Translations under genes and position numbers: made by a program
Source of the DNA: Deltaproteobacteria bacterium GWA2_54_12
GTDB lineage: Bacteria; Desulfobacterota; GWC2-55-46
Assembly (NCBI GenBank): GCA_001795535.1
Contig: MGPK01000069.1
Location: 21,250 to 72,673, forward strand
Direction of reading: 5' to 3'
Length of the DNA: 51,424 nt
Notes under the pieces: model-generated
Database searches by the model: none
Told to the model about the DNA's origin: nothing
What the model saw: only the letters and a program-made list of their open reading frames with translations
Shown here: piece by piece, positions 1 through 51,424 of the stretch
How the letters are laid out: the number at the start of each line of letters is the position of its first letter
Numbering within the stretch: the stretch's first letter is position 1

Positions 1-563
1 CCGCCAGCGAAGTCGATGACACCGAGCTTCTGCAGCCAGCCGCCGCCCCAGACCCAGTGGCAAAGAGGGTCGTAAACGATGAAAGCCCAGAGGATGCTGA
101 ACACGACGACCGCCGAAAACTTTATCCTCTCAGCAAAGGCCCCGGTTATGAGCGCGACCGTTATTGCCGCGAACATGCCCTGGAAGGACATGAACAGCAG
201 GTGCGGTATCGTGCCCTTGGGCTCTACGCCTACGCCGTTAAGGCCCAGAAAATCAAGGCCGCCTATGAAGCCGTTTATATCAGGGCCGAAGCTCAGAGTG
301 TAGCCTGCCATTATCCATTGCACCGTTATGAGGCAGAGTATGAAGAAGCTGTGCATTATGGTCGAGAGCACATTTTTCTTTCTTGCCATACCCGCGTAAA
401 AGACGGCAAGCCCGGGGACCATGAACATTACGAGCGCCGTTGAGACCATCAACCACGCCGTGTCTGCCTTGTCTATGACAGCGGCGTCAGCCGCCTGGGC
501 AACTCCAGCCCATCCTCCAAAAAACGCCATCAGAAATGATGCCAGAACAACTACCGCCTTCAT
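1..563 (-). CDS. amt: Ammonium transporter Amt (N-terminal part, cut by window edge)
   Basis: Inner-membrane ammonium channel of the Amt/MEP/Rh family; about 187 N-terminal residues are visible and the rest lies beyond base 1. The protein opens with a cleavable-looking signal peptide (MKAVVVLASFLMAF...AQA), then the first transmembrane helix with the family motif MVPGLAVFYAGMARKKN. Further on are MSFQGMFAAITVALITGAFAE and WVWGGGW; the window stops just after VIDFAG, the start of the conserved DFAGG segment. The ATG at 563 has a good AGGAGG ribosome site nearby. The gene lies 275 bp downstream of the porin gene on the same strand, and I saw no convincing promoter of its own, so it is probably transcribed from the sigma-54 promoter ahead of the porin. 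No PII (glnB/glnK) gene lies between them; one could lie outside the window. Confidence 0.93.
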   Translation of the reverse strand, partial: MKAVVVLASFLMAFFGGWAGVAQAADAAVIDKADTAWLMVSTALVMFMVPGLAVFYAGMARKKNVLSTIMHSFFILCLITVQWIMAGYTLSFGPDINGFIGGLDFLGLNGVGVEPKGTIPHLLFMSFQGMFAAITVALITGAFAERIKFSAVVVFSILWAFIVYDPLCHWVWGGGWLQKLGVIDFAG

Positions 564-665
564 CTACTGCCTCCTGATCTTCTTTGATCTTTTCAGGCTC
601 CCATTACGGGCAAGAGCGTCATTGCCAGCCTGCGTTGTATAACTTATCAGGCTGCTGAGGGACTT

Positions 666-818
666 TTTGAGAGAACCTTTTTGTAAAAAGTTTCTCTCAA
701 ACTCTCTCCAAAAACTTTTAGTTCTTCCTGATGACACCCCCTTAAGGGGGTGTCATCAGGAACTGTAAGTCTTTGAAGGGGGTATGGGGGAGAACTTTCT
801 ACAGAAAGTTTCCCCCAT
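666..818. repeat. Cluster of three intergenic palindromes between porin and amt
   Basis: Three hairpin-forming sequences lie in the 275-bp gap. The first (666-701) has arms GAGAGAACCTTTTT and AAAAAGTTTCTCTC with a 2-nt centre. The second is a perfect 38-bp palindrome (725-762) centred on CCCCCTTAAGGGGG. The third (784-818) is ATGGGGGAGAACTTTCT facing AGAAAGTTTCCCCCAT. None is followed by a clear T-run on the minus strand, so they are not classic terminators. They may act as mRNA-stabilising or processing hairpins that set the porin:amt ratio, or may be a mobile palindromic element. No other gene is apparent in the gap. Confidence 0.7.
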
Positions 819-838
819 AAAAAGCCTTCAGCAATCTG

Positions 839-1936
839 CTAAAAGTGATATATAGCGTTGAGGCCTATTGTATCCTGCGTATCGGAAAGAGCCCCGTCCT
901 TGTCGAATACATCATTATTAGAATCGTCGTGGCGGTACTCCGCCCTAATGAGAAGGTTGTCGTTCACAGCGTACTCGGGGGTCAAGGTCAGCTCCCAGAG
1001 GTCCTGGGCCGTCCCTGTCCTCGCGCCGTCATCATCCGAGAAAACCTCGGCTCTGGCGTTTATCGCGAACTTTTCGCTTACCGCGTACCTCGCGTAACCG
1101 GCCAGCCCTGTCCAGGTAGCATCTCCAATCCCGGGCACGCTCTCCTCGGTGCCGTAGACATAATCAGCCTTGAGCGTGAGATTGCCCATTTGCTTCGACA
1201 CATTCGCGTTGAACAGGTGTCTCAGGTTGTTGTTTGAATCAGCCTGCTCCGCGCCGACCATGTACTTAAGACTGACCGCAGTTCCCTCGGAAGGCGTTAT
1301 TGCGGCCATGATGTGCGCTGACTTGGAGGTATTGTTGTCCTTCACATTGTCCCAGCCGTTCACGACCGCGCCGGAAAGCGTCAGCTTGTCGTTGACCGCG
1401 TAAGTCGCCCTCAGGCCAATATGCGTAAAAGGTATGCTGAAGTAGAAGAGGAACGAGCGGGAGTAGTTCAGGTTCCAGTCCTCGTAGCCTTCTATTACCT
1501 CGAGGCCGTGGTCAGTGACGAACTTTCCAAAATCCAGCCTGAGGCCGCTGCCAACCGGGGCCATGTAGGAAATATACGCCTGGCGTATGTCAAAGTCATC
1601 TGAGCTTGCCGCGCCAGTTGAGTGTATGGCCTTCGGCACAGTGTATCCAAAGTTGAGGTCAAGCCTGAAACCTGCTTCCCCGGCCTCGACCGCGTCCTTG
1701 TGGAACACGAGCTGGGCGAGCTCCAGTGAGATGCTGTCGTGGGTGTCGTTAAAGGGCCTCAGGTTAATCGCCCTCGTATGAGGCTCGTTGAAGTTGTAGT
1801 TGTACCCGGCGGACAGGAGCCCGTTGATCTGGACATCCTTCAAGGCGTCCGCCACTGTAAGGGCGTCTGCTGCCAGCGCCTGGCCTGAAAAAAGCAGAAG
1901 GCCGCAGGCGGCTGATGCTATTGCCAATCTCTTCAT
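839..1936 (-). CDS. Putative beta-barrel porin-2 (BBP2/OmpL-like) outer-membrane protein
   Basis: Outer-membrane porin of 365 residues. It has a clear signal peptide (MKRLAIASAACGLLLFSGQALA) and ends in aromatic NAIYHF, the usual C-terminal signal for barrel insertion. Alternating hydrophobic strands run through the whole mature protein. The N-terminal pattern (NGLLSAGYNYNFNEP, then ...HDSISLELAQLVFHK, then GFRLDLNFG) resembles the BBP2/OmpL-like porin family. ATG at 1936 follows a GGAGG site. It is the first gene of the unit that continues into amt, so it probably lets ammonium or another small nitrogen source cross the outer membrane; that role is inferred from context. Expression is probably under sigma-54 and leader-antitermination control (see 1974-2068 and 2091-2108). 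Confidence 0.82.
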   Translation of the reverse strand: MKRLAIASAACGLLLFSGQALAADALTVADALKDVQINGLLSAGYNYNFNEPHTRAINLRPFNDTHDSISLELAQLVFHKDAVEAGEAGFRLDLNFGYTVPKAIHSTGAASSDDFDIRQAYISYMAPVGSGLRLDFGKFVTDHGLEVIEGYEDWNLNYSRSFLFYFSIPFTHIGLRATYAVNDKLTLSGAVVNGWDNVKDNNTSKSAHIMAAITPSEGTAVSLKYMVGAEQADSNNNLRHLFNANVSKQMGNLTLKADYVYGTEESVPGIGDATWTGLAGYARYAVSEKFAINARAEVFSDDDGARTGTAQDLWELTLTPEYAVNDNLLIRAEYRHDDSNNDVFDKDGALSDTQDTIGLNAIYHF

Positions 1937-1973
1937 TGTGTTACCTCCGTCTTTTTTTAAGCAGCCGCCCCTT

Positions 1974-2068
1974 TAAAAAATAAAAAGGCGCCTTGCTCTT
2001 CTTTTGGAAGAATAAGGCGCCGTTGCCCTTTTTTCGATTTAATTTATTCCGGTTACGACAGTGTAACC
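1974..2068 (-). promoter_or_regulatory. ANTAR-type dual-hairpin antitermination leader with intrinsic terminator
   Basis: Read on the minus strand, the porin leader contains hairpin P1 at 2068-2051 (stem GGUUAC/GUAACC, loop ACUGUC) and hairpin P2 at 2029-2014 (stem AGGGC/GCCUU with one G-U pair, loop AACGGC). Both loops are six bases long with A at position 1 and G at position 4, the signature recognised by ANTAR-domain antiterminators. P1 and P2 are separated by about 21 nt. P2 shares its 3' side with the 5' arm of a strong terminator hairpin (2021-1987, arms beginning and ending GGCGCC), followed by UUUUUAUUUUUU. P2 and the terminator cannot form together, which is the known ANTAR logic. 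Regulation by the regulator at 2908-3483 is inferred. Confidence 0.8.
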
Positions 2069-2090
2069 CTGTTGTCTTGAACTTTTGTTA

Positions 2091-2108
2091 TTGCAACACT
2101 GGTGCCAA
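2091..2108 (-). promoter_or_regulatory. Sigma-54 (RpoN) promoter of the porin-amt unit
   Basis: The minus strand reads TTGGCACCAGTGTTGCAA, matching the -24/-12 consensus TGGCAC-N5-TTGCA exactly, with the invariant GG and GC at the required spacing. The predicted start is near 2081, giving a leader of about 145 nt that contains the ANTAR hairpins. A sigma-54 promoter implies an NtrC-type activator, fitting nitrogen control of ammonium uptake. No activator gene is in the window. Confidence 0.82.
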
Positions 2109-2192
2109 CTTCGATTCGATGATTTTCCCTATATATCCCGCACCGGAACTCCCCGGCCTGCCTCTTTTTGCCTCAGTTTCTAGCAAGAGTGC

Positions 2193-2900
2193 CTATTTTT
2201 CAACCATGCGGCTGAACCTTGCACCAAGCGCGCTGCCGAGCCTGTTGAGCGCCTCTATCCGTTCCGGCGTCTCCTCGATTATGGCCTTTGGGTCGACCAC
2301 GCCCTTGAGGGAGGCCAACTCATCCTCGTTTACTGTTATCCATTCCCTTATCATCTGCTCCGTGACTTCGAGATGGAACTGTATGCCGTAAGCGGCAGGG
2401 CCGACCTTTATGACCTGGTTTGGAAACAAGTCGCTTGACGCGAGCATGAGCGCGCCCTGCGGGACATCAAAAGTATCCCCATGCCAGTGAAAAGCCCTGA
2501 ACCTGTCGGGAAACCCTAGAAAGAGCCAGTCGTTGTCAGCGTCTTCCGTAAGGCTAACATCATGCCAGCCTATCTCCTTGGCATTGCCCTTGTAGACCCT
2601 GCTGCCCGCGGCCTTGGCGATGAGCTGAGAGCCCAGGCATATGCCGAGCAAGGGGACTCTTTTTTTGAGGGCATCCTCGATGAGCTTCAATTCCGGCTTT
2701 ATGAAAGGGTACTTGTCGTCCTCGTAGACGCCCATCGGCCCGCCGAGCACGACAAGGCCGTCGTACCCGTCTATGCGCGGCGGGACTGACGCGCCCCTGA
2801 ACAGGTCTATGTACTCGACCACGGAGTCCCTTTCAATGGGCCTCTTCAGAATGCCGAGCCCTTCGTGCGGAACATGCCTTAAGACCAGCGCTCTCCCCAT
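2193..2900 (-). CDS. Class I glutamine amidotransferase (GMP-synthase-like GATase domain)
   Basis: A stand-alone class I (triad-type) glutamine amidotransferase of 235 residues. The nucleophile elbow is GICLGSQL with Cys88, and the His/Glu pair is in QFHLEVT (His176, Glu178), so the triad is complete. The oxyanion region is LVVLGGPMG. There is no synthetase domain, so the ammonia acceptor is unknown; relatives are annotated as GMP-synthase-like or gamma-glutamyl-transfer enzymes. It lies 7 bp downstream of the ANTAR response regulator and is almost certainly co-transcribed with it from the sigma-54 promoter at 3496-3513. That placement suggests a part in the nitrogen-limitation response, perhaps as a glutaminase. 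The ATG at 2900 is preceded by a purine-rich GGTAGGGGG site. Confidence 0.85.
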   Translation of the reverse strand: MGRALVLRHVPHEGLGILKRPIERDSVVEYIDLFRGASVPPRIDGYDGLVVLGGPMGVYEDDKYPFIKPELKLIEDALKKRVPLLGICLGSQLIAKAAGSRVYKGNAKEIGWHDVSLTEDADNDWLFLGFPDRFRAFHWHGDTFDVPQGALMLASSDLFPNQVIKVGPAAYGIQFHLEVTEQMIREWITVNEDELASLKGVVDPKAIIEETPERIEALNRLGSALGARFSRMVEK

Positions 2901-2907
2901 ATTCCCC

Positions 2908-3483
2908 CTACCTGCCTTTATCGAATGCCATGATGATGACCTCTGCCACCTCGGCCATCGACTTTCTCTTGTCCATGCTTATCTTTCTTATCCTCGCGAA
3001 CGACTCTGTCTCGCTCATGCCTTCGCGCTCCATCAGAAGGCCCTTGGCCTTTTCAATGAGCTTTCTAGCCTGAAGCGTATTTTTCAGGTCCTCGTTCTCT
3101 TTGCGCAGAGCCGTAAATTCGCTGAACCTAGATATGGCAAGCTCCACAGCAGGCGCTATCTCTTCGCCCCTGACGGGCTTCATCAGATAGGCCATTACCC
3201 CTGCGTCGGCCGCCCTCTTTATGGTCTCCTCGTCGTCGCAGCCGGTAAGGAGCACGATGGGCGTCGGGCAGCACCTGCTTATCTCTTCAGCCGCCTCTAT
3301 GCCGTCCTTGCCTGGCATCTTGACATCCATTATGAGGAGGTCAGGAGAATTGAGCCTGCAGATACCGAGGGCTTCAGCCCCGCTTGCCCCCTCTGCCACG
3401 AGGATAAATCCGGCATCCTCGATGAATCCCTTCAAGACCAGTCTTTCCGTGGGGTTATCGTCTACAATCGCTATTCTTCTCAT
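2908..3483 (-). CDS. ANTAR-domain response regulator (RNA-binding antiterminator, NasT/AmiR type)
   Basis: Cytoplasmic regulator of 191 residues counted from MRRIAIVDDN. The receiver domain (1-120) has the acidic pocket DDN, phospho-acceptor Asp53 in IMDVKMPG, Thr80 in LLTG and Lys102 in MKPV. A coiled-coil linker (121-140) leads to a C-terminal ANTAR domain (about 133-188: LIEKAKGLLMEREGMSETESFARIRK...). ANTAR proteins bind paired hexaloop hairpins and block terminators; such a pair lies in the porin leader at 1974-2068. A TTG at 3501 would add six residues but falls inside the sigma-54 promoter, so ATG 3483 is preferred. That start has no visible ribosome site and lies about 3 nt after the predicted transcription start. 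No cognate histidine kinase is adjacent. Confidence 0.9.
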   Translation of the reverse strand: MRRIAIVDDNPTERLVLKGFIEDAGFILVAEGASGAEALGICRLNSPDLLIMDVKMPGKDGIEAAEEISRCCPTPIVLLTGCDDEETIKRAADAGVMAYLMKPVRGEEIAPAVELAISRFSEFTALRKENEDLKNTLQARKLIEKAKGLLMEREGMSETESFARIRKISMDKRKSMAEVAEVIIMAFDKGR

Positions 3484-3495
3484 GCTTTGTATAGA

Positions 3496-3513
3496 TAGCA
3501 ATTAGGGTGCCAA
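3496..3513 (-). promoter_or_regulatory. Sigma-54 promoter of the ANTAR regulator-GATase operon
   Basis: The minus strand reads TTGGCACCCTAATTGCTA, an exact TGGCAC-N5-TTGC match with correct GG/GC spacing. Counting 12 nt from the -12 C puts the start near 3486, only about 3 nt before ATG 3483, so the message would be close to leaderless. Two such promoters less than 1.5 kb apart, both ahead of nitrogen-linked genes, support each other. Confidence 0.78.
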
Positions 3514-3598
3514 CGGAAGTTTTAAGCGGTTTACTGGTGTTTTCTGCGGCGAAGAGCCGGAGATACCGGCTGATGCGTTCTTTTGAGGCTGACGGTGA

Positions 3599-5056
3599 TT
3601 AAGTTTTGTGCAGCCTGGCCTGGGTGGACTTGTATACCTCCAGGTACTTTTTGGCGGCATCCGTCCATGAGAAGTCCTCGGCCATGCCGCGCCTCTGGAT
3701 CTCAGCCCACGCCTTCTTGTCACCGAAGACCACGGCGGCCTCCATTACCTTTTCGATAAGGGCCTCGGCAGAGTACTCCTTGAACTTGAAGCCGTTCCCG
3801 TCGCCTGAAGAGTAGTCCCTCACTGTGTCGTCAAGGCCGCCAGTTGCGCGCACTATTGGAACGGTGCCGTATTTGAGGCTGTATATCTGGTTGAGTCCGC
3901 AGGGCTCGTATCTCGAAGGCATGAGGAACATGTCAGAGCCAGCCTCGACCATGTGCGACAGTCCGCTGTTGAAGGCTATCTTGATTGAAAGCCTGTCCGG
4001 GTAATGACCCGCGAGGTCGGCGAGAAGCTCCTGGTATCTCCTGTCACCGGAGCCGAGTATCACCATCGCGATATCGAGCTTCATGAGCTCGGGCATGGCC
4101 TCGGAGAGTATGTCTATGCCCTTCTGGTCGGCAAGGCGCGTTATCATGCCTATGACCGGGGTCTTGGCCTTGACCTTCAATCCAAAAGCCTTTAAAAGCT
4201 TTTTACGGCAGTCCGACTTGCCCTTTATCTCCTCTATCGTGAAGTTGTGGGGTATGTGCGTGTCGGTAGCCGGGTCCCACTCTGTGTAATCCACCCCGTT
4301 CAGGATGCCGAACAGGTCGTCCTTCCTCTTTGCCAGGACCCCTTCGAGGCCGTAGCCGTACTCAGGAGTCTGTATCTCAGCGCTGTATCCGCGGCTCACG
4401 GTGGTTATGGCGTCCGCGAAGACTATCCCTGATTTCAGGAGGTTGAGGTTGCCCCAGAACTCGAGCCCCTCGGGGTTGAACAGATGAGCTCCCAGGCCGG
4501 TGATGTCGTAGAAGTTCGCGGGGAACTGCCCCTGGTAGGCTATGTTATGCACGGTCAGGACAGAAGCGGTCTTTGAAAATACGCTCTCGTCCCTGTAGAT
4601 GTCCTTGAGGTAAGCGGGTATGAGGCCGGTCTGCCAGTCGTTGCAGTGGATGATGTCAGGGGCGAGGTCCCTTGCCTTTATGACCTCCAGGACAGCCCTG
4701 GAGAAAAAGGTGAACCTTTCGAGGTTGTCGAAGTAATCGCCCTCAGGCGTGCCGTAAAGATAACCCCTGTCAAAGTACTCGTCCCTCTTGAGGAAGTAGA
4801 ACGGCACCCCGTGCTGCGCTCCGATGAGCACTTCCGCCTTTACCGTGCGCCTGCCCATGTTGACAGGCACATGGAGGCCGGTCTCCTCGATCTCGAAGCC
4901 CTTCTGGGCTACTTCCCTGTAGTAGGGTACGAATACGATGACCCTGCACCCGAGGTGCTTCAAGGCGACAGGCAGCGAGCCTGCTACATCCGCAAGCCCG
5001 CCGGTCTTCGCGAACGGCGTGGCCTCGGAGGCCGCGATAACGACAGTTAAACCCAT
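3599..5056 (-). CDS. glgA: Glycogen synthase (ADP-glucose type)
   Basis: Transfers glucose from ADP-glucose to the growing alpha-1,4-glucan in glycogen synthesis. It is a GT5, GT-B-fold enzyme of 485 residues, the usual bacterial length. The N-terminal substrate motif KTGGL is at 17-21 ([18 protein letters not shown]), the HNIAYQG motif follows mid-protein, and the C-terminal domain has ITRLADQKG and [11 protein letters not shown], which carries the catalytic and phosphate-binding residues. Translation from [10 protein letters not shown] at 5056 matches the family N-terminus; an in-frame start at 5098 would add 14 unconserved residues. No strong ribosome site is visible. It is unlinked to other glycogen genes here and is convergent with nothing: upstream, trpB2 is divergent. 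Confidence 0.95.
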
Positions 5057-5119
5057 GTTTGAGAACTTAGCAGAAAAACAGGAGGGTTGCAAGGGCATGG
5101 GAAAGAAAACTCAATTCCC

Positions 5120-5142
5120 CCCTCTCCCACAAGGGGAGAGGG
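5120..5142. repeat. Short palindromic intergenic repeat
   Basis: CCCTCTCCC-ACAA-GGGGAGAGGG, a near-palindrome between glgA and trpB2. Its exact reverse complement recurs at 36502-36524, so it is a dispersed repeat rather than a one-off hairpin. Confidence 0.7.
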
Positions 5143-5227
5143 AGAAGTTAAAAACGATTTTAATTCACCGCAGCTCGCAACAACTGCCTTATCCTTTCAC
5201 GGCCATGAACCCGCCCTCCTCTTGTTC

Positions 5228-5256
5228 TTTCACTCCCTTTCTCCCTGTGATAAAAT
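5228..5256 (+). promoter_or_regulatory. Probable sigma-70 promoter for trpB2
   Basis: TTTCAC, 17-nt spacer, TAAAAT. The start would lie near 5263, about 23 nt before the trpB2 ATG. A moderate match only. Confidence 0.35.
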
Positions 5257-5285
5257 CCGTTAATCTCAACAGACGGAGGGAATTG

Positions 5286-6644
5286 ATGAGTCAGACAAAG
5301 TTCGTCCTTCAGGAAAAAGAGATGCCCCGCCAGTGGTACAACATCATGGCCGACATGCCTAAACTCCCGGCCCCGCCGCTGCACCCCGGCACGCTCAAGC
5401 CATGCGGCCCCGACGACCTCAAGCCCATATTCCCGATGGCGCTCATCGAGCAGGAGGTCACAACCCGGAGATGGATCGACATACCCGAAGAAGTAAACAA
5501 CATATATAAGCTCTGGAGGCCGAGCCCTCTTTACAGAGCCCACCGCCTGGAAGCCGCATTGAAGACGCCCGCGAGAATATACTACAAGTACGAGGGCGTA
5601 AGCCCGGCAGGAAGCCACAAGCCGAACACCTCTGTGCCGCAGGCCTGGTACAACAGCAAGGCAGGCATAAAGAGGATAGCTACCGAGACAGGAGCGGGCC
5701 AGTGGGGTTCCGCACTCGCGCTTGCGGGGAATTTTTTTGGCATCGAGATAAATGTATACATGGTCAAGGTGAGCTATCACCAGAAGCCTTACAGGAGGAT
5801 AGCCATGGAGACCTGGGGCGCGAAGGTACACGCGAGCCCCACGAACCTGACCGAATCAGGCCGCAAGGTGCTTGCGGCTGACCCGGACAGCCCGGGAAGC
5901 CTCGGCATAGCCATATCAGAAGCGGTCGAAGAGGCGGCAGGCAGGCCTGACACAAACTACGCGCTCGGCTCTGTCCTCAACCATGTCTGCCTGCACCAGA
6001 CCATCATAGGACAGGAATGCATAAAGCAGATGGAACTCGCTGGCGATTACCCTGACATCATCATAGGCTGCAGCGGAGGAGGGTCGAACCTCGCGGGCCT
6101 GTCCTTCCCGTTTCTCCTCGACAAGATAAACGGCAAAGAGCTGAGGGTCGTGGCGGTCGAGCCGTCCTCCTGCCCGACGCTTACGAAGGGCGAATTCCGC
6201 TACGACTTCGGAGACCTCGCGGGATACACGCCCTTGATGATGATGTACACGCTCGGCCATGACTTCGTGCCCCCGGGCATACACGCCGGAGGCTTGCGGT
6301 ACCACGGAGAGTCCCCGCTCGTGAGCCAGCTGCACCACGACGGGCTCATAGAGGCGGCAGCATACCAGCAGACCGAAGTCTTCGAGGCGGCCCTCCAGTT
6401 CGCCAGGACTGAAGCCATAATCCCCGCGCCCGAAAGCGCGCACGCGATAAAGTCGGCCATAGACGAAGCCTTGAAGGCAAAGGAAGAAGGCAAGGAAAAG
6501 GTGATCCTTTTCGGCCTGAGCGGCCATGGCAACTTCGACATGCAGGCCTACGCCGACTACCTCGGCGGAAAGCTCAAGGACTCAGAGTACCCGAAAGAGA
6601 AGATAAAGGAAGCCCTTTCAAGGCTCCCAAATATCCCGGGATAA
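5286..6644 (+). CDS. trpB: Tryptophan synthase beta chain, type 2 (TrpB2)
   Basis: PLP-dependent enzyme that condenses indole with serine (or possibly O-phosphoserine) to tryptophan. It is 452 residues, the longer TrpB2 class, with the extended N-terminus typical of that branch ([20 protein letters not shown]). The PLP lysine is Lys112 in GSHKPNTS, the phosphate-binding loop is GCSGGGSN (261-268), and [12 protein letters not shown] forms the active-site segment. ATG 5286 follows a GGAGG site at good spacing; longer upstream readings are unconserved. No trpA or other trp gene is nearby, as is usual for TrpB2, which often works without TrpA. The next gene begins 24 bp downstream and probably shares the transcript, ending at the terminator at 6998. 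Confidence 0.95.
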
Positions 6645-6668
6645 TCTCAAGCAGGCAAAGGAGCGCGG

Positions 6669-6968
6669 ATGGTCGCAAGGCTATGGGTTATATCAAAACT
6701 GTTCCCCAAGCTCGCTGGGCTCATAATCTCGTCAGGGCCGGTGATCCGGGCCTCCCGCGCCTTTCTGGCGTCGCTGAGAAAAGGCTACGAAGATGTCCCG
6801 GACGAAAAGATCAAAGCCCATATGGTCGAATTCGAGTTGAGGATAGAAAAGCTCGAGGCCGGGCTCATTGGGATGGACAAGACATTAAAAAGACTCGTCG
6901 CGGCCATTTACCTGGTTGCGGGAGTAGCCATCGCTGCCCTTCTCCTTGCGTTCTTCAAGCTGACCTGA
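6669..6968 (+). CDS. Small C-terminally anchored membrane protein, unknown function
   Basis: Ninety-nine residues. An amphipathic N-terminal half (WVISKLFPKLAGLIIS) is followed by a charged, coiled-coil-like middle (KIKAHMVEFELRIEKLEAGLIGMDKTLKRL) and a single C-terminal hydrophobic helix (VAAIYLVAGVAIAALLLAFF), suggesting a tail-anchored inner-membrane protein. An AAAGGAGCG ribosome site precedes ATG 6669. I do not recognise a family. It follows trpB2 by 24 bp and is followed by a strong terminator, so it is the last gene of that transcript. Real coding is supported by the ribosome site, position and sensible composition. Confidence 0.65.
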   Translation: MVARLWVISKLFPKLAGLIISSGPVIRASRAFLASLRKGYEDVPDEKIKAHMVEFELRIEKLEAGLIGMDKTLKRLVAAIYLVAGVAIAALLLAFFKLT

Positions 6969-6997
6969 GGATTTTCAAAACCGCGCTGAAATATAAA

Positions 6998-7022
6998 AAG
7001 GCCCGCCTGCAAGGCGGGCCTT
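6998..7022 (+). terminator. Intrinsic terminator after trpB2 unit
   Basis: Eleven-base-pair stem AAGGCCCGCCT/AGGCGGGCCTT with a tiny loop, then TCTCTGTTTT. It lies 30 bp after the small membrane protein stop. Confidence 0.8.
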
Positions 7023-7043
7023 CTCTGTTTTAAATCAAAAAAA

Positions 7044-7146
7044 GTTGCTCAAAAAGTTCCAGATGCAAGGAGTGAGGCGTTCGTTGCTTATACGCCGCAA
7101 TTACGAGCTTTGATGACGACAAAGCATATGGGGCTTTTTGAGCGGC
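7044..7146. repeat. Dispersed inverted-repeat element, copy A
   Basis: Imperfect palindrome bounded by GTTGCTCAAAAAG and CTTTTTGAGCGGC. The interior shares CCAGATGC, TACGCCGCAATTACGAGC and GACGACAAAGCATATGG with copies B (12133) and C (36014, opposite orientation). Its right end stops 2 bp before the FecR-like gene stop codon. It has no coding capacity and looks like a MITE- or REP-like element. Confidence 0.75.
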
Positions 7147-7148
7147 TT

Positions 7149-8480
7149 TTAGTTGCTCGTCCAGGTGCCCTGTCCGGTGCCGCTAATGTCGCCGCTTGAA
7201 GCCCCGTCATGCACGCCGCTCAAGGTCCCGGTGAAAGTCCCGCTTGGCAGCGTGCCTGTAACTTCGGCTGACCAGATGCCGCCCGAGTCCCAGGAGCCGT
7301 TGCTCAAGGTACCGGTAAAAGACCCGTTCTGGAAAGTACCGCTCATGGTGCCGCCAAAGGTTGTGTCAGACCCGCCGCCACTGAAGCTGCCGTTATCCAG
7401 CTCGCCCCACCATGTATGATCGTCTTTAAATCTCCCTTCGATTTCAGCGTTGATACGCAGAATGTCTCCGTTGGCGGTCGCCACAATGCCGTCGAAGCTG
7501 CCAAGAAGGGAAGTATTTATCTCTGATATGGGCCTGTCATAGTCATGGTCGTACTCATGATGGTCGTCCTCGTACCTTTCGGCGTAATAACGGTCATCGT
7601 CCCTGTCCCTGCCGTAGTCAGTGAAGTCCCTGTCCTCGAGGTCGCTTACTCTCACGAAATCCCTGTCGTCCCGGTCGTAATCCCTGAATTCCCGGCCTTC
7701 GCGCCTATCTCTGTCAGAGTGCTCCTGGCCGTCACGGCGGCTTTCGACTGCCGCGTTCACGCGGTCCACGCGTTCCATATATATATCCCCGGAGCGTTCT
7801 TTATCCTTGTCGCCATGCCTGTCCCTGTGGCGGGGTTCGGCGTCTTTCATGTGTTTCGAGATTACAAAGCCGCGGGAGGCCGCAGCCGCGGCCGCTGGCC
7901 TGTTTTGCTCCACAATGGTGTACTCGCCGCCCCTTACCCTGACTACACCACGGGTCTCATCGAGGCCCATGGTGTCAACCGCGCCTTCAAGCACGAACAC
8001 CCCGGTCGCGCCCATGTTATAGAATACAAAGAAATCCGTGCCCTTGACCCCGGCTACCGCCGTGGGCGTCTCTATCCTGAAGGTCGAAGGGCCCGGGTAG
8101 ATTATCGGGATGACCCTTCCGAGCCCTTTGGAGACCGTTGCCCTTACCTTGCCGCGAAGAAGCTTCAGGGCGCCGCTCTGCCTCTTGCTGCCTGAAAGCA
8201 GGTATTCCTTTATCTCCACCCTCGTGGACTGGGTGAGCTTCAATACGGTATCATCAGAAAAAGTTATCTCCGCGAACGAATCCGTTTTGGTCCTTACTAT
8301 GTCCCCTTCGGAAACGGCATCGCCCAGAGCCACAGTGGCTGCCCTCTTCTCGCCAGGCCTCAAGACATCCACCCGGCCGTCAACGGCCGTGAATTTCCCC
8401 ACTGCCCCGGCCAGCGCCGGGCTTAATGACAGAAGGACAATGAACAGCGCCAATACCGCTTTTGCCGCAAGATTTTTCAT
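7149..8480 (-). CDS. Secreted FecR-domain protein with charged linker and Gly/Thr/Ser-rich C-terminus
   Basis: 443 residues. It has a signal peptide (MKNLAAKAVLALFIVLLSLSPALA), then a FecR domain (about 28-190: VGKFTAVDGRVDVLRPG, SFAEITFSDDTVLKL, RIETPTAVAGVKGTDFFV). An unusually Arg/Asp/His-rich low-complexity stretch follows (about 210-320, with many RDRD, DRDD and HDYD units). The C-terminus carries short beta-type repeats of the form GTFxNGSFTGTLSNG. There is no sigma-factor link and no transmembrane helix, so it is not a classical FecR anti-sigma regulator. It begins 20 bp after the TPR-barrel gene and is probably co-transcribed with it. The charged linker could bind metal or span peptidoglycan; the C-terminus may be surface exposed. 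Function unknown. Confidence 0.8.
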   Translation of the reverse strand: MKNLAAKAVLALFIVLLSLSPALAGAVGKFTAVDGRVDVLRPGEKRAATVALGDAVSEGDIVRTKTDSFAEITFSDDTVLKLTQSTRVEIKEYLLSGSKRQSGALKLLRGKVRATVSKGLGRVIPIIYPGPSTFRIETPTAVAGVKGTDFFVFYNMGATGVFVLEGAVDTMGLDETRGVVRVRGGEYTIVEQNRPAAAAAASRGFVISKHMKDAEPRHRDRHGDKDKERSGDIYMERVDRVNAAVESRRDGQEHSDRDRREGREFRDYDRDDRDFVRVSDLEDRDFTDYGRDRDDDRYYAERYEDDHHEYDHDYDRPISEINTSLLGSFDGIVATANGDILRINAEIEGRFKDDHTWWGELDNGSFSGGGSDTTFGGTMSGTFQNGSFTGTLSNGSWDSGGIWSAEVTGTLPSGTFTGTLSGVHDGASSGDISGTGQGTWTSN

Positions 8481-8500
8481 ATTGTCACCCGCTTACCGTG

Positions 8501-9988
8501 TTAAAACCTGTAGTCGATGCCCGCTGAAAAGATGTTCCGTTCGTAATCGTATATGGCTATGTTCGAGTCGTCCCGAACATGAGTATATTGTACCAGCAAA
8601 TCCGCGCTTTCGGTCACGGCGTAGGAAGCGAGGACAGAGCCGGTAAAGACCTTATCCTCCCTTTTAACCGAGAAAAAAGTATTCTCGTTCGAGAAGTCCT
8701 GGATCAGCCCCTCAGCGAAGGCCTGGAATTTAAACTTTTCCCCGATCGGATAAAGGAGGTTCACTGATGCCCTGTTGCCAAGGTACTCCCAGTTTGCCCC
8801 GTCCGTGTCCTCCCTGTTCAGCTCGTACCTGAAGCTCAGGAAGCCGCCGCTACTGAAAAAACCGTAATAAGCCGCGCTGACCCCGTAATCAACGGAGTCC
8901 CTGTCCTCAGCCGCCGAAAAAGGCTCCTGATGGAACTCGCGCCGCTGTAGCCTGGCCGAGACGGTCAGCATGTTCGAGGAATTCAGCATACGGCTCCACG
9001 AAGGCTGAACTGTCAGCGAGTCAAGGTACAGGGCGCTTTCGACTATCGAATTGTTATAGGTCACGGCAAGGGCCGCGCTGCCGTTGGCGTAATTATAGGA
9101 AGGCGTTATCCCCAGGCTGTTGCTTATTACCTCGTGCGATTCCAACTGGTGCTGGTTCGAGGCGTAAAGTGAGTAGCTCGTCTTCAAAGACCATGGCCCT
9201 TTTGTCCTCTTCGTATGGTCGGCCCTGAAGGTCAGCACTTCTCGAAAATCATCTTCGCCCGTTATGCCGTTTGCCGCGGCGGCGTCAGCGGGCTTTAATA
9301 TCACATTGTCGTCGTACTCGAGCCTGAAACCGGCCGAGAGCTTCAACGGCCGCTCCCTTTCTTTTTTCTTCTCTATCGAGCGGGCGTACTCGCGGGCATA
9401 CTGGGCAAGGTCGGTCGCCGGGTCTTTTACAACGGCCTCTTTCAACGACTCAAGAGCCTCGTCATAACGGCTGCCGCTCATGTAGGCGAGCCCTGTCTGG
9501 TAGTCAGCCGCCTGTGAAAGGGAACTGTCAGCGGCCTTGGCCGCCTTGAATGAAGTCACGGCCTCGTCGGTCCTGCCTGTCTTCATGAGAACGAGCCCCT
9601 TGAGGAACAGCGCGTCTCCCGGACGAAACCCCCTGGAGCTGACAATCTCTATCTCCCTGTAGGCCGCATCGTACTCGCCGAGATGGTAGAGCGTCTCAGC
9701 CAGGGACAGGCGCGCCTCCGAGCTTCCGGGCCGGAGCCTTGCCGCGTCCGACAGGTGCGACCTGGCCTCAGCGAACTCCTGTACGGCCTTGTAGGAAAGG
9801 CCAAGATACAGGGCCGCCTCGAAGGAGGCAGGCTGCGTGGCGCGGGCTTCCTTCAGAGAATCTATAGCCTCTTCATAGCTTTCGTCCCTGTAGTCGGATA
9901 TCCCGAGGGACAGCGGGTTTACATTTTCGCTGAAGGCAGGGCCTTGAATGGCCAGGAAAAGAAAACAGAACAATATGCAGCGTTTCAT
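8501..9988 (-). CDS. TPR-repeat plus C-terminal outer-membrane beta-barrel protein (Slam/DUF560-like architecture)
   Basis: 495 residues from MKRCILFCFLFLAIQGPAFS (signal peptide). Residues 22-190 form about five TPR units (YEEAIDSLKEARATQPASFEAALYLG style). Residues about 205-495 are alternating amphipathic strands beginning LKLSAGFRLEYDDNVIL and ending in the aromatic AGIDYRF, a terminal barrel signal. A periplasmic TPR joined to a barrel is the layout of surface lipoprotein assembly modulators (Slam) and some exopolysaccharide exporters; I cannot assign the subfamily. The start at 9988 is chosen for its signal peptide and an AAGGAG site; an upstream in-frame ATG at 10117 adds 43 unlikely residues. 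It is first in an operon with the FecR-like gene, a possible client. Confidence 0.78.
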   Translation of the reverse strand: MKRCILFCFLFLAIQGPAFSENVNPLSLGISDYRDESYEEAIDSLKEARATQPASFEAALYLGLSYKAVQEFAEARSHLSDAARLRPGSSEARLSLAETLYHLGEYDAAYREIEIVSSRGFRPGDALFLKGLVLMKTGRTDEAVTSFKAAKAADSSLSQAADYQTGLAYMSGSRYDEALESLKEAVVKDPATDLAQYAREYARSIEKKKERERPLKLSAGFRLEYDDNVILKPADAAAANGITGEDDFREVLTFRADHTKRTKGPWSLKTSYSLYASNQHQLESHEVISNSLGITPSYNYANGSAALAVTYNNSIVESALYLDSLTVQPSWSRMLNSSNMLTVSARLQRREFHQEPFSAAEDRDSVDYGVSAAYYGFFSSGGFLSFRYELNREDTDGANWEYLGNRASVNLLYPIGEKFKFQAFAEGLIQDFSNENTFFSVKREDKVFTGSVLASYAVTESADLLVQYTHVRDDSNIAIYDYERNIFSAGIDYRF

Positions 9989-10213
9989 CAGGGAAATGCT
10001 CCTTGAGAAAAAGACTACTATAGCGGGCATATTGGTGTCAAGTAACCTGCTGTTGAGAGCGGAGCCGGCAGGCTTTCTATTATTCGTTTTTAAAATAAAA
10101 CAAACTTGTACTTTCAAACAATCTGCAAAAGAACGGCTTGACTACACTTTTTGAAGCTTTACTTGAGACATTTATTTACTTAAAATTACAAAAGACTTCA
10201 GGGAGCTTGAGCC

Positions 10214-11107
10214 ATGGACAAACATGACGATGACATCCGCAAGGAAACGGGAATATTTTTGGAAAAACGGGGCGAACTGCTGAAACTCCTGCTCTCAGAG
10301 GTGTGCGACCTTGCTTTCTTTTGCGGCCATGACGGCAAACTCAGGTACATGAATGAGCCTTTCCAAAAACTCCTGTCTAACGGCTCCATCGGTCTTGGCG
10401 AGCCGTTCGCAATGCTTTTTCCAGAAAAATACAGGCAAAAAGCCTTAAAAGCCGTTGAAAAGGTGCTTCGCGGTTTAAGGGTCGAAATCGAACTGCCGCT
10501 GGGAGACAACCCTTTTGCCCTCAGAATGAAACCTTTCATCGAATCGGGCGAGGTCACGGGTTTTTTCGGGGTCGGACAGGCCGCGGTCTCATGCGGGCAC
10601 AAAAGAGAAAGTAAACTCATAAGTTCAAGACTCGAAGAACTTATCCTGGAGCGCACGGCAGAACTTATCAGAACGAACGAACTCCTGCTGGGCGAGATAC
10701 TGGAGCGGGAAAAGGCCGAGAAAGCGTTGGTCGAAGCGGAAAAGAAGTATAGAAGCATGCTTGAAGCTGTAAATGACGCGATATTCGTGGCGGACGCTTC
10801 GACCGGCATCATCATACACGCCAACAGCAAGGCCTCAGAGCTTGTCGGAAGGCCGCTGGAAGAACTTATAGGACTTCACCAGACAAAGCTCCATTCCGAA
10901 GAGGACGCCGAGCACTATAAATCCATGTTCCGGGAGCGGGTGCGCATCGGGGGCCCATTCAGCGGCGGCATACATTATATTCGCCACAAAGACGGAAAAA
11001 AAATACCCGTCAGGATAAGCTCCACCCTTGCCACCGTTGAAAACAGGCTCATCATACACGGGATTTTCAAGACCCTTTCAAAGAAGACCGGCTTTAAAAA
11101 CAGCTGA
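10214..11107 (+). CDS. Orphan double-PAS sensor protein without output domain
   Basis: Cytoplasmic protein of 297 residues with no transmembrane segment. A first PAS-like domain (about 25-120: LLSEVCDLAFFCGHDGKLRYMNEPFQKLL) is followed by a coiled coil (about 135-185: LEELILERTAELIRTNELLLGEILEREKAEKAL) of the kind that usually leads into PAS or kinase modules. A second PAS domain follows (about 186-290: YRSMLEAVNDAIFVADASTGIIIHANSKASELVG). The protein then stops, with no histidine kinase, GGDEF, EAL or DNA-binding domain. It may act as a partner sensor for another signalling protein, or be a truncated kinase whose remainder was lost; no remnant is seen downstream. Ribosome site AGGGAG precedes ATG 10214. 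It is divergent from the TPR-barrel gene. Confidence 0.82.
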   Translation: MDKHDDDIRKETGIFLEKRGELLKLLLSEVCDLAFFCGHDGKLRYMNEPFQKLLSNGSIGLGEPFAMLFPEKYRQKALKAVEKVLRGLRVEIELPLGDNPFALRMKPFIESGEVTGFFGVGQAAVSCGHKRESKLISSRLEELILERTAELIRTNELLLGEILEREKAEKALVEAEKKYRSMLEAVNDAIFVADASTGIIIHANSKASELVGRPLEELIGLHQTKLHSEEDAEHYKSMFRERVRIGGPFSGGIHYIRHKDGKKIPVRISSTLATVENRLIIHGIFKTLSKKTGFKNS

Positions 11108-11239
11108 GCGATTCCCTATTCAGCGTTGGGTTACTTCGTCAATCACTTCCTAACCCCCCGGCTTACAAGCATTTTCCTCGAAACTATCCATTTCTAATCT
11201 TCTATTAACCCGATTAATATTAAAACTTATTACAACATT

Positions 11240-11257
11240 AAGTGACATGAGTCACTT
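11240..11257. promoter_or_regulatory. Inverted repeat, possible operator
   Basis: AAGTGAC-ATGA-GTCACTT: perfect 7-bp arms about 53 bp upstream of the sigma-28-like promoter. It is the right size for a dimeric regulator site. No factor can be named. Confidence 0.4.
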
Positions 11258-11309
11258 TTACGGTGGCTTCTTTTTGTTATAAATCTGACATGGTTTTTTC
11301 TTTTCGGGC

Positions 11310-11336
11310 TCAAGTCCGCCCCTGGTCCGCCGATAT
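11310..11336 (+). promoter_or_regulatory. Possible sigma-28 (FliA) promoter
   Basis: TCAAGTCC, 11-nt spacer, GCCGATAT, close to the FliA consensus TCAAGTTT-N11-GCCGATAA with exact spacing. It ends 21 bp before the ATG at 11358, with a ribosome site between. It would link the secreted protein to the motility regulon. Confidence 0.5.
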
Positions 11337-11357
11337 ATCAGAGTTAGGAGGTAAACA

Positions 11358-12095
11358 ATGCGGATACTTAAAAAATTAATGCTCCCGGCTATCGCTGTGC
11401 TGTCAATGTCAGGCCAGGCCTGGTCAGAAGATTCGACCCTCAGGCAAAAGCTCCTCGACAGCGGGACAGTTGCCGCCCTTTACTCAGTTGACGACCACAC
11501 TACCGTTATAAAGGCCGAATCCCGTGAAGATATAAGCTCGACCCTCAGTGCCATATGCTCCGGGCATGAAGGCTCTCTCGTATCTGACGAGAACTCTTTC
11601 AAGTGTGAGGGTGTTTTCGAAGCCTCAGAGGTAGATTCAACTTCTGCGGGCCAGTCCGTCCTTATAAAGACAGAGGCTGCCCAGCCGCTCGCGTACAAAA
11701 ACCCCTACATACCATCACTTGAAGAAGTCGCCGCGCCTCCAAGCGGCAGGATAGAAGGCGACTACGCCTCAATTGATATCTACCAGTACATGTACGCCCT
11801 CTGCAAAAAGGAGAACGGCACTCCGTCCGTGATCGTCTCAAAGAGGTTCGGCAAAGTCGCCAGATACACTGAAGTGAGCGCCCAGGAGGCATTCAGCCAT
11901 CTGCTCGCGTCCGGCGAAGGAAAAGACCCCTGGTTTTTCGCCTGCGAAGGCGAGAACAGGTTCATCGTGGAAAAGGACTACCAGTACAGCCCGGACAAGG
12001 CGAACAGGTTCTACTTCCACCCCAAAAGAGGCCTTGAGTGGGTCGATTATGTAAAAGCGGACAGCGACAAGGTAGCAAGCCTGGGGACGCGCTGA
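11358..12095 (+). CDS. Secreted protein of unknown function
   Basis: 245 residues with a clear signal peptide (MRILKKLMLPAIAVLSMSGQAWS) and an excellent GGAGGT ribosome site before ATG 11358. The mature part has four cysteines (in AICSGH, FKCEG, ALCKKE and FACEGENR), enough for two disulfides in the periplasm, and seems to contain two similar halves around these pairs. I do not recognise a domain. It is a single-gene unit preceded by a FliA-like promoter and an inverted repeat, and followed by repeat copy B. A link to motility or surface sensing is only a suggestion from the promoter. Confidence 0.75.
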   Translation: MRILKKLMLPAIAVLSMSGQAWSEDSTLRQKLLDSGTVAALYSVDDHTTVIKAESREDISSTLSAICSGHEGSLVSDENSFKCEGVFEASEVDSTSAGQSVLIKTEAAQPLAYKNPYIPSLEEVAAPPSGRIEGDYASIDIYQYMYALCKKENGTPSVIVSKRFGKVARYTEVSAQEAFSHLLASGEGKDPWFFACEGENRFIVEKDYQYSPDKANRFYFHPKRGLEWVDYVKADSDKVASLGTR

Positions 12096-12132
12096 TCGTT
12101 TAAACGGGGAACTGGAAAACACCAAAATCAGA

Positions 12133-12257
12133 CAGGTTGCCCAAAAAGTTCCAGATGCGAGGAGTCAAGAAGCGAGGCATGAGGCGTACTTTAGTATGTA
12201 CGCCGCAATGACGAGCGCCGCTGACGACAAGGCAGATGGGATTTTTTCGGCAACCTG
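12133..12257. repeat. Dispersed inverted-repeat element, copy B
   Basis: 125-bp imperfect palindrome with termini CAGGTTGCC and GGCAACCTG. An inner stem GCGTAC...GTACGC is flanked by GCCGCAATGACGAGC. It is the best-preserved copy of the family at 7044 and 36014. The right end is 2 bp from the SEC-C gene stop codon. Confidence 0.8.
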
Positions 12258-12259
12258 TT

Positions 12260-12976
12260 TTACTTTCCGTGGCATTTCTTAAACTTCTGCCCACTTCCGC
12301 ACCAGCAGGGGTCGTTCCTGCCAATTGGCGCGCCGGGCCTCTCCCGGGGCAGGAGCGCGGGGGCGTACCTTTCGCACCATGCCTTTACTCCATCCACGAC
12401 CCTGTCGGCCGCCTCTTCCGCTGTGCCCACGCCTTCACTCAAGTTTTTCGAGGCTGTCTGCTGTTCGATCGCGAGGGCCTTTTCTATCCCGGCTGTCTCG
12501 CCGGTGAGAGCCGCGTGGATTATCCTGCAATAACCCTTTTCTCCCGGCCCGGCCTCTGGCGTGCCGAGAAAGCCGCAGTGCGGCGGCCTTATCTCGCGCC
12601 CTGTGTTTAACGGATGTATGGCGCACGAGCGGTCTGCGGAAACAAAGGCGCACCTGAAGGCGAACATGGCCACAAGGTTCATCGTAATGGTAGACCCGGT
12701 CGCCCTTATGTCGCGGACAAGCACATTGTACTTCTCAGGAGACTTGAAAAGGGCCCTTGGCGCCTCCTCAGAGGTTATATACGCCTCGATTATCCTCTGC
12801 GCCCTCGCCCTTATGCCCTTCAAGACCTCTGCCCTGAAGCTTGAGAGGCTGGCCAGTCCCCCCTGTTTCACGACAGGGTAGGATATTATTCCCCACCAGG
12901 GGTCGCAGCATATGCCGCCGCAAGTCTCCACGCAAACCGAAGAAAAATATGATTTATCCTTTGTTATCATGCCCAT
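12260..12976 (-). CDS. SEC-C motif protein with N-terminal cysteine cluster
   Basis: 238 residues. The C-terminus is a textbook SEC-C zinc-binding motif (RNDPCWCGSGQKFKKCHGK), as found at the end of SecA and many small proteins. The N-terminus has a CVETCGGICCDPWWG cysteine cluster that could bind zinc or an iron-sulfur centre, and further Cys/His residues occur mid-protein (SCAIHPLNTGREIRPPHCGF). The middle resembles YkgJ-like cysteine-cluster proteins, but I cannot confirm that. No ribosome site precedes ATG 12976; instead a TATAAT box at 12983-12988 lies 6 nt before it, suggesting a leaderless transcript. It is divergent from fhs. Confidence 0.8.
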   Translation of the reverse strand: MGMITKDKSYFSSVCVETCGGICCDPWWGIISYPVVKQGGLASLSSFRAEVLKGIRARAQRIIEAYITSEEAPRALFKSPEKYNVLVRDIRATGSTITMNLVAMFAFRCAFVSADRSCAIHPLNTGREIRPPHCGFLGTPEAGPGEKGYCRIIHAALTGETAGIEKALAIEQQTASKNLSEGVGTAEEAADRVVDGVKAWCERYAPALLPRERPGAPIGRNDPCWCGSGQKFKKCHGK

Positions 12977-13099
12977 CAGAAAATTATAACTTTTTTGAGC
13001 GGAGGGAGTCTATTCCAAATTACCGTATTTTCATCAAATGCCGTGGATTTCGCGTCCTGTTCCTTGACTCTCGCTCCTCTGTGTGCTAACCCTGAAGAT

Positions 13100-14737
13100 A
13101 TGAAAGATAAAGGAAAATCGCAGCTGTGGCTGAGGCCCATCCGGGAAGTGGCGGCAAAGGCCGGGATACTGGAAGACAGCCTAATACCAATGGGCCGCTT
13201 CATGGCAAAGGTAGACCGCTCGCTCATCGATAGTCTTCCCGGCAGGCATGATGGCAAGCTCGTGCTCGTAACGGCAATGAGCCCCACGCCAGCTGGCGAG
13301 GGCAAAACAACCCTTTCAATCGGCCTGACGCAGTCATTAAACCTCCTGGGCAAGAAGGCATTTGCCTGCATAAGGCAGCCAAGCTTGGGGCCCCTTCTGG
13401 GCGTCAAGGGCGGGGCAATGGGCTCTGAAGCCTCAGAAGCTGGCCCTCTCGAAGACTTCTCGCTCCAGTTCAACGGCGACGATTACGGCGTCGTCACTTC
13501 CCACAACCTCATATCCGCCATCATCGACAATCACATTCACCACGGAAACAGGCTCAACATCGAAAAGGTCATATGGCCAAGGGTGTCCACCATAAACGAC
13601 AGGGCCTTGAGGAACATAATTACCGCGGCAGGCAAAGGAATGTCGCCCCGAAAGGATGAGTTCCATATTTCCGCCGCTTCTGAGATAATGTCCATGCTGT
13701 GCCTGAGCAACGGCCTTGAGGATTTTCGAAAAAGAATCAGGAGGACCATCGTCGCTTTTGGCAAAGACGGACAGCCCGTGACCGTCTCTGACCTCGGTGT
13801 CGACGGCGCAGTGGCCGCGCTCATGAAGAACGCGTTGAACCCGAACCTGGCACAGTCGATTGAAGGCGCGCCGGTCTTTATCCACGGCGGCCCCTTCGGG
13901 AATATCTCAATCGGTTGCAGCAGCGTTTCAGCCACAAAGCTTGCATTAAAGCTTTCCGACTTCGTCCTGACCGAGGCGGGCTTTTCAACCGAGCTCGGGG
14001 CCGAGAAGTTCATCGATATTCTATGCAGGCAAGCGGGCTTTTTCCCTTCGGCAGCCGTGATAGTCGCGACATTGAACGCCTTGAGGCTCCACGGCAAGGC
14101 CAGTGACTGGTCAGCCCCTGATATGGACTGTGTAAAACGGGGCATGGCGAACCTGGAGAAACACATAGAAAACCTCAAGGCTTTTGGCATTCCCGCGGTC
14201 GTCGCGCTAAACAGATTCAAGAATGATACCGATACGGAAATAGAAGAGACCCTTGAGCTTATCCGTGCGATCTGCCCAGCCGAAGCGGTTAGTGTGAGGG
14301 ACTTTGGCGGCAAAGGCGGCATTGAAGCGGCCCGGGCCATCATCGAGGCCTGCGAAAAAACGAGCTCCCGACAGTTCCTCTATCCGCTCGATATGCCGAT
14401 AGAGGAAAAGATAAATACCATCGCAGTGAAAATGTACGGCGCGGACGGCATAACGCTGACCGACAACGCGCGGGCAGACCTGGAAGAGATAAACAAGCTC
14501 GGCCTCTCGGGACTTCCGGTATGCGTCGCGAAGACGCCGAAGTCCTTTTCCGACGACCCGGCCTTGATTGGAAGGCCCACGGGCTTCACCGTAAATGTTA
14601 CCGGCCTGAAGCCCGCGACAGGCGCGGGCTATATCGTGGCCTATTGCGGCAATGTCCTCCTCATGCCCGGAATGCCGGAGCACCCCCTGGCAGAAAAGAT
14701 TGATATTGACGACGCCGGACGCGTGAGAGGCATATGA
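13100..14737 (+). CDS. fhs: Formate-tetrahydrofolate ligase
   Basis: ATP-dependent synthesis of 10-formyl-tetrahydrofolate from formate and tetrahydrofolate, feeding purine synthesis, formyl-Met and, in some anaerobes, the Wood-Ljungdahl methyl branch. 545 residues, slightly short of the usual 555-560. The P-loop-like ATP site SPTPAGEGKTT is at 61-71; the family signatures RQPSLGPLLGVKGGA and VWP-type IEKVIWPRV are present, and the C-terminus carries LMPGMPEHP. The start MKDKGKSQLW at 13100 is chosen because homology begins there; an upstream in-frame start at 12995 adds a non-conserved leader. The ribosome site is weak. The Aas-like gene follows by 20 bp and is probably co-transcribed. Confidence 0.95.
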   Translation: MKDKGKSQLWLRPIREVAAKAGILEDSLIPMGRFMAKVDRSLIDSLPGRHDGKLVLVTAMSPTPAGEGKTTLSIGLTQSLNLLGKKAFACIRQPSLGPLLGVKGGAMGSEASEAGPLEDFSLQFNGDDYGVVTSHNLISAIIDNHIHHGNRLNIEKVIWPRVSTINDRALRNIITAAGKGMSPRKDEFHISAASEIMSMLCLSNGLEDFRKRIRRTIVAFGKDGQPVTVSDLGVDGAVAALMKNALNPNLAQSIEGAPVFIHGGPFGNISIGCSSVSATKLALKLSDFVLTEAGFSTELGAEKFIDILCRQAGFFPSAAVIVATLNALRLHGKASDWSAPDMDCVKRGMANLEKHIENLKAFGIPAVVALNRFKNDTDTEIEETLELIRAICPAEAVSVRDFGGKGGIEAARAIIEACEKTSSRQFLYPLDMPIEEKINTIAVKMYGADGITLTDNARADLEEINKLGLSGLPVCVAKTPKSFSDDPALIGRPTGFTVNVTGLKPATGAGYIVAYCGNVLLMPGMPEHPLAEKIDIDDAGRVRGI

Positions 14738-14757
14738 ACGCTTCTTTGCATAACTAA

Positions 14758-17700
14758 ATGAAAAACACCTCAACCCATCCTGATAAAATGTCCGCGAGCG
14801 GATACAAAGGGCTCCTTAAGTCCCTGGGCTTCCAGTCGTTCCTGTGGACCCAATTCCTCGGCGCGTTCAACGATAATCTCTTCAAGATAGTCTTATCCAT
14901 GATAGCCGTGAACCTCGCTACCGACGGCTCTGGCGGCGGCTATGTCTCGATGGTCGGCGCGGTCTTCATACTCCCGTTCTTCATCTTCTCCGGCTACGCC
15001 GGATATGTCTCCGATGTCTTCAACAAGAGGACAGTCCTAATCATCACGAAGGCCTTCGAGATAGTGGCCGTGACGGTCGGCTTTTTCGCTTTCTGGTCCG
15101 GGAGGGTCGAGCTCATGCTCGCAACCCTCTTTCTCATGGCGGTCCACTCCACCTTTTTCAGCCCGGCGAAATACGGCATAGTCCCGGAGATGCTCCCGGA
15201 CAGCGAGCTTTCCCGCGCCAACGGCCTTCTTGAGATGTCCACCTTCTTCGCAATCATAATCGGCACCTCGGCAGGCACCATAATGTACTCTGCCCTCAAA
15301 GACAGCTTGCCGCTCGTCGGAATCTTTCTCATTGCCATAGCCTGCCTCGGCACCATTATGAGCTTCGGCATACCCAGAGTGCCGTCCTCAGGCGCGCAAA
15401 CGAAGTTCAGGGTGAACCCCTGGGGCGAAATAGGCCAGGGACTCAAGTCCCTCATGAAGACAAAGCTCCTCCTCTTTACGGTCGGCGGGATAACCTACTT
15501 CTGGTTCATGGGCTCGCTCCTCCAGATGGACATACTCCTTCTCGGCAAGGAGGTCATGCATCTCAGCGACTTCTGGGTAGGCATACTCATAACCTTCCTC
15601 GCCGTCGGCATAGGCACGGGAAGCGTCGTGGCCGGGAGGCTCTCGGGCGACAAGGTCGAACCGGGCCTTGTACCGCTCGGCTCCATAGGCATGGGCCTGT
15701 TCTCGGTCCTCCTTGCCTGCTCTTCCGACAGCTATCCGAGGACGGCTGCCGCCATGATAATGCTCGGCTTCTTCGGCGGCCTTTTCATAGTGCCGCTCAA
15801 CGCCCTCCTGCAGCAGAAGAGCGGGGCAGAGGAAAAGGGCAGGATAATCGCCACTAACAATTTCGTCAACACCGTGGGCATACTCCTGGCCTCGGGCGTA
15901 CTCTGGCTCATGACCGAGTTCTTTCATGTCCCGGCTGACAAGATAATCCTCGGCTTCGGGGTGCTGACCCTCCTTGCCACAATCTGGATGTGCATGTCAT
16001 TGCCTGATTTCCTCATCAGGTTCGTCTTCTGGATGCTCACGCACACCCTTTACAAGATAAAGATAGTCGGCCAGGAAAATGTGCCTGTTAAGGGCCCGGC
16101 CATACTTGTCTCCAACCACATGTCCTTTGTAGACGCCTTCCTGGTCGGGGCGTGCGTGCAGAGGTTCATCAGGTTCATGATCTACGAGTACTTCTACGAG
16201 ATAAAAGCCATCAAGTGGCTTTTGAAGCTCATGAAAGCCGTCCCCATCGCCGACGGCAACAAAAGGGAGGTATTGAAATCCCTCTCAGCCGCAAGGGAAG
16301 AGCTCAAAGCGGGCCACATGGTCTGCATATTCGCTGAGGGCGCTATCACCCGGACAGGCAACCTCCTGCCCTTTAAAAAGGGCTTTGAACGGATAGCCGA
16401 CGGACTCGATGTCCCCATCATACCGGTTCACCTGGACAGGGTATGGGGCTCGATATTCAGCTTCAAGGGTCTGAAGTTCTTCTGGAAGCTCCCCACGCAT
16501 TTCCCCTATCCCGTGACGGTCTCCTTTGGCGAGCCTTTAGTGGGCGCCAGCGCTCACGAGGTAAGGCAGGCGGTGATGGAACTCGGGAGCCGCGCGCTAG
16601 ACCACAGGAGAGTAAGCGACGACCTCCTGCACCTGAGGTTCATGAAGACCGCGAGAAAACGCCTCTTTACGCTCTGCATGGCGGATTCCACCGGCAAGAA
16701 GCTCTCATGGCTGAAAACGCTCGCGGCCTCTCTCGCGTTGTCGAAGTGGATGAACAGGAACTGCAAGTCAGATACCGTCGCCGTCATGCTCCCGGCGACG
16801 GTCGCAGGGGCGCTTGCCAATATCTCATGCCTCATGGCAGGTAAGACCGCTGTCAACCTCAACTTCACCGCCGGAAAAGATGCCGTATCATCCGCCCTCG
16901 AACAATGCGGGGCCGACGCGGTATTAACCTCGAAGGCCTTCATAGCCAAGGCCGGGGTCGAGCAGGACAGCCGCATGGTCTTCCTCGAAGATGTGATGAA
17001 GGGAGTAGGCAAGGGCCAGTTGCTCTTTTTCCTCCTCTCCTCCCTCGTACTCCCGGCAAAGGTCCTTTCAGCGTTCTTCTGCCACGGGAAGCTTGACCCC
17101 GACTCTCTGGCGACTATCATCTTCACGAGCGGGTCTACAGGAGAGCCCAAAGGCGTCATGCTCTCCCATCACAATATAGTCTCCAACATAGAAGGGTTCC
17201 AGCAGATATTCCAGGTCTCGGGCAAGGACACCATCCTTGGGACTTTGCCCTTTTTCCATGCCTTCGGCTATACGGCTACCATCTGGTTCCCGCTTCTTAC
17301 GGGCTTCCCGGCGGTCTACCATCCAAACCCGATGGACGCCAAAGGCGTGGGCGAGCTGGCCAGGACGAAAAAAGCTACAATGCTCATAGGCACACCGACC
17401 TTTTACAACGCCTACATCAAAAAGTGCCAGCCTGAAGACTTCAGCCACTTGAGGTATGCCATTGCCGGGGCTGAAAAGCTTAAGAGCCAGACCGCGAGCG
17501 AGTTCAAGGCCAAATTTCATAAAGACCTGCTCGAAGGTTACGGCTGCACCGAGATGGGGCCAGCCGTCTCGGTCAATATCCATGACATAGAGGACGGGTC
17601 AATAAGGCAGCAGGGCCGCAAATCCGGCACAGTGGGCCACCCCATACCCGGCGTTTCTGTGAAGGTCGTGGACCCTGAGACAGGCGAGCCGCTACCACCG

Positions 17701-18177
17701 AACGAGGGTGGCATGCTCCTTGTAAAAGGCCCCAGCCTCATGCTCGGCTATTATAAAAATCCTGAAGCTACCGCGAAGGTAATGCGCGACGGCTGGTATG
17801 TGACAGGAGACATCGCCTCTGTCGGGGAGGACGGCTTCATGACCATACTCGACCGCGTATCGAGGTTCAGCAAAATAGGCGGAGAAATGGTGCCGCACAT
17901 GAAGATAGAAGAAGCGCTGGCAACGGTATTAGGCTGCGACTGCGCTGTCACATCGATCGAAGACAAAATAAGGGGAGAGAGGATATACGCCTTTTACACC
18001 AGATGCGACCTCGACCCGAATGACGCCTGGAGCATGCTCGCGGCAACCGGCCTTCCAAGGCTGTGGCTGCCAAAAAGGGACAACATCATCTGCCTTGACG
18101 AACTGCCCGCAGGCCCTACAGGCAAGCTCGACCTGAAGAGAATAAAAGAGATGGCCTTAGAGCTGGCGGGAGCGTAG
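14758..18177 (+). CDS. MFS transporter / PlsC acyltransferase / acyl-ACP synthetase fusion (Aas-LplT type)
   Basis: 1139 residues fusing three activities for lysophospholipid salvage at the inner membrane. Residues 1-415 are a 12-helix MFS domain like the lysophospholipid flippase LplT (FLGAFNDNLFKI signature). About 425-625 is a PlsC-type acyltransferase with the catalytic block as NHMSFVD and the acceptor-site motif FAEGAITRTG near 524. About 650-1139 is an AMP-forming acyl-acyl carrier ligase with TSGSTGEPKG (near 790), GYGCTEMGP (near 927) and TGD (near 1016). E. coli has separate LplT and Aas proteins, and full three-part fusions are known in other bacteria. It follows fhs by 20 bp with no visible ribosome site; an ATG at 14788 is an alternative start. 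Confidence 0.92.
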   Translation: MKNTSTHPDKMSASGYKGLLKSLGFQSFLWTQFLGAFNDNLFKIVLSMIAVNLATDGSGGGYVSMVGAVFILPFFIFSGYAGYVSDVFNKRTVLIITKAFEIVAVTVGFFAFWSGRVELMLATLFLMAVHSTFFSPAKYGIVPEMLPDSELSRANGLLEMSTFFAIIIGTSAGTIMYSALKDSLPLVGIFLIAIACLGTIMSFGIPRVPSSGAQTKFRVNPWGEIGQGLKSLMKTKLLLFTVGGITYFWFMGSLLQMDILLLGKEVMHLSDFWVGILITFLAVGIGTGSVVAGRLSGDKVEPGLVPLGSIGMGLFSVLLACSSDSYPRTAAAMIMLGFFGGLFIVPLNALLQQKSGAEEKGRIIATNNFVNTVGILLASGVLWLMTEFFHVPADKIILGFGVLTLLATIWMCMSLPDFLIRFVFWMLTHTLYKIKIVGQENVPVKGPAILVSNHMSFVDAFLVGACVQRFIRFMIYEYFYEIKAIKWLLKLMKAVPIADGNKREVLKSLSAAREELKAGHMVCIFAEGAITRTGNLLPFKKGFERIADGLDVPIIPVHLDRVWGSIFSFKGLKFFWKLPTHFPYPVTVSFGEPLVGASAHEVRQAVMELGSRALDHRRVSDDLLHLRFMKTARKRLFTLCMADSTGKKLSWLKTLAASLALSKWMNRNCKSDTVAVMLPATVAGALANISCLMAGKTAVNLNFTAGKDAVSSALEQCGADAVLTSKAFIAKAGVEQDSRMVFLEDVMKGVGKGQLLFFLLSSLVLPAKVLSAFFCHGKLDPDSLATIIFTSGSTGEPKGVMLSHHNIVSNIEGFQQIFQVSGKDTILGTLPFFHAFGYTATIWFPLLTGFPAVYHPNPMDAKGVGELARTKKATMLIGTPTFYNAYIKKCQPEDFSHLRYAIAGAEKLKSQTASEFKAKFHKDLLEGYGCTEMGPAVSVNIHDIEDGSIRQQGRKSGTVGHPIPGVSVKVVDPETGEPLPPNEGGMLLVKGPSLMLGYYKNPEATAKVMRDGWYVTGDIASVGEDGFMTILDRVSRFSKIGGEMVPHMKIEEALATVLGCDCAVTSIEDKIRGERIYAFYTRCDLDPNDAWSMLAATGLPRLWLPKRDNIICLDELPAGPTGKLDLKRIKEMALELAGA

Positions 18178-18206
18178 TAAAGGAAGCGACCTCAAACCAG
18201 TAGTAG

Positions 18207-18229
18207 GGTGGGCTGTGCCCACCTTTTTT
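18207..18229 (+). terminator. Palindrome with T-run, likely terminator of aas-like gene
   Basis: GGTGGGC-TGT-GCCCACC followed by TTTTTT. The same palindrome family recurs without a T-run at 21554, 28750 and 36234, so a mobile repeat seems to have been used as a terminator here. Confidence 0.65.
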
Positions 18230-18527
18230 GTATCAAAGCCTTTTGCGCGCTGCCTTTTCTATTTACCAAGTCATCTCACCCCCGCTCGAAATTCAATTTT
18301 CTATCCTGCAAAAATTGTCGCACGCTCAGAATGACTGATAAAGCATGTGTTGGGTTACGCTTCGCTAACCCAACCTACGAAGCTCATTCCGCCCTGTTAC
18401 GGGGTATGTGTTAAAGACAATACAAAAACAAACCTTCCTCAGCCTGTCTTTTAAGCCAGTTCAATTCGAGACGCTTATGTGATAGATTGGACATTCCTCA
18501 AGAAACGGCCATCCTAAAAGGAGAGTC
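18230..18527. repeat. Intergenic repeat mosaic upstream of comEC
   Basis: No gene is seen. It holds GTTGGGTTA-CGCTTCGC-TAACCCAAC (18349-18374), also at 21590-21613 and 28704-28729. It also holds a block CCGCCCTGTTACGGGGTATGTG... (18389-18428) repeated at 36455-36494, and a segment with ATCCTGCAAAAATTGTCG (about 18304-18321) repeated near 42504. The comEC ribosome site AAAGGAGAG precedes ATG 18528. Confidence 0.65.
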
Positions 18528-20948
18528 ATGGGCCCGCTCCTGCCCCCGTTCCTTTCTTTCGCTTCCGGTATCGCGCTTGGCGACTTTCTCGGCCTTGGGT
18601 ACGGCGCATCAATTGGCGCTCTGGCGCTCTCCGTTGCCTTCGTCGCGCTTCTGTACTCCCTGAAGTTCAGGTTCAGCACCCTTGCGCTTATCCCGCTCTT
18701 TTTTTCACTTGGCTCGCTTTTCATAATCCCTTTTTCAACGCCTGAGTTCCCAACAAACCATATCCTCAATATCGTAAGGGAGAACCCTATATCCCAGAGG
18801 GCCGGCAGCCTTATAGAAGGCAAAGTGGACTCTATTGAGTCAACCGGCAGACGCACAAGACTCTGGCTGGATACAGACGGCTTTATCGATAAGACCGGCC
18901 GGAAGAGCGTAACAGGCAAGGTGCTCCTTTCCATAAACGGAAGGATGGAGCTTCTTCCGGGAGACCGCGTGCGCCTTCTTGCCATGCTCGGTGAGCCGCA
19001 CACCTTTGGCAACCCCGGCGAGTTTGACTACAGGCAGTGGCTCAAAAGAAGGGGCGTGCTGGTAACCGGCTATGTGAAGAGCGAAAAGCTCATCGAGCGC
19101 CTTCAAGAAGGCAAAGGCCCCTCTTCGCTTATTCAACGGACAAGGATGGAGATAGCGCGCTTCATAGACTCGAGCGGCGCATACTATCCGGAACCATTGA
19201 AGGCCCTCGTCATCTCAGGACAGGGCGGCATAGACCGGGCTCTCAGGGAGGCCTTCGCCGTTACCGGCACGGCCCATATCCTTTCCATATCAGGGCTTCA
19301 TGTCGGCATGGTAGCGGCATTTTCATACTGGGTCATGCTCTTTATTTTCAAGAGGTCTGAAAGAGTCCTCCTCGCGCTGAACGCCAAAAAAACCGCCATC
19401 ATCCTCGCGGCTGTTCCGACCTTGATTTACGCCCTTCTTGCCGGGCTCCCGGTGGCGACCCAGAGGTCTGTCGTGATGGCGCTCGCCTTCATAGCGTCAT
19501 TCGCCATAGGCAGGGGAAAAGACCACCTCAACACCCTTTCGCTGGCAGGCCTTGTCATACTCGCCATCAACCCGGCCTCGGTGTGGGATGTGTCCTTTCA
19601 GCTGAGCTTCGGCGCGATGGCCTCGATAATAATACTTGTCCCTCGTTTCAAAGAGCTACTTGGCAAATCCTCCGAGGACTCCACTGAAGAAAAAGACAAG
19701 AGCGCGAAAAAAGCCGCGCTGATTTTTTTCAGAAAACGCCTCCTTCCGCTTCTCCTCGTGACAATAGCCGCGGGGGTCGGCACCTCGCCCATACTGGCCT
19801 ATCATTTCCACAGGGTCTCTGTTGCCGGACTTGCCGCCAACCTCGTAGCGGTCCCGCTTGCCGGGGTCGCCGTTCCTTTTCTACTCGTATCCTCTGCCCT
19901 GCTCCCGGTGTCTGAGGCACTCGCCTGGATAACGCTCTTCCCGGCTGATATGGCATTCAGCCTGCTTGCCGGGGCAGTGACGCTTTTCGCCTCGATCCCC
20001 TATGCCTCGTTGTGGGTGGCTCCCCCAGCGCTCCACGAGGTTGTCCTTTATTACATGCTGATATTTTCTGCCGCGCATCTGGGCAGGGCGCGCGTTTACA
20101 GGTACGCCGCCCCGGCTGCTGCGGCGCTCCTCATCGCCCTTCCCTGGGCACTGGATTTTAAAGAGCCTCGGTCCGTACTGAGAGTAACCTACCTGAGCGT
20201 GGGACAGGGCGACTCCGCCTTTGTCGAGCTGCCCGGCGGCAAGACAATGCTCATAGACGGCGGGGGCACGAACAACCCAGATTTTGACACGGGCGAGCGC
20301 GTAGTGGCGCCCTTCCTGAGGTCAAAGGGAGTTGAGAGGATAGATTACATGGTGCTGAGCCATGCCCAGCAGGACCACATGGGCGGACTGTTGTTCGTTG
20401 CGAAAAACATGGAAGTAGGCGAGTTCTGGTGGAACGGCGAAGGCGACCTCGGCAAGCTCGAGACGGCCCTTGACGAGAACAGGGCCATGAAGAGGATAGT
20501 CAATTCATCGGCAGAAAAATTAAATGCCGGACTGGCACGAATCGAGTTTTTCAATCCTTCCGGCGGCCTTGGTCTCGATGAGAACGACAACTCGCTTGTG
20601 TTGAAGATAAGTTTCGGGGAAAGGTCGTTTCTTTTCACCGGGGATATAGCCGGGAAAGCCGAAAAGCTCCTCGCCTCCAAGCACCTCAAGTCGGATGTGA
20701 TGAAAGCTCCGCACCACGGCTCAAAGTATTCGTCAACGGCCGATTTTCTCTCAATGGTGAAGCCGTCTGCCGTCGTCATCTCGGCGGGAAGGCTCAACAG
20801 CTTCGGCTTTCCGCACAGGGAGGCGCTCGAAAGGTACGGGGAGGCCGGGGCAGAAGCATTTAGGACGGACACAATGGGCGCGGTCATTATTGAGACCGAC
20901 GGCAAAAACCTTCTGAAAAAGAGCTATTTGACTGCCGGGGAACCATAG
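18528..20948 (+). CDS. comEC: DNA internalisation competence protein ComEC/Rec2
   Basis: Inner-membrane channel for single-stranded DNA uptake during transformation; 806 residues, full length. An N-terminal OB-like soluble region (about 80-190) sits between hydrophobic helices. The Competence domain (about 215-500) has the signature SISGLHVGM near 252 and LLAGLPVATQRSVVM. A C-terminal metallo-beta-lactamase domain (about 545-806) starts SVGQGDSAFVELPGG and LIDGGG, with HAQQDHMGG (His and Asp-His ligands near 610), FTGD and APHHGSKYS, so its metal site looks intact. No other competence gene is in the window. Ribosome site AGGAG precedes ATG 18528. The DUF4124 gene follows 34 bp downstream but has its own promoter. 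Confidence 0.95.
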   Translation: MGPLLPPFLSFASGIALGDFLGLGYGASIGALALSVAFVALLYSLKFRFSTLALIPLFFSLGSLFIIPFSTPEFPTNHILNIVRENPISQRAGSLIEGKVDSIESTGRRTRLWLDTDGFIDKTGRKSVTGKVLLSINGRMELLPGDRVRLLAMLGEPHTFGNPGEFDYRQWLKRRGVLVTGYVKSEKLIERLQEGKGPSSLIQRTRMEIARFIDSSGAYYPEPLKALVISGQGGIDRALREAFAVTGTAHILSISGLHVGMVAAFSYWVMLFIFKRSERVLLALNAKKTAIILAAVPTLIYALLAGLPVATQRSVVMALAFIASFAIGRGKDHLNTLSLAGLVILAINPASVWDVSFQLSFGAMASIIILVPRFKELLGKSSEDSTEEKDKSAKKAALIFFRKRLLPLLLVTIAAGVGTSPILAYHFHRVSVAGLAANLVAVPLAGVAVPFLLVSSALLPVSEALAWITLFPADMAFSLLAGAVTLFASIPYASLWVAPPALHEVVLYYMLIFSAAHLGRARVYRYAAPAAAALLIALPWALDFKEPRSVLRVTYLSVGQGDSAFVELPGGKTMLIDGGGTNNPDFDTGERVVAPFLRSKGVERIDYMVLSHAQQDHMGGLLFVAKNMEVGEFWWNGEGDLGKLETALDENRAMKRIVNSSAEKLNAGLARIEFFNPSGGLGLDENDNSLVLKISFGERSFLFTGDIAGKAEKLLASKHLKSDVMKAPHHGSKYSSTADFLSMVKPSAVVISAGRLNSFGFPHREALERYGEAGAEAFRTDTMGAVIIETDGKNLLKKSYLTAGEP

Positions 20949-20956
20949 ACTATACT
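20928..20956 (+). promoter_or_regulatory. Sigma-70 promoter for DUF4124 gene
   Basis: TTGACT, 17-nt spacer, TATACT, straddling the comEC stop codon. The start would be near 20963, 20 nt before ATG 20983. Confidence 0.6.
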
Positions 20957-20982
20957 TCCATGATAAAATGAGAGGTGCCAAA

Positions 20983-21540
20983 ATGAAAAGAATCCTACCT
21001 GCCTTGCTCATCCTCCTTTTTGCCGGGTCTGCCTTCGCGGACCTGTACCAGTGGAAAGACGAGCGCGGAGTCATCCATATAACGGACAGCATGGAAAAGG
21101 TCCCCTCAAAATACAGGGACGAGGTAAGAGTATTCAAGGAAGGGCCAAAACAGGCTCCCGCCCCTGAGCAGGAGGCCGTGCCTGAGGAGGACACCGGTCC
21201 CGACCTCGATGTAACGACACCGCCCTCCCTTGAGCAGGAAGCAGAGGAACTGTACGGAGACCAGACCCTGGAGTGGTGGAAACAGAGCTTTCAGGAAAAA
21301 CGCTCTAAGATAAACGACCTCCAGTCATCTATCAATGCCAAGACCCAGTTCATGCAGGTCTTTGAAGCAGGCAGACGGTTCGGCCAGGTCTTTGATGCCG
21401 AGAGCGTCACCAAATACAACATAGTGAAAAAAGAACTGCCAGAAGACTTGAAGAAACTTGCATTACTCAGGGAAGAGTACTCGGAATTCCAGGATAAGGC
21501 TACCCGCGCCGGGGTCCCCAAAGAAATAAGGGAGCCGTAA
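20983..21540 (+). CDS. DUF4124-domain secreted protein
   Basis: 185 residues from MKRILPALLILLFAGSAFA, a signal peptide. The DUF4124 core follows at once (DLYQWKDERGVIHITDSMEKVPSKYR), a small beta fold common in periplasmic proteins. An acidic Pro/Glu-rich linker (about 55-95) and a helical, probably coiled-coil C-terminus (WWKQSFQEKRSKINDLQSSINAKTQFM) complete it. ATG 20983 fits an AGAGGTG ribosome site; an ATG at 20968 is too close to it. DUF4124 has no settled biochemical role; proposed parts in peptidoglycan or envelope contexts are not proven. Confidence 0.85.
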   Translation: MKRILPALLILLFAGSAFADLYQWKDERGVIHITDSMEKVPSKYRDEVRVFKEGPKQAPAPEQEAVPEEDTGPDLDVTTPPSLEQEAEELYGDQTLEWWKQSFQEKRSKINDLQSSINAKTQFMQVFEAGRRFGQVFDAESVTKYNIVKKELPEDLKKLALLREEYSEFQDKATRAGVPKEIREP

Positions 21541-21553
21541 GCTCGGCAGCGAA

Positions 21554-21613
21554 GGTGGGCTGCGCCCACCATTTCAGATAAAATGTTTATTGGGTTACGC
21601 TTCGCTAACCCAA
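21554..21613. repeat. Paired short palindromic repeats
   Basis: GGTGGGC-TGC-GCCCACC (21554-21570) and TTGGGTTA-CGCTTCGC-TAACCCAA (21590-21613), the same two motifs paired as at 18207/18349 and, inverted, at 28704/28750. Confidence 0.75.
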
Positions 21614-21628
21614 CGAACTGCTAAATAA

Positions 21629-21660
21629 CAAAAAGGGGCTTAAGGCCCCTTTTTGTTTTT
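21629..21660. terminator. Bidirectional intrinsic terminator between convergent genes
   Basis: AAAAAGGGGCTTAAGGCCCCTTTTT with A/T runs on both sides. It serves the DUF4124 gene on the plus strand and the MBL gene on the minus strand. Confidence 0.8.
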
Positions 21661-21681
21661 CATATTGATCCGGCAACCAGC

Positions 21682-22524
21682 CTAAAGCGTTATCTCCGTG
21701 CCAGTCGCGACCGCGAAGCACTCCAGCGAAGAGCCCTTCTTTTTAATGAATCCCCTGCACTCTTCCACCATCTTGTCGACCTGATCGTCTGTCCTGTCCT
21801 GGTTCTGATGGAAAAGGCCGAGCGACTTCACGCCCGCGTCAAGGGCGAGCTGGAGAGTATCGAGAAAAACCGAGTGGCCCCATCCCCTGGTCTGGGTCTC
21901 GTATTCCTCCCTCGTGTACTCCGCGTCATGGAACAGGAGGTCCGCGCCCTGGCAGAACTTGACATACTCGTCATAGCCGAGGCCGAACGGGTGGTGAAAG
22001 GTCAGCTCGTTGTCAGTGAGAAAGACGAACGATTTGCCGTTTTCCTCAAGCCTGTAGCCAACGCCCTGGTTGGGGTGGCTTATGGGAATGGTATTTATGT
22101 TGACCGAACCTATGGAGTAGTCCTTGTGCTTCATTTTGAGGAAAGAGATCTCGGCGTTTATGTCCTCGAACTCGATCGGGAAGTATGGCGCGGTCATGGT
22201 CTTGGAGATGATCCGTTTCAGGGAGTCCTGCGTGTTCTGAGGGCCGTGTATCCTTATCTCGCTGTCTTTCCTGTAGATAGGTTTGAAAAACGGAAAGCCC
22301 GAAAGGTGGTCCCAATGGGCATGGGTAAGCAGCAGATTTATCCTGCGTGGGCTTTCGTTCACGAGCCTGTTGCCCAAAAGCCTTATGCCTGTGCCGGCGT
22401 CGATGACGATCAGGTCGCCAGAGCTGGCCTGGACCTCGATGCAGGTCGTGTCCCCGCCGTACTTGATATAATTGCAGCCTGAGACGGAAATCGAACCCCT
22501 CGACCCCCAGCATCTTATTATCAT
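21682..22524 (-). CDS. MBL-fold metallo-hydrolase (RNase Z / cyclic-nucleotide phosphodiesterase-like)
   Basis: 280 residues, cytoplasmic. The zinc motif HAHWDH is at 68-73 (TH-AHWDHLSGFPFF), with further ligands in ISHP, DAEYTREE and a C-terminal His (GLFHQNQDRTDDQ). The opening IRCWGSRGSISVSG is typical of a family related to RNase Z and class II cyclic-nucleotide phosphodiesterases. Members are often found near chemotaxis and signalling genes, as here. The substrate is unknown. It is monocistronic, with a strong promoter at 22621-22649 and a 90-nt leader. The GGTATGCG-type region ahead of ATG 22524 lacks a strong ribosome site. Confidence 0.85.
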   Translation of the reverse strand: MIIRCWGSRGSISVSGCNYIKYGGDTTCIEVQASSGDLIVIDAGTGIRLLGNRLVNESPRRINLLLTHAHWDHLSGFPFFKPIYRKDSEIRIHGPQNTQDSLKRIISKTMTAPYFPIEFEDINAEISFLKMKHKDYSIGSVNINTIPISHPNQGVGYRLEENGKSFVFLTDNELTFHHPFGLGYDEYVKFCQGADLLFHDAEYTREEYETQTRGWGHSVFLDTLQLALDAGVKSLGLFHQNQDRTDDQVDKMVEECRGFIKKKGSSLECFAVATGTEITL

Positions 22525-22620
22525 GGGAGCCCTGCGGCTGAATAACCGGTATGCGTTATGTGTCGTTTCATCATCGCGGAAAGCCTTGATATTCTTATAC
22601 GGCTGAAATTATAGCACCGT

Positions 22621-22649
22621 ATTATAATTATTCGTGTGACTTTAGTCAA
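22621..22649 (-). promoter_or_regulatory. Strong sigma-70 promoter for MBL gene
   Basis: The minus strand reads TTGACT, a 17-nt spacer and TATAAT, near consensus. A second TATAAT lies about 17 nt further downstream. It sits in the gap after larC, so the MBL gene is transcribed separately. Confidence 0.65.
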
Positions 22650-22676
22650 TCGCATATGGAAGATGTAATCCGGGCT

Positions 22677-23855
22677 TTACCGCAGCCCATTCGCGGCTTC
22701 TCTCGCGGCGTCAATCACCTGCTTTAACGGCACGCCTTTTTTTTCGGCAGCGGCCCTGCAGTCCTCGTATTCGGGTTGGATATTCACGACCCGGCCACCA
22801 CGCAAGGCAAGCTTCACCCTTACAATGCCGAAAGGGGTCTTGACCTTTGCCGCCTTCCTCTCAAGACAGTGCCTGTCCACCTCATAGGCGCGCACGCCGA
22901 TGGTAGTCGATTCGGCGAATATGACATCGAGCAGTCCGTCTTTTTTTTCACTATCGGTCAGGACAGAAAGGAGAACGCCCGGCCTTCCTTTTTTCATCTG
23001 CACCGGCGTATAAAAAGCGTCGAGCGCGCCTTTCTCAAGGAGCTTGTCCAGCAGATAGCCAGCGACCTGGGGGCTCATGTCGTCAATGTTCGTCTCGAGG
23101 ACTGTGAGCCTCTCCACGCCTTCGGCTGTCCCACCCCCGATAGAAGAGCCGATGACCGCCCTCAGCAGATTAGCCGACTCCTTGAAGTCCTTTTTCCCAG
23201 CCCCATAACCCGCCCCCTCTATGGTCATCGAAGGCATGGGGCCGAAGGACGAGGCAAGGGTCTTCACTATGGCCGCGCCTGTGGGCGTCGTAAGCTCGAA
23301 AGGGGCGGTCGAGGCGGCAGTTGGCACGCCTTTTAAAATCTCAAGGGTTGCGGGTGCCGGAATGGGTATGGTGCCGTGCATGGTCCTGGCCCAGCCCGTG
23401 CCCAGGGCTATGGGGGAGGCTACGATTTTACTCACCTTGAGCGAGTCAACGGCTATGGCCGCGCCGACTATATCGATTATCGAGTCCATCGCCCCGACTT
23501 CATGGAAGTGAACCTCGTCGGCCTTAATGCCGTGTATCTTGCCCTCGGATTCCGCGATGACTTTGAAGATGGCCGTGGAAAGGAACTTCACCTTCGGGGA
23601 GAGGGCGCTTTCTTCTATGATTTTTTTTATGTCCTTGAATGTCCTGTGATGGTGCGATTCAGTAAGCCTCACCTTGAATGTGGTCCCGGTTATCGAATGG
23701 CGCGAAACCTTTTTTATCTCGACATCTATCTTGTCCACTGGGAGCTTTTTCAGTTCCCTCAATATCATCTTCGGGTCTACCCCCAGATCAATGAGGGCCG
23801 CGAGGAACATGTCTCCGCTTATGCCCATGGGGCAGTCGAGGTAAAGGGTCTTCAT
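22677..23855 (-). CDS. larC: LarC, nickel insertion into the pyridinium pincer cofactor
   Basis: Cyclometallase that inserts nickel into the P2TMN precursor to give the nickel-pincer nucleotide used by LarA-type racemases and epimerases. 392 residues as a single uninterrupted frame; in some lactobacilli LarC is made through a frameshift, which is not seen here. The family opening YLDCPMGISGDMFLAALIDLG, a His-rich stretch (ESHHHRTF), HFHEVGAMDSIIDIVG and ELTTPTGAAI are all present. It starts 15 bp after larB in the operon that also encodes CheA. Neither larA nor larE is in the window, so the client enzyme must be elsewhere. Confidence 0.93.
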   Translation of the reverse strand: MKTLYLDCPMGISGDMFLAALIDLGVDPKMILRELKKLPVDKIDVEIKKVSRHSITGTTFKVRLTESHHHRTFKDIKKIIEESALSPKVKFLSTAIFKVIAESEGKIHGIKADEVHFHEVGAMDSIIDIVGAAIAVDSLKVSKIVASPIALGTGWARTMHGTIPIPAPATLEILKGVPTAASTAPFELTTPTGAAIVKTLASSFGPMPSMTIEGAGYGAGKKDFKESANLLRAVIGSSIGGGTAEGVERLTVLETNIDDMSPQVAGYLLDKLLEKGALDAFYTPVQMKKGRPGVLLSVLTDSEKKDGLLDVIFAESTTIGVRAYEVDRHCLERKAAKVKTPFGIVRVKLALRGGRVVNIQPEYEDCRAAAEKKGVPLKQVIDAAREAANGLR

Positions 23856-23870
23856 TATTTCTCCGTTCGT

Positions 23871-24620
23871 TCAGGCCTTATTCATAAGGCTCGCAGCGTA
23901 CGCCGCTCCAAAGCCGTTGTCTATGTTCACGACCGTAACCCCTGAGGCGCATGAGTTGAGCATGGCCATGAGAGTCGTAAGCCCGCCGAGGTTTGCCCCG
24001 TAGCCCACGCTCGTCGGCACAGCTATTACCGGCCTTGCCACGAGCCCGGCAACGACGCTCGGCAGCGCCCCTTCCATGCCAGCCACCACGATGAGCACGC
24101 GGGCGTCCCACAGCTCTTCTTTCCTGTGAAGAAGCCTGTGAATGCCTGAGACCCCTACATCATAGAGCCTCTTGACACTATTGCCCATGTACTCGGCGGT
24201 CGTGGCGGCCTCTTCGGCCACAGGCACATCGGATGTCCCGGCCGAGATGACGAGGATATTGCCTTTACCTGTTTTTTTTACGGGATGAGATTTAACGAAA
24301 AAGGTAGCCGGGACTTCCCTGTACTCGCCCTTTGGAAAGGCCCTTAAAAGGGCTTTGCCCTTTGCCGGGTCTATCCTTGTGGCGAGAACATTCTCCCCGC
24401 GGCTCAGCATGTTTTTTATTATGGCCTTTATCTGGGCGGGTGTTTTTCCCTGGCCGAATATGACCTCCGGGTAGCCCTGGCGGAGCGCCCTGTGCGTGTC
24501 AAGGGTTGCGAACTCAAGGTCTTCAAAGGGGAGCCTTCTGAGGCTGTCGAGGGCGGCAGGGACATCGACGCGGCCTTCCTTTACTGCCTGGAGAAGTTTT
24601 TCCAGAAGATTGACATTCAT
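23871..24620 (-). CDS. larB: LarB, pyridinium-3,5-biscarboxylate mononucleotide synthase
   Basis: Carboxylates and hydrolyses nicotinate adenine dinucleotide to start nickel-pincer cofactor synthesis. 249 residues. The C-terminal half is a PurE-like (AIR carboxylase) fold: ILVISAGTSDVPVAEEAATTAEYMG, IVVAGMEGALPSVVAGL and AVPTSVGYGAN. The N-terminal helical part begins LLEKLLQAVKEGRVDVPAALDSLRRL. Its ATG overlaps the cheA stop as ATGA, so translation is coupled to cheA. larC follows directly. Confidence 0.93.
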   Translation of the reverse strand: MNVNLLEKLLQAVKEGRVDVPAALDSLRRLPFEDLEFATLDTHRALRQGYPEVIFGQGKTPAQIKAIIKNMLSRGENVLATRIDPAKGKALLRAFPKGEYREVPATFFVKSHPVKKTGKGNILVISAGTSDVPVAEEAATTAEYMGNSVKRLYDVGVSGIHRLLHRKEELWDARVLIVVAGMEGALPSVVAGLVARPVIAVPTSVGYGANLGGLTTLMAMLNSCASGVTVVNIDNGFGAAYAASLMNKA

Positions 24621-26233
24621 GGGTTACGGCCTGTGAGGGTTTTTGAGATTATCTGCGGCACATCCAGCAGGAAAACAGGCCTTCCGTCGCCGAGGACTGT
24701 TATTCCGGAGGCCTCCCGGAGCTTTGATATCGGGGGCAGGAGCGGCTTTACATATGCGTCTATCTCGTCGCTGAAGTCGTCCACGACAAGCCCGGCAAGA
24801 ATCTTTTCACCGGCGCTTCCGTAAGTCCCTTTGATATCAAGGACGATAAGCGTCCTCCTCAGCCTGGATTCTGTTTTTATGCCGAAGGCCGCCGCGAGAG
24901 AGACGACCGGAATTTGAGTCCCGGCGTACTCGTAAAGCCCTGTCTCGAGCTCTTTTGTTTCCAGCTCTATTACTTTTTCTATTCTGGAGATCGGCACGAG
25001 GAACTGCTCGCCGCCTGTCTCCACAAGGAGCGCCTTTGTGATGGAGCTGGTCCTGGGCATCTCCATTATTATCTTCGTGCCAAGGTAGCGCTTTGATTCT
25101 ATCTCAAGCGAGCCGCCGAAGCTCTCGACCGCCTCTTTTACGACATCCATGCCTACGCCCCTGCCGGAGATGGAAGTGACCGTCTCGGCGGTGCTGAGGC
25201 CCGGCAGGCAGATGAGCTTCAACAGCTCGCGGTCAGCCATGCTTTCTACCTTTTCGGCAGAGATGCCCCTTGAGACGGCTTTGGCCTTGAGCCTTTCCCT
25301 GTCTATGCCCCTGCCGTCGTCCGAGACTTCGATGACGACCCTGTCCTTCCTTGTAACGGCTTTTATGCTGATAACCGCCGGGAGCGGCTTGCCAGCTTTT
25401 TTTCTTTCTTCTGTCTGCTCTATGCCGTGGTCAATGGCGTTCCTTATGATATGCACAAGCGGTGAGCCGAGCCCTTCGAGTATCGTCCGGTCGAGACTTA
25501 TATCCATCCCCTCTGTAGTAAAGGAGACCTCCTTGCCGGTCTCCTTCGCCAGGTCTCTTACAAGCCTGGGAAGCCCTGCCGCGAGGTCCTCAAGCGGGAG
25601 CATTCTCGCGAAGATTATGGTGTCATGGAGGCTGTTTACCGTTTTGCCGAGCTGGTGTACCCCGTTCTTGAATTCTACAGACCTGGAGCCGTGCGTCAAG
25701 GTCTTGAAAGAAGAAAGGGTCATGAAGAGGTCGCCAACCGTAGCCAGCAGCTCGTCAAAGAGCCTGCCCTCGACCTTCATTACGCTCGAAAGTTTGAGAC
25801 CCTGCCCGCCAGAGGCGAGGGCTGCTGCGGGAGCAGGCGGCATCCGGGCGGCCTGCCCAACGGCGGCCGCCTTGAGAGAGGCGAGAAGCGCCGAGACATC
25901 GATGTCGAGCGGCTCGTCGGCGCGAACGCGCTCAGCTAGCGTCTTCATGGTATCGAGACACTTGAGGAGTACTGTCGTTATCTCTTCAGAATTGGCAAGA
26001 GCGCCTGAGCGCAATTTGTCGAGCAGGTCTTCTTCGGCGTGGGCGAGCAGCATCATGGGCTCGTAGCCCATCGAAGCGGACATGCCCTTTATGGAGTGGT
26101 AATGCCTGAAAAGGTTGTCGAGGACAAAGCTGTCCCCTGGGTTTTGTTCGAGTGAGAGGAGCCCGGTTTCAATGCCGGAAAGGTGCTCGCCCGTCTCCTG
26201 GAGGTAGAGGGCTTTATATTTTGAGACATCCAT
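24617..26233 (-). CDS. cheA: Chemotaxis histidine kinase CheA (short form lacking a P2 domain)
   Basis: 538 residues. The P1 HPt domain (1-110) has phospho-acceptor His46 in HYHSIKG. A short Ala/Pro linker (about 122-145) replaces the CheY-binding P2 domain. P3 dimerisation helices follow (about 150-210), then the P4 kinase with HIIRNAIDHGIE, DDGRGID and GRGVGMDVV, and a P5 CheW-like domain (about 395-530). At 538 residues it is shorter than enteric CheA (about 650), the difference being P2. It lies downstream of cheY, separated by repeat element D, and its stop overlaps larB. With MCP, CheW and CheY it makes a minimal chemosensory module; no cheR, cheB, cheC or cheD is present here. Confidence 0.95.
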   Translation of the reverse strand: MDVSKYKALYLQETGEHLSGIETGLLSLEQNPGDSFVLDNLFRHYHSIKGMSASMGYEPMMLLAHAEEDLLDKLRSGALANSEEITTVLLKCLDTMKTLAERVRADEPLDIDVSALLASLKAAAVGQAARMPPAPAAALASGGQGLKLSSVMKVEGRLFDELLATVGDLFMTLSSFKTLTHGSRSVEFKNGVHQLGKTVNSLHDTIIFARMLPLEDLAAGLPRLVRDLAKETGKEVSFTTEGMDISLDRTILEGLGSPLVHIIRNAIDHGIEQTEERKKAGKPLPAVISIKAVTRKDRVVIEVSDDGRGIDRERLKAKAVSRGISAEKVESMADRELLKLICLPGLSTAETVTSISGRGVGMDVVKEAVESFGGSLEIESKRYLGTKIIMEMPRTSSITKALLVETGGEQFLVPISRIEKVIELETKELETGLYEYAGTQIPVVSLAAAFGIKTESRLRRTLIVLDIKGTYGSAGEKILAGLVVDDFSDEIDAYVKPLLPPISKLREASGITVLGDGRPVFLLDVPQIISKTLTGRNP

Positions 26234-26278
26234 TTGAAGTTATTGGCAGGGCGCGCCTCAGCCCTGAAAAGCGGTTAG

Positions 26279-26413
26279 CAGGCTGCCGAAAAAGACGGAG
26301 CTTAGGAAACGGAAGGCGCGCGCATCAAGTACGCCTCGTTCCCGCATCCGTACTCCCCGCGGGCGGGTACTTACTTGCAACCTGTCACTGGTTCGGGCGT
26401 TTTCAACAACCTG
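26279..26413. repeat. Dispersed inverted-repeat element, diverged copy D
   Basis: Termini CAGGCTGCCGAAAA and TTTTCAACAACCTG are imperfect inverted repeats like those of copies A-C, but the interior is different. It fills the gap between cheY and cheA and ends directly against the cheY stop codon. Confidence 0.5.
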
Positions 26414-26773
26414 TCAAATGATGCTGTTCAGGGTATTGAGGACCTTGGCCTCGGACAGGGGCTTTATTATATAGCCCGACGCTCCTGACCTTATGGCCTC
26501 TTCGACTATCGGCTCGTACCCGAGAGAAGTGCACATGACTATCTTGAGCGGAAGGTTCAGGGCCGATATTGCCTTGGCTGCCTCAAGCCCGTTCTTGACA
26601 GGCATGACCACATCCAGTATAACCAGGTCCGGCTTGAGCTCGACAGCCATGTCGAGGGCCTCCGCGCCGTTCGCGGCCTCACCCACTACGGTGTAGCCGG
26701 CTCCAAGGAGGATATCCCTGAGGGCTGTCCTGAAAAATTCCGTATCGTCCGCGATGAGCACTTTTTTAGGCAT
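26414..26773 (-). CDS. cheY: CheY-like single-domain response regulator
   Basis: 119 residues, receiver domain only. The acidic pocket is ADDTEF, phospho-acceptor Asp near 54 in VILDVVMP, Thr/Ser in MCTSLGY and Lys in IIKPLSE. It is the only stand-alone CheY in the cluster and the likely target of the CheA downstream. Its ATG overlaps the end of cheW by 8 bp, implying coupled translation. Members with this sequence style are often fused to or paired with motor- or output-acting CheY; the output cannot be told apart here. Confidence 0.92.
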   Translation of the reverse strand: MPKKVLIADDTEFFRTALRDILLGAGYTVVGEAANGAEALDMAVELKPDLVILDVVMPVKNGLEAAKAISALNLPLKIVMCTSLGYEPIVEEAIRSGASGYIIKPLSEAKVLNTLNSII

Positions 26774-27206
26774 GGTCTTCCGTTGAAAGCAGTCTCGTAG
26801 TTTCGTTGAAAAGTGCCTGCCAGTCTATTATATCGACGGGGCCTTCGGCGGCGTATATCCTGCCTGAGGTATAAAGCCCCTTTTCACCGGTCGTCCTGCC
26901 CTTTAATTCTTCGTCCCAGATGAATGACACCTGTGAAGAGCCTATATCGATGCCGAGAAGCCTGCCTTTGACGCTGAGTATTATTATCTTGTGACCCGCT
27001 CCGGCGGTTTCCGTGAAATCACCGAGCGCGCCGCTCAGGTCGATTACCGTAACCGGCTCGTTCCTGAAAGATACGATGCCGGAGACAAACCCGCTTCTTC
27101 CGGGAAGGAACGGGAGCTTTTCCTGCTCTATTATACCGGCAACGGCTTTCGTATCAAGAGCAAACCGGCCGCTGCCGAGGCTTATTATGAGTTTGTCGCC
27201 TTCCAT
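26766..27206 (-). CDS. cheW: CheW-like coupling protein
   Basis: 146 residues of CheW fold (SH3-like double barrel) that bridges receptor and CheA. Pattern: IISLGSGRFALDTKAVAGIIE, then FVSGIVSFRNEPVTVIDLSGALG, then GRLLGIDIGSSQVSFIW. It starts 1 bp after the MCP stop and overlaps cheY. It is somewhat diverged from enteric CheW and lacks a canonical RGxxxPVxDL stretch (here SFRNEPVTVIDL), but the position in the operon makes the call secure. Confidence 0.88.
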   Translation of the reverse strand: MEGDKLIISLGSGRFALDTKAVAGIIEQEKLPFLPGRSGFVSGIVSFRNEPVTVIDLSGALGDFTETAGAGHKIIILSVKGRLLGIDIGSSQVSFIWDEELKGRTTGEKGLYTSGRIYAAEGPVDIIDWQALFNETTRLLSTEDHA

Positions 27207-27207
27207 A

Positions 27208-28482
27208 TTAAAGGTTGAACCTGGCGGCCACGGTCTTCAGCTCCTTTGAGAGCTCGGAGAGCTTTTCTGAAGCGGCCATCGTCTCGTTTATGGCGGCCCC
27301 ATGCCTTTCGACCGCGGACTCGACCTTTTCCGTGCTCGAAAGGTTCTCTCGCGCGATATCAGCGACCTGTTCTATTATCGCGACCGATTTTTCGACCTTT
27401 TCTTTCTGCTTGTGCGTGAGGCCGAGTATCAGCGTGGCCTTCTCAGCCACTTCAGAGGTGTAGTTGGTGATGTCCACGAGTATCTCGCGTATTTTGCGGA
27501 GGTCGTCCCTGCCGCCCTTCAAGTTGGAGGTGCCTTCGCTGGCCGAGTACACGACCCTCTCGACCTCGACTTTAAGCTCCTTCACGATGAGGGAAACATC
27601 CTGGACGCTGTTGTTGGTGTTGTCCGCGAAACGGCGCACCTCTTCGGCGACCATTGCGAAGCCCCTGCCGTGCTCGCCTGCCTTTGACGCTTCTATCGTG
27701 GCGTTCAGCGCAAGAAGGTCTGTCTGCCGGGATATATGAGTTATGACATCGAGTATTTTGGGTATGTCGTTGAGCTTGTCTTTAAGGCGTATGGCCGCGA
27801 ACTCGGTGTTCTCAATGCCCTTGAATATGGTCTCCATCTTCTCCATCGCCGAGGTGGCGGTCGTGGCGCCCCTTTGCACCATGGAGTTGACCTTCTGCGA
27901 GGCGTTGGCGCTCTCGGTGACCCTGTTGGCCACTTCGTCCGCCAGCTCGGTCATGTTCTTTACCGTCGAAGAGACATCTCCGATGTGGTTGGCCTGCTCG
28001 AGCGCTCCGTCGAATATGGCGGAGGTGCCGGAGATGACTTCCTTTGAAGTCTCATGCCCCCTTGACACTACGGAGGAAAAAGACTCCTGCGCTTCGGCAA
28101 GGTTCGTGACCGTAGACTTGAGCTGTACGACGAGGGCGCGAAGGCTTACCGCCATCATGGAGACCGCCTCTTCGAGGTCGGCGACTTCGTCCCTTATGAA
28201 ACCGGTGTCCGCGTCCGCGCCGAGGCCTGAGGCAACCGTGAGGTCGCCCTTGCTTATCCTCTGCGCCATCGAGGTGAGCCGGTTGATGTGCCTGGAGAAG
28301 CTGCGGGTGAAGACCGAGCCCAGGATGAGGCCGATGAGGATCGCGACAAGAAAGCTCAGGGGCTGCTTCAGCCATTCGGCCACATCGAGCATCTCGACGA
28401 GATTTGGGACAAAGGCAGCGGCAGCGACCACCACTATGAACCCGAGGATGAACTTGTAACCTACAGGTACTTTTATATTCAC
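27208..28482 (-). CDS. Methyl-accepting chemotaxis protein with minimal periplasmic loop
   Basis: Two hydrophobic helices near the N-terminus (FILGFIVVVAAAAFVPNLVEML and LSFLVAILIGLILGSVF) are separated by only about ten residues, so there is almost no periplasmic sensor. A HAMP region and a long coiled coil follow, with the receptor tip DLLALNATIEASKAGEHGRGFAMVAEEVRRFADNT. It probably senses membrane or cytoplasmic cues. Upstream in-frame starts exist at 28542 (TTG), 28536 and 28512 (ATG), but they lie inside or directly after a consensus promoter (28513-28542). The GTG at 28482 with AAAGGCAGG ahead of it fits better; the choice is uncertain. First gene of the che-lar operon. Confidence 0.9.
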   Translation of the reverse strand: MNIKVPVGYKFILGFIVVVAAAAFVPNLVEMLDVAEWLKQPLSFLVAILIGLILGSVFTRSFSRHINRLTSMAQRISKGDLTVASGLGADADTGFIRDEVADLEEAVSMMAVSLRALVVQLKSTVTNLAEAQESFSSVVSRGHETSKEVISGTSAIFDGALEQANHIGDVSSTVKNMTELADEVANRVTESANASQKVNSMVQRGATTATSAMEKMETIFKGIENTEFAAIRLKDKLNDIPKILDVITHISRQTDLLALNATIEASKAGEHGRGFAMVAEEVRRFADNTNNSVQDVSLIVKELKVEVERVVYSASEGTSNLKGGRDDLRKIREILVDITNYTSEVAEKATLILGLTHKQKEKVEKSVAIIEQVADIARENLSSTEKVESAVERHGAAINETMAASEKLSELSKELKTVAARFNL

Positions 28483-28512
28483 GGCCTGCCTTTCTTTTGA
28501 TACAACCGGCAT

Positions 28513-28542
28513 ATTATAATTCTCTTTCAAATCCATTGTCAA
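28513..28542 (-). promoter_or_regulatory. Consensus sigma-70 promoter of the chemotaxis-lar operon
   Basis: The minus strand reads TTGACA, an 18-nt spacer and TATAAT. The start would be near 28506, giving a leader of about 24 nt to GTG 28482. It overlaps possible upstream start codons of the MCP gene. Confidence 0.55.
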
Positions 28543-28703
28543 TTAAGAAGACCTATTGGTATTTCGCTGGAAATGCCGCTTTACTTGAGGATGATAATCG
28601 AAGACGGAAATGGGTTGAGAACAGGGGTGCGTTGCGGGCGAAATCCGACACGGTGGGCTGTGCCCTTCAAATGACAGAGTAAACTCGAACCCCAGTTCGT
28701 AGG

Positions 28704-28766
28704 TTGGGTTAGCGAAGCGTAACCCAACAAACATTTACACCACTGAGATGGTGGGCGCGGCCCACC
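28704..28766. repeat. Paired short palindromic repeats (inverted copy)
   Basis: GTTGGGTTA-GCGAAGCG-TAACCCAAC (28704-28729) and GGTGGGC-GCG-GCCCACC (28750-28766), the pair seen at 18207-18374 and 21554-21613 in opposite orientation. It lies between the MCP gene and thiL. Confidence 0.75.
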
Positions 28767-28772
28767 CTACAA

Positions 28773-29789
28773 TTAAAAATGCTCGAATCCCAGCTTCTTC
28801 AATTCCATCGGGTCTCCGTCCTCGTCGAGCACGATTATCACCTGGTCCTTCTTGCGGCCCATTATCCTGCCGATTGGCGTCATAGGAAGGCCGAGTTTTT
28901 TTGAAAGGGCCGATATCTTCCTGAGATTTTTCTCAGGTGAGGTGAAAAGCAGTTCATAGTCTTCGCCGCCGGTTAAGGCGAAGTCCAGAAGAGGGGATTT
29001 GCCTGTCCTTTCGCCGTATGCCTTGAGCTCATCAGATATTGGCAGCGAGCTGAGATAAATCACTGCCGACCTTTTGCTCTCGACGCACATCCTTTTGAGG
29101 TCCAGGGCTACCCCGTCGCTTATGTCCATCATGGCTGTGGCGAGCCGTGCCTTTGCGAGAGCCTGCCCAGCCTTGAGCCTCGGAACAGGGTCGAGGTGTT
29201 TTTTGACAGAGTCTTTCCACGGCACTCGCTTTGAGGCCAGCCCGTCATGGCTGGCGAGCGCCTTGAAGCCAAGAGCCGACCCTCCCACGGTCCCTGTTAC
29301 GAAAACAAGGTCTCCGGCGGCCGCGCCCTTTCTGTAGACGACTCTTTTGGACGGAGCTTCGCCGATAACCGTAGTGGATACCGTCATTTCATGGCCCGCC
29401 TTCGCGGTATTCCCGCCTGCGAGCACGCAGCCCGATTCACGGGCAACGGCACTGAGGCCCCTGTACAACTCGTCTATGAACTTTTTTGGAGTGCCGGGCG
29501 TAAGGGCAAGGGAGACGAGGAAGAAAAGCGGCTCCCCGCCCATGGCGGCTATATCGGAAAGCGAGATGGAAAGGGCTTTCCTGCCCAGAAGATAAGGCGG
29601 GGTGTAGCCTCTTTTGAAATGAGTGTTCTCGATGAGGATATCGGTGGTTGCCAGAAGGGCGGCCCCGCCCTTCTGCACCGAAACGCTTGTATCATCGCCT
29701 ATGCCCTTCAGGAGGCGGCTGTGCCGCCCTGCAAACCTTTCGGCAAGACTCTGTATGAGTCTATCTTCTCCGAGCTTTTCAAGGAGCAT
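28773..29789 (-). CDS. thiL: Thiamine-monophosphate kinase
   Basis: ATP-dependent phosphorylation of thiamine monophosphate to the active cofactor thiamine diphosphate. 338 residues. PurM/ThiL-family fold with the N-terminal metal/ATP site GIGDDTSV and TTDILIENTHF, then ISLSDIAAMGGEPLF, AGGNTAK and MDISDGVALDLKRM, and the C-terminal LTGGEDYELLFT. It starts 10 bp after lon on the same strand and is probably the last gene of the galU-hsp20-lon-thiL transcript. No other thiamine genes are nearby. Confidence 0.95.
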   Translation of the reverse strand: MLLEKLGEDRLIQSLAERFAGRHSRLLKGIGDDTSVSVQKGGAALLATTDILIENTHFKRGYTPPYLLGRKALSISLSDIAAMGGEPLFFLVSLALTPGTPKKFIDELYRGLSAVARESGCVLAGGNTAKAGHEMTVSTTVIGEAPSKRVVYRKGAAAGDLVFVTGTVGGSALGFKALASHDGLASKRVPWKDSVKKHLDPVPRLKAGQALAKARLATAMMDISDGVALDLKRMCVESKRSAVIYLSSLPISDELKAYGERTGKSPLLDFALTGGEDYELLFTSPEKNLRKISALSKKLGLPMTPIGRIMGRKKDQVIIVLDEDGDPMELKKLGFEHF

Positions 29790-29799
29790 GCGAGGCCTT

Positions 29800-32220
29800 T
29801 CAGGGCCTCGCGTGTTTGCGGCCCTGCGCCTTTGTCTTCACCTTGCTGCTTGGCTTCTTGGGCGTCGGGAGCTTGTGCTTCTTGAAGATGACCTTGAGCA
29901 CATCGTCCATGTGCTTGACGAATATGAAGTTTATCCTCTTCCTGATATCCTTCGGGATGTCCTCTATGTCCTTCCTGTTCCTGTCCGGGAGGATGATATT
30001 CGTTATCTTGGCACGGAGCGCGGCCAAACACTTTTCCTTTACGCCGCCTATGGGCAGAACGCGTCCGCGCAAGGTTATCTCGCCGGTCATGGCGATGTCC
30101 TTGTCAATCGGAGTCTGCGTGAGGGCGGAGATCAGGGAAGCCGCCATTGTTATGCCAGCCGACGGGCCGTCCTTGGGGATAGCCCCTGACGGCACATGTA
30201 TATGTATATCGAGGTCCTTGTAGAAGTCCGGCTTGAGCTTGAAGAGGTCTGCCCTTGCCCTCGCGTACGAAAGCGCCGCGTGGGCGGATTCCTTCATGAC
30301 ATCGCCAAGGTGGCCGGTAAGCGTGAGCTGGCCCTTGCCGTTCATTATGGTGGCCTCTATGTAGAGTATCTCCCCTCCTACAGGCGTCCACGCAAGCCCG
30401 GTCGCCACTCCTATCTCGTCGACCTCCTGCTCAGCCTCGGGTATGAACTTGGGTATGCCCAGGAGCTCCTGGACGACCTTCGGGGTCACATTCGTTACGG
30501 CCGTCCTGCCGGAGGCTACCTTCTTGGCGACCTTTCTGCAGATGGCCGCTACTTCGCGCTCCAGGTTACGCAGGCCCGCCTCCCTGGTGTACTCGGCGAT
30601 TATCTTCTTTACCGCTTCATCCTGCATGGTGATGAACTTCCTGGAAAGGCCATGCTCCTTCACCTGTCTGGGAAGGATGAATTTCTTGGCTATTTCGAGC
30701 TTTTCCTCCTCGGTGTAGCCCGGGAGGTTTATGATCTCCATCCTGTCGAGGAGCGGCTCGGGAATCGGGTCGGCCATATTGGCCGTCGTTATGAACATGA
30801 CCTTCGAAAGATCGAAGGGCAAGTTCAGGTAATGGTCGCTGAAGGCGTAGTTCTGCTCGGGGTCCAGGACCTCCAGAAGCGCGCTCGACGGGTCTCCCCG
30901 GAAGTCCATGCCAATCTTGTCTATCTCGTCCATCATGAAGACGGGGTTGTTCGTCCCGGCCTGCTTTATGCCCTGGATGATGCGCCCGGGCAGAGCGCCG
31001 ACATAGGTCCGCCTGTGGCCTCTGATCTCGGCCTCGTCTTTTATGCCGCCCAACGATATGCGGACGAAGTTCCTGCCCATCGCCTTGGCAATGGAGCGGC
31101 CAAGCGAGGTCTTGCCCACGCCCGGGGGGCCGACGAAACAGAGTATCGGCCCTTTTGTCTTGGGCTGGAGCTTTCTTACGGCAAGGTATTCGAGTATCCT
31201 CTCCTTGACCTTTTCGAGGTTATAGTGGTCCGTATCAAGGACCTTTTTTGCCTTTTCTATGTCTATCTGATCTTTTGTCTGCTTTGCCCAGGGCAGTTCG
31301 ACGAGCCACTCGAGGTAGGTCCGAATCAGGGCCGCCTCGGCAGCGTCAGGGTGCATCATCTCAAGCCTGTCAACCTGCTTGAAGGCCTCCTTATCGACAT
31401 CAGGGGGCATCTTGGACTTTTTGATCTTGTCCCTGAACTCGTCGAGCTCTTCGGTAGGCTCTTCCATGTCGCCGAGCTCGTTTTTTATGGCCCTCATCTG
31501 CTCGCGCAGATAGTACTCCCGCTGGGTCTTGTCCATCTCCTCTTTTGCCTGGGACTGGATCTTGACCTGCATCTGGGCTACCTGGAGTTCCTTGATGAGG
31601 TAGTCGTTGACCTTCTCGAGGCGCTTTATCGGGTCGAGGGTTTCCAGCACGGACTGGGCTTCGTCTATCTTGAGGCCCAGATTGGCGGCAACCAGGTCGG
31701 CCATCCGGCCGGGGTCGACGATGTTATCGAGGACCATCATGACTTCCTGGAAAACGACCTTGCCCAGGGAAGCGAGCTTTTCAAGCTGCTCCCTGACATT
31801 GCGCATGAGGGCCTCTATCTCGACTGGCACAGGCTCGACGGCCGGCTCCTTTATCTTGTCGATGTTGACTGTGTACGATGGCCTTGTCTGCGCAAAATCC
31901 TTTATCTGGGCGCGGCTCAGGCCCTGCACCAGGATCTTCACCCTGCCGTCCGGGAGCTTGAGCATGCGCATTATCATGCAGACCGTCCCGGTTTTGTACA
32001 GGTCCTCGGGGTCCGGGTCTTCCTTGGTTATGTCCCTCTGCGTGGCCGTGAATACGAGCCTGTCCTTGGTGAGGGCGGAGTCGACCGCGTTAATCGACCT
32101 TTCCCTGCCTACAAAAAGAGGCACTATCATGAAGGGGAATATGACTACATCCCGGACCGGCAGCAGCGGCAGAGCATCGGGTATCTCCAGCTGCTCCTCT
32201 TCTCTTCTTTCTTCTGCCAT
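29800..32220 (-). CDS. lon: ATP-dependent protease Lon (LonA)
   Basis: Homo-oligomeric AAA+ protease for misfolded and regulatory proteins. About 806 residues: N-terminal substrate domain (LPLLPVRDVVIFPFMIVPLFVGR), coiled coil, AAA+ module with Walker A GPPGVGKTSLG near 364 and Walker B VFMMDEIDKIG, then the protease domain with the Ser-Lys dyad (Ser near 687 in PKDGPSAG, Lys near 730 in GGVKEK). The tail is Lys-rich. ATG 32220 suits the GAGAGG ribosome site better than the ATG at 32226. It follows hsp20, a natural pairing for protein quality control, though no heat-shock promoter or CIRCE element is evident. Confidence 0.97.
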   Translation of the reverse strand: MAEERREEEQLEIPDALPLLPVRDVVIFPFMIVPLFVGRERSINAVDSALTKDRLVFTATQRDITKEDPDPEDLYKTGTVCMIMRMLKLPDGRVKILVQGLSRAQIKDFAQTRPSYTVNIDKIKEPAVEPVPVEIEALMRNVREQLEKLASLGKVVFQEVMMVLDNIVDPGRMADLVAANLGLKIDEAQSVLETLDPIKRLEKVNDYLIKELQVAQMQVKIQSQAKEEMDKTQREYYLREQMRAIKNELGDMEEPTEELDEFRDKIKKSKMPPDVDKEAFKQVDRLEMMHPDAAEAALIRTYLEWLVELPWAKQTKDQIDIEKAKKVLDTDHYNLEKVKERILEYLAVRKLQPKTKGPILCFVGPPGVGKTSLGRSIAKAMGRNFVRISLGGIKDEAEIRGHRRTYVGALPGRIIQGIKQAGTNNPVFMMDEIDKIGMDFRGDPSSALLEVLDPEQNYAFSDHYLNLPFDLSKVMFITTANMADPIPEPLLDRMEIINLPGYTEEEKLEIAKKFILPRQVKEHGLSRKFITMQDEAVKKIIAEYTREAGLRNLEREVAAICRKVAKKVASGRTAVTNVTPKVVQELLGIPKFIPEAEQEVDEIGVATGLAWTPVGGEILYIEATIMNGKGQLTLTGHLGDVMKESAHAALSYARARADLFKLKPDFYKDLDIHIHVPSGAIPKDGPSAGITMAASLISALTQTPIDKDIAMTGEITLRGRVLPIGGVKEKCLAALRAKITNIILPDRNRKDIEDIPKDIRKRINFIFVKHMDDVLKVIFKKHKLPTPKKPSSKVKTKAQGRKHARP

Positions 32221-32299
32221 GAACATTTCCTCTCTTTTTTGCCCCGTACTTGAGGCCGGAGCACCAGGAATTTTTACCGAAAAGCAGACCTTTTGTTTC

Positions 32300-32749
32300 T
32301 CAGGCCGACTCTATGGATACCTTCTGTTTGTTGTTGCGCTTGTCCTCCACCCTGGGCATTACGATGGTAAGCACGCCGCTGGCGTAGTTCGCCTTTATCT
32401 TCGCGGTGTCGACCGGGGATGGCAGTTCGACCGCCCTGAAAAGCCTCCCGAAGGACCTTTCCATGCAGACGAAGTTTATCTTGTCCTCTTCGAAACACTC
32501 GAGCTTCGTGGCCCGTATGGTGAGCGTGTTCTTGTAAAGCGTTATGTCTATGTCTTCCTTATTCACCCCCGGCAGCTCTATCTCTATGACCAGGTCGGTG
32601 GGCGTGGTGAACAGGTCCAGCGGGGGCACATGCGTTATCGGTTCAGGGGCCAGGAGGCCAGCCTCATCGCCGAGGCACTCGAAAAGAAACTGGTTAAGGT
32701 TCTCGATCCTGATGGGCGTCTGAGAGGGTTTCCTGGATATCTTTGCCAT
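32300..32749 (-). CDS. Small heat-shock protein, Hsp20/alpha-crystallin family
   Basis: 149 residues. ATP-independent holdase that binds unfolding proteins. The alpha-crystallin domain spans about 42-140: PPLDLFTTPTDLVIEIELPGVNKEDIDITLYKNTLTI is followed by the signature block ERSFGRLFRAVELPSPVDTAKIKANYASGVLTIVMPR. The short C-terminus ends KVSIESA, a weak version of the usual I-x-I anchor. It lies 23 bp after galU and 79 bp before lon. Confidence 0.94.
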   Translation of the reverse strand: MAKISRKPSQTPIRIENLNQFLFECLGDEAGLLAPEPITHVPPLDLFTTPTDLVIEIELPGVNKEDIDITLYKNTLTIRATKLECFEEDKINFVCMERSFGRLFRAVELPSPVDTAKIKANYASGVLTIVMPRVEDKRNNKQKVSIESA

Positions 32750-32772
32750 AACGGATGGTACCTCAAAGAATG

Positions 32773-33633
32773 TTAGTTTTTGATGTTCCTGAGAAACTTC
32801 CTCAAATCCGCCTTCAAATCTGGCCGCTTCAGGGCAAGAGAGATGTTGGCCTTTAAAAACCCAAGCTTGTCTCCGGCGTCATAGCGCGTGCCCTCGAACT
32901 CAAAAGCGAAGACATCCTGCGTGCGAATCAGTATCTTCAAAGCGTCGGTGAGCTGTATCTCCCCGCCTTTTCCGGGCTTCGTCTCTTCAAGCGAATTGAA
33001 TATCCCGGGCGTGAGTATGTACCTGCCTATTATGGCGAGGTCGGACGGCGGGTTGGACTTCGGCTTCTCCACGAGGTCCAGCACCTTGTATACGCCCGGG
33101 GCCACTTTCTTGCCCTTTATAACGCCGTACAGGTGGGCCTGGCTCTTCGGGACTTTCTGCACGGCCAGTATGCTCGTGCCGTATCTCTGGAAGACCTCGA
33201 CCATCTGCTTCATGGCCGGGGTCTTCGAGTCTATTATATCGTCGCTCAGGAAAACGGCGAATGGCTCGTTATTGATGAGGTTCTTCGTAATGCCTATTGC
33301 GTGCCCCAGCCCGAGCGGCTTTTTCTGCCTCGTGTAGGCGAAGTGAACCATGCCCGAGACATTCTCTATCATCTTGAGGAGTTCTGTCTTGTCCCGCTCA
33401 CGGAGGAGCATCTCAAGCTCGAACGAGGTGTCGAAGTGGTCCTCAATCGCCGTCTTTCCCATTCCGGTTACTATTATAATCTCGGAAAGGCCGGATGCCT
33501 TGGCCTCCTCTACTGCGTACTGAATAAGAGGCTTGTCCACAAGGGGGAGCATCTCCTTGGGAATAGCCTTGGTCGCGGGAAGGAACCTTGTTCCAAACCC
33601 GGCAGCCGGAAAAACAGCCTTCTTTATCTTCAT
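32773..33633 (-). CDS. galU: UTP-glucose-1-phosphate uridylyltransferase
   Basis: Makes UDP-glucose for lipopolysaccharide, exopolysaccharide and glycosylation. 286 residues, the usual length. The nucleotide-binding loop is AAGFGTRFLPATKAIPKEMLP at the N-terminus; VDKPLIQYAVEEA, LGHAIGITKNLI and FLSDDIIDS (metal/UTP site) follow, with LVEKPKSNPPSDLAIIGRYIL and RYDAGDKLGFLKA further on. An AAGGGGAAT ribosome site precedes ATG 33633. First gene of a tight minus-strand group with hsp20, lon and thiL. Confidence 0.96.
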   Translation of the reverse strand: MKIKKAVFPAAGFGTRFLPATKAIPKEMLPLVDKPLIQYAVEEAKASGLSEIIIVTGMGKTAIEDHFDTSFELEMLLRERDKTELLKMIENVSGMVHFAYTRQKKPLGLGHAIGITKNLINNEPFAVFLSDDIIDSKTPAMKQMVEVFQRYGTSILAVQKVPKSQAHLYGVIKGKKVAPGVYKVLDLVEKPKSNPPSDLAIIGRYILTPGIFNSLEETKPGKGGEIQLTDALKILIRTQDVFAFEFEGTRYDAGDKLGFLKANISLALKRPDLKADLRKFLRNIKN

Positions 33634-33816
33634 TATTCCCCTTTACGAGTCCTTTCCTGATGGCTATACGGGGTCCTGCGGACAAAGGACTTTTATTATA
33701 TCTGAAAAATTATTATAACGCTATTCAAGGGTGGCTTTGTGAAGATTTAAAAAAAGAACCGGGCCGTATCATGGGGGATGATAATAAGTTTTCCCTTATA
33801 AGTCAAGCAGTGGAGG

Positions 33817-36006
33817 TCAGGAAAGGGGCGTTAAGCCAGCGTACTTGATGGCGAGTTTTTTGAGCCCTGCCTCCTTGAAGTTCACGGTGACCTTCAGGTC
33901 CTGGCCCGCCCCGCTCCGTTCGCGGATTATACCGACCCCGAAGCTCGGGTGAGTCACCTTCATGCCGACTCTCCAGGGCTGGGACTGGTCTCCCTGCACC
34001 GGGGCATCCGGCTCATGCTGGCCGCCTTCAGGGGTATAGTAGACTTCGTCAGGGGCGGTGAAGACTGTTTTACGGACCGGCTTTGGCTCCTCGTTCACAA
34101 CATCGATGTGCTCAGGGTCTATCTCGTCTATGAACCTCGACCTTACCTGATACCTTGATTCGCCGTAGATATTCCTGGCGCGGGCTGAAAACAGGTACAG
34201 CTCTTCCCTTGCCCTTGTCATGCCAACATAGCAGAGGCGTCTTTCCTCCTCTAACTGTTCCGGGTCGTCGGCGCTCCTTGAGTGGGGGAAAAGCCCCTCT
34301 TCCATGCCGACGAGGAATACGGCCTTGAACTCAAGCCCCTTGGCCGAATGGAGCGTCATGAGCGTGAGCCTGTCAGACTTCTCCTCGTAGTTGTCGATGT
34401 CGCTTATGAGGGCGACGCTGTCGAGGAAGTCGGACAGGGCGGCCCCGGGGTTCGCGGCTTCAAAGTCTTTTATGGCGGATATGAACTCGAAGAGGTTTTC
34501 CACCCGTTCCGTGGCCTCTTCAGTGTTCTCCTCCTGCCACATCATCATGTAACCGGCGTCCTCAAGGAGCCGCAGGGCCAGCTCATGCAGGGCCATCTTG
34601 CCCATATGCACACGGAAGCTGTCGTACGCCTCGATAAAGTCTTTTACCCTGGTCTTTGCCAGCAGTTTCCTGTCCTCAGCCTCCCTGAAGGCTTCGAGCA
34701 GAGGTATATTCAGGTCGTTGCTTATGGCGATGACCCTGTCCATCGTCGCCTTGCCTATCCCTCTGGGGGGCTTGTTTACTATCCTCTGGAGGCTGATGGA
34801 GTCGTTAGGGTTCGAGATTATCCTCAAATAGGCAAGGGCGTCCTTTATTTCCATCCTGTCATAGAACCTGACGCCGCCTACGATTGTATAAGGGATGCCC
34901 TCTCGTATGAGCAATTCCTCAAAGACCCTGGACTGCGCGTTCGTCCTGTAGAAGACGGCGCAGTCCTTGTATGAAAAAGACTTCTCTGAAAGCCGGGCCC
35001 GCAGCTTTCTGACCACGGCCCTGGCTTCGTCGTACTCGTCCCTGGCCTCCTCGTGCAAGAGGGGCTGCCCCTCGTGGTTTTCAGTCCACAGGGTCTTCTT
35101 GAGCCGTTTGGCGTTGCGCTCGATCACTGAATTGGCCGCTGAAAGTATGTGCCTCGTGGAGCGGTAGTTCTGCTCGAGCCTCAGCACGGTTGCGTCCGGG
35201 TAGTCCTTCTCGAAGTCGAGGATGTTCGCTATGTCGGCCCCACGCCAGGCATAAATCGACTGGTCAGGGTCTCCCACGGCCAGGAGGTTCCTTGAGCCCG
35301 ATGCAAGCATGCCCGTCAGAGTGTACTGGGCCCTGTTCGTATCCTGGTATTCGTCTACTAGAAGATACTGAAAGTGATTTTTGTAGCGGTCAAACACATT
35401 CGGGTGCTGGCGCAGAAGATTTATGGGCTCGCAGATGAGGTCGCCGAAGTCGAGGCAGCCCATCTCCCTGAGTTTTTTCTGGTAGAGGGTGTAGACTTTG
35501 GCGACGCGCTCGGCGATGAAGTCGTCTACCGTCTTCGCGTACTCGACCGCGCCGATGTTCTCGTTTTTCGCCTGATTTATCCGGGAGAGCATGGCCTTGG
35601 GAGCGACCGTCTTTTCATTGAGCTTGAGCTCGGCCATGACCTGCTTTATGAGAGAGAGCTGGTCGTCGTCGTTGTAGATGGTAAGGTCGTTTTGCAGGCC
35701 CAGTACCCTGGACTCCCTCCTCAATAATCTCAGGCCCAGGGAGTGGAATGTGCCGAGCCACAGGGACTTCGCGCTCGCCCCGATAAGGTGCGCGAGCCGC
35801 TCCCGCATCTCACCCGCGGCCTTGTTCGTGAAAGTCACGGCAAGTATGCTCTCAGGCGCGATGCCGAGCTTTTGCACGAGATAGGCTATCCGCGCCGTGA
35901 GGACGCGGGTCTTTCCGCTTCCGGCGCCTGCCAGGATAAGAAGAGGCCCGTCGCCAAAGGTGACGGCCTCCATCTGGGTTGGATTTAGTGATTTTAAAAA
36001 GGGCAT
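33817..36006 (-). CDS. UvrD/PcrA family ATP-dependent DNA helicase
   Basis: SF1A 3'-5' helicase for nucleotide-excision and mismatch repair and for clearing recombination intermediates. 729 residues. Q-motif LNPTQMEAV, Walker A ILAGAGSGKT (about 24-33), Walker B LLVDEYQDTN, motif III AVGDPDQSIYAWRGA, motif V TLHSAKGLEFKAVFLVG and motif VI YVGMTRAREELYL are all intact. The C-terminus has the Tudor-like tail typical of PcrA (VTHPSFGVGIIRERSG...). No ribosome site is visible at ATG 36006; repeat element C sits 8 bp upstream. uvrC is elsewhere in the window but not linked. Confidence 0.95.
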   Translation of the reverse strand: MPFLKSLNPTQMEAVTFGDGPLLILAGAGSGKTRVLTARIAYLVQKLGIAPESILAVTFTNKAAGEMRERLAHLIGASAKSLWLGTFHSLGLRLLRRESRVLGLQNDLTIYNDDDQLSLIKQVMAELKLNEKTVAPKAMLSRINQAKNENIGAVEYAKTVDDFIAERVAKVYTLYQKKLREMGCLDFGDLICEPINLLRQHPNVFDRYKNHFQYLLVDEYQDTNRAQYTLTGMLASGSRNLLAVGDPDQSIYAWRGADIANILDFEKDYPDATVLRLEQNYRSTRHILSAANSVIERNAKRLKKTLWTENHEGQPLLHEEARDEYDEARAVVRKLRARLSEKSFSYKDCAVFYRTNAQSRVFEELLIREGIPYTIVGGVRFYDRMEIKDALAYLRIISNPNDSISLQRIVNKPPRGIGKATMDRVIAISNDLNIPLLEAFREAEDRKLLAKTRVKDFIEAYDSFRVHMGKMALHELALRLLEDAGYMMMWQEENTEEATERVENLFEFISAIKDFEAANPGAALSDFLDSVALISDIDNYEEKSDRLTLMTLHSAKGLEFKAVFLVGMEEGLFPHSRSADDPEQLEEERRLCYVGMTRAREELYLFSARARNIYGESRYQVRSRFIDEIDPEHIDVVNEEPKPVRKTVFTAPDEVYYTPEGGQHEPDAPVQGDQSQPWRVGMKVTHPSFGVGIIRERSGAGQDLKVTVNFKEAGLKKLAIKYAGLTPLS

Positions 36007-36013
36007 AAGTTAT

Positions 36014-36133
36014 AGGCCGCTGAAAAAGTCCATCTGCGTCGTTGTCGTCGTCGCTCGTCATTGCGGCGTACATACAGAGTACGCCTCACTCCTTGCTCCT
36101 CGACGCCTTGCATATGGAGCTTTTTGAGCAGCC
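36014..36133. repeat. Dispersed inverted-repeat element, copy C (reverse orientation)
   Basis: The termini AGGCCGCTGAAAAAG and CTTTTTGAGCAGCCT flank an interior that is the reverse complement of copies A and B (including GCTCGTCATTGCGGCGTAC). It separates the helicase start codon from the repeat-rich gap beyond. Confidence 0.8.
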
Positions 36134-36529
36134 TGAATAAAATCAATTTTGTAATCCGGTTAAAAAGGCTACCCTATTTTTTAACACGAAAAGGGGGGTG
36201 GGGGCAATGGGGGATATCGGGAAAGTAAGGTCGGGTAGGCTGCGCCCACCATTTCAGGCTTTTTGTGCCAAAAAACCTTTTGTGCGTTGCCGTAATCGAA
36301 ATGCCTTACAAAAAAACCATGCAACACGGCTGTCGCAGCTCTTTGTAACAGGGCTCTGCGCGCTTATCTCCTCCCCTATCCGCTAATCTCGCCCCTGAGG
36401 TCGCTACGCTCCCACGGCCCCGGCGAGATTCGCCCTTCCTCCCTTAGGCGCGCTCCGCCCTGTTACGAGGTATGTGTTTAAAGACAACACAAAACTGAGC
36501 TCCCTCTCCCCTTGTGGGAGAGGGGGTAC
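36134..36529. repeat. Gene-free repeat-rich intergenic stretch
   Basis: About 400 bp without a convincing gene. It holds GGTAGGC-TGC-GCCCACC (36234-36250), the CCGCCCTGTTACGAGGTATG block (36455-36494, repeated at 18389) and CCCTCTCCCC-TTGT-GGGAGAGGG (36502-36524, the exact reverse complement of 5120-5142). It appears to be a landing zone for several dispersed palindrome families. Confidence 0.65.
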
Positions 36530-36997
36530 TTACTCCCCCAGCGCCTCCAGCACCTCATCAACATGCCCGGCGACTTTCACGCCATGCCATGCCTTTTTAA
36601 CTATTCCCTTTTCATCTATCAGGAAAGTAGACCTTATTATGCCCATGGACTTTTTCCCGTACGAGGTCTTCTCTCCATACGCGCCGTAAGCAAGGGCGAT
36701 CTTACGGTCTTCATCCGAAAGGAGCGGATACGGTATTGTGTGCTTCTCCCTGAATTTTTTGTGCGAGGAGATGGAATCAGGGCTTACGCCGAGAACAGCG
36801 GCGCCCTTCAGGAGCCTTGCCATGTTGTCCCTGAAGTCGCAGGCCTCCTGAGTGCAGCCAGGCGTATTGTCCTTGGGATAGAAGTACAGGACCAGAGGCT
36901 TGCCCTTGAAATCCTTGAGAGAATAGGTCTTCTCATTGCCCTGCTCGTCTATGCCGGGCAGCTTGAAATCAGCCGCGCTCTTCCCTTCTAATACCAT
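36530..36997 (-). CDS. bcp: Peroxiredoxin, Bcp/PrxQ type
   Basis: Thiol peroxidase that reduces hydrogen peroxide and organic hydroperoxides using thioredoxin. 155 residues. Peroxidatic Cys48 and resolving Cys53 lie in the PrxQ arrangement TPGCTQEACDFRD; Thr45, and an Arg in GIIRSTFLID, complete the active site. Single-gene unit between the repeat stretch and the cupin gene. The ribosome site is GGAGGGAAAG ahead of ATG 36997. Confidence 0.95.
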   Translation of the reverse strand: MVLEGKSAADFKLPGIDEQGNEKTYSLKDFKGKPLVLYFYPKDNTPGCTQEACDFRDNMARLLKGAAVLGVSPDSISSHKKFREKHTIPYPLLSDEDRKIALAYGAYGEKTSYGKKSMGIIRSTFLIDEKGIVKKAWHGVKVAGHVDEVLEALGE

Positions 36998-37087
36998 TTG
37001 GTCTTTCCCTCCCGGCGAAAATTTGAAGGAATCTTAGCAGAATTCTGTCTGATTGTCTCTGAACGGAAGGCAAAAAAAGGCAGGTTC

Positions 37088-37429
37088 TCAGGCCGTGACC
37101 ATCATATAGACCATCTCGGATTCAACGGCGACCTCCATGATGGCGTGCTCCTCGCCGGGCTCGATGATGAGGCACGACCCTGCCGCAAAGAGTACAGGCT
37201 TCCCGTTCACATGGAAAGTTATCTCGCCCCGGACGCAGTAGAAGACCTCTGTTGCGTCATGCGCATGGGCCGAGGCCGAAGAACCCGGCTTCAGGACTAT
37301 CTGGCTTATATGGCGTACGCAGCCCACGCCCTCCGGCACGAGGAGCTTCTTTTTAAGCCCGGGGTCGTGGGAGACAGGCTTTTCTTCAGCTTTTTCAAGG
37401 GTATGGAGTTTCATTGGAAGGCCGGTCAT
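37088..37429 (-). CDS. Small cupin-domain protein
   Basis: 113 residues, a single cupin_2 barrel. Motif 1 is HAHDATEVFYCVRGE (metal ligands His, His and Glu), motif 2 is GEEHAIMEVA. The substrate is unknown; such proteins range from sugar-binding to dioxygenase or sensor roles. The ATG at 37429 overlaps the stop of the RCC1-repeat gene as ATGA, so it is translated by coupling; an internal ATG at 37414 is an alternative. A frame reading further upstream inside the RCC1 gene is not conserved. Co-expression with a surface lipoprotein is odd and may be chance. Confidence 0.82.
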   Translation of the reverse strand: MTGLPMKLHTLEKAEEKPVSHDPGLKKKLLVPEGVGCVRHISQIVLKPGSSASAHAHDATEVFYCVRGEITFHVNGKPVLFAAGSCLIIEPGEEHAIMEVAVESEMVYMMVTA

Positions 37430-38700
37430 TGCAGCCCGGCGCCGGTCGTGTCTGTCACCAGCACAGGGGTAAATGATGAAAGCAGGGAGCCGTCGCCGAG
37501 CTGGCCGGACGAGTTCGCCCCCCAGCACATGACCCTGTTGCTGGAAAGGAGCGCACAACTATGGAACAGGCCTGCCGTTATCTGGGTAGCTGAGTTGATC
37601 CCGCTTACCGTTACCGGAAACACTGTCGAAGAAGAAGACGCCCCGGCCCCCGGAGGCACGAAGCTGAAGGTCGTTAAGTTGCCTAACTGCCCGCTTCCGT
37701 TCTCTCCCCAGCACCTGACAGTATTGTCGCTTGAGATGAGCGCGCAGGAATGATCGAGCCCGGCGGCGACGACGCCGGTAGCGGAAGTTATCCCGTTTAC
37801 GGTCAACGGGTCGTTAGATGTGGTTTCAAAGACCGGAGCAGGTGTGAATACTACAGTCCACGCCGACCCGAGCTGGCCTGAAAAGTTATTTCCCCAGCAC
37901 CTTACTCTCGTGCCCGGAAAACTGACCGATACGCAGGTGTGGTTTCCGCCGGCGGTTATATTGACCGCGGACGCGACCGATGTGGCAATAACCGGAACAT
38001 TCGACCTTGACCCGGGAAGGAGAACGGAATTACCGAGCTGTTCCAGCACATTGGAGCCCCAGCACCGCACAGTCCCGTCCGTGAGCACCGCGCAGGTATG
38101 GATGCCTCCGGCGGCAATCGCGGCTACGCTGGTTATGCCGGAAACCGCAACCGGAAGGCTCGAATCGTTGTTTGTCCCGTTGCCGAGCTGGCCGTTAAGG
38201 TTGTTGCCCCAGCACCGCGCGGTCCCGTCCGCGAGCACGGCGCAGGTATGGTTGCCTCCGGCGGAGATTCCTGTGGCGGCAGTTATGCCCTGGACCTGCA
38301 CGGGGACGCGGGAGCCTGTGGTCGTGTTGTCGCCGAGCTGGCCGTCGGCGTTATTGCCCCAGCACCAGACCGTGCCGTTTGAAAGCCGGGCGCAGGTATG
38401 GCTGCCCCCGGCTGAGACCTGGACGGCGTCTGTTATGCCCGTGACCAGCACCGGAGAAGGGGAGTCGAAAACGGTATCATTGCCGAGCTGACCGGATGAG
38501 TTCCGGCCCCAGCACTTGACCGCGCCGCTGGAGACCGCGCATGAGTGGTTGTCTCCGGCTGAGACCGACGAGGCCAGCAGAAAGCCCGAACCAGAGCCTC
38601 CGGCGTCAAGCGAGAGGTCCCCGCAGCCCGCCAGCAGGGCGGCGATGACCGTCAAAAATGAAAAAAATATTGGAATTTCGCGGTATCCTGGAAAACGCAT
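37426..38700 (-). CDS. RCC1/ATS1-repeat lipoprotein (seven-blade propeller)
   Basis: 424 residues. Signal peptide with lipobox ALLAGC (MRFPGYREIPIFFSFLTVIAALLAGC), so it is a lipidated envelope protein. Seven repeats of about 50 residues follow, each with the pattern SAGxxHtCAvxxdGtvrCWGxNxxGQLGn. The paired cysteines in most repeats suggest disulfides in an oxidising compartment. Seven blades make a complete RCC1-type beta-propeller, presumably a binding platform; bacterial members have no general known role. ATG 38700 is chosen for its signal peptide over one at 38751. Coupled to the downstream cupin gene. Confidence 0.88.
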   Translation of the reverse strand: MRFPGYREIPIFFSFLTVIAALLAGCGDLSLDAGGSGSGFLLASSVSAGDNHSCAVSSGAVKCWGRNSSGQLGNDTVFDSPSPVLVTGITDAVQVSAGGSHTCARLSNGTVWCWGNNADGQLGDNTTTGSRVPVQVQGITAATGISAGGNHTCAVLADGTARCWGNNLNGQLGNGTNNDSSLPVAVSGITSVAAIAAGGIHTCAVLTDGTVRCWGSNVLEQLGNSVLLPGSRSNVPVIATSVASAVNITAGGNHTCVSVSFPGTRVRCWGNNFSGQLGSAWTVVFTPAPVFETTSNDPLTVNGITSATGVVAAGLDHSCALISSDNTVRCWGENGSGQLGNLTTFSFVPPGAGASSSSTVFPVTVSGINSATQITAGLFHSCALLSSNRVMCWGANSSGQLGDGSLLSSFTPVLVTDTTGAGLQ

Positions 38701-38761
38701 AGTATCCAGTATGCCCCTGAAAAAGTCCTTGTCAAGGCGGCTTCCCCGCAAAGCTGCCCTA

Positions 38762-38791
38762 TTGACATCGACAGAGAGAACATGCTATTTT
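38762..38791 (+). promoter_or_regulatory. Sigma-70 promoter for the REC-GAF-GGDEF gene
   Basis: TTGACA, 18-nt spacer, TATTTT. The start would lie near 38798, 24 nt before ATG 38822. Confidence 0.5.
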
Positions 38792-38821
38792 TGAAAGGGA
38801 ATTCTTCATCCCGGGGACCCG

Positions 38822-40225
38822 ATGAGCAAAGGAAAAATCTTAGTAGTAGACGACGACGCTTTTTTCAGGGCCCTCTGCTCGGACATACTGACGAGTGGAG
38901 GTTTTTTTGTCAAATCGGCGTCCACAGGGACAGAGGCCCTGGGCCTGGTCGATAACGAGTCGTTCGATATCGTCATTACAGACCTGGTAATGCCCGTGGT
39001 AAGCGGCATGGAAGTGCTGGAGCGCACCAAACAGCACAACACCCTTACCGATGTCATCGTCATAACCGGCCACGGCTCGATCGAGACGGCCATAGCCGCC
39101 CTGAAGGCCGGGGCCTTCGATTACATAAGAAAGCCGCTCAACGAAGACGAACTGCTGCACACCGTATCGAGCTGCCTTGAGAAGAAAAAGCTCCTTGAAG
39201 AGAACCAGGAGATGCGCCAGTCCCTGAAACTCTTCGAGGTGAGCCGCGCCATAACGACCACCCTCGACATAAACAAACTCTACAACCTCGCGCTCGACGC
39301 GCTCCTTCAGCTCGTGCCAGGCGAGGCCGGGATAGTCGCGTTCTACGAAAATGAGGGCAAGTCCCTTGAGATAAAAGCTACCAGACACCTCAACAGCTAT
39401 GACTGCGACAGGATAATGGAGGTCTTCAAGCACCGCTTTGAAAGGGACCTGAAGGGGCTTTTGAACATAAGCGTCATCGAAAAGCCCGAACTCCCTCCGG
39501 CGGAAAATGAAGTGCTGCGCGATTACAGCTCTTTCATGGTCGCCCCTCTCATGAAGGGCCAATCCCCAATCGGCTACCTCGTGATACTCAGCAAGGCCGG
39601 AAAGGGCGGCTACACGCTCCGGGACATAAAGAACGCCTCCTTCGTGGCCGAGCACTCGGCAGGGGCCTTCGAGAACGCCCAGAAGTACGCTGAAGCCAAG
39701 GAGATGGCCTTCATCGACTCCCTCACGAACCTGTATAACTCCAAGTATCTCGATCTTGTTCTGGAAAAGGAGATAAAAAGGGCTGACAGGCTCATGATGC
39801 CCGTGACCGTCCTTTTCCTCGACCTGGACAACTTCAAGCGCGTGAACGACGGGAACGACCACCTCGTCGGCTCAAAGATGCTGGTCGAGCTCGGCAAGAT
39901 ACTCCTGAAATGCGTAAGGGAGGTCGACACCGTAATAAGGTACGGAGGGGACGAGTTCGTCGTGATACTCGTTGACGCGGATTATGATGTTGCCATGAGG
40001 GTCGCCGAGAGGATACGGGCTACCATAGAAAGGCACGAGTTCATCCAGGAAGAAGGGCTCAAGCTCAAGATAACCGCCTCGATAGGGGTCGCCACCTACC
40101 CCATACACACCCGCGATAAAAAAGAGCTGCTGAAGACTGCGGACAAGGCCATGTACAGGGCAAAGGACATGTCTAGGAACACCGTCTACCTCGCGCCCGT
40201 TCCAGGCCAGCCAGCCGCAAAGTAG
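38822..40225 (+). CDS. Response regulator with GAF and GGDEF domains (diguanylate cyclase)
   Basis: 467 residues, cytoplasmic. The receiver domain (1-120) has DDD, phospho-acceptor Asp54 (VITDLVMP), Thr82 and Lys104 (IRKPLNE). A coiled segment leads to a GAF domain (about 145-290), then a GGDEF domain (about 295-460) with intact YGGDEFVV (375-379). The product-inhibition I-site RxxD is present as REVD (366-369), five residues ahead. It should make c-di-GMP when phosphorylated and be feedback-inhibited. No EAL domain. The kinase partner is not adjacent; the hybrid kinase at 44933 is one candidate in the window. It is divergent from the RCC1 gene and ends at the inverted repeat at 40238. Confidence 0.93.
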   Translation: MSKGKILVVDDDAFFRALCSDILTSGGFFVKSASTGTEALGLVDNESFDIVITDLVMPVVSGMEVLERTKQHNTLTDVIVITGHGSIETAIAALKAGAFDYIRKPLNEDELLHTVSSCLEKKKLLEENQEMRQSLKLFEVSRAITTTLDINKLYNLALDALLQLVPGEAGIVAFYENEGKSLEIKATRHLNSYDCDRIMEVFKHRFERDLKGLLNISVIEKPELPPAENEVLRDYSSFMVAPLMKGQSPIGYLVILSKAGKGGYTLRDIKNASFVAEHSAGAFENAQKYAEAKEMAFIDSLTNLYNSKYLDLVLEKEIKRADRLMMPVTVLFLDLDNFKRVNDGNDHLVGSKMLVELGKILLKCVREVDTVIRYGGDEFVVILVDADYDVAMRVAERIRATIERHEFIQEEGLKLKITASIGVATYPIHTRDKKELLKTADKAMYRAKDMSRNTVYLAPVPGQPAAK

Positions 40226-40237
40226 CTCCACCTGAAG

Positions 40238-40402
40238 AAACTCTGATTAATTATGTTTCTCTGTCATTCTGAGGGAGCGAAGCGACCGAAGAATCTCGTA
40301 ACTTGCTGATTTATTTAGATACGAGATTCTTCCCCTTCGCTTTGCTCAGGGCTTTGGCTCACACGCTCAGAATGACATACTGTTACGAATTAATCTGAGT
40401 TT
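40238..40402. repeat. Nested 165-bp inverted-repeat element
   Basis: Terminal arms AAACTCTGATTAATT (40238-40252) and AATTAATCTGAGTTT (40388-40402) match with one mismatch. Inside are TGTCATTCTGAG facing CTCAGAATGACA, GAGCGAAGCGA facing TTCGCTTTGCTC, and AAGAATCTCGTA facing TACGAGATTCTT. The whole piece can fold into one long hairpin. It separates convergent genes and has no coding capacity: MITE-like, with a possible transcript-stopping effect. Confidence 0.75.
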
Positions 40403-40431
40403 TACTTAATTTATTAAAAGCTGCGTTTCGC

Positions 40432-42297
40432 CTACTGTTCCTCCCTCAACTCCCCCTTTAACGCCTTTATATCCGTTGCCATCTTTTCGGTAATGCCCGG
40501 CACTTCCATGAGTTCGGGAACTCCCGCGTTGACCATTGCCTCAAGGTCGCCGAACCTGTCGAAAAGCGCCTTTTTCTTCTTATCACCAATGCCCGGCACC
40601 TTTTCTATGAGTGAGGCCATCTCCTTTGACCTGAGTTTGCGGTGATACGAGATGGCGAACCTGTGTACCTCGTCCCTTATCCTCCTCAAAAGGAGGTCAG
40701 GCTTCGAGCCTTCCCTTAAAAGTATCGGGTCTTTCACATTCGGAAGGAATATTCTTTCGCCCTTTGACTTTACGCCTCTTTTTACGGCGTCAGGCTCATC
40801 ACTGTCTTTCGCCAGCGCCCTTACCTCAACGCCCTTTACCCCGAGTTCGTCCAAGACCTGCAAAGCTATATTGAGCTGGCCCTTGCCGCCGTCCATCAAT
40901 ACAAGGTCAGGCATCTGTAGCCCGTTCTCTTTTTCAGGCTCTTCGGTCTTCCTGAATCTTCTTGAAAGAACCTGGTGCATCATCGCGTAGTCGTCAGGCC
41001 CGGCAAGCCCCCTTATTTTGAAAAGCCTGTAAGAGTTCTTGTCAGGAGTGCCGCTCTTGAATGTCACCATCGCGCCGACCGAATGCTTGCCGCCGATATT
41101 CGAGATATCATAGGCTTCTATGCGGTTTGGCGTCGCCCTGAGGTGGAGTCTGCCCTTCAACTCCTCCATTATCCCGGCCTTGACCGAAGAGGCGGCATAC
41201 CTTTTTCTCAGGGCCTCGGCAGCATTGGCCTCGGCCATCTTGAGGAGCCTCGTCTTGTCCCCCCTCTCCGGAAGGGTCACTGAGACCTTGCGGCCTTTCT
41301 TTTCAGAAAGCCATTCTTCGAGCAGCTCCCTGTCTTCGAGGGCCACCGGCACGATGAGCTCGTCAGGCACAGACCTGTCTCCCCTGTAGTACTGGGCTAT
41401 GAAGGACGAAAGCACCTCCTCGTCAGGCAGCCCAGCGTCGTGGAAGAGGTAGTCGGCCCCGCTCACGAGTCGGCCTTCCCTTATGAAGAGCGTCTGCAGG
41501 GCAAGGCTGTCCTTCTCCCGCACGAACGCGAAAACATCCTGATCAACTGTCTTATTGGTGACGACCTTCTGCTCCTCCAGCATACCTTCAATGGCCTGTA
41601 TCCTGTCCCTGAAACGGGCCGCCTTTTCAAATTCGAGGCTGGCAGCGGCCTCGTTCATCTTCTCCTTGAGCTTTTTTAAAAGCTCCCTGTTCCTGCCCTC
41701 CAGGAACATTATCGCGTTGTCTATGAGTTCCCTGTAGGCCGCCTCCGTAATATACCCGACCGCCGGGGCCGAGCACAGGCCGAGCTGATAATCGAGGCAC
41801 GGCCTGGCCCTGTTCCTGAACTCGGAAGCCGAGCAGGTGCAAAGCGGGAATATCCTCCGCAGGAATTTTATCGTCTCCCTCACCTCGCGCGCAGAGACAT
41901 AGGGGCCGAAGTACCTTGAGCCGTCCTTCTTCCTCAGTCTGGTCACGAGTATTCTGGGGAAAGGCTCCTTCATGGTTATCTTTATGCTCACATAGGTCTT
42001 TGAGTCCTTAAGCAGTATGTTGTACCTGGGTTTGTGCTGCTTGATGAGCGTGTCTTCTAGAAATAGCGCTTCCTTCTCGTTCGAGGTCACGATGTAGTCG
42101 ATGTCAACGACCTTGGCCGCCAGAAACCTAACCGTGTACCTGCCGTCTCCGGCCTCCCTGAAATAAGAGCGCACGCGAGAGCGCAGGTCCTTTGCCTTGC
42201 CGATGTAAAGCACCTCGCCGGAGGCGTTTTTCATGATGTATACGCCCGGCGAGGCGGGGAGCCTTGCGAGCTTCTCTTCGATATTGACCGCTGTCAT
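40432..42297 (-). CDS. uvrC: UvrABC excinuclease subunit C
   Basis: Makes both incisions in nucleotide-excision repair. 621 residues, full length. GIY-YIG nuclease at about 14-95 (PGVYIMKNASGEVLYIGKAKDLRSRVRSYF), a cysteine cluster (FPLCTCSASEFRNRARPCLDYQLGLCSAP), the UVR domain that binds UvrB (about 203-240), an RNase H-like C-terminal nuclease (EAYDISNIGGKHSVGAMV, DLVLMDGGKGQLN) and a helix-hairpin-helix tail (VPGIGDKKKKALFDRFG). A GATAAT box with TTGTAT 18 nt upstream (42305-42334) lies only 7 nt from ATG 42297 and no ribosome site is seen, so the message may be leaderless. Confidence 0.96.
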   Translation of the reverse strand: MTAVNIEEKLARLPASPGVYIMKNASGEVLYIGKAKDLRSRVRSYFREAGDGRYTVRFLAAKVVDIDYIVTSNEKEALFLEDTLIKQHKPRYNILLKDSKTYVSIKITMKEPFPRILVTRLRKKDGSRYFGPYVSAREVRETIKFLRRIFPLCTCSASEFRNRARPCLDYQLGLCSAPAVGYITEAAYRELIDNAIMFLEGRNRELLKKLKEKMNEAAASLEFEKAARFRDRIQAIEGMLEEQKVVTNKTVDQDVFAFVREKDSLALQTLFIREGRLVSGADYLFHDAGLPDEEVLSSFIAQYYRGDRSVPDELIVPVALEDRELLEEWLSEKKGRKVSVTLPERGDKTRLLKMAEANAAEALRKRYAASSVKAGIMEELKGRLHLRATPNRIEAYDISNIGGKHSVGAMVTFKSGTPDKNSYRLFKIRGLAGPDDYAMMHQVLSRRFRKTEEPEKENGLQMPDLVLMDGGKGQLNIALQVLDELGVKGVEVRALAKDSDEPDAVKRGVKSKGERIFLPNVKDPILLREGSKPDLLLRRIRDEVHRFAISYHRKLRSKEMASLIEKVPGIGDKKKKALFDRFGDLEAMVNAGVPELMEVPGITEKMATDIKALKGELREEQ

Positions 42298-42563
42298 AAA
42301 ATTAATTATCGCACAGGAATCTATTGGAATACAAACGCCGGGTAAACAGAGACTCCCCCTCTTTCCTGGGAGATTAACTCAAAACCAATAATCCACCTCA
42401 TTCCCCCTTTAGAAAAGGGGGAATTTCATGTGATTGCTTATCTCGCTCCATCCTTCGGGCTTGACCCTCCGGGCCCGCGATCGCTCGGAGTTCAATTTTT
42501 GCCATCCTGCAAAAATTGTCGTCGCAAAAAACCACTCCTCGCAATGACAAGGCCTTCCAGAAT
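42298..42563. repeat. Gene-free intergenic region with repeat fragments
   Basis: No gene seen. It holds a hairpin CCCCCTTT-AGAA-AAGGGGG (about 42404-42422), and CAATTTTTGCCATCCTGCAA together with AAATTGTCG, which match the region near 18294-18322. CCACTCCTCGCAATGAC resembles other dispersed intergenic repeats. Confidence 0.5.
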
Positions 42564-42595
42564 AAAAAAACCCCGCCTCTTTCGAAGCGGGGTTT
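42564..42595 (-). terminator. Intrinsic terminator of efp
   Basis: On the minus strand, stem AAACCCCGC/GCGGGGTTT with a short loop, then a run of T. About 80 bp after the efp stop. Confidence 0.75.
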
Positions 42596-42678
42596 GAATT
42601 ATATATTTAAAGGTGCATCTCAAAGGGATTGAAAATTTTCCGACCTGACGCAGAGATCAGGAAAAATAGCAATTTTTA

Positions 42679-43242
42679 TTAAGCCTTTGCCCTCTCAAGA
42701 TACTTGCTCTCCGCGGTATCGACCCTTATCAGTTCACCGGCTTCGATGAAGGCCGGGACATTCACCACAAGGCCGGTCTCAAGGGTCGCGGGCTTTGCGG
42801 AAGACGCGGCAGTGGCGCCCCTCATGAACGGGGCGGTTTCAACTATCTTCAGTTCCACGACCTTCGGCGGGTCAACGCCGACAGGCACGCCGTTGTAGTA
42901 CTCGATCATGAACTTTATGTTCGGCGTGAGAAAATAGACATTGTCGCCGAGCACTTCAGCAGAGAGCGCCACCTGCTCATATGTGCCGCTGTTCATGAAG
43001 TGGTAGTCGTTGCCGTCGTTGTAAAGGTACTCCATCTCGTGCTGCTCGAGATGGGCCTTCTCGAGTTTGTCCTCTGAGCGGAACCTGTTCTCAACGCTGG
43101 AGCCCGTCTTCAGGTGCTTCAGCTTGGTCTGTACCATGCCCCGCCAGTTGCCTGGCGTTATATGCATAACTGAAATGACCCTGTAAGGCTCTTTATTGAA
43201 CAGGATCGTCATACCCACTCTCAACTGTGTTGCCGGAATCAT
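42679..43242 (-). CDS. efp: Elongation factor P with an Asn-containing tip loop
   Basis: Ribosome-binding factor that rescues stalling at polyproline. 187 residues with three beta-barrel domains, the normal size. In place of the usual modified Lys (KPGKG) or Arg (PGRG) tip, the first-domain loop reads TPGNWRGMVQTKL, with Asn32 at the tip and Trp33/Arg34 after it. Modification by EpmA, EarP or YmfI-type enzymes is therefore not expected at that residue. The rest is canonical (LKHLKTGSSVENRFRSEDKLEKA; C-terminal GLVVNVPAFIEAGELIRVDT). GGAG ribosome site upstream, promoter at 43281-43309, terminator at 42564. Confidence 0.94.
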   Translation of the reverse strand: MIPATQLRVGMTILFNKEPYRVISVMHITPGNWRGMVQTKLKHLKTGSSVENRFRSEDKLEKAHLEQHEMEYLYNDGNDYHFMNSGTYEQVALSAEVLGDNVYFLTPNIKFMIEYYNGVPVGVDPPKVVELKIVETAPFMRGATAASSAKPATLETGLVVNVPAFIEAGELIRVDTAESKYLERAKA

Positions 43243-43280
43243 CTGCGTCTGGTGCTCCTTTCGGAATTTAAAGCAAGAGC

Positions 43281-43309
43281 ATTATATCATAACGGATTTC
43301 TCATTTCAC
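43281..43309 (-). promoter_or_regulatory. Probable sigma-70 promoter of efp
   Basis: The minus strand has GTGAAA, 17 nt, TATAAT; it overlaps the 3' end of the aldolase gene. The perfect -10 supports it; the -35 is weak. Confidence 0.4.
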
Positions 43310-44647
43310 GAATTTCAAAACAGTCGCCTTGTTGCCCTTGCAGTTGAACTTGTCGAAGTACAGGTCGACCTTGGCCTCTATCTCGGCGGCTATGGCTTTT
43401 CTCCTGTCCTCGGGCATGGTCCATATGCGTTCTTTGAACGGGCCAAAGCCCTTTTTTCTGGTCTTGTAGATGAACTGCTCTTCAGTGTCCGTGGGCTTTC
43501 TCTCGTCGGAATGGCTGGCGACCAGATGCGCGTAGATTTCCTTCTTGAGGTCCGCCGGGAACGCCGGGTTGTCGTAGACTATGTTCTGGAAGCCTGTGGC
43601 AAGGTGCACCTCAGAGGCCCCTTTCTTCACGAACAGGTCGAACGCATCGTCAGGCAGGGTCGAAGCGCCGTGCTGGACCACGCCGGACAGATTGTAGAGC
43701 TCCCTTGAGACCTTGGAAAGAGCGCCGATTGTCTCGAAGTCGACCTTGACCTTGGCAATGGTGCCGTCCGGCAGGACGACTCCGCCGTGGGCCGTGCCTG
43801 TCTGTATGCTTATCTTGCTTATGCCCTTTTTGCCCTTGGGCAGGCTTGAGAGAAAGCCCTCCATGAAGGCGCGAAGCTCTTCTTCGGTCGAGTTCTTTCC
43901 GCCGACCTCGCCAATTTCGCCGCCGACAGAGACCGTCGTGCCAGCGGGCTCATTCGCCCTTATGAACTCGGTAAGTACGGCAGTGGTCTCGAAATTCGGC
44001 CTCTGCTGTTCGAGGACCGACGGCTTTGAGAGGTCGACCGTGGTCGAAGCGTCTATGTCTATGTTAAAGAAGTCCGCGTCTATGGCTTCTTTCACGAGCT
44101 TTTTGACATCGGCTATCTCGGCCTCTTTATTGGCGACGAACTTCTTGGCGTTTATCTGGAAGTGGTCGCCCTGTATGAATACCGGCCCCCTGTAGCCTTC
44201 TTTTATAGCGGCGGCAAGGCAGCAGGCCGTGTACTCGGCAGGCCTCTGCTCGGTGTAGCCGATCTCGCTCTTCGCTATCTCGAATATGAACGACCCTGCG
44301 TCATGCTTCATGGCCGACCTGAATATGGCCCTGGCCGTGTCATAGGTGAGGCCCCTTATATTGATGGCCGGGACGGTAAAGCCGGAACACTCGCCCCTTC
44401 CCATCGCCTCGTATAATCCCTGTATGGAAGCGGCCCTTATCCCGAGCTGGCCGCCTATGTACTTTATGAGCCTGCGCGAATAGTCGCGCACCTCGGAGTT
44501 CCCGTTGAATACCGCGTTGTAGATGAGCTTGTCGATGGCCGCTCCCCTTAGAAGCTTCTCGTCGAGCACCTCGATTGCGCCGTCTTTCAGTTCCCTGACC
44601 GCGCCCTTCAGGCCGTCAAAGATACTCCCCACAGATTTGAACTCCAT
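43301..44647 (-). CDS. Class II fructose-bisphosphate aldolase family protein
   Basis: 448 residues, longer than typical class II aldolases (about 300-360), with an extra N-terminal helical part of about 85 residues. Zinc and catalytic segments are present: PVFIQGDHFQIN (His ligand), DIDAST, GGEIGEVGG, IQTGTAHGG and GVVQHGAST, where the second and third His ligands sit. It probably cleaves or condenses fructose-1,6-bisphosphate in glycolysis and gluconeogenesis; a related ketose-bisphosphate specificity is possible. A strong AAAAGGAGGGG ribosome site precedes ATG 44647. Separate from efp, which has its own promoter. Confidence 0.88.
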   Translation of the reverse strand: MEFKSVGSIFDGLKGAVRELKDGAIEVLDEKLLRGAAIDKLIYNAVFNGNSEVRDYSRRLIKYIGGQLGIRAASIQGLYEAMGRGECSGFTVPAINIRGLTYDTARAIFRSAMKHDAGSFIFEIAKSEIGYTEQRPAEYTACCLAAAIKEGYRGPVFIQGDHFQINAKKFVANKEAEIADVKKLVKEAIDADFFNIDIDASTTVDLSKPSVLEQQRPNFETTAVLTEFIRANEPAGTTVSVGGEIGEVGGKNSTEEELRAFMEGFLSSLPKGKKGISKISIQTGTAHGGVVLPDGTIAKVKVDFETIGALSKVSRELYNLSGVVQHGASTLPDDAFDLFVKKGASEVHLATGFQNIVYDNPAFPADLKKEIYAHLVASHSDERKPTDTEEQFIYKTRKKGFGPFKERIWTMPEDRRKAIAAEIEAKVDLYFDKFNCKGNKATVLKFVK

Positions 44648-44932
44648 AACCCCTCCTTTTAGAACCAGAGACCTGTCAATTTTTTTATAATAGGCTGTTG
44701 AGCTTATCGGACGATATACCCGAAAGTAAAGCGCGAAAAGCCGGGATACGCCTCCCGCTTCAAGGCGGCTTTATCCCGGGCCCTTAACTTCTAACACAAT
44801 CAATATCTTCCATCAAGGGGAGTTAAGCAGCCCGACCGCAGGCCCGCACCTCCCGCTCAAGGCAGGTATTATAACGGATATCCGCAAGCTTGCACTGTAT
44901 TATAGCAGAAGAACAAATGCTTGTTAGCCGGG
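44648..44932. promoter_or_regulatory. Leader/intergenic region with two related hairpins ahead of the aldolase gene
   Basis: No gene. On the minus strand two TATAAT-like boxes (near 44870 and 44900) precede CCTGCCTTGAGCGGGAGGTG and, about 90 nt later, GCCGCCTTGAAGCGGGAGGCG. The second is the top of a longer stem closed by CGGGATA/TATCCCG (about 44740-44780). The two copies of CCTTGA-GCGGGAGG suggest a structured leader. No known riboswitch is recognised. Confidence 0.4.
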
Positions 44933-47296
44933 TCAGGACAGAAGCTTTACGGCCATCTCAATAAGCTTTTTCGGCTCGAATGGCTTCAGGACATAGGGAC
45001 AGCCGCTGCCGTTGAGGAACTCCCGGACATCCTCGCTGAATACGTCTCCGGTAAGGATTATTATCTTGTCTTTCAGGTAGGCGTGCTTCTTCAATACGCT
45101 CTCGTACAGGTCCATGCCGCCGTAACCCGGCATCTTGAGGTCGGTTATGACGAGGGCGAACTTCTCCTTCTCGATAATATCGAGGGCTTCTCTTCCGTCC
45201 CTCGCAGTCTCGACCTTGAAGCCTTCCCTCGTGAATATGTCCTGAAGGGTCTCCCTTATGGTCTTCTCGTCGTCTACTATGAGGACGCGCTTGCCGGAAA
45301 GCGGGTTGTCCTTCGCGCCTCCGGTGGCAACGGCCTTCGTGACCTCGGCCCACTGCGCCTTTTCCACTATCGGAAGCTCGACGGCTACGATCGCGCCGCC
45401 TTCCTCCGCGCTCGCTATGTCAATTGTACCGCCGTGTTCGGTGACTATGCCGTGGGTGATGGAAAGGCCCAGGCCCGTGCCCTTGCCGACATCCTTGGTG
45501 GTGAAGAACGGGTCAAAGACCTTGTGGATTATCTCCCTTGAGATGCCCGGGCCGTCGTCCTTAAAGGCTATCTCTACCTTGTTCCTCTTTTTCCTGGTCT
45601 TTATGAGTATCGTGCCCCGGCCGTTTGCCGCCACCATCGCGTCTTCTGCGTTGTTGATTATGTTGATAAAGACCTGCTGGAGCTGGAACAGGTCAACCAT
45701 CGTGCGGGGGAGGCCTTCCTCGAGCTCAAGGATTACTTTTATATTGTTCGCCTTGAGCGAGTACTCGCGGAGCTCAATGGTGTGCTTTATGATGTCGTTT
45801 ATGCAGTGGTACTCCCTCTCGGTCTTCTTCGCCCTCGCGAAGGTCAGGAGGTTCTGCACTATCTTGGCGGTCCGGAGGGACTCGTGGTAGATCTTCCTGA
45901 GCTTGTCCTTTATGTCGTCGAGCTTTTTCTCGCCGGGAGTGTCCATGAGTATCTGGCTGAATCCCATGATGCCCATCAGGGGGTTGTTGAGCTCGTGCGC
46001 GATACCCGCCACCAGCTTACCCAGTGAAGAGAGCTTTTCCGCGTGCAGGAGCTGTTCCCTGAGCATCTTCTCGTGGGTTATGTCCCTGGAGACATGCACG
46101 CTCGCCCAGACCCTGCCCTCGTTGTTGAAGACCGGGAAGGTCGTTACCTTGTAAGCGCCCTCGAATACCATGTCGTCGACTTCGGCGTCGGCTATCTCGC
46201 CGGTTGCCAGGGTCCTTGAGTGCGGGCACATATGCTTGGGCTCGTTTTTGCAGTAAAGGAGCTCGTAGCACCTTTTGCCGATGAGCTCTTCTGGCGTGGA
46301 GTTGAACTTCCTTGCAAGGGCCTTGTTTATCTTGAGTATCCTGTAGTCGGCGTCGTGGATCGAGATCAGGTCCTGTATCGCGTCGAAAGTGGCGACCCAC
46401 TCTTCCTTGCTCTTTATGACCAGCTCGAAGAGCTTCTTGTTCTCTTCGGCCCTCCTCTCAAGGGAGTCAAGCATACTGTTGAAGGCGCTCGCCAGATAGC
46501 CTATCTCGTTTTGCTCCTGGACCTTTATCCTCTCGCTTATCTCGGCCTTGCCGTCCGCTATCCTCTTTATGACCTCGACATTTTTCTTGATCGGGCCGGT
46601 AATGGACCTCTTTATAAGGAGCGAAAGCAGGACGCCACCTATCGATATGGCGAGTATGCCTGAAAGTATCCACTGGTTCCTGCCGCTCCTCAGTATCTCG
46701 TACATATCGGTAAGCGAGGTCCTGATGACGAGTATGCCCCTGGCATCCTCGCTGGCATGGCATGTCTTGCACTTAGCCTTTTTTTCTATCGGAAGGAGGT
46801 AGGTGAAAAGCTGCTCGCCGCCGCTGTCGTCTATGTAGTAGACCTCGCCCTTGCTCCAGTCTTTCCTGAAACCCTCGAGGGCCTGCTTGAAGTGGGCGGA
46901 ATCAACGCCTTTGGCCTTATTGACCTTCTCGTCAAGGTGGTCGGTCGCCCATTCGGGCTTTACTTCGCCGAACTCCTCTTTTACGGCGTTGATGGTCTTC
47001 ATGTCCCTGAAGGCCTCTTCAACGCCGTTGCTGCGGACGATGTAGACGCTGTTTATGCTCGCGCTCTTGCCTATGGAATTGATGAGATGGCGGGCCATGT
47101 CGGCCCTTTCCTCGAGCATGTCTTCGTAGATGGCGGTAAGGATGGGCTGGGCCATGATGCGCGAGGCCCTGAGCTTCTCGTCAAGAAGCTCGCGCTCCTT
47201 GTTCCTCAGCTCCCAGAAAATGGAAAGGATGACGCCTACGGAAATGAGGCTGACTATGAGGATGAGTATTCTGGAGTGTAGACTTTTGTTGAGCAT
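44933..47296 (-). CDS. Hybrid sensor kinase with periplasmic c-type heme motif (CxxCH), HAMP, PAS, kinase and receiver domains
   Basis: 787 residues. TM1 (8-28), then a periplasmic sensor (29-207) with CKTCH at 176-180, a c-type heme attachment motif, then TM2 (208-228) and HAMP (229-281). A PAS domain (about 300-410) contains a Cys cluster (CYELLYCKNEPKHMCPH). The HisKA domain has His434 in GIAHELNNP; the HATPase domain follows (INNAEDAM, DDGPGI, GTGLGLS). A C-terminal receiver has Asp719 (VITDLKMPG) and Lys771. It probably reads redox state, oxygen or NO, or a small ligand, through the heme. The output partner is unknown: the internal receiver may pass phosphate on via an HPt protein. It is monocistronic, with a 12-bp-arm dyad 55 bp upstream. 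Confidence 0.93.
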   Translation of the reverse strand: MLNKSLHSRILILIVSLISVGVILSIFWELRNKERELLDEKLRASRIMAQPILTAIYEDMLEERADMARHLINSIGKSASINSVYIVRSNGVEEAFRDMKTINAVKEEFGEVKPEWATDHLDEKVNKAKGVDSAHFKQALEGFRKDWSKGEVYYIDDSGGEQLFTYLLPIEKKAKCKTCHASEDARGILVIRTSLTDMYEILRSGRNQWILSGILAISIGGVLLSLLIKRSITGPIKKNVEVIKRIADGKAEISERIKVQEQNEIGYLASAFNSMLDSLERRAEENKKLFELVIKSKEEWVATFDAIQDLISIHDADYRILKINKALARKFNSTPEELIGKRCYELLYCKNEPKHMCPHSRTLATGEIADAEVDDMVFEGAYKVTTFPVFNNEGRVWASVHVSRDITHEKMLREQLLHAEKLSSLGKLVAGIAHELNNPLMGIMGFSQILMDTPGEKKLDDIKDKLRKIYHESLRTAKIVQNLLTFARAKKTEREYHCINDIIKHTIELREYSLKANNIKVILELEEGLPRTMVDLFQLQQVFINIINNAEDAMVAANGRGTILIKTRKKRNKVEIAFKDDGPGISREIIHKVFDPFFTTKDVGKGTGLGLSITHGIVTEHGGTIDIASAEEGGAIVAVELPIVEKAQWAEVTKAVATGGAKDNPLSGKRVLIVDDEKTIRETLQDIFTREGFKVETARDGREALDIIEKEKFALVITDLKMPGYGGMDLYESVLKKHAYLKDKIIILTGDVFSEDVREFLNGSGCPYVLKPFEPKKLIEMAVKLLS

Positions 47297-47350
47297 ACCT
47301 GCCGAGCTGCACTTTTTTAGCTTCTGATGGAACCGCCACAGGAAGACAGA

Positions 47351-47382
47351 GTACAGTTTAAGCGATAAAACTTAAACTGTAC
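47351..47382. promoter_or_regulatory. Perfect inverted repeat upstream of the hybrid kinase gene
   Basis: GTACAGTTTAAG, 8-nt spacer CGATAAAA, CTTAAACTGTAC. Perfect 12-bp arms, 55-86 bp upstream of ATG 47296: the size and place of an operator for a dimeric regulator, or a leader hairpin. Confidence 0.55.
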
Positions 47383-47498
47383 CGAGATACGGGTAAACGC
47401 GCGCGGTAGCATCTCCGCTTATTTTTCGGATGTTAGTATATCGGAAGGAACTCGCGTTTATTTTAGCTTATTTTGCGGGCATTCAATAGAAAAAAATT

Positions 47499-47532
47499 AA
47501 AAGGCCCTTTTGCATGCTGAAAAGGGCCTTTT
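47499..47532 (-). terminator. Intrinsic terminator of gpsA
   Basis: On the minus strand, stem AAAAGGCCCTTTT/AAAAGGGCCTTTT with an 8-nt loop, then a T-rich tract. A second small GC hairpin (CCCGC-CATC-GCGGG) lies at 47568-47580. Confidence 0.75.
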
Positions 47533-47590
47533 ACCCGGGCTTGAAGCTCCGGGCCTCGTATTTTTTCCCGCCATCGCGGGCCTTTTTGAT

Positions 47591-48589
47591 CTACTCCTCT
47601 TTCAATTCCCTGGTCATGAGGCCCAGGACTGCCTCCCTGGGCGATATCCCGCCATACAGGACGCCGTAGACAGCCTCTGTTATCGGCATCTCAACGCTGA
47701 GGCTTGCGGCCAGTTCCGCCGCGCCCCGGCAGGTCTTCACCCCTTCGGCGACCATCTTCATACCGCCGGTAATATCGGCGATCGACGCGCCCTTGCCCAC
47801 CGAGACCCCGACAGTGTAATTCCTGCTCAAAGGGCCGGTGCATGTCAACACGAGGTCCCCGAGGCCTGAAAGTCCCGCAAATGTCGCCGGGAGCGCACCC
47901 ATCCTTACCCCGAGCCTGCGCATCTCGGCAAGCCCCCTCGTTATGAGGGCGGCCCTTGCGTTATGCCCGAGAAGAAGTCCGTCAGATATGCCAGCGGCAA
48001 TGGCGATGACATTCTTCAACGCCCCGCCGAGTTCGACCCCGATGACATCCGAGTTGGTATAAACCCTGAAGTAATTTGTGGAAAAAGAGCGCTGCACGGC
48101 TTTAGCGGCTTCCATTAATATCGATGCCGCGCAAACGGCCGCCGGAAGCCTCTGGCTGACTTCGTTGGCAAATGACGGCCCGGAAAGCACGGCTATGGCC
48201 TTGTGGCTACAGCCCTGGAGCGATTCGGAAAGTATCCCGCTCGGCGTGAGCATGCTGCCCTCCTCTATGCCCTTTGTCGCGCTCACGATTATCGCGCCGT
48301 CTTTTATGTAGGGTTTTGCCTCGGAAAAAACTCCCCTGACGCCATGCGAAGGTATGACGCTCACTATGAAATCCGCCCCTTCAACAGCGGCCTTTATGCT
48401 TGATTCGGGAGTAATCTTCTCAGAGAGAGTGATGCCAGGCAGGAACGACTCGTTCACGCGCCTTTTGGAGATGGACTCCCTGACCTCTTCTTCCCTGGCC
48501 CATAGAGTGACGGACGCGCCCCTGTCCGAGAGCACCTGCGCCAGGGTCGTGCCCCAGCTTCCCGCTCCGAGCACGGTTATTTTTTCCAT
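47591..48589 (-). CDS. gpsA: Glycerol-3-phosphate dehydrogenase [NAD(P)+]
   Basis: Reduces dihydroxyacetone phosphate to sn-glycerol 3-phosphate for phospholipid synthesis. 332 residues. The Rossmann motif VLGAGSWGTTLA opens the protein; IVSVIPSHGVRG, SATKGIE, LSGPSFANEV, GGALKNVIAIAAGISDGL (catalytic Lys) and GLSGLGDLVLTCTGPLSRN follow. The start MEKITVLGAG at 48589 fits a GGAGG site 6 nt upstream; an ATG at 48643 adds an unlikely 18-residue leader. It sits between the gyrA terminator and its own terminator. Products feed the same lipid pathways as the Aas-like fusion. Confidence 0.96.
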   Translation of the reverse strand: MEKITVLGAGSWGTTLAQVLSDRGASVTLWAREEEVRESISKRRVNESFLPGITLSEKITPESSIKAAVEGADFIVSVIPSHGVRGVFSEAKPYIKDGAIIVSATKGIEEGSMLTPSGILSESLQGCSHKAIAVLSGPSFANEVSQRLPAAVCAASILMEAAKAVQRSFSTNYFRVYTNSDVIGVELGGALKNVIAIAAGISDGLLLGHNARAALITRGLAEMRRLGVRMGALPATFAGLSGLGDLVLTCTGPLSRNYTVGVSVGKGASIADITGGMKMVAEGVKTCRGAAELAASLSVEMPITEAVYGVLYGGISPREAVLGLMTRELKEE

Positions 48590-48644
48590 CAACGCCTCCG
48601 TCGCATTACCGAGTTGAAGCTTCATACAATCAATTCTGACCATG

Positions 48645-48680
48645 AAAAAAAGGCCGAGTTGGCGTACCCGGCCTTTTTAT
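48645..48680 (-). terminator. Intrinsic terminator of gyrA
   Basis: Stem AAAAAGGCCG/CGGCCTTTTT with a 12-nt loop, T-run on the minus strand. Symmetric enough to stop transcription in both directions. Confidence 0.8.
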
Positions 48681-48701
48681 ATCCGGCGATACAGCCGCCC
48701 G

Positions 48702-51146
48702 TTACTCCTCGACTGCCTCGCCCTCATCTTCTTTTTCAGCCAGGGAAGCTATCCCTGTTATGTGTTCGTCCTTGTCAACATCCATGAGCTTTACGCCCTG
48801 GGTGTTCCTGCCAATGACCGTGACGCCCTTCATCGCTATCCTTATGATCTTCCCGGTGCTGGTGGATATCATCAGCTCGTCGGAGTCCCTCACCTTGGCG
48901 ATTGCGGCAACTGGGCCGTTCTTTTCGGTTATCTTGATGTTGATCAAGCCGCTTCCGCCCCTGTTCTGGCCCCTGTACTCGGAGAACTCGGTCCTCTTGC
49001 CGTAGCCGCCCTCGGTCACGGTAAGTATGGTCGCGCCCTCCTCGACAGTCTCCATCGACACGACCCGGTCGGCGTCATCGAGCTTTATGCCCTTCACGCC
49101 CCTGGCCGTACGCCCCATCTCCCTCACCTCTTCCTCATGGAACCTTATGGCCTGGCCCATGCGGGTGCCGAGGAACAGGTCGGTCTTGCCGTCCGTGAGC
49201 CTGGCCGCTATGAGGCTGTCCCCCTCGTCGAGGTTGACGGCAATGAGACCGCCGGTGCGGATATGTGAAAAGCTCATGAGGTCGGACTTTTTCACCACGC
49301 CGTGCGCCGTTGCCATGGTGATGAAATACCCTTCCTTGAAATCGCGGACCGGCAGATAGGCCGTTATGTTCTCGCCGGGGGCCACATTAAGGATATTGAC
49401 TATGGCCTTGCCCTTGGCGGCCCTTCCGGCCTGGGGTATGTCATAGACCTTGAGCGAATAGACCTTCCCCTTGTCCGTAAAAAAGAGGATATAGCTGTGG
49501 GTCGAGGCTATGAAGAGGTTCGAGACAAAATCCTCCTCTTTGGTGGTCATGCCCATCTTCCCCTTGCCGCCCCGCTTCTGTATCTTGAACAAGCTCGTCG
49601 GGTTCCTCTTTATATAGCCGCCGCTGGATATGGTTACGACCATGTCCTCCTCGGCGATGAGGTCTTCGAGGGTTATCTCGCCCGCCTCGTCGACTATCTG
49701 GGTGCGCCTTTCGTCCCCGAACCTCTCCCTTATCTCCTTGAGCTCGTCCACGACGACGCCCATGAGAAGAGCTTCGCTCGCGAGTATCTCCTCGAGGCGC
49801 GCTATCAGCTTCAGAATGTCCTGATACTCCTGGATTATCTTGTCCCTTTCGAGTGCCGTAAGCCTCTGGAGCCTCATGTCCAGGATGGCCTGAGACTGTA
49901 TCTCAGAGAGCTTGAAGTTCGCGATAAGTCCGCTCTTGGCCTCCTGCGGGCTCTTCGAGGCCCGGATGAGCTTTATGACGGCATCGAGGTTGTCGAGGGC
50001 GATCTTCAAGCCCTCCAAGATGTGTGCCCTCTCTCTGGCCTTCTTGAGGTCGAATACTATCCTTCTGGCGACGACCTCGCGCCTGAACTTCACGAACTCC
50101 TTCAGGAGCGAAGCCAGAGGCAAAACCCTGGGCTGGCCCTCGACTATGGCGAGGTTTATTATGCCGAAAGAAGTCTTCATCTGGGTATGGAGGTAGAGGT
50201 TGTTGAGGATGACCTCGGCCACCTCGTCCCTCTTTATCTCCACGACGACCCTCATGCCCTCGCGGTCAGACTCGTCCCTGACATCTGATATGCCTTCTAT
50301 CTTCTTGTCCCTCACAAGGTCGGCTATGCTCTCTATGAGCTTCGCCTTGTTCACCATGTAGGGCAGCTCCGTAATCACTATCGACTGTCTGTTGGTCCTC
50401 GGGTTCTTCTCTATGCTGGCCTTCGCGCGTATCTGCAGAACGCCCCTGCCGGTCGCGTAGGCGTCCCTTATGCCCTGGCGTCCGTTGATGAAACCGGCGG
50501 TGGGGAAGTCCGGGCCCGGCACGAATGTCATGAGCTCTTTTACTGTGGCGTCCGGCTTATCGATGATATAGATGAGCGCGTCGATTATCTCGCGCAGGTT
50601 ATGCGGGGGCATGTTTGTGGCCATGCCCACGGCAATGCCTGAAGAGCCGTTCACAAGAAGGCACGGAAAGGCCGCCGGAAGCACCATCGGCTCTTTTAAC
50701 GATTCGTCGTAGTTGGGCTGGAAATCGACCGTTTCTTTTTCGAGGTCTTTCAGGAGCTCGGAGGCAAGCCTCGCCATCCTGACTTCCGTGTACCTCATGG
50801 CCGCCGGAGGGTCGCCGTCGATGGAGCCGAAGTTTCCCTGACCGTCTATGAGCGGATAGCGAAGAGAGAAGTCCTGGACCATCCTTGTGATGGCGTCGTA
50901 CACGGCAGAGTCTCCGTGCGGATGGTACTTACCTATGACGTCTCCGACGACGCGGGCTGATTTCTTGTAGGCCTTGTTCCACTCCACGCCCATTTCGTGC
51001 ATGGCGAACAGGATCCTTCTGTGCACAGGTTTGAGCCCGTCCCTTACATCCGGCAACGCCCTGCCTACGATGACCGACATGGCGTAGTCCAGATAGGACT
51101 TTTTCATCTCGTCTTCGATATATACCGGTATTTGTTCCTGAGCCAT
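48702..51146 (-). CDS. gyrA: DNA gyrase subunit A
   Basis: Breakage-reunion subunit of the A2B2 gyrase that negatively supercoils DNA. 814 residues. Catalytic Tyr119 is in AAMRYTE. The quinolone pocket is wild type in form: [13 protein letters not shown] with Ser80 and Asp84 (E. coli 83 and 87). Five to six beta-pinwheel blades make the C-terminal domain, and the GyrA box is present as QKRGGKG, which separates it from ParC. The acidic tail ends [17 protein letters not shown] ribosome site before ATG 51146. gyrB is not in the window. Confidence 0.97.
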
Positions 51147-51424
51147 TTTCCCTCGCTTTATAAAGACTGAAAAGACCCTTTTCAGGCGGCCTTGCCGGAA
51201 ATTCTTCGTTCATTTGATGCAAGCCGCGAAAAAGGGTATATACTTATCCGAATCGTTTCAATATTTTATAATATCCAAGGACTCACGAGCGTGTCAAGGA
51301 TATAAAGCCGCCATGCTGGCGCCGGGCGGCCGGCAGCCCCTTGATGCTCAATTTATTGATGACAGGGAGATTGTTTTCTGCTAATCTTCTACCTTTAAAA
51401 TCCAGGGCCGCCCCTGTCCTGAGG
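51147..51424. other. Upstream region of gyrA without a recognised gene
   Basis: 278 bp at the window edge. It is AT-rich near 51230-51275 (TTTCAATATTTTATAATATCC), a plausible promoter zone, but no clear -35/-10 pair was found on the minus strand. A short GC palindrome (GGCGCCGGGCGGCCGGC...) is near 51318. A gene beyond the edge cannot be excluded. Confidence 0.4.

Follow-up and report, generated by a model that had tools for sequence, protein, structure and literature searches.

Analysis of the window, by which we mean the whole 51,424 nt stretch of DNA, pointed to a nitrogen-assimilation cluster that is very probably subject to two serial controls, sigma-54 initiation and ANTAR antitermination. 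The best-supported reading is that the neighbouring ANTAR regulator would gate a sigma-54 transcript carrying a porin gene and the ammonium transporter gene amt. It builds on the sequence elements, the overlap between them, their conservation and the residues of the regulator, all of which were observed. Such a pairing of sigma-54 with ANTAR antitermination is known from a few model systems and would probably represent the way in which a whole uncultured class controls ammonium uptake, from the outer to the inner membrane.

Organisation of the locus

The window comes from contig C69; the genome assembly amounts to 2.08 Mb and is 80% complete. Within the window, the features described here all lie on the minus strand, and the genes are transcribed in the order regulator, amidotransferase, porin and amt. 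The receiver-ANTAR response regulator gene (2908-3483), assigned by Pfam, starts with ATG and is an orphan, without an adjacent kinase gene. The second gene (2193-2900; Pfam GATase, 2.7e-22) encodes a class-I glutamine amidotransferase and holds a conserved position; the Cys (GICLGS) and His/Glu (QFHLE) motifs were read in its sequence. This is followed by the BBP2 (OmpL-like) porin gene (839-1936; Pfam, 2.5e-75) and by the 5′-part of amt (3-563; Pfam Ammonium_transp, 9.3e-44), which crosses the left edge of the window and is full-length in the contig save for an 8-residue stretch read as N. Past amt, the contig encodes glnK, a second amt (amt2) and nirB, and then thiE, an ntrC-like and an ntrB-like gene on the other strand. 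The NtrB/NtrC-like pair forms the end of the cluster; its NtrC-like protein scored 501 bits to TIGR01818 (cut-off 558.6).

The porin leader

The leader upstream of the porin gene contained, on the minus strand, the two hairpins that had been predicted. P1 (2068-2051) reads GGTTAC[ACTGTC]GTAACC and P2 (2029-2014) reads AGGGC[AACGGC]GCCTT, with the six-base loops bracketed; both loops begin with A and have G as their fourth base (A1/G4), and the closing pairs of P1 are AC/GT as in EutV targets. An intrinsic terminator follows (1975-2021), with its stem at 1987-2021 and its U-tract at 1975-1986. The 5′ arm of the terminator shares nucleotides 2014-2021 with P2, as originally proposed, which makes the two structures mutually exclusive. 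The leader thus has what is seen in ANTAR-target RNAs, namely two six-base loops with A1/G4 and a P2 that overlaps the 5′ arm of a terminator.

Folding of the leader without the 3′ arm of the terminator returned exactly P1 and P2 (-13.6 kcal/mol). When the 3′ arm was included, the terminator won over the hairpins; by itself it has a folding energy of -22.0 kcal/mol (z -5.97). Taken singly, P1 and P2 were not unusual in stability compared with shuffled sequences, so it is the comparison of genomes that makes a strong case for them. An Rfam search of the region gave chance-level matches alone and no ANTAR RNA family.

The linker between P1 and P2 is 21 nt in the window, which is inside the 2-25 nt range over which other ANTAR RNAs have been accepted (PMC8164766). 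Linkers in some relatives are longer, at 26-36 nt and, in one form with an internal inverted repeat, 52 nt. EutV fails with a 14 nt linker or a 20-nt extension (PMC3369931 and PMC8934654). The natural variants of the leader (linkers of 7-52 nt and gates with P2 only) make up a compact set with which the requirements of ANTAR proteins could be tested.

Sigma-54 promoters

The window was scanned for the sigma-54 (-24/-12) pattern TGGCACN5TTGCW. With one mismatch permitted, just two matches were found in the window, both of them exact and on the minus strand. The first (TGGCACCAGTGTTGCA, 2107-2092) is the promoter that had been predicted before the porin leader, and its predicted start is at approximately 2081; the site is shared with related genomes. 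The second (TGGCACCCTAATTGCT, 3512-3497) precedes the regulator gene and predicts a start at approximately 3486, 3 nt 5′ of the ATG. Across the whole genome there were 11 exact matches, against 1 for the reversed pattern used as the control. Each site thus places the consensus at a fixed distance 5′ of a gene, in a genome that also encodes an enhancer-binding protein (NtrC-like). A search for NtrC-like palindromes 5′ of both promoters gave nothing convincing; a consensus scan of the region counted no more sigma-70-like sites than chance would give, and the terminator was not listed by the scan.

The regulator's sigma-54 site was present in 18 of 19 further loci. With transcript starts placed from the -12 element, the predicted start fell 2-4 nt 5′ of the regulator ATG in 20 of the 23 loci for which a regulator start was assigned, so the transcript is probably leaderless. 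A predicted leaderless sigma-54 mRNA for the regulator is among the newer details of the system.

The inner site, before the porin, is more variable. Four genomes of genus g6 lack it and retain the leader, and in these the upstream (regulator) promoter presumably supplies the porin transcript. This observation bears on an alternative that we consider unlikely, in which expression would be set by promoter control alone and the gate would mainly tune read-through from the regulator-amidotransferase operon, with no true two-signal AND logic. The g6 members in which the regulator's promoter probably drives the porin are in keeping with it, as is the failure to find a HisKA_2 kinase in the window's genome or in six of the seven relatives tested. 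Against it, most genera have the inner sigma-54 site 5′ of the leader, and the start predicted from this site precedes P1.

The ANTAR regulator

The regulator matched the Pfam families Response_reg (6.9e-25) and ANTAR (8.7e-21), which together span its full length, and the phospho-acceptor Asp of the receiver is present. Its closest solved structures are Rv1626 (1s8n) and EutV (6wsh). Comparison with the RNA-contact residues of EutV, taken from PMC8934654, showed 8 of 11 to be identical (R142, K143, K147, K149, E160, R168, M172 and R175), and three to be changed (Y164F, N173D and R177S). The original prediction had put this gene next door to the porin unit under its own sigma-54 promoter; the promoter was borne out by the exact site at 3512-3497, whereas the amidotransferase gene (2193-2900) separates the regulator from the porin.

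EutV has an adjacent partner kinase, EutW, of the HisKA_2 type. The window's genome (80% complete) yielded no HisKA_2 kinase, and a regulator apparently without the canonical partner kinase is among the newer details. The constant amidotransferase neighbour, together with the missing kinase, raises a concrete question about the signal. More generally, a HisKA_2 partner kinase is not a defining trait of ANTAR proteins.

That the neighbouring regulator acts on the leader, as had been proposed, is supported by their linkage across the class. An ortholog of the regulator and the leader occurred together in 38 genomes, with the regulator only in 10, the leader only in 3 and neither in 8 (Fisher p = 0.0018, a test that counts related genomes as independent). 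The leader could conceivably be an ANTAR target read by a different protein, since in most relatives there is also another receiver-ANTAR protein, more distantly related, but we regard this as very unlikely. It is the neighbouring ortholog that is genetically linked to the leader, and seven genomes with the distant paralog alone (G009, G033, G040, G043, G045, G046 and G049) had no leader match. The window's assembly contains a single ANTAR protein, the one neighbouring the porin, but is 80% complete. The single ANTAR domain is therefore no proof of which protein acts, because relatives carry two and the assembly is incomplete.

Conservation of the leader across genomes

Twelve porin leaders were gathered through porin homology, blind to the motif. 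P1 with A1/G4 was found in 10 of the 12, so the predicted conservation of the hexaloops held in related genomes, and nearly all carried P2 as AAGGC[AACGGC]GCCTT or a close variant. When loops were left unconstrained, the longest hairpin 5′ of P2 had A1/G4 in 32 of 38 leaders, a set found in part with a model trained on A1/G4 and hence not fully independent.

Among 28 distinct leaders, four of the six P1 pairs vary on both sides, and two-sided compensatory changes over both helices numbered 22 compared with 5.4 in shuffles. The covariation score was 0.290 against 0.131 for shuffles, and none of 500 shuffles reached it. The signal comes mostly from P1 because the sequence of P2 is also constrained by the terminator. 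The loop-closing C-G and A-U pairs of P1 are invariant, in agreement with the AC/GU closing pairs that EutV needs in P1 (PMC3369931).

The covariance search that had been suggested for the dual-hairpin motif was likewise positive: of the 63 genomes that represent the class, 45 matched the model of the leader at E ≤ 0.01. As the model was trained on A1/G4 leaders, its matches do not independently support A and G at these loop positions. Among 257 genomes sampled across the phylum, only two outside the class matched at E ≤ 0.001, and one of these matches, L198, looks doubtful. Matches of an earlier version of the model elsewhere in the window's genome were weak or lay within coding sequence (for example C51:13416).

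We conclude that the predicted dual-hairpin leader is real, conserved biology. It is very improbable that the terminator simply closes the regulator-amidotransferase transcript, or attenuates with a fixed efficiency, and that the A1/G4 hairpins are a coincidence: it does sit 3′ of the amidotransferase gene, and P1 and P2 singly are no stabler than shuffles, but it lies downstream of the inner sigma-54 start, the dual motif recurs 5′ of glnK where no gene end requires a terminator, and P1 shows compensatory change with its A1/G4 loops fixed.

Architecture of the unit and further gates

The recurring order across genomes was a sigma-54 site, the regulator, the amidotransferase, in most cases a second sigma-54 site, the dual hairpin with terminator, an outer-membrane protein gene, amt, glnK and amt. 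It is kept in most loci of the family and takes a variable form across the order and class; the amidotransferase is conserved between the regulator and the outer-membrane protein gene. In many genera the outer-membrane slot is occupied by a different secreted or outer-membrane protein instead of BBP2, two of these being Gcw_chp-like and several having no Pfam family match. In the window's genome, glnK has its own leader with P2 and terminator, in which P1 is imperfect; the leader of nirB likewise combines P2 and terminator, but a P1 is not clear there. Relatives have glnK leaders with full P1 and P2 and without a sigma-54 box, inside the cluster.

The original prediction described a BBP2 porin-amt unit. 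Both protein families were confirmed, while the extent of the unit and the place of BBP2 in it need revision. The unit is larger than first noted, with more hairpin/terminator gates before glnK-amt and nirB and the NtrBC-like pair beyond, and the BBP2 porin is not an essential or constant part of it, being one of several predicted outer-membrane proteins in the slot. The arrangement of gates in series behind one promoter is among the newer details.

Proposed mechanism

In the mechanism that we propose, sigma-54 polymerase would be activated by an enhancer-binding protein, for which the NtrC-like protein from the end of the cluster is the most likely candidate. The polymerase would start the regulator-amidotransferase transcript at the first site and the porin transcript at the second. 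By default, the intrinsic terminator in the porin leader would form and transcription would stop 5′ of the porin start codon. A phosphorylated receiver-ANTAR dimer would bind P1 and P2 at their A1/G4 loops; with P2 held, the 5′ arm of the terminator would be occupied, no terminator could form and transcription would read through into porin-amt. The same check would be repeated inside the cluster at a similar gate 5′ of glnK-amt and at a reduced one 5′ of nirB. The anatomy of the locus lends strong support to the first part of this scheme. From the precedents of EutV, NasR and NtrC we infer that the regulator is phosphorylated, binds the RNA and prevents termination, that initiation depends on NtrC and that the two layers follow AND logic. 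A more elaborate version, which we hold to be distinctly unlikely, would be a nitrogen-scavenging module common to the class: the orphan regulator, translated from a leaderless sigma-54 transcript, would operate with no conventional kinase, its signal arriving via the always-adjacent amidotransferase, and the serial gates behind one promoter (outer-membrane protein-amt, then glnK-amt, then nirB) would give a graded, ordered response.

Comparison with known systems

The locus resembles EutV/EutW of Enterococcus faecalis in its receiver-ANTAR regulator, its dual six-base A1/G4 loops, the overlap of P2 with the terminator, the presence of several gated leaders per cluster and identical closing pairs in P1. 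The eut leaders differ in having no sigma-54 layer, short linkers of 5-12 nt and ethanolamine genes as targets. At nasF of Klebsiella oxytoca, an Ntr (sigma-54) promoter layer is combined with antitermination by the ANTAR protein NasR on nitrogen assimilation genes (PMC5424462). NasR differs in sensing nitrate itself through a NIT domain, with no receiver, and its targets are nitrate assimilation genes, without a porin, amt or glnK.

In Geobacter sulfurreducens, a sigma-54 NtrC-type activator (GnfM) reportedly feeds the ANTAR regulator GnfR, which is said to act by antitermination on nitrogen genes in the account of Ueki and Lovley from 2010, to which PMC8164766 and PMC10746287 refer. This GnfK/GnfR/GnfM cascade is the nearest in logic and differs in that it targets nitrogen-fixation genes; we know of no amidotransferase-outer-membrane protein-amt unit for it. 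The genes of the GnfK kinase and the GnfR regulator are unlinked (GSU0941 and GSU2822; PMC7962754).

Dual-hairpin leaders 5′ of ammonium transporters, P-II and nitrogen genes were predicted by Ramesh et al. 2012 (PMC3369931), whose available text lists 13 ANTAR RNA matches in six units of Desulfotomaculum acetoxidans and describes neither a sigma-54 layer nor an outer-membrane protein as the first gene. Neither layer, nor the combination of the two, is new: NtrC with NasR at nasF and ANTAR RNAs 5′ of ammonium transporters have already been described. The original prediction knew of no case of a BBP2 porin with amt under both layers; its two-layer logic has the precedents given above. A list from 2025 includes ANTAR genes for which sigma-54 promoters are predicted (PMC12316311). 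The combination of an ANTAR domain, a glutamine amidotransferase and an ammonium transporter was not found in the literature searched.

Promoters and gene order of the regulator-porin cluster

The predicted sigma-54 start of the receiver-ANTAR regulator gene lay 2-4 nt 5′ of its ATG in 20 of the 23 loci compared, namely the window (3481-3512) and 22 homologous loci. Judged from this conserved spacing in the sequence, the regulator transcript that starts from the sigma-54 site is probably leaderless. The position of the neighbouring class-I glutamine amidotransferase gene (window 2193-2900), in which the Cys and His/Glu motifs were intact, was constant class-wide, between the ANTAR regulator and the outer-membrane protein gene.

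The inner sigma-54 site, which belongs to the porin leader, was missing from four relatives that retained the leader itself (L019, L020, L021 and L022, in genomes G017, G027, G008 and G025 respectively). Reading of the locus in G008 revealed the regulator's own sigma-54 site to be still present. As the inner site was gone while the leader and the regulator's site were kept, this suggests that a porin leader of this type is reached by read-through from the upstream gene pair. Downstream of the porin gene, between it and amt, there was a palindromic MITE-like repeat of approximately 160-190 bp (window 652-834), of which about ten other substantial copies were found across the genome (80-91% identity). 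This repeat may weaken cotranscription of porin and amt in the window's genome.

Variant leaders and further gates

Downstream of the U-tract of the porin terminator was a stretch able to re-pair with the terminator 3′ arm (window 1945-1994). This re-pairing (-9 to -16 kcal/mol) was present in the ten BBP2-type leaders and not clearly so in the other leaders examined. Hairpins P1 and P2 of the G007 leader (L067) were separated by a linker of 52 nt. Within this linker lay a further inverted repeat, strong and GC-rich (GCAGGGGCAG / CTGCCCCTGC), that may draw P1 and P2 together.

Within the window's genus, the leader of glnK (L013, 12398-12500, minus strand) had a degenerate P1, and that of nirB (L013, 10345-10580, minus strand) consisted of P2 and the terminator only. 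Such a P2-only gate may represent either a different mode of working or decay. Additionally, G002 encoded a second sigma-54 and ANTAR leader (L178 / L073) ahead of another secreted or outer-membrane protein gene, the product of which was of a type that elsewhere replaces BBP2.
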